Assembly (NCBI RefSeq): GCF_000003815.2
Contig: NC_049993.1
Span: 9,019,135 to 9,083,134, forward strand
Length of the DNA: 64,000 bases
Direction: 5' to 3'
From: Branchiostoma floridae
Taxonomy: Eukaryota; Chordata; Leptocardii; Amphioxiformes; Branchiostomatidae
Positions 1-64,000 of the stretch are shown here, piece after piece. Made by a program: the position numbers and the translations under genes. Numbering within the stretch: position 1 is the first letter of the stretch; each line of letters starts with the position of its first letter. The notes below the pieces were generated by a model, which did no database searches, was not told the DNA's origin, and saw only the letters and a list, made by a program, of their open reading frames with translations.

Positions 1-313
1 ATAGTAACTTGAACGCCATAGCCTATACAAAACGTTTTTAACTGCGACGTCTCCAATCGGTTACACAGGTATGTTTGCTAAGATTCTATGTGAAGAATGA
101 GTCAATGTTTAAATTAGGGGGTAGTTCGACCTATTTGATTTATGACGCTTATTTGAGAAGTCTCGCCGTCGTGTTAAATGTGTTAAACCGGTAAAAGATT
201 ACCATATTTTCTACCTGTGTTTCTACGTGATAGCTTCTATGATGTTTATAGAGTGTACATCTATTTTTCCATAGGCTGAGAGTTGACAACATTTTGGAGC
301 CCTCCTGACCACA

Positions 314-19945
<19,632 letters not shown>

Positions 19946-20597
19946 GTGCCCCAGCACCTGATAGGTACTTTGAGCTAAAAGAGACGTGATAACAGGACAG
20001 AATGGGAGACCCTTGTAGTGGATTTTACTGATGAATCATTCGATGCAAAGTTTCTCCACAATCAACAGAATGATATGCCTTACTAACACTGTACATATTT
20101 TCCGTAACGCTTCCTAAATCATTGAAGATTTTTAAATTACCAGATTATTTTCACACACAGAAATTTTAAATCACAAGAAAACAAAACATTATGTACTCAC
20201 AAAATTACATGGCTCGATTTGTAAGCCTTGATGTATATATGTATTTTATTCGCTCATAATGAAAATGAAATAATAATTGTATACATTTATAGGCACAGAT
20301 CCCTGCAGGTTTCCAGGGATGAAGGCGTTTGATAGGGAAAATCTAAAAGAAATATTAGTATTTTTTAAAATCATAAATCATATATTGAAATCAAGAGAAT
20401 AACTTTGCTCGTTAGTTTTCCTATTGATAACCTTTTTGCTTGAGAAGTTACGACTTTTATCTGGTTGGAAGTTACGGCTACACTAGCGTATTGCTCGTGA
20501 CAAATGTAATCTTTACGTATGGAAATATCGTTCATATTTTCTAGTAATCAAGTGTCACTGCAAACAGTTGATATGTTAAATGATTTAAGAATTTATC

Positions 20598-20603
20598 AAT
20601 AAA
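20598..20603 (+). terminator. Polyadenylation signal of the phosphatase gene
   Basis: AATAAA lies 653 nt after the stop codon in an AT-rich 3' UTR. The convergent NADAR gene ends only about 60 bp further on. Confidence 0.7.
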
Positions 20604-20664
20604 AGTTACACCTAATTCTGTGTTTTCGTTGTTCTTGGATGACGTTTACAACAATAACTCGTCT

Positions 20665-21866
20665 TCAAGTCTGGTCATCACTGCTGGATTCCCCCGAGCT
20701 CCCTGCCCCCTCCGCTATCAGCTCGTCCCGCAGCTCCGTCAAGATGGCGCCCAGCAGGTTCTGGCCCCGCCATGTTTTTCTGTTATGTGCCTTCATGTTC
20801 TTCTCAGACAGCCCGATCCCCCATTTCCTGTCCCTGGGGCTGGCCTCCACCAGGGTCGTACCTTGGGTAGCAAGCAGCGCCTTCCGAAGATGCGGGTTCT
20901 GTGTGAACTGCAAATTAAGAAATAAGTATGGCGTCCATTAGTTACCCATCATCTGAGAAATTGTATGTATCTACGTATTATCTATGTTTATCTATATCTA
21001 TTCATATCTATATCCATCCATAACTATCTATAGATAGATAGACAGATGATATGTAGAGACAATCAAATAAAGGAGCAGTATACATACATACAAAAAGATA
21101 TCGGGTTTGAATTGTTACTTTGTTTGACACGTCAGTTTTCATGCGATCTATTGTAAGTTGTCCACTGGCGTTTTATCTTTGACTGAATGTAACAAGTTTG
21201 TTTGTTTCACATGTACGAGATGGTGGGTCCCATTGGAAATCAACTTTCAAAAGTTGCAGAGCCACCCACCCGTTTTGAGATGAATAAATAAGTAAAATAA
21301 ATAAATGAATAAATAAATAAAGGAACAGTAGAATGGATGCTGTACCTTTGCTCTGTTACCCTCTTTCACGACTCTCTGACAGTGAGCGTTCCAGACGTCA
21401 TCGTTATAGTTGCGCACCTGGCGGCCAAGAGCTTTGATTTGGGGTGGAACATCACACTCCAGAATCTGCTGACCGATTGCATGGTCTTCAAACACCACTG
21501 ACAAACGCAAAGAAAATACGCACAGATGTAAAAGTATTGTAGTTTCAATTTCATCTCCCCTTCGATTGTAAATACTTTCTTTATCAGAAAGGCAATAATG
21601 GCGACGGAATGCTCCCAACTAGACATTCATGTAAACTTTAGAAAAAGACTGACGGATACATACAGTGTACCACTCTAAATGCCAATAAACCAAACTATGT
21701 ATATAAAATCTACATATGTAGGCGTTGTTCTGTCACGCACCTGCTTTCTGGTACATCATGTACTGTTCTGCACAATTGAACGTGACGTCATCGACCTTGA
21801 ACTCCGCTGGATGAAACTGGCTGAAGGGCGACTCCTTACGGAAGAAGAACGTGAACTGCTCCTCTT
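20665..21866 (-). CDS. NADAR domain 2 cassette (exons 5-7)
   Basis: Exons 21741-21866 (126 nt), 21346-21497 (152 nt) and 20665-20907 (243 nt including stop) encode the second domain, from EEEQFTFFFRKESPFSQF to the C-terminal tail SSGESSSDDQT. Residue identity with domain 1 is high by eye. EASPRDRKWGIGL is intact, so both domains could be active. The stop codon is at 20665-20667. No AATAAA is visible before the phosphatase 3' UTR, so the convergent transcripts may overlap. Confidence 0.87.
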
Positions 21867-24800
21867 CTAAAAGGTGAGATCAAATAAGATTGATTTCGTT
21901 GTAAAGAGGAATACGTCTAAAGATCGAGCACAATCAGCAATACTGCGTTTTGGTACAACATAAAAGGCTAACTGAATTTATTGATTTCAGTCATCATCAT
22001 GTTGGAATGACCATTCACTTAGAACACGTGACCAACTGGTCCATATATATACTTACCGCTATTTGACTCCTCTGAGCTCCCTGCCATCTCAGTAAGCAGT
22101 TCGTCCCTGAGCTCAGTAAGGATGGCTCCGAGCAGGTTCTGTCCTCGCCATGTGCTCCTATTGAAAGCCTTCGGGTTCTTCTCGTGCAAACCGATGCCCC
22201 ATTTAGTGTCATTGGGGCTGGCTTCCACCAGTGTGGTACCTTTTGTCGCCAGCAGCTTTTTCAGTAGAAGCGGGTTCTGAGTGAACTGGGAAAAATCGTA
22301 ATCGTAATCTTAGAATTGGTGTCACGAAAAAATCTTTAACATCCGTAAATCACCATGTGTATTATTCATACGGTACCAATTGTCCTGAAGTAAATGAATA
22401 TAAATGTACTAACAGTTTAAAGTATATTTGTCAAAAGAAACAACTAACATCAATTAATGATGTACCTTTGATCTGTTACCCTCCTTCACGACCCTCTGAC
22501 AGTGAGCGTTCCAGATGTCATCATCATAGTTGCGCACCTGGCGGCCAAGAGCCTTAATTTCAGGTGGGACATCAGTCTCTAAAATCTGCTGCCCGATTTC
22601 ATGGTCCTCAAATACCACTGGCAAACACAAAGCAATGTGGGAGCCTTGTACTTTTCATTATATTTCAGCCATACCAGATATGGTATGGTGAAATATATTG
22701 TATTCGTAATGTTTCTTTCTTTCTTTCTTTCTTTCTTTCTCCTGTCAAATCTTCAAATCGAATCATCTCCGTCGTTCCGGGACCGAATGACCTGAAATTT
22801 GGCACAAGAGTAGAGTGGGTCAATACCGAGGTGCTTTTTTCTCATTTTTTTCATATCTGCCTCTAAAATGATTTTATTGAAGTTTAAAGGTCACGTTTTG
22901 ACCACAACGGTATATTTTGACCCCCTGTACCATTGAATTACAATGGAATGACCTTAAATTTGGTGTAGATAGGCATTAGATAGTTGGTAAAATGATCCAA
23001 GTAAAATTTTTGGCATGAACCAATTTCAAATTATTAATTTCTGCACTTTTCTGAGGGGAAATTGGTTTTCTTTCGGCCTTCTCCCGTGAACTCCCGTGAC
23101 CCCAGAGCCCACAGGCGCCAGGTGCCAGCGGTCTGGGGAGAGCGAGAGTTAATTACTTTATGGACGCCAGCCAATCAGCGACGAGAAAGGCGAATGCTAG
23201 TTAATATTCATAAGCGGGGCCTTGCAATCCCGTTTATACACAAACAGATGCATATTACAGCCTTACAGTGGCCATATGTTACCCTGTGCCCGGTTTGAAA
23301 TTGTAGTTTGCGAGGATTTGGAGTTCAGACAGGGTCATTTGAGCGGTAGCGGACGGTACGCGTGCATTGAACGTCAGAATACAAGTCTGTGTCGATGAAT
23401 TTACCAACATTCCGCATGGCACTATCAATCATTTTTGGCAGATTTGACTTTGGGGGTTAGTTGAGACAATCGAGAAAATCTTACTTGGCAGAAAACGCGG
23501 GAAAATTGGACAGTTTGCGTTTAGTTTTGATACGTAAGTTTGACAGTGGCGAGAATGCATGTATTTTTTCCCAAACAAATGTAGGTACTTCTAACGTTAG
23601 TGTTGTTGTTGTTCTTTTTTGACGTAAACTTTGTACATTCAAATTGTAAGTAACTTTAAACTGCCAGAGTTTGAGCCCAATAAAACACTCTTAGTACCAG
23701 AGTATCACCACTGACCTCCGAAAAGAAACCCCCGAACAAGGTAGAAACTCCTATCCTCCTGGTCTCGCACGCTACGAGCAGGAAATTACAACACTCAGAC
23801 AAGATTACGTCCGATGGCTGATTGCATACAAAGTAAAACAATTTAACAGTGGTATGCAGGGCATATACTTAACAAAGAATTCGAAGGAAAATGAAATATA
23901 TAGATAAAGCCAAATCAAGTTAACTTGTTGGTCCTGGGATTTTTCAGAAAAGAAATGAAGCGACAGGGTGGTAAAATTCTTGTAAAAATTCGAGACGTGT
24001 CCGTTTATGTAATGGCTCATACAAAACAAGAAGATTGAAGTTTTTAGCTTGAAAAAAACAACAATAACAACACACTCCTACTACACAACACCTGCAGCTG
24101 CTTGACAATTATTAAAACGTATGCCCTACTTGATTAAAAAAAGTTCAATGCAATAATAAATGTACCCACATCACAAGGAGATTATGACGGTACTTAGACC
24201 TAGTTATCGAAGTGGAAATTGTTGAATGGCGTCATGTAATTTCATGATGAAAATCTTCTGAATGGAAGATGCGTTTTTTTTTCACTCTCGGAAAAATAGG
24301 AGCTGCCGAAATTCTAAAAGCCAATCAGTTATGCATAGGCGCTCCTGTGGAAGATTATATTCTTCCATATGGGCCCGGTTCATATTGGGCAAGCTCTGTT
24401 TTGACCTGGAATCAATTCACAATATTAGTTCTCTTTTGGGGATAACTTACAGTTTAAATATTGCACTTTTGCGCAGGGGTGACTTGGAACAGTCCAATGT
24501 TGCGTGGGAATGGGTATGGCTGAAATATGCTGTATTTGCACCCAAGCAAATGTCGGCCTTTCTAGTTGCATTCTCCTTCTCTAACACATGTTACAATTTC
24601 GCGATAAAACAATTGGAGACAAACAAAACAAACATTTCCAATCAAGAATTCCTGTTTAAGAATAGAACTAAAATGCATAGTTGAAACAGACTAGGTGTCA
24701 CGTGATATGTCAGTAATACAAATAAGCAAGGGCGTGTCGGTTTATATAGGATTAACGGCACCATGCCGTACTTCAGTTCATATAGATCAGTGTCCAAAGA

Positions 24801-25542
24801 GAGATCGTATGCAACTGCCGTTACTATGATGCACCGTTGACCAATGAAAGACACTCGGTAGCTATAAATAGGTTTAGATACCATGTATTACGTTCCGAGT
24901 TAAGTGTCTAGTTTGTATCTAAAACAGCTAAGTTATTATAGAACATAATAGATCCTAGTTCTATCACCTACCTGCCTTCTGGTACATCATATACTGTTCG
25001 GCACAGCAGTACATGATGTCATCGACCTTAAACCATGACGGATGGAACTGACTGAAGGGTGAATCCTTCAGCCAGAAGAAGGTGAACCTCTCTTTCACTA
25101 TAAATTGATATACAACAGGACAAGCACTGGTTTACAAATTAAATATCACGAGTGAAATCATGCACAGTGTAATTTTGTGTGTCGATTTCTATATGGTATG
25201 ATATTTGTCCAGCTAAAGAGAAAAAAAAAAGCAGCTTCTATCAACTAGTTGATCATCAGTTGAGGTCCGTATAGGTCCTATATATGATCATATATAGTTT
25301 CGGCTTCCAGTTTCGATGTTTCGTCGTATAAAACAACAACAACGCTGTTTTAGTCCCAGAATTTGCCGAATTCAGCAACTTGAGGTCTTGTTACATATTG
25401 GTTAGAAACTGATTGGCGTCTCTGTCTTGGCATTTCTTCGGCATGCATGTAGTACTAGCACTGCACCAATCTGGATCAACCTGGCTTTAATTAATAATAT
25501 AAACGTACACGTACCTTCGTTCTGTTCGCTTGCTGTTGCCAT
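20665..25542 (-). CDS. Tandem NADAR-domain protein (7 exons, two NADAR domains)
   Basis: NADAR (YbiA-like, DUF1768) proteins hydrolyse N-glycosidic bonds in riboflavin intermediates, and family members are reported to remove ADP-ribose from guanine. Exons on the minus strand are 25515-25542, 24972-25097, 22466-22617, 22057-22285, 21741-21866, 21346-21497 and 20665-20907. Phases close and give 351 aa. The start CCATGG fits a Kozak context. Each domain has PFSQFHP, CAEQYMMYQKA, an R-x2-N-x2-VW/IW-N-AHCQRVVKEGNR block, the LVEASP-x-D-x2-WGIGL catalytic segment, and WRGQNLLGAILTELRDEL. The two domains have matching exons (126, 152 and about 230 nt), and domain 1 splices in frame into domain 2 (G|AA). 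They could instead be two genes, but domain 2 has no ATG of its own and domain 1 no stop. Confidence 0.88.
22057..25097 (-). CDS. NADAR domain 1 cassette (exons 2-4)
   Basis: Exons 24972-25097 (126 nt), 22466-22617 (152 nt) and 22057-22285 (229 nt) encode the first domain, from ERFTFFWLKDSPFSQFHP to the serine- and glutamate-rich linker GSSEESNS. The last exon ends at a strong GTAAGT donor rather than a stop. The catalytic segment EASPNDTKWGIGL is intact. Confidence 0.87.
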
Positions 25543-25950
25543 GGCACTCTGTTCCCTCAAACAGACCCTAGATACAAAGTACGCTGATTTCTTAGATAGG
25601 CAGGCTCTCTTGAGCATTAAATACTTCTCAACTGGCTTATATGTTACTTATAGTGCCGTTATTACACGCCCTGTCGTAAGGAATGCTGTTGTATCATTAC
25701 ACAACTGATCGCAACGTTCTGCTTTGCTTTCACTTCCGGCTTTAGGAACGCGCCATATGGAAAAGGGGGTCTTTTATCAAAACATTATGTATCAAAAAGG
25801 TACGCACTTTGTGATAATACTGAGATGAATGACACATATTAGCACGAGTAAAGTACACAACTTAATGTAAATTTTGATTGTTTGACATTTTGTCTAAAAG
25901 ATGGAAAAAGCCAACCTTTGCGATTCTTATAGTGGTTTCTCCCACAATAA
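25543..25950. promoter_or_regulatory. Candidate bidirectional promoter, NADAR gene (-) and SMIM15 (+)
   Basis: The NADAR start codon lies at 25540-25542 (minus). About 400 bp away, facing the other way, AAAGATGGCGAC (25948-25960) matches the YY1 consensus often found at animal transcription starts, and a possible non-coding exon with a GTAAGT donor follows. This is inference; no TATA box is evident. Confidence 0.4.
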
Positions 25951-26075
25951 AGATGGCGACGCCCTTGTAGTGTTTTGGACGGAAGTTGTACTTTCCCGAA
26001 GTTTTCTCTTCCTTCGCTCAAAACTAGAGCGTCTTCACACATCAGCGGGCCGAAAAGCAGTAGGTTACTTTCTTG
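25948..26075 (+). other. SMIM15: Possible 5' non-coding exon of SMIM15
   Basis: The stretch begins at a YY1-like AAAGATGGCGAC and ends TTCTTG|GTAAGT at 26075. A matching acceptor, CTTCCACAG, lies just before the SMIM15 start codon (about 27620). As I recall, vertebrate SMIM15 also has an intron in its 5' UTR. An open frame crosses the stretch, but nothing about it looks like protein. Transcripts are needed to decide. Confidence 0.35.
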
Positions 26076-26560
26076 GTAAGTGACTGCACGAATATTTGTT
26101 GGCCTGATGACCGCTTGCTTTTAGTAGCGAGGTTCTTTCCGTGGTCTTCACCTGTCGTCAACTGGTACCGGTGTCGTCTATCGCTTTGTTTACTTTTCAT
26201 GAATGATTGATACAAGTATCAGTTTTCTGGCAACCTACCTCATCTGATCCTTGCTATTGAAATATTGACTTCATTGTAAAATACATGAGGACAAGGGAAA
26301 TTATTATAAATAGCTGCCAAAATTATGGTAGGCTACTTCCTGTAGTATGGCCTATGTACTAGTACTAGTAGTAATTTGTGTGAGCCCCCCTCCCCACACA
26401 CTCCAAGGTGGTTAAACTTTAACTAAGGCGGTTGTTTTTAACCTCCTTGCTTTAACTGAAACTTTGTTTAAAGGGAGATAAACTACTTGGAAACACTATT
26501 AAAAATGCAAAAAAATGCAAAAAATATAACCCACTTGTCTATGTGGATAATTTTAATTGT

Positions 26561-26704
26561 CAACCGCGAAGAACCGATAGTAGTGCAACTGTTCATATCC
26601 CTAACACAGGATGTCCCGATGTAGTGGACTCTAAGTCTGTGAATGAGTTCAAATCCAGGTTAGATAAACTGTGGGAGAGCAAAAAGTACAAACGACAAGA
26701 GTGA
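26561..26704 (+). pseudogene. 3' fragment of a non-LTR retrotransposon ORF
   Basis: A 47-codon frame ends in a stop at 26702. It contains HIPNTGCPDVVDSKS and VNEFKSRLDKLW followed by a basic tail. The VNxFKxRLDKxW ending is characteristic of the extreme C-terminus of many LINE reverse transcriptase ORFs (jockey/L2/CR1-like). The remainder is absent, as in a 5'-truncated copy, and a short AT-rich 3' tail follows to about 26.79 kb. Confidence 0.7.
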
Positions 26705-26838
26705 AGTCTGAAGATCAGCAGCTTACAGGGGTTGGATCTGCCTCCATGCCGAGGATGGTATCAAAGTACTAAAAAGTAAAAGTAGACCACTCGTGTAATG
26801 CAGCTTTGTCATGGCTAGTGTCTTCATCCAAGCACCCC

Positions 26839-27446
26839 TAGTCTCTACCAGACTCCGGATCGCTGGAAAAATCGTAGAAATGGAACAAATCAGAGGAGTA
26901 AGCCGGCCAGAGGAATATAACCGGCCAGGGAATAGCGCGCGAACAACCTTGAAACGACACTTCGAATTCCCCGGAATAGAAAATAACTTTAATTCTGACG
27001 GCATTCCGGCTCACTCTTGCTCTCATGTAAAGGGGACTTAAGCCACGTAGGGATCATGCCCGTAAGTGCCAAAAACGTCTGTGAATTGATAGACAGGGAC
27101 CTCTTTTTCCAATTGTGACCTAAGAATTACACTCGTTCGCGAAGGGGCTCTGCTGCGGTGCCTCTACCTTTCCCATGTGGTGAAAGTCTGCACCAATCCG
27201 TGGCTTGGTCAATCCGCAGTTCGACGGATTCACTTTCCACATGTGAAACGAAATCCTGCCGTGCCTTTGTGGAATTANNNNNNNNNNNNNNNNNNNNNNN
27301 NNNNNNNNNNNNNNNNNNNNNNNNNNNNNNNNNNNNNNNNNNNNNNNNNNNNNNNNNNNNNNNNNNNNNNNNNNNNNCGGTTATATTCCTCTCTATTTGT
27401 TCCATTTCTACGATTTTTCCAGCAATCCGGAGTCTGGTAGAGACTA
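26839..27446. mobile_element. hAT-type element containing an assembly gap
   Basis: The left end TAGTCTCTACCAGACTCCGG is mirrored by CCGGAGTCTGGTAGAGACTA at the right, with arms of about 90 bp. An exact 8-bp duplication, AGCACCCC, flanks it (26831-26838 and 27447-27454). The interior holds 100 N (27278-27377), so true length is unknown. A solo copy of the terminal sequence (GGAGTCTGGTAGAGACTA) occurs near 59.86 kb. Confidence 0.87.
27278..27377. other. Assembly gap (100 N)
   Basis: Exactly 100 N inside the hAT-type element, next to its right inverted arm. Long inverted arms are a common cause of broken assembly. Confidence 0.98.
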
Positions 27447-27637
27447 AGCACCCCTACCTATATCTATAAGTGTATTGTTCTCTCATTCATATGCAATTAG
27501 GTTTAACATCTGTGGCTCCCCCATATATGTGATTGGTTTGGCTGCATCATGTGACCAAGATGGCTGCCTCCATGGACAGTGTGTAAAACAGAACATATTT
27601 ACTATAGTATACCTTCCACAGACTACAGCATCAGAAG

Positions 27638-27865
27638 ATGGCAGATATTCCACCTTGGCTGGAGGATATCCTGAAATGGGCTGCGACGAACCCCTGGGAG
27701 TTCATCTACTACGTCCTGCTGTGCCTCTCCCCGTTCTTCTTCATCAGTGCCCTGTTGTCATGGAAACTGGCTCAGCAGATCGACGCCCGCGACAAGGAAA
27801 AGAAGAGGAAGGCCAAGAAGGAAGCCAACATCGCCAGGGCACGGGGGCGGGCGAAACAGGACTGA
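27638..27865 (+). CDS. SMIM15: Small integral membrane protein 15
   Basis: A 75-residue protein encoded by one coding exon. It opens MADIPPWLEDILKWAATNP, has a hydrophobic segment of about 20 residues (FIYYVLLCLSPFFFISALL), then SWKLAQQI and a highly charged Lys/Glu/Arg tail predicted to be helical. Vertebrate SMIM15 has the same layout and length (about 74 aa), with a matching WA-x-P-x-F opening, LSWKLA after the helix, and an EK-x-K tail with NIA. The function is poorly known. It converges on NDUFAF2, as in human. An upstream acceptor (CCACAG) suggests a spliced 5' UTR. Confidence 0.93.
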   Translation: MADIPPWLEDILKWAATNPWEFIYYVLLCLSPFFFISALLSWKLAQQIDARDKEKKRKAKKEANIARARGRAKQD

Positions 27866-28877
27866 CGCTAGTGACAGTAGTTTGTAGTGTTACATTTGGG
27901 CTGTAACCGGTGATGGGCATCAACTGTGTTTTACTCATCCTGGTTAGTTTATACATGTACCTGCTTCAATAGTTCAGAACTAGTGTGGCAAGCAGGCTTT
28001 CTGTATGTGTCATCTTTTTTGGAAAGAAGTTTTACACATTCTCAGTGCTCGGCATTTAAAAAGAGAACCAGCACTATGGCCCAGTTTTTCTTCTCGCCAA
28101 TTTTAGTTCCACATCTTGGTGCTATTCTTTATCCTTTTAGACAATAGATCTGCATTATTTGTGGGCTAGACAGCAGTCATCAGGTTTAGTAGTTTGAACA
28201 TTTGTGAAAATTTTCGTCTTGATGTACATGATTTTTCATGATTAATCCAACAATTGAGATGATGTTTTCATGTAACTGCCAATGTCATGATACCCTATGT
28301 TCAGCAACTAATAGCATGACTATGGATGTATCAATAATAAGGGTCATTTTGATTTTGATTACAACACCTCAGGGTCCAAACAACTTCATTTGGACTTATT
28401 CTACAGTGAATGTACTTTCATTTCGTGTGTGGAGTATGGTGTTTTTGCATGTGACAATGAAGACATTTTCAGTGTACGTTAACATTGATAGAATCAGACT
28501 GTAAACTGTTGTGATCTCTAGTCTAGAACAGCAAACTGATCAAAGCATATGAAATGCTGAAATTTATGTTCCATCAGGGCTAATGATCACTTGGAACACC
28601 ATGTCATTCCATTCTTCTCAGCCATCTCAGAGACTCTCTTAGTCCCACTTTGTTGTTCAATACATTTGTATTCACAGAAAGTTGTTACTAGTGATTAAGA
28701 ATTGCCAATGTGTATCTCAGCAACTCTATTTACTTGAAACAGTGGACTCTGATGCTTGTACCAGTACTACTACTAGCACTTGAGACTAATGTTATCAAGC
28801 TGATCAGAATGATTATGGGTGGATGTCGTCAACATAAAAATTGAAACAACTCCTTTGCCCCAGTGTGTATATTTCTG

Positions 28878-28883
28878 AATAAA
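28878..28883 (+). terminator. SMIM15: Polyadenylation signal of SMIM15
   Basis: AATAAA about 1.0 kb after the SMIM15 stop codon, following an AT-rich stretch without coding signal (27.9-28.9 kb) that is best read as its 3' UTR. Confidence 0.6.
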
Positions 28884-29356
28884 GATTGCTGTTTTGAATT
28901 GTATATGCATTAGCTCTCAGCTGTTTCTTTTTATGAAGTAATTCGGCAAGGATTTTTCAGCACTGGTAGGAAACTCCCACGGAATACATTTATACCTTAT
29001 ACAAGTTGTACACAGAAGACATAAAGTCCTTGACATCTTTATGTATTTTATTGCATCATGAGTAGTTTTGTGGCTGTACTTTCATCTCGTAATAAGCAAG
29101 ACTATCAGAGGAAAAGGCAAGAATATCTACTGTTGGAAATGCCTGATTTCTCTAATAGAAGTAATAGTTGAGTTTCCAAACTTCCATACTACTGTATATA
29201 CAAGACTGAATATTTTGATTTGTCATCAATACCTCCATCCATGTTTGTAGTGTGATTCTCCCATATTCACATCAAACTGATTCCATATCACATTTTGTGT
29301 TTTCCAGTTCCATTGAGACTCTTCCATGTAAAATGCTCATAAGGTGTGGTTGAGGT

Positions 29357-29362
29357 TTTATT
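29357..29362 (-). terminator. NDUFAF2: Polyadenylation signal of NDUFAF2
   Basis: AATAAA on the minus strand, 276 nt beyond the NDUFAF2 stop codon. About 470 bp separates it from the convergent SMIM15 signal, with nothing gene-like between. Confidence 0.55.
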
Positions 29363-29443
29363 CACTCACGGTTCATGACTATGAAGGGATAAATACAATG
29401 TAAGGAGAACTGTTCCTGCTAGCTCCCCAGATAGTCCTCAGAG

Positions 29444-29615
29444 GGTTTACGGAAAAGGCTGGGCTGCACATACAGTTCCTTCACACATAGCTTCTTAATT
29501 GAGCACAAACAACCCCTACTGCTAAAACAGCTTTTGTGCCAATGGGCTTTCGTAAGTCCAAGTAGCCTGACGTGATAGCCAGCCCAGGTAGACAGCCCAG
29601 CCTTTTCCGTAAACC
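29444..29615. repeat. Perfect 23-bp inverted repeat in NDUFAF2 3' UTR
   Basis: GGTTTACGGAAAAGGCTGGG and three more bases (29444-29466) pair exactly with 29593-29615, leaving a loop of 126 nt. The sequence would fold into a strong hairpin in the NDUFAF2 3' UTR. It may be a MITE remnant or a regulatory stem. Confidence 0.8.
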
Positions 29616-29637
29616 TGTTCTCAGAAATATCCCAGTG

Positions 29638-30984
29638 TCATGACTTCTTCCCAGGCACCCATGATGAAGGTTGGAAGGTTCCTCCAGTACTGCTCTCATG
29701 CTCTGTATCTGGCTTCTCATAGGATGGGGCTGAAGCGTGTCCTGGCAGAGAGAATAGGTCAAAATTCTTAATTGAAAGAGCAATGAACTAAGTTAGTATT
29801 GGAATCGATAAAATGGTGAAACTATTTTTATAATTCTTTTTATATGACTACTTACCAGTGTGTACTTTAGGTGCTGGTCTTGCAACAAGGCCCTCTGAAA
29901 GTTAAAAAAAGGTATTTGTTAAACTTGAAAACCTTGAATCTGATACTATGCTCCCTAATATACAAAGCATCATGTTTGTCAACTTACTACAAAGCACAAA
30001 TCATAAAGGATAGTGTAAGAAGTAGATTGGCTTAAACTTAACATTATAGACAAATATGAGAAGTAAGCTAAGAGACCATCATATTCCTGCTGCTGTCTCT
30101 CCATGTCCCTCTCCTCCACCTCCTTCCCTCTTTGCTGTTTCAGCAGCATCATTTTCTCATTCTTCATGATCTCTGCATCTGTGGGAGGGTCCTTTCTCCT
30201 GCCACGGATCCAGGCTGGATAGAAGCAGAAACAAATACACACACATACATTCAGGCAATAGCTATGTACAGGAAAGAAGGTTTCAAATTATGAAAAGACA
30301 TGTTCTATCAGTTTTATTTGGATAATGTCTTTACTCCTTCATATGATATATCTACAATGTGATAGAGCTCTATTGTATGATAAGCGTACATGGTACAAAA
30401 TGATATTCCTTAATCATCACAACGTAACGCTCCAATCTTACAGTTCTAACTCGCTAGCTGTACCTTCCCATTCCAGTGGTATGTCTCCCAGCTCATAGTC
30501 CATGGTGGCTGTGGGGGACTCTGCCAGCCTCCGGCCCTTCCGTTTTCCTGATGAAAGTATCAAGTGTCTAAAATATAGATCCTATAGTGTGTTAATGTTT
30601 ATAATTATATACAGTATTTTAATGTAAATGAACTCTCTCCAAGTCAAACGGAATTGGTTTATTTTGTTGTTCTTTGACTCAACTGACTTTTGTCACCGAT
30701 GTTTACGTCATGTAAACATACTGCACATATTTAGCAGCCCTGTCTTACAAGAATATCCGTTTTGGGTTGTGTTGCGTAACGCTGTGTAAGTCCTAGCAGA
30801 CGAATTTGCCCCCCTCCCCACACGTCACAACTGAAAAACAAATGAACCTTTGGCTTTCCCCACCTTGCAAGAACTTACCTAATATGGTTGTGCGTTCCGG
30901 GATTTCATAGTACTTATTTCCGAGGTGATCTACTCCGACAAACTTTTTTGCGGGACCAATCAAAGCTCTTATTCTGTTAAACAT
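29638..30984 (-). CDS. NDUFAF2: NADH dehydrogenase (complex I) assembly factor 2 / mimitin
   Basis: NDUFAF2 is a mitochondrial B17.2-like chaperone that binds a late complex I assembly intermediate. Five exons on the minus strand, 30879-30984, 30464-30547, 30077-30214, 29856-29894 and 29638-29741, close in phase to 156 aa (human about 169). Matches to the vertebrate protein include VGVDHLGNKYYEIPE, DYELGDIPLEWEAWIRGRRK, PPTDAEIMKNEK, and the C-terminus GHASAPSYEK then FQPSSWVPGKKS. The start is the ATG at 30982-30984. The donor of exon 3 (GTCTCT) is weak. It lies head to head with ERCC8 (248 bp between start codons) and tail to tail with SMIM15. Confidence 0.94.
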
Positions 30985-31232
30985 CGTTCAGTGTGCATGT
31001 CGTACATCCGGGATATTGATTCTACAGGAAACCAAAAATCTCCGTTAACTGCAACCTGATTGGTCAGAATTATGGCCTTAGCCAATCAAAAATGTTTTAA
31101 GGTTAGAAATTGCATGTTGGGATGGCAATGGCGTTGTACGTGTGTGAATGATGCTGTCTTTGTTTCTTTTCGATTTTCCTCCGTTTCTCACCATTTTGGC
31201 TTGATTGTTAGTGATGTATTGCGTGTTCTGTG
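30985..31232. promoter_or_regulatory. Bidirectional promoter of NDUFAF2 (-) and ERCC8 (+)
   Basis: Only 248 bp separate the two start codons. CCAAT boxes face both ways: ATTGG in CTGATTGGTCAG (about 31058-31069) and CCAAT in AGCCAATCAA (about 31080-31089). ACCATTTTGGC near 31.19 kb may bind YY1. No TATA box is seen. From memory, the human ERCC8/NDUFAF2 pair shares the same head-to-head arrangement. Confidence 0.72.
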
Positions 31233-34200
31233 ATGCTGAACTTCCTGAGTTGTCGGGAGAATGGCACACTCGACCCGCTGGCGCTGGTTCGCGCCGAGAC
31301 GACCCGCCGAACCTTCAGCCTGGAGCTGAGCAAAGAACAGGACGTGAAGAGGATCCACGCGAGCGGCGCCAACTCACTGGACCTGGACCCGGCCGAGTCC
31401 AGATAGTGAGTATGGCCTAGGAAGGACTGTAAAAGTCTTAGTCTGGTAGCGTCCAATACAATGTAGTTGAAACTACGCTTTAAAACTATTTACCTGCATG
31501 TATGCAGGTATGGTTTTACGGGCGTGGGAAAATTTGGAAGCTGGGGATTTAGGGCGCTGTATCTCGAGAACGGATGGTGCGAGCACGACGATTTTTGGTA
31601 CGTGGGTTGGGGGTGGTGGCCTGACACTCAGGTTTGATTTTGGGCCTCCTGGCGTTTGAACTTGACATTGCAGGTGGCATTTTTGGTGTTTTGGGGGCAC
31701 TTTTGGCGCTGTGTGTCCGGAACGATACGCGCGATTGCAACGATTTTTGGTGCATGGGTGGGGGGTTGTTGCCTGTTGCCTAGGATTGACTTTGGGCCTT
31801 GCCGCGTTTGAACTTGACCCGGCAGGTCGAATTTTGTGTCCGGGAGGCAAAACTACCGAAGTCACGGGTTCCTCTCTCAGCACTCGGTGTCTAGTGCGGA
31901 AGGGGCCTTCCGCACTAGAAGTCTAGTGCCGACGTTACGTCCGCACTAGGTGTCCAGTGGTGAGTCGACTTCAGCACTGAAAACCCCCGATTCACCACTA
32001 GAAACCGAGTGCTGAGACTACCATCCGCACTAGAAAACGAGTGACGACAAATATTCCGCACTAGAAAACGAGTGACGACAAATATTCCGCACTTTGAAAC
32101 CGTGAGTGCTGACAGCCTGCCTCCGTTACGTTATTTACAGTTCCGGGCAGTTAAAGGTACACATATACAAATGTAATACATAAAAGAAGTGTAACAAAAC
32201 GTTCACCTTGAGCCTGAGAAAGCTGCGTATGGGAGGAAATATCCGTGTCGGGTTTTCAAAGAACAGTACATATCAATTATCTTTCTTATAAGTAGAACTG
32301 TCTAAACTGTCTGTAGCCGCCACGAATCAACAAATGATGCATGCGAACGATTGATTGAAAGTAGTCTGCAACTCAAACACGACAAAGGGAGCTGTAATTT
32401 ATTGGCATTTCATCTTCGTGAAATTTAGAAAAAGGGAACGAAGCTGACACACTGTTGACATGAGGTCATCATATACATAACACTATATACATGTAGGATG
32501 TAGCGTATGATACACACATGCTGTTTCGAGTTCCGACAGAGACAAGACTAGGGCAAAATTGATTTTAAATACTGAGTAAGTGACCGTCCGAAGGTGAGTA
32601 GGCGCTGCTGCATGTCAACTATGTGTTTGAGTAACGATTTGGACGCGAGCACTGGAAACCCAGTGCTAACGGTCTTAAAATGATAGTAGCACTCGGCTTC
32701 TAGTGCCGAAGTGGTCTTAGCACTCGGCCTCTAGTGCCGAAAAGTCACCGAGCACTAGAAATCCCAGTGCGGAACCCGTGACTTAGGTAGATCGGCACTC
32801 GGTTATCCAGTGCTCAAAGACCTCCGCACTGGGTAACCAGTGCTGAACGACCTTTGAACCACCCTTCCGCACTAGAAACCGAGTGCTGAGCGGAGATCAG
32901 CACTAGAAACCGAGTGCTGGACGGAGTTCGGCACTGGAAAACGAGTGCCGAGACAAGGTGTAGCTCTGGAATTCCAGTGCTGACGGGTCTTCAGCACTCG
33001 AACAAAGCCGTTCCGCACAGGAAATCCTGTGCGGAAGTTTCTTCCGTACTGGGCCCCGAGTGCCGACGCCAGTTTCTCCACGAATTCCGCACTGGGCGCC
33101 CAGTGCGGAACCCGTGACTTCGGTATACTTGCGTCCGGGAGGGGTATTTCCGGAGTTATGTCTTCTGAACGGTTGGTGCTGGCGCGATGATATTTGGCAC
33201 ATGTGTCGGCGATGGGTGAATAATTCTCAATTTTGATTTTGGCGCCCTTGGTGCTTGAACTTGACATTTTAGGTTACCTTTTGTGCGGGCACGGGGCGTG
33301 TGCTGTATCTCCGGAACGCAAGGTGCCATTGTGTTGCTATTTGGTACGTGAGTTGTTGGTGGTGTCCTGGTAGTGAGGTTTGATTTTGGGCCTCCTAGTG
33401 CTTGAACTTGATACTGTATAGGTTGACCCTGTTTTGGTGTGGTTGGGGCATCCCCCCAATATCTGCTTGGTTGCTGACGGTTGGGTTGGGTAGAACCATC
33501 ATCTGTTTTGGTTGATTGAGAGGTCTTTAAGTTTACACCTAGAACCATCATCTGGCCTGGGCCACCTTCAATGTATCAGGTTACTTTGTATCAACAGTGT
33601 CTGACCTGCCAGATGATATACTTAGTCTAGTATCTGTTGCTGTATTTGTTAGGTACAGTTTGAGTTTGCTTCTTAGTCCGAGTTTGTGGTGTTTTGAGAG
33701 CTGTGTAGTACTGGGTTTAATGTTCTGGTACAAGTTCCTTTACCCTGTTTGGCAATCAGCAGAAGATACAACTTTCTAAAGTGGAGGAGAACTGTATAGA
33801 GCTTGAGTGTAAGACAAAGGTATGTGTAAGATTTTTCCTGTTTCTTGTTGTTTCTTTGGGGATGCGATTTCCGTATTGTATGCAGGTAATTTGTAGTTTG
33901 GGGCTAGTCATATTTGCTTGATTTTTGGGCCTGCTTAATCTATAGTACAGGCAAGGTTAAGTGGTAGAGGCTTTGTTTTGTTTTAAATTTGGTATCGTTT
34001 GTTGCATTTTGTCACTGCAAAAATATGATGAAATTGTTTCCTCCTCTAAGCAGCTGCTCATTGATTTGGGGGGATGTTTGCTGGGTGTTCACTCTGACTA
34101 CGACAGCTTTCTGAACTTTTTAAAGTTGCCAGCAGCTTGCCATTTATGAATGGGATTGACAAGGACATTTTGAGTAGTAAATTCTGCTGTAAAATTTGGC

Positions 34201-37200
34201 TTAGGTACTTCAGGAGATTTAGGTTTTAGTTGGACGGATTGAACAAAATATCATACCACCCTAATGCTGCTGGATGGGGCCTACCACTATTCATATTGTC
34301 TATGGAACTACTGTAAAAATATAATTTTTCAAATTATGCAAATAACCTTCCAGTGTCAAGTGATATAACACTCCAGAAATAAATCTTTAATGAATATCAT
34401 TGGTACAATAAGGAGATTTAGCAGCTGCATTAGGTCAGTACATTGAAATAGGAAGATATCAGTACTGAATATATCATATGTGACAGAACAACTACATGGG
34501 CCATCTGACTCTGAGACCAAAAAAGGTAGGAAAAGTCGTCTCAATAACTTTAAGGTACTGTGGTTGGTTACATGCTTAAGAAATCCAAAATAATTAATGT
34601 TCATCCATGCCCAAACTTACACATTCTGAAAATGGAATTTCAGACTTTTGCATGGTGCACAACCAACACGGTAAAAATACGCAACCAGGGACGAAAAGGA
34701 AAAAAAATACACAATAGGTCTACAGACACCTAATACATTTCATGCAGGCCTGAGGTCTACGAACTCTTGTTCATAATGTGTGTGATCTCGAACTCCAAGC
34801 AGATGTAACGTTTTCGTCCAGCTGGGTTTCTTGTCAACCTCACCACACGCTTGGGGGGCTGTCAGAGAAGCCACCTGCAGTTCAAAAAGCTTCATACCTT
34901 TCACCTTAACATCTGCTTGGTGGTTTTATATTTTCGTTGATAACTAGGGGAAAAAATTAAAATCGCAGAAGTTTGACCAAGTGACATCCAACATGATGAT
35001 CAGACCTTTTTTCTGAGAAATCGGGTTAGAATCCAAAAGTTTCATCTTGTGTGTTATTTATAAATAGAGCTTGCGTGCAAACTAAGAAATACATGTTACT
35101 AAAGTGATACAGTCTGATATTTCTGTATAAAAATATTAAGATGAATAGGTTGAAACTAAAGTTTGTACGTTTTGTTCCAGTCTGTTATCCGGAGGTGCAG
35201 ATGGAGTGATTGCTGTTTATGACACCCACAACCTGTCAGGCACACCCAGCAGTACTGCTGAGGCTGTCTGTACAGTAGGAAGGTATGTCCCTCTTTATAA
35301 CCATTACAAAACATACACATTTACAGTTCCAAGTACACATGTGTAGTGACAGATATTTGGGGTGATATGTCAAAGCTGAAGACCTCTTACTTGTTAACTA
35401 ACAGTTTGCATAATAATGCATAGGCATGTCCTGTTTATGTCTCAGATGCCTTCACAACAGGGCTCTAGCCAGCTCGACATTTTTTTTCGTCAGCCAATTC
35501 CCATTGTCGCGAAAACACTATTCCAGGAGTAAGAGAGACTGAACTGAGACTTTGAAATCGGGTTTTAATGAGATTATCGTATGCGAAAGGGCACCGACAC
35601 ACATTGTCAACAATCATAACAATAGCAAAACAAACAGTGTGTGGCTTTTACGGCCGTGGTCGGCGTCCCCAAGCAGCCTGTAGCTTCCACCAAGGAGCTT
35701 TTATCAGATTTTGTCTGTCAAAGTTGACGGATTGGTTTTAAAATTTTTCCGTCACACGCAGCAAATTTCCGTCAATTGACGGAAAAACGGACACTGGCTA
35801 GAGCCCTGCTTCACCATGACAAATATAATACCAATACCAGTAATTCTTGTCACTGCACATGCACACTTTGAATTGTGAGCTTGCTTGCTGCTAAAAATAC
35901 CTTAAGGTATAACACCTGTCCAGTTTTGTACAGCAAGTACAAGCTCTGTAACTTGTAAGCCCAGACTGATGTGATAGGTCTTATCCACCCACACTGGGGT
36001 GGACCTATTTTGTGACACACCACCTTTCATTGTGAACAGTTTTATCAGAAAAATACATTGTATAGCCTAATCTCCAAGCAGACCAAATCATCTCACAGGG
36101 ATTGCTGCCATTTGCTGGTCAAGACTATGTCCTACTACCATGCCACAGAAGGGCATACTCTTGGCTGGCAATTTTGCCACTGGAAGATCTGCTTGTCAAG
36201 GAACATTATGATTTTCCCTGCTTTGAGATAAGCCACCACTCTCTCCCTCCCCCCAGGTCCCACCGCCATGTGCACAAGTACAGTGTGGAGACAGTCCGCT
36301 GGTACCCACACGACACCGGGCTGTTTACATCCAGCTCCATGGACAAGACACTGAAGGTGTGGGACACCAATGCCCTGCTGCCTGCCGAGGTCTTCCAGTT
36401 CGAGGGCACGGTGTACTCACACGCCATGTCTCCTGTAGCCAAGAAACACTGCCTCATCGCAGGTGGGTTAAAGTTACATATTGCCTTAGTAACCTCTGCT
36501 TCGTCTGGTTAGTTTGAACAAGTTGAGCTTCTCTAGAGCATGATGTTTCAGCCTAATTCATGTAACACGTACATCATGTAAGTGGCTTTTGTGTCATGTT
36601 ATGTGGCGACAAAGGAATTGACCATTATACTTACATTTTCATACATTATTGGCACATTGATAATACCTCAAAGATGTATCCTTAAAAGTTAGATGCCTAG
36701 TTGGTGGTGTGTTTTTCTCTAATCATTGAAGCAATTTTTTTCATCCCCAGTTGCTACCATGACCTCCATTGTGACCCTATGTGATCTGAAGTCTGGGTCA
36801 TCCACACACATACTGAAGGGTAGGTCCTTTTTTTACATGAATGGAATTGCTATGTGATATGCAGGTATAGATGATACCATTATGATAACTTTGCACATTG
36901 TAGCTATATGATGATAAGTACCCGCATCCCTTGCTTTCCTTCCTAGACCCTGTCGTGGTCTAGGTGCAGGTAGACATCAGAAGTCAGATTTATTTGTAAA
37001 ACATCGCAGCCTATAGTATAGGCTACACAACTTCAATTTTACATTAACTAACCTATACATACATGTGGTATTTGAGCCCTGACCGTGCATAGGTTTTGTT
37101 GAGAGTGTCAGTATTATTAGTATCATATCTTTTCTGTATCCAGGTCACCGAGCAGCGGTGAAGTGTGCCCGCTGGTCTCCCAGGAACCCGTACCTGCTGG

Positions 37201-40200
37201 CCACGGGCAGCCAGGACAACAAGGTACTGCTGTGGGACGTGCGGAGTGCCAAGAGCAGCCTCATGTCACTGGACCAGCACAATGGGGAGCTGGCAACCAG
37301 CACTGCGGCAGGTCAGTAGGTCAGGGGTCACCAGGTCAGGGGTCACGAGGTCAGGTGTTAGTGCTGTTAGCCTCATGTCACTGGACCAGCACAATGGGGA
37401 GCTGGCAACCAGCACTGCGGCAGGTCAGTAGGTGAGGGGTGACCAGGTCAGGGGTCACGAGGTCAGGTGTTAGTGCTGTTAGCCTCATGTCACTGGGCCA
37501 GCACAATGGGGAGCTGGCAACCAGCACCGCAGCAGGTCACGAGGTCAGGGGTCACGAGGTCAGGTGTTAGTGCTGTTAGCCTCATGTCACTGGACCAGCA
37601 CAATGGGGAGCTGGCAACCAGCACCGCAGCAGGTCAGTAAGTCAGGGGTCACGAGGTCAGGGGTCACAAGGTCAGTTGTTAGTACTGTTAGCCTCATGTC
37701 ACTGGACCAGCACAATGGGGAGCTGGCAACCAGCACTGCCGCAGGTCAGTAGATCAGGGGTCACGAGGTCATCTGTTAGTAGTGTTAGTACAATAGCAGC
37801 CTCATGTAACTCGCAATGCATCCTGTCTTATCTTGGACTGTTCTCCTACCTCTAGGTAGGGTTCTTTAAAGAATACCATGCCAGGATATGCAAGACTTTC
37901 GTGTGTGTGGAAGGGTCTTAGATCTTCTCTCTGGCTTCTCTATGCATGCATGTTACTATTTATGTGTTGATCTATGCTGATTCACAACACATGTTACAAT
38001 ACTGTTAATAGTAGTGTCAAAATGTACTCTATCAATGAAGACATCCTTTCCTCATTTCTACAGTGAACACTGCCCATAACGGCCATGTGAACGGTTTGTG
38101 CTTCACACCTGAGGGGCTCCACCTCCTGAGCTTTGGCACTGACCACCGGCTCAGACTGTGGGACACGGCTACTGGCAGGAACACACTGGTCAGTGGCATG
38201 GGCACCCCTTCATGTAGAGCTTTGCTTGAGCTAAACTAGTATAGTAGTGCATTTCTCTACTATCTAAGCATTTTCTGTGACGAAGTCTATTTTTATGAGA
38301 CACTCCTGTATTTTTCTTGATCTATGTTTCCCAAAGGTAAAAGTTTGAAACATAATGTTTTTGCTGGTGTGTTCTTCTTTTTTTTCTTCTGTCATAAACC
38401 AATCAGAACTTAGTATAGCTAGTGACATTAGCATATTAGCTGTTACAGCAAATATGAACAATTACAGGATTGCAATAGCAAAACCTGTATCGGTAATTAC
38501 AGGTTTGTGATAGGAAAACCTGTGAAAGGCAAATTACTTGGAGGGAAACATCCTGCATTTTCTCGAAAATGTCACCTTTCCAGCTTTCTTTTAGATTCTA
38601 GTATTAGTAAGTGTAAAGTAGAAATGTCAAGTCACATTGGTCATGAGCCTGGGTATGTTTCCTAGTCACCACATTGAATGATATATTTTGTAGTTTTTAT
38701 GAAAAGTGGATTGAATCAGACACCAACAGATAGAATCCCGTTCAAACATTATTTTTGTCCATACCCAATACAAGGGTTTTACATGTTCAGACTTTTAAAC
38801 ATATACATAGATACAGGTACACACTTTTCCTCTATAGGTAACTACGGGAAATCTGCAATGATAGTAAGAAGTCTGTTCAGTTCACGTTCTCGCGTGCNNN
38901 NNNNNNNNNNNNNNNNNNNNNNNNNNNNNNNNNNNNNNNNNNNNNNNNNNNNNNNNNNNNNNNNNNNNNNNNNNNNNNNNNNNNNNNNNNNNNNNNNATG
39001 TTCGACTTTTAACATATCTAGATACAGGTCACACTTTTCCTCTATAGGTGAACTACGGGAAAATCTGCAATGATAGTAAGAAGTCTGTTCAGTTCACGGT
39101 CTCGCGTGGCTCGTCCCCTGACGTGGTGTTCGTTCCGGACGACAGTTCCATCGCGATGTTTGACGTGTTCGGCGGGACCAGTCTACACCGGTTGGTGGGG
39201 CACTACAACTACGTGCAATGCTGTGTCTTCAACCCTGATACTCAGGTACAAAGCTACTTAAACCGTTAAACCATCCCCTTGCTGCCTTACTTAATAACCA
39301 CTAGAGAAATGTTTTTTTAGGGATCAGCCAATACCTACAGGTCACTGAGCTCTGTTGAATATGATAGATCTAAAGAATTTGTGTTGCATCTTGCCTTGTA
39401 ATCAATGAATATGGCCAAACATCCGTAACTTAATATGTTTGCTTTAGTTTTTCTTAAATTTTCTGACAACTACGTGCAATGTTGTGTCTTCAACCCTGAT
39501 ACTCAGGTACCACTGATTCCTTCAAAGGAAAACTCTGGGAATGTCTAGGTGACCCTTAAGCATACACTCACCCTGACCTCTTGCTGTAGATATTGTTGTT
39601 GATGACTATTGTAGATACTATGTCGGCTATCTTGTACCATGTATGTATAAAAGTTCTTTTATTGGTGTACTTAGAATATTGTTATTGATAAGTATCCTGT
39701 CCTTGTCCAATTTTGTTTTGTGTGGCAAGGGTTTTAGAACTGTAATCAATTTTAGTTCTTTTCAAATTTCCTGACAATTTTCTTTATTTTGAGCCCAGCA
39801 AACTACTTTGTTATGTTACATGTACTGTTTGTTCTACTGCAGGAGCTGTACAGCGGGGGGAGTGACAGTAATATCCTGGTGTGGGTGTCTGATCTGTGAC
39901 ATGTTTATTGTACTGTACCTGTATTTTCTACTGCAGGAGCTGTACAGCGGGGGGAGTGACAGTAATATCCTGGTGTGGGTGCCTGATCTGTAACATGTTT
40001 ATTGTACTGTACCTGTATTTTCTACTGCAGGAGCTGTACAGCGGGGGGAGTGACAGTAATATCCTGGTGTGGGTGCCAGATCTGTAACATGTTTATTGTA
40101 CTGTACCTGTATTTTCTACTGCAGGAGCTGTACAGCGGGGGGAGTGACAGTAACTTACTGGTGTGGGTGCCTGATCTGGGTCATGTTTATTGTACTGTAC

Positions 40201-41547
40201 CTGTATTTTCTACTGCAGGAGCTGTACAGCGGGGGGAGTGACAGTAACTTACTGGTGTGGGTGCCTGATCTGGGTCATGTTTATTGTACTGTACCTGTAT
40301 TTTCTACTGCAGGAGCTGTACAGTGGGGGGAGTGACAGTAATATCCTGGTGTGGGTGCCTGATCTGTAACATGTTTATTGTACTGTACCTGTATTTTCTA
40401 CTGCAGGAGCTGTACAGTGGGGGGAGTGACAGTAACTTACTGGTGTGGGTGCCTGATCTGGGTCATGTTTATTGTACTGTACCTGTATTTTCTACTGCAG
40501 GAGCTGTACAGCGGGGGGAGTGACAGTAACTTACTGGTGTGGGTGCCTGATCTGGGTCATGTTTATTGTACTGTACCTGTATTTTCTACTGCAGGAGCTG
40601 TACAGTGGGGGGAGTGACAGTAATATCCTGGTGTGGGTGTCTGATCTGTAACATGTTTATTGTACTGTACCTGTATTTTCTACTGCAGGAGCTGTACAGT
40701 GGGGGGAGTGACAGTAACTTACTGGTGTGGGTGCCTGATCTGGGTCATGTTTATTGTACTGTACCTGTATTTTCTACTGCAGGAGCTGTACAGTGGGGGG
40801 AGTGACAGTAACTTACTGGTGTGGGTGCCTGATCTGGGTCATGTTTATTGTACTGTACCTGTATTTTCTACTGCAGGAGCTGTACAGTGGGGGGAGTGAC
40901 AGTAACATCCTGGTGTGGGTGCCAGATCTGGGTCATGTTTATTGTACTGTACCTGTATTTTCTACTGCAGGAGCTGTACAGTGGGGGGAGTGACAGTAAC
41001 TTACTGGTGTGGGTGCCTGATCTGGGTCATGTTTATTGTACTGTACCTGTATTTTCTACTGCAGGAGCTGTACAGTGGGGGGAGTGACAGTAACATCCTG
41101 GTGTGGGTGCCAGATCTGGGCAGGGGGGAGGATTATGAAGAGTCCAAAAAACAGGTTAAGATTCTACTTTCAAAGCCCTTTCAAAAAGTCTGCATTCAAT
41201 TTTTGAAAGCTCACTAAGTTCTACATCTTCACTCATGATGTATGTGAATTCAGATATGATCCTCCTTGATTGTATGTCTGTTATGTTTAGGATATTATTC
41301 TTCACCGGAGATGTATAGTGCCTCAAATGTTTTGGTGTAATGTATTTAAGAGACACAATAAGAAATGCCATGTCACAGTGGATTTTTAAATCTCAGCAAA
41401 AAGTATATACATGTATTCGTGTGTGACTTCCATGTGAGATGTTAAACAAACTTTTTTCATTCTCTTGTTTTGTAGAAAGCAGAGCCAAGCCAGAGAAGCC
41501 AGAATCTCCAGGCATATCAGGACACATGGAGCAGTGATGAGGATTGA
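31233..41547 (+). CDS. ERCC8: DNA excision repair protein ERCC8 / CSA (WD40 substrate receptor of CRL4)
   Basis: CSA is the WD40 receptor of a DDB1-CUL4 ubiquitin ligase acting in transcription-coupled repair. Nine exons, 31233-31405, 35181-35282, 36257-36462, 36751-36819, 37144-37311, 38064-38188, 39048-39245, 41065-41154 and 41476-41547, close in phase to 400 aa (human 396). Matches to human are clear: [114 protein letters not shown] and the terminal DTWSSDED. The start is the Met aligned with human Met1. Oddities: exon 5 and exon 8 each sit at one end of a tandem array copying the exon edge and its splice site. Confidence 0.95.
31856..33123. mobile_element. 1.27-kb TA-flanked element packed with short hairpins
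   Basis: The left end CCGAAGTCACGGGTTCC and right end GGAACCCGTGACTTCGG are perfect inverted repeats of 17 bp, flanked by TA (31854-31855 and 33124-33125). Inside are two clusters of about 22-nt near-palindromes of the form GCACTnG-AAA-CnAGTGC (about 31878-32117 and 32650-33118), separated by about 530 bp of AT-rich sequence. A third, internal copy of the terminal sequence is at about 32778-32797. No coding region is visible. A non-autonomous Tc1/mariner-like element is the simplest reading. Confidence 0.75.
32650..33118. repeat. Cluster of about 14 near-palindromic 22-nt hairpin units
   Basis: Successive units such as AGCACTGGAAACCCAGTGCT, CCGCACTAGAAACCGAGTGC, CCGCACAGGAAATCCTGTGC and CCGCACTGGGCGCCCAGTGC occur with spacers of 5-30 nt. 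Each can form a stem of 7-9 bp with a small loop. Stems vary by compensating changes (GCACT/AGTGC versus GCACA/TGTGC). A smaller cluster of 6-7 units is at 31878-32117. Confidence 0.8.
33432..35180 (+). other. Remainder of ERCC8 intron 1, no gene seen
   Basis: T-rich sequence with no ORF having splice or domain support. A diverged CCTGAGGTCTACGAACTCTTG near 34.75 kb resembles the right end of a repeat family seen at 46.5 and 62.1 kb. Confidence 0.5.
35458..35808. mobile_element. 351-bp hAT-type MITE in ERCC8 intron 2
   Basis: Termini CAGGGCTCTAGCCAG and CTGGCTAGAGCCCTG are perfect 15-bp inverted repeats. Flanks CTTCACAA and CTTCACCA form an 8-bp target duplication with one mismatch, as for hAT. 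The inner sequence contains GTCAATTGACGG palindromes. Confidence 0.87.
37259..37800 (+). repeat. 112-bp tandem repeat across the ERCC8 exon 5 donor
   Basis: The unit holds the last 53 nt of exon 5 (from CCTCATGTCACTGG), the G|GTCAGT donor and about 59 bp of intron rich in GGTCAGGGGTCACGAG. Copies start at 37259 (the real exon edge), 37371, 37483, 37580 and 37692, with a truncated sixth start at 37799. The third unit has lost about 15 bp. Most copies keep the donor and a TGTTAG acceptor-like end upstream, so a 53-nt frameshifting cassette could be included by mis-splicing. Confidence 0.92.
38757..38897 (+). repeat. Partial copy of ERCC8 exon 7 beside the gap
   Basis: From about 38838 the sequence repeats the intron end and first 60 nt of exon 7 that reappear at 39027-39107, with single-base losses (GTAACTACGGGAAATC versus GTGAACTACGGGAAAATC). 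The copy runs straight into 100 N. Indel-type differences next to a gap suggest an unmerged contig overlap rather than a real duplicate exon. Confidence 0.75.
38898..38997. other. Assembly gap (100 N)
   Basis: Exactly 100 N between two near-identical copies of the start of ERCC8 exon 7. The gap may be artificial. Confidence 0.98.
39466..39510 (+). repeat. Duplicate of the ERCC8 exon 7 end with its donor
   Basis: ACAACTACGTGCAATGTTGT and the next 24 bases repeat the last about 40 nt of exon 7 and its CAG|GTAC donor (39207-39250) with one mismatch, about 260 bp downstream. There is no gap here, so this copy is likely real. Confidence 0.88.
39803..41118 (+). repeat. 94-bp minisatellite, 14 copies, across the ERCC8 exon 8 acceptor
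   Basis: Each unit contains about 40 bp of intron (GTACTGTACCTGTATTTTC, then TACTGCAG acceptor) and 54 nt of exon 8 coding [10 protein letters not shown](I/L)LVWV(P/S)DL. Acceptors precede 39843 and every 94 bp to 41065. Only the last copy continues into the rest of exon 8 and a GTTAAG donor. Earlier copies run into TGA or TAA, or into a shifted frame, because 94 is not a multiple of three. Variants (ATCC versus TTAC, TGTAAC versus TGGGTC) mark at least two unit types. Confidence 0.96.
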
Positions 41548-42026
41548 AGGGGACTTTCATTGTGCATTGTGGAGGATGGCATGTTTTAGGGATGGTGCAG
41601 AAATGAACCTCAGGGAATCTGGAGTAGAATTAAAAGTACAAGATAGTGCTTGTGTGACTATTGCAACAGAGTAATGTAAAAAAGATCAAAATGTTTCTTT
41701 TTCTGTCTTTTTTTCCCCATACATTCAAACTATGTCACTTTAGTATGTGTGCTCCCAAAAAGACTGCATTTTGCTTCAAAGACCTATGTATGAAAACACA
41801 GGCTACTATGTGTAGGCTTTGTGTTGTTTAACAAAGGCAAATATCATGACATCAGAATCATGAATTGATAATGTTGTTGCTGTTATTTTAAGTATTGAAA
41901 GAAAACCCTGTCATTTGATCATTGCTGTCTTTTCAGGTAATTCTACAGAGTACTGCATTTGTATGGATGGTTTAGTATAAAAATGGCTTGAAACTGTTTC
42001 TGTTATTTATTGCAATGACTTTGTGA

Positions 42027-42032
42027 AATAAA
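42027..42032 (+). terminator. ERCC8: Polyadenylation signal of ERCC8
   Basis: AATAAA about 480 nt after the ERCC8 stop codon; a second candidate is near 42.11 kb. Confidence 0.6.
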
Positions 42033-42049
42033 CACCTGAACAACATCAT

Positions 42050-44552
42050 CAAACAACCGTTGAACATGTTAGGGTATTGCAGGTATATATTTATCCATTT
42101 CCAAACAAAAAAATAAAAGATGCATACAATTTATACATTAGGTTCTTTGTGATTCTTTGTGACTTTGAAGAAGTTTTAACATTGTGAGAAATACACTGGG
42201 CTTGTGAGTATTGTATATGTAATGTTACATTTGTAGATTAGTAATTGATAGCCACTTTAAGGTTCTTACCAAAAATAATGGATGTCATCCAACTCAAAGA
42301 CCTTGCATCTCCTGATTTTCTCATGGCCCAAATCCTGAAATTAAACCCTCGCCAACATAAATGAATCAGAAAATGTTACACTTGTTAGTTCATTTGTTAG
42401 TTAGTTTAGGATTCTATATTTTTCGTTGTGTGTGTCTGTTTGGCTTGGTGTATGTATGCAGTTATTTGAATGACAGTTATCTATCACAAGTGACTGGGAA
42501 AATGACTGCAAAGGTCAAATTTGATTGTGACAGGAAGTACAGGTCAGAGGTGGCAGAACTAGTCGTTAATTGTACTTGGAAGAGGCTACTAAGTTATTGA
42601 AAGGTATTATTTCTGGTCTGTTCATTTGTGTTTTGACATGCTATAGTCACATTTGCCGTCAAGTGAAAGAAAGTGATTGATGGACACGAAATGATAATCG
42701 AAACTTTTTTGCATAATTGAACTACCATTAAACAAGACATTCAAAAAAGTACATTACGGAGTCTTGAGGTCTTTTGAAAAATCACATTGAGTTGATTTCT
42801 TGTTTTGAATTAGAGGAACTAGTCTTGTTATCACAAGCCGAATGATCTGTGGAGTATATTGGGGTTCATTCTACTTGCAAAATTCTGCATAGATCATTCA
42901 ACATGCAAGCGTAAAGTCCAGTGGACCATAACTTGGCTTCTCGTCCTAATACCTCTGTCACATTGCGCGAAAATCGACCAGACGACGAGTCTGCGGCAAT
43001 CGTCCGCGTCCGAGCCTCACTTATAATAATAGATTCATTGCACAACAATATTATGCAAGGTACAAAGTATGGCTTATATGTGACAGGGATGGTTTTCAGG
43101 CGAAAAATACGCGCAACCCTCTGTCGATCTTAAATATGGCCGACCTTCCATCTATGGCTCGTTCTCATTTAAATGTCGAAATGCTGTCGCCTGACTTTAC
43201 GCCTTGATATGGAGCAAATTATAGACAACATCACTGGTTCCATCATTTTCCCACAACCCCATTAATGTTTACAAAAGATGCACCACAACATATACGTATA
43301 GGTTGATGGGCTATAAGATTATTTTAGCCACGGGTGGGATTTCACACCCTAAAAAATGGCTGTCGCCTGAGAAGAAACGAAGAATTCAAATAGTAGCCAA
43401 AAATGTAACAATTCAGTTCCCAGAATGATTGTTTGGCAGGTGAAACCAGCTACCCAGTCCCTCTGCCCGATCACGTCAAATCGCTCCTGTCACTGATCTT
43501 GGAGCTGTGTGAGGTGGTTTATGCCTGTCGCCAGATTCTGTAACATTAACGATACCACCACTAGTATGATGGTTGCCACGGTTATATTATGCGCGTATAA
43601 GACTAGAAATAGCCGTTTTTGTGACGCTGTACAGTTTTTCTGGCTTTCTAAAGAAACGAGAAAGGGTTGTTGACTGTCATTTGTATCCCAACTTGCTTAA
43701 CAAAATGTTGTACAGAAATGACTGTAACAAACGTTAACGTCACCATTGTTCGATGCTGTCTAAGCTTTCTATTTGACCTGGTGTAAAAAAAGCTGCCCAC
43801 TTTTCATATGTCCCTAGAGACATCCACTTATACCTAAATGATGTAGTCAATAAGGTAAGTCCTTTCGACGAAAACAGGGTGAAGTCTACTGTTGTAACAA
43901 ACGTTACCGGTAACGTTTGTTACCTGCCCTGTAATGCATTACCAATGGGACCGAAAATAATAAGTTGCCATTTTTTGGCTATGGTTAAAAGAGGAATTTT
44001 CCCAAACAACCAAGTTTCGACATTTCATTGAGAACGAGTGCTATACGCCCGAAGATCGTGGATATTGTGACAGGGGCAACGTTGCAAGAAATTACAAGGA
44101 CTACAGACTGCGCCAGTAGCGTGCATGTCAGGGAGAGTTCGATTGGCGGGGAAGATGCCTTCCCATGTTCTATAGAACAACCGAAAACGACTGCTTGCGT
44201 TTTGATTTTCGCAACGCGACATCGTCACATGCAAACAACAGTTGGATGACCCAGACGTAATTTTCCTGAAAGACAAATTAAGGTAATGAATACTAACTAT
44301 TGGTACTGAAATCATTTTAAGTGTCAACGTAACATGGTACGACACCGTTATGCCTCGTTTTGCGTTCTATAATGTTAACGGTAAATTCGTTTCTTCGATT
44401 TTTGAATATCATCGTACGATGCAGTTGAAGTTCCTCTTTGCAATTGTACCCATTGGAGAGCTTTACGATAAGGAATATTTTCAGGAAGCGCAGCACTGCG
44501 ACTGGTATGACTCCAGGAGAAGTCTATTGAGACCGAGGGCCGAAACTCCAGG
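42050..44552. other. Intergenic stretch, repeats only
   Basis: No supported gene. At 42944-43135 lies a degraded relative of the 190-bp MITE at 11.98 kb (CGAAAATCGACCAGACGACG), with a partial inverted partner near 43.10 kb. A 30-bp perfect palindrome is at 43894-43923. Short frames here have no domain or splice support. Confidence 0.5.
43894..43923. repeat. Perfect 30-bp palindrome
   Basis: GTAACAAACGTTACC is followed at once by its reverse complement. A related half-site, TGTAACAAACGTTAACG, lies about 170 bp upstream (about 43722-43738). It has no spacer, so it could form a cruciform or bind a dimeric factor. Confidence 0.95.
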
Positions 44553-45011
44553 ATGAAGACACAACCATGCGTTCTTCTCATGGCTTTACTACCCGTCCTT
44601 GCGCTCAACGACAACTTGTCAAAGAACTTGGGGGACAAGTCGCCCTCGCTTGTGAAATATCCAGACTTGCAGAAAATCTTAGAAATCAGAAACAGTCTTA
44701 AAGAGATGCTACCAAAGAGGAAGAGCCCACATTCATTGTTATTGGACGATGATGACATTCGCTTGTTGGAGAGGGAGAAGAAGAGCCAACTGAGTGGACA
44801 CCAACATGGCGCCGAAACACGTGATTCGCAGTTCAACCAATCAAGGCACGGGATATATTTGCCGGGAAGCGTGGATGGAATCGTCATTGTTGTTTCAACG
44901 ATGCTTTCCACGGTGGCAATTCTGACTCTTATAAGCCTAGCAGCTTACATGATATGTCTTACAACTGGAAGGTATTACCGATTGAAAAGGAGACAAAGAT
45001 ACCATGTTTGA
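44553..45011 (+). CDS. Hypothetical single-exon type I membrane protein
   Basis: A 152-residue frame that I do not recognise. Residues 1-18 (MKTQPCVLLMALLPVLAL) look like a signal peptide. Residues about 19-105 are charged and lack Cys, with a dibasic PKRK and an acidic LLLDDDDIRLLE helix. Residues about 110-138 form one hydrophobic helix (IVIVVSTMLSTVAILTLISL), followed by a Tyr/Arg/Lys-rich tail (RYYRLKRRQRYHV). A start in front of a good signal peptide plus a terminal helix argue that it is real. A longer antisense frame over the same DNA has neither. No AATAAA is obvious nearby, so it could also be one exon of a longer gene. Confidence 0.5.
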   Translation: MKTQPCVLLMALLPVLALNDNLSKNLGDKSPSLVKYPDLQKILEIRNSLKEMLPKRKSPHSLLLDDDDIRLLEREKKSQLSGHQHGAETRDSQFNQSRHGIYLPGSVDGIVIVVSTMLSTVAILTLISLAAYMICLTTGRYYRLKRRQRYHV

Positions 45012-45399
45012 TCGATGTCCTTTAAACCTGACTATTCAGAGTTACTTCAAGTATGAACTTCCCGGTTACATTGAAACAATTGTCTAATGTCAAATTTGAA
45101 ACCGAATGATACTGGCATTCGTAGTAAAATCTGAATGGGTTGAACTTTGTTTTTGAGTCTTTCTTTGGGCTACTTTCCTTTGTTGTATTTAACGCTGTGG
45201 CTATTAGAAACTGTAAGCAGTTTCATGTAGCCGTTGTTCAGATACTGAATTTTTCCCAACATAAGATAAAGTTTTGTCTTTGCGACTTTTGTATGTACCG
45301 CTCTTCCAGGATTTAGACAGGATCTCTACTAGGATTGAAACAAAACTAATCTGTACATCTAAGTGCCCTTTCATTAGTCTTTGTACCATCCGGGTAGTA

Positions 45400-45440
45400 G
45401 TTACCTCCATGAAATGTCATGGAGGTTATATTTTACCCTG

Positions 45441-45471
<31 letters not shown>

Positions 45472-46485
45472 CTGTCTGTCTGTCAATAACACAAGAACAG
45501 CTGGGCGGATTGGTTTCATACTTGGTGTGTTGGTGGGGTGTGATGAAAGCTAGAAATGATTAGATTTTGGGCCCCCTAGCGGCTTCCCTTGGTACTGCAG
45601 CGCAACTTCCGGTTTTGCTATCTCGTGTTCTGAACAAGCTATGGTCACGATTTTGAGGTGTTAGATAGCTCTTGTGCTCAGAAATAAGTGAAAAAAAGTT
45701 TGGGCCCCCTAGCGGCTAGTTTGGGGATAGCAGGGGCATTTTTGTCAAAAACTTCTGAAGACGATAACTCAAGAAGGGAACAACGGATTTTCATGATTTT
45801 TGGTATGTAGGTACCTTAGACAATGTTGTACAAAATGAAATACTAATTATGCATAATAGGAGTATATTTGCATAATTAATGACAATATTCTATCATAGTA
45901 GTTTTTTCTATGTTTCTCTTGTCCCAAACGTGATATGGTCTTGACATTTGGGTGGTAAATAGCTTTTAGTGTCATGACAATGTGAAACAAGTTTCAGCCC
46001 CCTAACATTTAATTTGGGAACTGCAGGGGCATTTTTGTCAAGACATTCCAAAGAGGATAAATGCAGAAAGAATTGGCGGATTGCCATCATATTAGGCATG
46101 CGGGTACCTGAGGCAAAGATGTTCATAATGATATACACGTTATGCAAATGAGGAGTTAATTTGCATAATTAATGAGGAAATTGTATAATTCCGTTGTTTT
46201 CAATAACTGGACTTCAATAAATGTAACACATGTTAATTATCATAGGTGGAATATAAGCAGATACCAAATATGGTAATGAGCAAATTATTTGCATAATTTA
46301 TGTAAAAATTGCAAAACCGCTTTATGATTAAGAATAAGAATGGGAATTTTATAATTGTGACATGTGTACGTTAGTCAATGCTGAACAACGCCATGCATAA
46401 ATTATGTTAATGTGTTAGTTAATTGCATGAAATTTACAAAAGCTCTAAATTTTCATGGAGGTATGAGGTCGCCGAACTCTAGTTG
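45400..46485. repeat. Interspersed repeat, 'ACCTCCATGAAATGTCATGG' family
   Basis: It begins with a palindromic TACCTCCATGAAATGTCATG, continues through a (TG)n/(TCTG)n run (about 45443-45483), AACAGCTGGGCGGATTGG and GGGCCCCCTAGCGGC blocks, and ends TTTCATGGAGGTATGAGG then GAACTCTAGTT (46455-46483). The same start occurs at 58.35 and 58.71 kb and the same end at 62.13 kb. The CTAGT end would fit a Helitron, but I see no convincing terminal hairpin. Confidence 0.65.
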
Positions 46486-46722
46486 CTCCTATGTTCGTTT
46501 CTGCTCCCCAGCAAAAGAAGTGATATATAGTATATGATATATATGAGAGCGAGAAGCGACTGTATATAGTGTATAATTAACGCCGGATCGTCTTTTCTGG
46601 ATCTGGTTGTACATGTTGAAAAGAGAAACATTAAAAACAGACATACAATGATTTACAGGCAATTCTCCAATGTCTTAATGTTGGTATGAGTGAAGTTATA
46701 GTTTAACCCGATTCGATGGGCC

Positions 46723-46806
46723 ATGTCCATTCTGGAGTCCAAAGATTATCGTTGTCAGAGGATAAGAAGTGAACAAGACCGGACGGACCTTAACGACCTC
46801 AGGCAG
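46723..46806 (+). other. Possible upstream exon of the AADAC-like gene
   Basis: A 28-codon open stretch from ATG 46723 ends CAG|GTGAGT at 46806. The AADAC-like start codon is preceded by an acceptor-like CTCAAACAG (to 47371). Joined, the upper frame would not match, so this would be a 5' leader exon. Weak evidence. Confidence 0.22.
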
Positions 46807-47374
46807 GTGAGTCGATTTTAATCATGGCACTTCGATCCCAACTGTAACTGCATAGGTAATCATTAGATTCGGCATCGTTGTGAGCTGTCCAGTGAGCTGG
46901 CGTTCAGCTCCCTCCCAGGGCGAAAGGTGGGGTTCCTTCGGCACTGTAAGCTTCTGTCCCCGACTGCCCTGATTAGCCCATCCAGGTAATTTTGTTTGCC
47001 TAAAAGACCGGGGTGGGAGTTGGCTCGGGTGATGATATATCTTTGAGGTATTCCGTAGAGCTGGACTGTTTACGTCCTTAGAACAACTTGGATTGTAGGC
47101 TAGCACGTCTCAGGAAACATTAACAGATACTAATTATGTGAAATAACGTTATAATTTGCATGATGCAAAAATGTCTTTACTCCTAATAGCCCTAAATTTC
47201 ATACTTGAGAAATGTAGTTAGTTAAGCGAGATGAATACCATACATTGATTATATAAATGTAGAAGGCACTTGAATAATATTTTTGAAAAGCTTTAAGTTG
47301 GTGTGAGGTCTCCCTACTTTTGTTTGTCATGTAAGTTGTAATTTTGCACTTTGCCCTCCCACTCAAACAGAACC

Positions 47375-50209
47375 ATGGCCATGTTGGTAAAGGCGGCTCT
47401 GGCCTTTGTGGCGGTGGCGGCTCTCATAGCGTACTACTGTCACGAGCCCGTTCCACAGGACATTGCGCAACCCGGGTTCTTTGCAACACAGGGAATAACT
47501 TTCCGAACAGTTCACCACATGGTAATTTCACCAATTTCACTAATTTTTCACCACTGTGTTTTGATCAGATTTGTCGCACGATCAGAAAGGAATATTGGTA
47601 TAGCCGTACACATATCTTGTAGAATGTCAGCCGTGTTAATTGATACAAAAAAAGTTGTCTTTAATACTTGTCGGTTTCGTCATAACTTGCTTGAAAATGC
47701 TACATCAATAAAGATCGTACGTAGCTGACGACAAAAGCGGCAAGGCCGTCATTCTATCTGTACAGGAGACAAATGCGTTTCGTTTTTAAAAGCTGTGAAT
47801 ATTTTTTTAAAGACGTTTAGAGAATTACCTGTAGATTCAGCACACGCAAATCTCAGTGAGACTGTGCAAAAAAAAACATTAATATTTTTTTTTGATAAGA
47901 ATTCCACATAAAACTGATAACAAAATTATTGTTGTGTTAGATAGGTAATTCATAAGGTATATGACAAATTCAATGTATGTATATTCAAATTTGTAACGTT
48001 TTGGCGTCATTTTTTTAGGCTAAATTTGGAGAATATATCGGCATAGGTACCGAGCCTGCGAACCTCCGCTACATCATGGAGGAGATGATGAGGGCAGCTC
48101 GGGAAAAGAAAGGCAACTACCGAGAGGGACTGAAGTGTACGGACACCACGTTTGACGGGGTCAGGGTCCGCGTGTACGAGCCAGTGTCGGCGGGAGAGAG
48201 CAGCGGCACACGGCCAGGCTTAGTGTACATCCATGGAGGCGGCTGGGTTGTTTTTAGTGTCGGTAAGGCGCCCTTTCCACTAGACGGCGATCGCGCTGCG
48301 ATCTCACTGCGACCTAAATAGGATACTCACTCACACTGGGTATATCATGCAAACGTAAAAGTGTGAATGAGAAGACAACAAAACACAGAAAAGTGTGAAA
48401 ATATTCGATTCTTTACTATACAATTCGTTGAGCGCTATGAAAATTTTAGGTCGCAGGGAGAGCGCGACGAGAGTGCCTTCCTAGTGGAAAGGAGGTATTA
48501 GACCCATTTTCCAAGCAGACATAAGAATCCGACTCAGTCTCAGCGTTTTACAAGAACTTTTGCAACATTACGCCTTTCTAGTAGTGCACCTTTATCTCTT
48601 CGCCGGCTATGAAATGTACTAGATGTTGCAAAAACACACGTAAAACACAGATTCTTACACGAAGACAGGTTCAACATGAAATACACGAAAAACAACTGCC
48701 ATAGCCTGACATAAAATGTCCCAATCTTTACCTTTTTCACTACTGTTAAGTTAAGAAGTACAAATGTATGTTGTTGTTTTCAGATGTCTATGATCATCTG
48801 ACAGCTCATCTTGCTAAACAACTAGGGGTGGTCGTTGTGTCAGTGGAGTGAGTATACTTTGGTGTGTTTTTTTTTTTGGCGAAGCGCCAGGGTCGGGGTT
48901 GTATCCTATGAGATTAGCTTTTCAAGTACATGTATTCTGAAATGTTTCTCTATAACCGTTACATTCCCTATAAATCTGTTTTTTGTTTGCTCGTTCGCTT
49001 GTGTCACACTACAATAGATGTGGTAATTCTTCAATATATTACTTATATTCTAACTGGTATGTTTTAGGGAATTCTTTAATTTCATTTTCGATTAATGAAG
49101 TTTCCAGTTAGAAATTGTCTCATTACACTAACCATAATCTATTACAACATTTACGAATCGAAATCTACATTTTATGCTACTTTCAGCACACAGAGCTAAA
49201 TCTTTGTTCCGATACAAATAAGCGAATCGAATTTCGAATGCCCTTTGGAATTGTCTTCCTTGGTATTAAAGACACCAATGATCTAGATCACGTGACCGTA
49301 CGTACTGGTGACGTCAGCAAGTGATCAAAAGTTCCAGGAAGTTTGTTCTGGCCGCCATCTCTATAACGTCAAGGTCGGTGTACTCTAATGTAGATGGCAT
49401 CCTTGATTCCCCTCATCATTATTCAGTATCTAAAAAAAGTATCTTTCATATCACCTCACAGGTACAGACTCGCTCCTGAGCACAAATTTCCGGCGGCTTT
49501 CGACGACAGCGTTTCCGCCACAAGGTTCTTCCTCCAGAACGCAGAGAAGTACAACGTTGATCGCACCCGAATCGGCATCAGTGGGGACAGCGCAGGGGGC
49601 AACCTGGCCGCAGCCGTCACTCTCGCGCTAGCTAAAGAAAAGGGACTTCCTAAGTTAAAGACACAGGCCCTTATTTATCCAATCGTGCAAGCCATCGACT
49701 TTAACACGCCTTCCTACTCAGACCATGGCCACTTGAATACTTTAAGCAAAGATGTAATGGTGGCATGTTGGCTATGGTATCTAAATAATGACCAGTCACT
49801 TAAGGCCGTGTTCAAAACCAACAACCACACAAGCGACCAGCTGAAGAAATCTCAGTATTTCGGGTACGTGGATACCAAAATGCAACCAAAAGTGGTCATT
49901 AAGAAGGAAAACATGAAATTTCCTGACATTCCTAACATCGCTGCCATCTTAGATCCACGTTTGGCGCCTTTGATGGCAGATGACGCTGATCTGAAAGGTC
50001 TCCCACCGACGTACGTGATGACGTGTGAGTATGACGTGTTGAAGGACGAAGGTGTAATGTACGTCACACGACTGGAGAGGGCTGGGGTTAAAGTCGAACA
50101 TGATCATTATGAACGCGGCTTCCACGGCTTGTTAAACCATTTTGATGTTTATGAGTTAGGAGGCACTGCCATGGAAAAATATGTCATGTATCTAAAGAAG
50201 GCTCTATGA
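47375..50209 (+). CDS. Arylacetamide deacetylase-like serine hydrolase (AADAC/NCEH1 family)
   Basis: Membrane-anchored ER hydrolase of the hormone-sensitive lipase-like family, expected to cleave esters or amides of lipids and xenobiotics. Four exons, 47375-47521, 48019-48262, 48784-48847 and 49462-50209, close in phase to 400 aa (human AADAC 399). Residues 1-22 form an N-terminal signal anchor (MAMLVKAALAFVAVAALIAYY). The oxyanion motif is YIHGGGW. EYRLAPEHKFPAAFDD follows. The triad is Ser in GDSAGG, Asp in EYDVLKDEG and His in GFHG. The start AACCATGG has good context. It cannot be assigned one-to-one to AADAC, AADACL or NCEH1 by eye. A small inverted-repeat element begins right behind the exon 2 donor. 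Confidence 0.92.
48267..48497. mobile_element. About 230-bp MITE in the AADAC-like gene
   Basis: Left arm GCGCCCTTTCCACTAG through CTGCGACCTAAA pairs imperfectly with TTTTAGGTCGCAGGGAG through CCTAGTGGAAAGGAGG. It starts within a few bases of the exon 2 donor (GTAAGG at 48263). Its exact ends and target duplication are unclear. Confidence 0.7.
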
Positions 50210-50320
50210 ATCTTACCCACTTTGTAGCACTCCATCCCTGCACCACTTGACTTACTGTCACATATTGTGCAATTTCTCAAACATACGCCATTCAAGAATG
50301 TGAATATGTAGAGTTCAATC

Positions 50321-50326
50321 AATAAA
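50321..50326 (+). terminator. Polyadenylation signal of the AADAC-like gene
   Basis: AATAAA 112 nt after the stop codon, in a short AT-rich 3' UTR. Confidence 0.7.
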
Positions 50327-50708
50327 GGTTGTAATGAATATTTGTTAATGCAATGAAACAATTTTTTTACTGGAAAATTCACTAATCAAAAACATGAGGA
50401 ATTCTGTAAAACATACCAGTCAAATACCAGTCATTCTAATGAAATATAAGACAAAGGGCATGTTCTCATGCATTTGTCTGGTCAACCAACCGAGAACATT
50501 AAATTAGAACAAAGTTTTCACATGTCAGTTGTTGGGGGCGTATGAGCCTAGACATAATGTTATGTTGTGACCTTGTAGTCTCTAAATTACGCTTCATTTA
50601 GTAATATCACTATTAACTTCTCCAAAAAAGAAAAGGAATGGTTTCGTCGTCGTTATTGTCTTGACCCTCTAGTATCTTCAAACATACCGGTTTGATCTTT
50701 AAAGCTTA

Positions 50709-50840
50709 ATACATCTGCTTGGAGAATACAATTTGTCACTTTAACCTGACCTTGCCTATGCCCAGAACGCCACTGCGCATGCTCACACGTGACTGTTTCC
50801 GACCTTTCGGACCCTATAACTCTGTTTTTTTACACATCTA
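50709..50840 (+). repeat. Left copy of a direct repeat flanking the LINE
   Basis: About 130 bp (ACATCTGCTTGGAGAATAC, then GCTCACACGTG, GACCCTATA and CTCTGTTTT) recurs in the same order at 56056-56190 with about 80% identity by eye. The LINE lies between the two copies. Confidence 0.75.
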
Positions 50841-51002
50841 TTAGATATCAGACAGGAGTCGTTTGGAGGATTGATTGTTTGTTCATGAATAGGACGAAAA
50901 CGTCTCCTGTTACTGTTTTTTTTTTTTTTTTTTTTTTCTTCCTGATTCCGTGTTCGTCACGGCACTTTATTACATGTCACAGAGAGCTGTACAATATGTA
51001 GC

Positions 51003-54000
51003 TTATATCATATTTCTAAGAATACATTCTGATTTGAAAATTTTCAGAATGATTTCTGCATCTTGACATAGTGAATTCGGGGATGACACTGTAGACTTAT
51101 ATTTTACAATGGATAGTTTCGCAACTAGCAGCAGTTCATTGATGTGCCGAAACTTGTTTAACATATGAGGGTTGTATCCAAAAATAATGTCATGTACAGT
51201 GAGAGATATGGAATAACTAAACAAACTTTCCACATAATCCCATAATGGTTTAACAATTTTACAGTCAAAGAAAAAATGCTCTATATATTCTATAATATCG
51301 CAAAAAATACACTTATTATTTTCTACAATTCTCATCTTATGCAACAATATTTTGGTCGGATAAATATTATGCAAGATCTTCCATTGCAAACTAATAAGTT
51401 TGGGTTCTTTAGTGGTCAAGAAGGGAGATTTCGATAGTACATGCCAAGAAATGGAACGAAAATCGTACATAGGAAATCGTTTCTCCCAGAAATTCTGTGA
51501 GACTGGGACTGCTTGGTATTGCATGATACAGAAATTCTTAAAGAAGCTAGAGTCTAGTAAGCGGATGTCTTTACCACAAAGTTTGATACTAGGAGATTCT
51601 TCGTTGTCTAATCGAGAAACACCTTTCCATTGTTTGGGAATTGAATTGATTAAAGCATGATACTGTAGTAATACATGTGCATCATTACCAACAATAGCTT
51701 TTACATCATCAAAAGATATAAAGTTACCCTGATCATCCACAATATCATTTACATAAAGAATATGTCGTCTAATCCATTTCTTAAAATAAAGCATGTTGCC
51801 CTTGTAACTTATACAAGCATTGTTCCATAACAATTGCCAATTTACTTGATTTACTTCAATATCATTGACATTCTGTACAGGTTTCATTTCATACCAAGTA
51901 AGTATGAGTTTACGGTAATAGAGAGGTAAGGGCAACAGTGAATCTTTAGATGACACATGGACTGCCGAGCAGTTATGTCTCAATATACAAAGATCAGGTC
52001 CTAACTTCTTAAAATAATACAGTTGTATCTTCTTCCATGTAGGAGTAGGAGTTTCACTACCGGATAACAATTTTTTTTATCGATCGTAATAAACAACATT
52101 TGTGCATTATTCTTATATCTATCATTTTCAATCCTCCCTGTGAATAGTCTTGAACCATCACATTACGCTTTACTCTATCTCTTTTCCAGATAAATCTGTA
52201 AAACATCAAATTAACATCCTTTAAGAAGCTATCCGGTGGTATAAGTGCACCAAAACTGTAAGACAGTTGTGAAGCTACAAGGTTTTTGAGCACTGTTATT
52301 TTTCCTATAAGACTAAGGTTGCGTGAAGCCCAAGATAATAAAATGTTTTTCATCTTACAGTATTTTTTGCTCCAATTTACTTCTACTTCAGAGGCACAAC
52401 ATGCAGATGAGAAAACAATCCCTAAACATTTTGCTGTGGTGCACCATTTTAGCCCACTAGCTTGTTCAGAGCAGTGTCTCCAAGGGCCTAGCCACATGGC
52501 TACTGTTTTTTCTTTATTCAAAACTAGACCAGAAAAAACGGAAAAATGTCTAATAATATCTAAACTTCTATCAATAGAAATTTTGTCACCAAGTATCAGT
52601 TCAGTATCATCTGCATATTGAAAAATTCGAGATTCAACATCGGAGTCGCTAAGCCCAGATAATGTAATACCTTTGATTTCGGAAGACTGGCGGACTTTAA
52701 GAGCAAAGAGCTCTGTGGCTAGAATAAACAGAAGAGAAGACAGGGGACATCCTTGACGTACACCTCTTCCCAGGTCAAACCATTCAGAGATATGACCACA
52801 ATGATTGATACAACTACGGGCATTATTAGTGTATACCTTTACCCACTGAACAAAATCTGAACCGAAATTGAACTTTTCAAGAACTTTTATAATGAGGTCT
52901 TTGGAAATAGTATCAAAAGCTTTGCTGTAATCTAAGAAGAGAATGGCACCTGGAACATTAGAATCTCTAGTAAAGCAAATTATGTCATCTATGGCTCGTA
53001 TGTTATTCAAAATACTACGTCCCTTGATATATCCAACTTGGTCTGGTCCAACAATGTGAGAAATAATGTTCTGTAATCTATTTGCTAATATCTTTGCACC
53101 TATTTTGTAATCCGTATTTGTGATTGAGATAGGTCGCCAGTTAGACAGCTGGTCTCTACTTAAATCTTGGTGTTCACCCCCTTTAAAGAGTAAGGATATA
53201 ACCCCTTTACGTTGAGTGGAAGAAAGCTGGTTCTTCGTGTAGCCCTCATTTAGTGAGTTCAAAACCATAGATCCTATTCTGCTCCAAAAGACTTTATAAA
53301 AGTCAGTAGTAAGGCCATCTAGGCCGGGACTGCAATTTGTCATGTTACGTAGAGCAGATGTACATTCCGTCATAGTAAACAACCCTTCACAAGATTTACT
53401 TTGCATGTCAGACAACGTCGGAAAATTTACGTCTGTAATAAAGTCATCAAAGCTTTCTATGTCGAAATCGTCGTTTTTACTGTATAGTTTTCTATAGTAA
53501 TCGACTTGTTGTTCCAATAATTTATTTTGATCTGTTATTATGTGACCGTCAGGTGTTCTGAGGCTTGTAATAACATTGTGTATGGCACGTGACTTCTCAA
53601 GTCGAAGAAAGTAGGCTGTGTTTTTTTCTCCTTCCTCAATCCATTTAACTTTTGAGCGGATTTGTGCACCACGCGCCTCGTGAAGGGCTAATGCTTCAAA
53701 CTCAGCCTTTGTGTTGTGCACCTGTTGCTGTAATGTTAAATTCTTTGGATCGGAAGCTAATTGTTTTTCCAGCCGTTCTAATTTTTCATCAATTATGTTG
53801 TGTTTGGATCGTTTTTCAAGAGCCTTTTGTTTCCCGTAACTAATTGAGAAAGATTTTATCTTACTCTTACAGATGTCCCATATTAACTGTTTATCTTCGA
53901 TCACAGAGTCACTAAGGCCTTCTTGGATGTTTCCTATGATTTCATTAACACGATCAACAAACACCTTATCTTTTAGAAATGAATTATTGAATTTCCAATA

Positions 54001-54738
54001 TGAAGGTCCTTTGTCAAACTGTGTTACAGACATATCCAATACAACAGCTCTATGATCACTGCAGGGGAAAGAGATGATTTCACATGCAGTAGTTTTATCA
54101 AACAAAAAGTCATTAATCAGGAGATAATCTAGTCTCCTGGCTGTAAAAGGGTTTCTCTTAGACCATGTGTAATCCTTGTCTTCACTATGGAAGACTCTCC
54201 AGATGTCAAGTAGTTCAAGGTTGTCAGTCAAATTATTAAAACATTTAACCTCTGCTTTATCATGCTCTTTCCCTGCTACATTGTCGAGATCACGATTGAG
54301 TACTGTATTGAAATCACCAGCTAACATAAAATATTCACCGTCACAACAATGTTCTTGCAGTTGAGTTAGAACCTGTTTGTAGAACAGTTTCTTACTCACT
54401 ACATTGTTAGGAGCATATACATTGAAACAAACAAATTTCTCACCATGGTGTATGAATTTTATACCAATGACCCTCTCAGATATATCTATAAATTCCACAT
54501 TTTTAATGTTGGAACCTTTAGATATCAAAATAACTTGTCCTTTGCTATGACAGGTACCAGGGTGTGCGTAAAGCATCCCTCCCCATTCTGTCTTCCATGT
54601 CTCTATATCAGCACTGCTGATGTAAGTTTCTTGCATAAAAGCAATGTCTATCTTCTTATCTTTAAGGTATTGAAAAACAGTTCGCCGTACCGTTCGTTTC
54701 CTTAAGCCTCGCGTGTTGATGGTGAGTAGTCGAACCAT
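51003..54738 (-). pseudogene. LINE ORF2: endonuclease and reverse transcriptase, one frameshift
   Basis: The first 893 codons (52057-54738) carry an APE-type endonuclease (LLTINTRGLRKRTV, FMQETYIS, LAGDFNTVLNRDLD, SDHRAVVLDM) and a reverse transcriptase (WRPISITNTDYKIGAKILAN, LFLDYSKAFDTIS, GRGVRQGCPLSS, and the catalytic FQYADDTELIL). The frame stops at 52057 just after an A8 run, and the same protein continues in another frame (51003-52070). That part has a zinc-binding C-terminus, WKILHNIYPTKI then CIFCDIIEYIEHFFFDC. Total about 1240 codons. A one-base slip or a sequencing error would explain the break. The order and motifs fit the L1/Tx1 group. Confidence 0.9.
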
Positions 54739-54766
54739 GGGTGTTGATGGAAGATAGACCTAAGTC

Positions 54767-55876
54767 CTACCCATTGTCTTTGTTTCTCCTCTGATCGTTG
54801 TGGCGACCGTCGTCTTTGTACAGTTTGTCCGGCTTCGACTTGTCAGGCGGAGTCAGAACATTCTTTCTCTTCCTAGTTGACCTTGATGTCCCAGGTTGAC
54901 GCCGTTGACCTTGATCTCTAGTGTCCTCAGTGCTGGTGGGCGCTGGGCGCGTTGAACGTGTAAGTCTTCTCTGATTGGTTCCACCAGAGAGACCGGCTTG
55001 TTCCTGATGTGGGGGGTTTGCAATTGACTCTGTCTCACACCGAGTGTTCTCTGCGCCATCACTGTCCCCTGTAACTAGACTCTCGGCTGTCTCATCGGGA
55101 TCACCAGAAGCCCAGTCTGTCCAGTCTTGATCTTCTCCACTATTTTTGTTATTAACGACTGCTTTTGAAGCACTAGTCGATCGAGAGTTGGACGCCTCCC
55201 GGGCAGCTCTGAGTCCTTGCTGAACTTTCTGCTCAACATCTCTTCTTTCTCTTGATTGATTGCTTCTTTCGGCCCTGCACCACTTTTTTGTGTGACCTTT
55301 TTTTCCGCAGTTGTGGCAAGTGATGCGATGAGGGCATTCGTGGAATGCATGGTCCTCTGACTTGCAAGATTTGCAGTTGATATGCTGGCCATCGTGGAAA
55401 ACTGTCACTTCAATGTCAATCAGAGAACCTGTATCCGTAGGGTCAGGTATGCTGTAGGTACCGTACCGCTGGAATGGGTTGGTGATCTTCGACGCATAAC
55501 AGAATCTGTGGCCCGAGTACAGGTGCTGAAAGGGGGAGTCCGCATTCCTGTTCTTCTTCTGATGTCTCAGGACTTCTGTCGTCCTTTCAGCTCTCGAGTC
55601 CACCCATTGTGCAACCTCATCATCCGATACACTATGCGGAATACCATGGATAGAAATCCTGATTTCGGTTTTCCTTAAACCCGTTTTCTGGAAATCCAGG
55701 ATTCCGTAGGATTTTGAACCGACAACCACTCGACCTACGCTGATTGCTTTCGCCTTAGCATCCAGGCATGTAAAATTAATTACCCAGGTGCGCTTCTGGC
55801 TCAGGTACTGTGCGCCTAGGATTTCTCCTGTTACTGTTATACCGTGTTTGTTTGCGAACGCTCTTAAAAAATTCAT
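54767..55876 (-). CDS. LINE ORF1: nucleic-acid-binding protein with zinc knuckles
   Basis: A 369-codon frame. The N-terminal half resembles an RNA-binding fold (GILDFQKTGLRKTEIRISIH). The middle has a CCHC-type knuckle, CHNCGKKGHTKKWC, preceded by a second Cys/His cluster, CKSCKSEDHAFHEC. The C-terminal part is a low-complexity Ser/Thr/Arg/Asp-rich tail. It precedes ORF2 by 28 bp. If the 15-bp flanking match is a true target duplication, the first codons belong to the insertion site and ORF1 is slightly truncated. Confidence 0.85.
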   Translation of the reverse strand: MNFLRAFANKHGITVTGEILGAQYLSQKRTWVINFTCLDAKAKAISVGRVVVGSKSYGILDFQKTGLRKTEIRISIHGIPHSVSDDEVAQWVDSRAERTTEVLRHQKKNRNADSPFQHLYSGHRFCYASKITNPFQRYGTYSIPDPTDTGSLIDIEVTVFHDGQHINCKSCKSEDHAFHECPHRITCHNCGKKGHTKKWCRAERSNQSRERRDVEQKVQQGLRAAREASNSRSTSASKAVVNNKNSGEDQDWTDWASGDPDETAESLVTGDSDGAENTRCETESIANPPHQEQAGLSGGTNQRRLTRSTRPAPTSTEDTRDQGQRRQPGTSRSTRKRKNVLTPPDKSKPDKLYKDDGRHNDQRRNKDNG

Positions 55877-56055
55877 TGCCAGACGGCGATTACACAGTAA
55901 AGTATGCCTCTGGCATCAAACAAGTTGTCGCGGATCTCACCAACCGTTAGAACAGTAGAGAAAGAGGATTAGATCGGATCATGCTTCTGGGTCTTTTTCC
56001 GTGTGTTCACTTGATGTCCTTGTTGAAATCATCCCGTTTTGATGTTTACAACTAA

Positions 56056-56190
56056 ACACATCTGCTTGGAGAATACTATTTGTAACTTTAGGCGGACCTT
56101 GTATACGCACTACCCAGTACATATACGCCGCTGCTCACACGTGGCTGTTTCTGACCTATCAGACCCTATAGCTCTGTTTTCTTTACAAAG
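56056..56190 (+). repeat. Right copy of the direct repeat flanking the LINE
   Basis: Partner of 50709-50840. It begins ACATCTGCTTGGAGAATAC and ends near CTCTGTTTTC. The remainder to 57.05 kb holds a GC-rich patch (about 56.75-56.93 kb, GACCGCGGGAAGGATCGCCC) and no gene that I can support before the peptide at 57055. Confidence 0.75.
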
Positions 56191-57054
56191 TCAAGTCAAA
56201 GTTTCAAAGTTCGCATTGGCTTCTATTGTTCTGTGTGGAGGAAGCAAACTCAAGACACTCGGTGGCTACCATATACAGAACTTGGGTCGCCTAACCCTTT
56301 CACGTAAACAACGGCTCAACCGATATACCGGTAGGTTTTATGATTTTGATGTTGTTGTGCATAAAGATGTTGGCTAGTATTCAAGATGTAGACTATAGCT
56401 ATGGACGGTTAGGTCACAGAACTCACTCATAGCAAGAAAATGATTTTCGACCTTTCCGAGTTTGTTTTGTCACAAGTCTTCAGCGACTTTGAAAGACTAG
56501 CTAGTAGGCAACCACTCCGACCAATTCCCAACCATAGTTAGGCGATGTATAGAGTCTATAGACCATGGTCGGCTATGTGTGACAGCGGCTTAATATCTCT
56601 TTCGGTCGTGTAGCCATGCAAAAATGATGGTTGAAGCATTTTAGCGTTGTAAATTCTTGATTTCCTATGGATTTATGTTGATGAGAATATAGTATACTTG
56701 ATAACAAGTATAGATATAGATTCCAACACGGTGTATTCCGTACCACCGAGGTACCAGCCCGACCGCGGGAAGGATCGCCCGAAGGCCGGCGGGTGATCCG
56801 ACCCGCGGGTAAGGCTGGGACCGCTCGAAATGGTTCGATTCACTCGAAGAAAGCCTGTGTGATACAAACTTCGAACCTGTGTGATACGGAAAGTTATCAC
56901 ACGGTCCGGAACACCCGTATCGAACGTTTTCGCGTCACAGGTATGACATAAGAAGGGATATTGCCTGTGAAGTTCTTTCTGTACCGTTGTTATGACGTAT
57001 TGATACTGTGTTAGGACTCTTGATCCGAAACAATTTCATACGTGTAGGTGAAAG

Positions 57055-57868
57055 ATGAAAGGACACATGAAAGCCCTGCTCCTGTTAATCGTGTTGGTTG
57101 CCATGGTGCCTGACGGTGCTGTTGGACGCTGCCCGCCACACTGCGGGTACCCTTGCCCGCCATTCTGCGGCTTTAAACCGGCTGCTCCAGAGCGCAAACC
57201 GCGAGACCTGCCAGCAGGTACGAGTGCCACGACATATGGCATGACATAGCTATAGAAATGTTACCGATAGAGAAAAGCATAGATTCGCACAGTAAAAGGA
57301 TTTTTAGCCTGTGGTAACTTAATATTTAGATTTGCCCTGTAATTTTGCATACATAGTCGTTTCTTCGTAGCAACGGCACAGTGGTCTGCCTCTCTGACGC
57401 TCAGCCGAATCGCGCAATTCATGTGGCTCCTGAGGTATGAGTTTGACTTTGACCGCTTGACAGTCAACGTCTGCTTATTGCTTGTTTATGTATTTGTTCT
57501 TTGGAGGGCTGGTGCATTGATTTATCCCTAAATGTTGAACATCTAGCATAATGTAAAGAACCAAACACACGTATCTATCAGGGGTGACCCGGTATACTGA
57601 TAACTATCACGTGCACATTTTGTATCATTTTGTATAAGGCACATTGAGGAGTGTCCATACCACCTCTGTCATCAATGGTCAATTTTCTGTCAAAATAGCA
57701 TATACTCATTTGACAGTAAGGGGAGGCGGTACTTGTAAACCGAATCCTGTAAAATGATGTGTATCTGTCATTTTTTTATCGCGCTTTCTTTTGTTTGCAG
57801 ATGGAGCCTCGACCGAGATTGTGCATGAGGCAAACGAAAACGAGGCCCCACACCATCCTCTTATCTGA
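57055..57868 (+). CDS. Small secreted Cys/Pro-rich peptide (two exons)
   Basis: Unrecognised. Exon 1 (57055-57217) starts at an ATG with a strong signal peptide (KALLLLIVLVAMVPDGAVG). The mature part has four Cys in two tandem CPP-x-CG units (RCPPHCGYPCPPFCGF), then a basic PERKPRDLPA. Exon 2 (57801-57868) joins in phase and adds an acidic tail with EANENEAPHHPLI and a stop, giving 76 aa. The acceptor TTTGCAG is good. Peptides of this shape can be hormones, antimicrobial peptides or secreted matrix proteins; nothing in the sequence chooses. An in-frame ATG at codon 5 is the alternative start. Confidence 0.62.
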
Positions 57869-58347
57869 CCATGACGTGGATACAGCACATACAGCAGCAT
57901 TTATACGTACTGCAGAGATTGTACACAATAGCACTTATCCCTTTCGTCTGTCACACAGCAGGGCAACCGATCGGTCGACGAATCTTCGAGCTTGAAATTA
58001 AGATTTTCGGCAGTAATGCGCCCGAAGATCACGCAACTTTTAAGAGAGACTGTGAATAATAGGAAAAAAGTAAGCTATTGCTAGACTGTCGACTTAAATG
58101 TCGGGCGCCGTCTGGCGATTTAACTCCGAAGCGCGTCGACTGTGTAACAGCTACGCATGCTTTAGGACATCTATTTCAACCATTTTGCCTAACTGTTTCA
58201 GTATCATGAGTATTTTATACCCAAGTTGAATACCATTGTTTGTTCGCTTGTAAATCTAGGACCTTGATTTTCAAATAGGTAACCATTCATATCTACTCAT
58301 TAATTAAAATAAAAACAAGACTGCTTATACAAAATGTATTTATTGAC

Positions 58348-59650
58348 ATTATTACCTCCATGAAATGTCATAGAATGGAGGTTATATTTTCTGTTATGTG
58401 TCTCTGTCTGTGTAGATGATTACTCAAGAACGGCTGGATGGATTGGTTTCATACTTGTTGTGTTGGTGGGCTGTGATGAAAGCTCGAATCGATGAGATCT
58501 TGGGAGCCGTATCTGTCGTTATAATCGATGTAATAATATCAGAAATCACCCCTATATTTGAGATATATTGGTACAGGCATCGTGCTGTACTGTATGTGTT
58601 TGTTAATGGGCTTAGCTGCAAGCAGATAGTGAGGTGACAGCTGTTTGGGGAACCCCCAGTAGTTTTATTTATGTCTGCTTAGGACTGTTTGAAATATTTG
58701 TAACAGTTGGCACAGTAGTTACCTCCATGAAATGTCATGGAGTTTATATTTTCTGTTATGTGTCTCTGTCTGTGTACAAGATTACTCAAGAACGGCTGGA
58801 TGGATTGGTTTCATACCTGTTGTGTTGGTGGGCTGTGATGAAAGCACGAATCGATGTGATTTGGGGCGCCGTATCTGTCGTTATAATTAGCTTCGCCAAG
58901 AAGCTTATGTTTTTGCCGACTTGGGTCTGTATGTAGGTCAACAGGATATAACTCGAGAAATTGTGGATGGAACTTTTTTATTTTTTGCAGGTGTGTAGCG
59001 GTTGTTTAAAGGCATGCCTAGTTCGAAAATGGGTTACCTGGCGTTTTCCTATGGTACATTAGCGAGCTTGGTATTTTTTTTTGGTGTTTTTTCGGGAGGC
59101 ATAAGTCAAATGTAGCTGGGCGATTTCCACGATATTTGGCAGGTCTGTAGCGGCTGTGGAAAGGATTGCCATGTGCGAGAATGGTTTAGCTACCTTTTAC
59201 CTATGGTGCTGTAGCTGGCTTTGTATGTAAGTGCGTTTGTCTGTAAGCAAGATAACTCGAGATGTTCTTGATGGATGTTAATGATATTTGGTTGATAGGT
59301 AGGGGACACAGAAAGGAAGGTCAAGTTCGATAATGGGCCTCCTGGCAAATTGTTTTGGTACTGCAAGTGAGCATCAAAGTTTGCGCCTAAATTTTCCAGA
59401 AGTGCCAGGTTCGTGATTTTTTACTGGTGGATAGCTGTTGGTACTAGGAGTCAATGGTCTAATTTTGGGCCCCCTAGCAGCTTGTTTGGAATTGCAGTGG
59501 GTGTTATATTTCGTAACTTTTTAGATGGATAACTCCTGAGGGGATTGATGGATATTTTTTGTTTTTGGTAGGTAGGTACTTTGGATGATTATCAACATAA
59601 TGAGATGCAAATTATATAAATCACTCTGTATTTAATATAATTACTTAGGG
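58348..59650. repeat. Nested copies of the 'ACCTCCATGAAATGTCATGG' repeat family
   Basis: Two copies of the family start lie at about 58351 and 58716, both followed by AAGAACGGCTGGATGGATTG, GTTGGTGGGCTGTGATGAAAG and a GCCGTATCTGTCGTTATAA block. From 58.9 kb, 150-bp-like units with ATAACTCGAGA and TTTTGGGCCCCCTAGCAGC follow. Reading frames over these copies are repeat products. Confidence 0.7.
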
Positions 59651-61405
59651 AAACTTCTATAACGGTTGAAAAATACTTGTGACGGAGTCACCTGAAAGGA
59701 CTTGAATCGACCCATAGATGTCTAAAAATAGAGAAGAAGTATGTCAAAGGAGCCAGTGGAAGCAGGGGCTCCCTGATAAACAGACGTTGTCTTGGAAGCA
59801 TGAAATTCTGATTGACCAGGGATGTTACTAGGTCATCCGTGTACTATTCCGCCAGGATGGAGTCTGGTAGAGACTACTGGCTGAAAAATGCCTATAAATG
59901 GTCATGGTTCATGTTAGCAAAATACAAAGCCTGACCGTGTCCAACACGTATCTATAAAATTAAGCAATTAAATAGCTTGCTGAATTGATGTCAATACGAC
60001 GGCACACAGCAAAGGATTCATAGCAGTTGAAATATAACATATCTATATACAAGTGTTGCTTATATCTATATACAGATCAACAATAAAAGCAACACTATAT
60101 CATGGGAACGGTAAAAATGTAGTAGAGGGAACTTGACGAATATCACTTGATATAAAGATGTAGAGCTAATATCTACGAGACACTTCAGGTGTATTTTCTT
60201 ATGATGGACTGCAAGGAAACTTGGTGTTCCATGTGCCAGTAACACTACATGGGTCTAAACAAACGAATAAGTACTATGTAAAGTCAGTAATATAACATAA
60301 TTGAACAATGACGGCTTGTAACACATAGTACTTACATCTGTGAACTAGGTTAAAACAACAAGTGACCAAGTGCTGGGACAAGACAAACCCAACATGTTGA
60401 AGAACAGCACTTAGGTCAAAAGGGTCACCGTCAATTATCCACGCATTCCTCAACTCTTAACAGAGATGTCATGTTGTAAGGGAAAGGTCGGCTAGAAAGA
60501 ACTGACATCATTGCGAGAAATACAAATCGCCAAAGGTGACAGGCGGCTGTCATCGGACAGTCGCAGAAATCATAACCTTGGACTCTGTAAAATACCTCTG
60601 ACTTAACTCGCGACTGCAAAACTTTACTTTCTATTTTCATGAGATTGAAACAAACGTTCACCAAGGCGGGGGTCGTAGCAATCCTTACATATGGCCCTTA
60701 GATGACCCTTGGTGAGTTAAAAAGTTCCGTAAATTGGAAGGAACAACTGTTACAGTAGCCGGGGTTTGGTGAGTGACGAATGCAATTATCGGCGTGACTT
60801 CCTGTGGTTTCCAGGTTTCCAAGACCTACCCACATACCAAATATCACTTCAATCCATTCAGCCGGTCTTCAATTTGCTGGTTTCTACATACATACATACA
60901 TACATACATACATACATACAAACGCTACCCAAAACATAACCAGCTCTCCGAAAGTAATTATGACAACACAAAATAGAACAGTAACCTCATACCTGTACAA
61001 ATTGTTCTGATTATGCAAAGACATTCATTCACATCGCCAAAACATTTGCTGCATTATGTACACCGACAGAATAGACTAATCTACTCACAATGTTCATAAT
61101 CCAACCAACCACTACATGATGTGACTAGATAACATATGGACTTATACACATTAATCATTCAAAAAGAACTATCTTCCATAGAAATTGTTTATTTGGCGAA
61201 GATATGTGTTCGAGGAACTCTAGTTGATGTAATAATATCAGAAATCCCCCCTATATCTGCGATATATTGGAACAGGCATCGTGCTTTAAGTGTTTGTTAA
61301 TGGGCTTAGCTGCAAGCAGATAGTGAGGTGATTTGTATGACAGCTGTTTGGGGAACCCCGAGTTTTTTGAATATGATAATTAGATTTATTTATGTCTGCT
61401 TAGGA
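58527..61405 (+). repeat. Separated direct duplication (58527-58680 and 61227-61405)
   Basis: GATGTAATAATATCAGAAAT, CAGGCATCGTGCT, GGGCTTAGCTGCAAGCAGAT, CAGCTGTTTGGGGAACC and TTTATGTCTGCTTAGGA occur in the same order at both places, about 2.7 kb apart, with small indels. The second copy directly follows a GAACTCTAGTT repeat end, so the first copy may have been split from it by nested insertion. Confidence 0.75.
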
Positions 61406-64000
61406 TATCATGGAGATGTGAAGCGTAAGTATAATTGTAAGAAGTTGAGGTACATTTAACGGTAATGCTTAAAAGGTATGGATGTCTCACATACTGTACT
61501 GCTGATTTGAGTGACATGGTGATTAAAATGCCATTAGGTCCTCTCATCTTAGATGGGTTGGGTGTCAGAAGTTTTATGGGTGATACAGATGTTCTGATTT
61601 CGTTACGATAAGGGACAGTTGTTAGTTGTCTCTTTCGTAGCCAATGGTACTTGTTTTTTAGCAGACGGGGTTGGCGCCAAGTATTCATCTTACAGTTGAT
61701 GTAGGGCTATCAGAGGAAAGTGTGCATCTCATTTTTGTACCGTGTGAACAGCTGATGTTATGACATATTGGTGGAAAATCAAATCACCATCTGACTAAAG
61801 TTGGCCACATCCCTTCTTCTTTCTGAGTTTCCCAACTTCCTCCCACCACACCGCTCTGAGGCACATAGTCGAACCTCAATAATGCTGACAACCTTAGACA
61901 GTTTAAATGCCAAACATCAAGCTTAAGGAACACCACGCTACCATATGCCGTCGACCTCTTAAACGCACATTACACAATTAAGTGTCACATTTTAATAATT
62001 ACTAATCAGATGGACATCCTCTGTGTCATTAAATAAATACACCACTACTTTCCCATAACATTTATAACCATTACTCTCAAATACAACCGACTATAAACAT
62101 ACATACCATCCACAAAAAAGCAATAAATATTTCATGGAGGTATGAGGTCCCCGAACTCTAGTTCTAACACTGTTTCTTTCTCTAGATTGCAGCTTCTTGC
62201 TGCGACTGCTGGGGTGGTGAGACATCGCCAGTGCTACTTACCTGAGAGATCTTCTGCTTACAGCCATACATTCTGATTTACTAGATGGACGCTGGTGCTT
62301 GTGTGGTTGCCAGGTGATCAACTTGAAAGCTACCCAAATCTCACTTATAGTGAACGCCCACATTAAATGAGCACCCAAAATAGCATCATCACGCCTTCAA
62401 TTAAACTCTGTGGTGGAATGATAATCCGGCTTTTAGATCGTATTGTGAAATGACCTGAGGCTATCATAGTTCCTGAATAGCAATTGGTCAATTAAACCAG
62501 GATGTGATATTTTTGATGTGTGGTAATGGTCATAACATTTTCCGTCTGCACTTCAACGTAACCAATCAGCGTCCACATCACACTAAACTGGTTGCACAAC
62601 ACAGTTTTTATCCGCGGTAAAGATTAGTGCGACTGAAATCTCCAATCTGTCTACCTTGATGTTGTATCATTACGGAAATTTGTACACTATTTGTAAGCTT
62701 TATAACGATATATAGTTGTAATGTAAAATCCTGCGAGGCTTTAATTGTGTGTTGGTGTGATAAGCCGGCTTTTAGAGCGTATTGCTAATTGACTAGAGGC
62801 TATGAATCGCTAGGGGACCTCATTGACTCATAAGAAGATCCAGATAACTGACATTCCGTGACTGTTAAAAATTGATCATAAATCGTCAACATGCAGGAAT
62901 GAAACTCCTTATTCCTGATTCGTGATATGTAGATAGTTGGGATGAGTTTCTACTAGCAGTGTGTAAATGGCACTAGACCGAACTGTCGCTTTTGCGGTTT
63001 GCTAGGAGCTTGTAAAACTATTATTTGTCTAAAGGTATTCTAAAAGATAGACGCTTAGCTTGAATGAAAACTTTATTTCTGAGTATGATGTACTCAGAGA
63101 AAAGGCTAATAATGTTATATACTAGTATACATATATACAGAGCTCCGAGCAGATGTTGAGGTGAAAGCTCGTAATGCTCTCTGAGTGACGGCCAGGCTTG
63201 TTTGACAGTATCTATCCCCATATAAACAAACGAACAGTCAAGTCTAAGGTTAAAGCTTTCAAAGGAAATCAGACAAGGTTCATATATATCCTTGAAATAC
63301 TCAATACGCACAATACATGATGTGTAAATGAATGTAGGTGGCGCTTCGACAGGCAAACATGGTGGATCATGGGTTCCTCGCGCGGTGCCGAAAAGTCATT
63401 CCTTTTTATTTGAACTGGTACCGTAAAGGTTATTCTATATGTGTCATGATACTTGGACATATCTTGGAATATCTTCACTGACTTGAAGTCTAAGTTAATG
63501 TAATTCTCACATCATAAAGGTACCCCACTGTATACCCCATGAGAGCCCAATCTGCAGTACCTCCCCCGGCCGCGTCCTGAAAAGTCGCTAAAGCGACCGC
63601 CAAATTACTAATTTTCCGTCTTTTCGGGAATGGGGAAATGGCGAAAGGCTCGGAAAGGGTTTTAATTTTTTACATTCATTTAACTTCGAATTCGATAATG
63701 TGACCTTTTAAAATCATAAATGGAAATATTTAAGACATTTCAGTCACAAAAAAACATGGGATAATAGATCACAAATGACAAGTAGCCTGGGAACCATCCG
63801 GAAAGTAGTTCGCTCCGGAGTTTATGATACATTAGATACAGTCACTTCTCGCTCTAACATTTATTATGCACTACATGTATATACAGTCGCTTCTCTGCTG
63901 AGTAGCAAAAGCGAGCATAGGAGCTATAAAACTACTACCCGGGTGATAATTACCAGGCTGGTACAAGTAGATAAATACGGCACTTCTTGTTCACTATTGT
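59650..64000. other. Gene-free tail of the window
   Basis: No coding region with splice or domain support. Contents include a fragment of the hAT terminus (GGAGTCTGGTAGAGACTA) near 59.86 kb, a (CATA)n microsatellite at about 60889-60921, a TTTCATGGAGGTATGAGG/GAACTCTAGTT repeat end at 62132-62162, and a pair of about 50-bp direct repeats (CCGGCTTTTAGA, then CGTATTG) at about 62427 and 62765. Confidence 0.5.

Follow-up and report, generated by a model that had tools for sequence, protein, structure and literature searches.

A 94-bp minisatellite of 14 copies in the lancelet gene ERCC8 repeats the acceptor of intron 7 together with the start of exon 8. It adds a large and unusually long new member to a class of repeats known from lancelets: the amphioxus "mirage", a tandem repeat of an exon–intron boundary (PMC3087553). 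We put at about 0.86 the probability that the ERCC8 array is such a mirage, formed by local duplication and then amplification, in which copy 14 is selected through exon definition and mis-spliced transcripts are lost to NMD. An ERCC8 mirage was not found in our literature searches, and we know of no RT-PCR for the ERCC8 mirages.

The array lies in a window of 64,000 nucleotides of Branchiostoma floridae DNA, the whole stretch that was analysed, in which the gene was modelled as follows.

31233..41547, plus strand: ERCC8 (CSA) gene model, nine exons, 400 aa, stop codon at 41545-41547
31233-31405, 35181-35282, 36257-36462, 36751-36819, 37144-37311, plus strand: ERCC8 exons 1-5, joining in frame
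38064-38188, 39048-39245, 41065-41154, 41476-41547, plus strand: ERCC8 exons 6-9, joining in frame

GT/AG borders are present on 8/8 introns, and the joined exons form a single open frame of 400 aa. The model is 97% identical over 100% of its length to the predicted ERCC8 of Branchiostoma lanceolatum (P0001), and its residues 1-399 align to residues 1-393 of human CSA (ERCC-8, PDB chains; E 1.4e-154); judged by these alignments, it is a full-length WD40 protein, colinear with human CSA. The 18 codons borne by the array are, by the CSA structure, part of the last WD40 blade. The hydrolase adjoining ERCC8 matches a B. floridae x B. japonicum record at 98% identity, with 92% of the query covered. 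By similarity, then, both ERCC8 and the neighbouring hydrolase point to Branchiostoma, and the host is a cephalochordate, as the definition of a mirage demands. Within the genus, the globin loci described below, whose repeat sizes are those published for B. floridae, make that species the likely one. Upstream of ERCC8, a human NDUFAF2 query gave three colinear minus-strand matches (E 2.6e-5 to 0.002), which suggests that NDUFAF2 and ERCC8 form a head-to-head pair in the window; this is also the human arrangement.

Several other features were observed in the window. ERCC8 intron 1 holds, at 31900-33120, many short GCACTAGAAACCGAGTGC-type repeats with 31-bp periods, several of them self-complementary by eye. 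The plus strand at 2352-19657 encodes Ig, fibronectin III, and tyrosine-phosphatase domains, possibly of one receptor-type PTP gene. At 20687-22288, a pair of stretches spaced about 1.4 kb shares 76% identity over 224 bp, the second encoding a minus-strand NADAR domain. Finally, 51003-55915 holds an apparent non-LTR retrotransposon in minus orientation, whose 900-aa open frame includes endonuclease and reverse transcriptase domains.

The anatomy of the array, like its coding consequences and its likeness to published loci, is a matter of direct observation. Its parts are listed below.

39803..41118, plus strand: acceptor mirage, 94 bp x 14, each copy with 40 nt of the intron 7 acceptor and 54 nt of exon 8
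39843..41024, plus strand: 13 decoy copies of the acceptor and exon 8 start, with exon parts starting from 39843 to 40971
41065..41154, plus strand: functional exon 8, made of array copy 14 (41065-41118) and the exon remainder, with donor CAG/GTTAAG at 41155

TRF reports a single 94-bp array at 39821-41120 (13.8 copies, 95% matches, 0% indels). Anchoring on CTACTGCAG/GAGCTGTACAG recovers 14 acceptors, with exon starts at 39843, 39937, and onward to 41065, and all spacings (13/13) equal 94 bp. The initial annotation, which had proposed a 14-copy 94-bp minisatellite at these positions, is borne out by both approaches, and the nine-exon model agrees with its placement of the array in ERCC8, on the intron 7 acceptor and the first 18 codons of exon 8. 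The motif CTGCAG/GAG is kept in 14/14 acceptors. The exon part of each copy encodes 18 residues, the last eight of which read (I/L)LVWV(P/S)DL; among the 13 decoys, Ile is changed to Leu in seven and Pro to Ser in two. The 14 copies comprise ten distinct 94-mers. Copy 1 differs from copy 2 at 15/94 positions overall and at 14/40 within the intron part, a divergence that places the beginning of the well-repeated part of the array near 39821. From -35 to +10 of the acceptor, by contrast, no difference exists among copies 2-14, so that local splice-site sequence cannot single out copy 14. When a 188-bp array probe was run against the animal's own genome (513 Mb, 431 contigs), all 13 matches listed fell within the array, in a search that scores best candidates only and so does not strictly exclude distant copies elsewhere.

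The choice of acceptor has sharp coding consequences. Begun at copy 14, exon 8 gives the open 400-aa product, and this is the sole such start among the 14 acceptors; the proposal that only the final copy connects to the remaining protein therefore stands. When reading runs on to the donor of exon 8, the stop comes after 18 codons (365 aa) for copies 1, 2, 3, 6, and 9, and after 38 codons (385 aa) for copies 4, 5, 7, 8, 10, 11, 12, and 13. In 13/13 decoys the stop precedes the last exon junction by 67 to 1255 nt, the distance for copy 13 being 67 nt. The NMD rule applies to stops located more than 50-55 nt before the last junction; NMD would thus be expected for all 13 decoys, with a narrow margin for copy 13. 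The annotation had further claimed that earlier acceptors produce an early stop or a shifted frame, and that the gene must either use the most distal acceptor or tolerate truncated CSA. The former holds in 13 of 13 cases given read-through to the exon 8 donor, and is weakened by an internal CTG/GTGTGG, present after 36 nt of the exon part (+37) in 14/14 copies, which could yield an in-frame micro-exon of 12 codons. As to the latter, truncation follows in 13/13 cases, but with stops so placed before the last junction, NMD is a likelier fate than tolerance. The predicted B. lanceolatum protein P0001 has the same exon 7-8 junction as our model, with a single exon 8. A second predicted isoform from that species, P0002, by eye omits the start of exon 7, shifts frame, and reads a single exon 8. 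One protein search for the peptide tail expected from decoy use found no such tail and gave only the normal ERCC8 cluster (1 of 2 candidates), among clusters built at 90% identity that could hide it.

How might such an array arise and still be spliced? A local tandem duplication would have captured the 3' terminus of intron 7 along with the opening 54 nt of exon 8, and the duplicated unit would then have been amplified to 14 copies, partly homogenised in three-unit blocks and most recently in two-unit blocks. Among copies 2-14, units resemble one another most at a spacing of three units (mean distance 2.2, permutation P 0.00145); for lags of 1 and 2 the permutation P was 0.41 and 0.67. Toward the 3' end of the array, copies 11 and 13 are identical, as are copies 12 and 14. 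This lag-3 peak and these identities point to amplification by three-unit blocks, and by two-unit blocks at the 3' end. Since copy 14 is identical to copy 12, the functional exon start shares in the turnover of the array. Growth on the intron side would leave the coding exon intact, with copy 14 still continuous with the exon body and its donor. Purifying selection on the decoy acceptor core was considered and rejected: 0/37 core columns vary against 6/54 exon columns (P 0.078), and decoys carry amino-acid changes.

Copy 14 is marked out only by the exon body and by the donor 90 nt downstream, which makes exon definition the simplest mechanism. U1 on that donor would aid U2AF/U2 at the nearest upstream acceptor, whereas earlier acceptors would define exons 184 to 1312 nt long; mis-spliced transcripts would likely be cleared by NMD. 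On what can be read from the DNA, this species most likely uses copy 14, and exon definition, NMD, and this history of amplification are likely. Donor strength speaks against strong exon definition: the donors of exons 8 and 7 score 3.6 and 3.9, the weakest of eight, and the internal CTG/GTGTGG scores 6.1, above the exon 8 donor and beside two accepted donors at 6.4 and 6.8, all by a donor matrix.

The acceptor array is accompanied by further duplications inside ERCC8, which comprise two donor mirages and a duplicate at an assembly gap.

37257..37788, plus strand: second mirage, exon 5 3' terminus and donor in five copies, GT at 37312, 37424, 37536, 37633, 37745
39048..39245, plus strand: functional exon 7 of the gene model
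39205..39249, plus strand: third mirage, source copy, exon 7 3' terminus and donor (45 bp), sharing 97.8% identity with 39466-39510
39466..39510, plus strand: third mirage, second copy, in intron 7, GT at 39507, 261 bp downstream of the source
38898..38997, no strand: 100-N assembly gap, with a duplicate of the exon 7 start on both flanks, 38783-38896 and 38998-39108

At exon 5, the donor copies follow in steps of 112, 112, 97, and 112 bp, GT is kept in 5/5, and the productive donor is the one at 37312; use of any of the four decoys leads to a stop after 241 residues. The second exon 7 donor (39507), if used, leads to a stop after 354 residues. ERCC8 thus holds boundary-spanning repeats of 14, 5, and 2 copies with AG/GT signals retained. 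The productive copy always touches the exon body, being the final one of the acceptor array and the first of the donor arrays. That only the copy adjoining the exon body works, wherever frames were checked, fits exon definition.

The main competitor to a true mirage is an assembly artefact, in which few or no real repeats were inflated or misjoined in a stretch that is hard to assemble. The gap lies only 0.8 kb upstream of the array, and the duplicate that flanks it (38783-39108; 116 bp, 92% identity) spans the start of exon 7, with single bases missing inside exon 7, by eye, from the pre-gap copy; this duplicate probably represents unmerged contig ends or haplotypes. There is also a precedent in the draft version of the BflGb6 haplotype 1 mirage, which "appears to be aberrantly assembled" (PMC3087553). 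Against this, the array has ten distinct units of 14, a three-unit pattern, and no N, and the same assembly holds loci sized and laid out as the published globin mirages, one of which, as the published account has it, was rebuilt by its authors from trace data. Distinct units, absence of N, and globin-like loci together make the existence of the array likely, although the exact number of 14 is not secured; we regard an artefact as unlikely.

Comparison with published mirages favors the same reading. In BflGb6, the acceptor and the start of exon 2 are repeated in units of 150-160 bp, with 6 and 3 units in two haplotypes, and in BflGb9 the end of exon 2, donor included, is duplicated at 157 bp (PMC3087553). 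Adh3 mirages have units of 10-72 bp with length variation and somatic instability, and the Adh3 data together with globin RT-PCR suggest undisturbed splicing (PMC3087553). In the passages that characterize these arrays, many copies, not all, retain splice signals, and concerted evolution acts inside while the edges lie outside homogenisation (PMC3087553). Lancelet PGBD5 carries 60- and 108-bp splice-site repeats, and a troponin C mirage is described as well (PMC3902484).

As far as these accounts go, the exon 8 array resembles BflGb6 in repeating the acceptor with the 5' part of the exon, and the exon 5 and exon 7 mirages resemble BflGb9 in repeating the donor with the 3' part. ERCC8 differs from the globin genes in its 14 x 94 bp and in having three mirages, of acceptor and donor types, in one gene; the copy number of BflGb6 is 6 or 3 as published, with 4 acceptors at the matching locus here, against 14 in ERCC8. 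Adh3 is alike in having boundary-spanning repeats that reportedly leave splicing intact, in units of 10-72 bp against 94 bp in ERCC8. PGBD5 also has repeats across 5' and 3' splice sites, yet these are imperfect and of few copies (3 x 108 bp). The edges agree only in part: published mirages exclude them from homogenisation, whereas in ERCC8 the left edge is diverged (15/94) and the right edge is not, copy 14 being equal to copy 12. By analogy with these loci, polymorphism of array length in ERCC8 is plausible. The annotation had also called the array a natural test of splice-site choice; that test has in part already been run in the Adh3 and globin genes (PMC3087553).

Similar layouts occur elsewhere in the same genome. 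A globin search gave nine matches. One locus (L017) holds four copies of the acceptor at spacings of 154, 158, and 158 bp, of which the last alone is open to the exon end, and another (L013) has its donor end duplicated, 157 bp apart; by unit size and layout, these fit BflGb6 and BflGb9, respectively. At L013:1642-1960 (G000:C7), an N run follows soon after the donor-end duplicate, and the gap hides its full extent. The Adh3 mirage study is reportedly that of Canestro et al. 2002; a search aimed at Adh3 gave 23 ADH_N matches, of which four were examined, in two zinc-dehydrogenase gene regions. Two further mirages were found outside the globins.

L062:1692-2246 (G000:C2), minus strand: acceptor mirage in a sorbitol-dehydrogenase-like gene, 143 bp x 3.8 (TRF), four acceptors by eye
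L054:8550-8720 (G000:C11): two-copy donor mirage in a CCT gene, 134 bp apart, with the GTACGCAAG donor in both copies

In the former gene, whose name is presumed from a motif, the last copy is continuous with the exon. Like layouts at the two globin-type loci, the sorbitol-dehydrogenase-like gene, and the CCT gene rule out a unique device specific to ERCC8.

We surveyed CCT exons for the frequency of such events. A partial duplicate overlapping the boundary was found at 2/54 of the exon matches examined (60 found); of the six omitted, five were seen at loci without such a duplicate and the sixth is C7:13865031. The two are the donor pair on C11 (L054) listed above and one on C16 (L044/L055), where the copy is decayed and, by eye, has lost its GT. 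A pair close to a CCT exon in L028 fell below the later criterion and was not counted, and in CCT regions L051, L052, L054, and L056, which also hold arrays, the count covers the exons picked up by the family model. Within the CCT gene region at L056:5089-6029 (G000:C19), we also observed an array with a 67-bp step, for which TRF gives 14 copies on the overlapping L023. Random non-exon intervals of equal length from the same CCT regions gave a mean of 3.7/54 (sd 1.8, range 0-10). CCT exon edges are therefore duplicated no more than intron stretches, and mirages appear to be side effects of ordinary local duplication, which in the CCT sample is frequent and shows no sign of targeting to exon edges.

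The idea that splice sites attract tandem repeats was accordingly not supported by the CCT genes (2/54 against a mean of 3.7/54). ERCC8 itself leans the other way: in a placement test over seven of its repeat loci, listed by hand with the gap duplicate omitted, the probability that three or more fall on a splice site was P 0.025. With the same detector, 3/9 ERCC8 exons carry duplicates against 2/54 for CCT (Fisher P 0.018), ERCC8 having been chosen for its duplicates.

Could the decoys be functional? That they are measurably used, the array acting either as a brake on CSA that depends on copy number or as a ladder of 12-codon in-frame micro-exons, we consider very unlikely. If true, array length would alter the last propeller blade or CSA, and hence transcription-coupled repair, between animals. 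The brake alone, in which poison acceptors route an adjustable fraction of pre-mRNA into NMD and copy number sets the CSA dosage, is remotely plausible at best: decoys 2-13 do share the acceptor core of copy 14, and 13/13 decoys give predicted NMD products, but recent amplification accounts for the sameness of the core (0/37 against 6/54 variable columns, P 0.078), and the globin mirage RT-PCR suggests normal splicing (PMC3087553). The ladder, in which a copy's acceptor and the internal GT after 36 nt would add 12 codons, in the common or the Leu form, for each copy used, is barely credible, since the functional exon holds the same GT and predicted B. lanceolatum proteins read past it, and since the 58 nt to the next acceptor would make a very short intron and copies would need skipping, even with CTG/GTGTGG in 14/14 copies scoring close to accepted donors. 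Among the proteins encountered in searches with other aims, none had the insertion.

As a mirage, ERCC8 is an especially clean case, with 13 acceptors (copies 2-14) identical from -35 to +10 in competition. The same gene also holds the converse, in that exon 5 has five near-identical donors, and exon definition predicts opposite choices at the two sites: the most distal acceptor and the most proximal donor. To judge by the small CCT survey, mirages may require no mechanism beyond frequent local tandem duplication.
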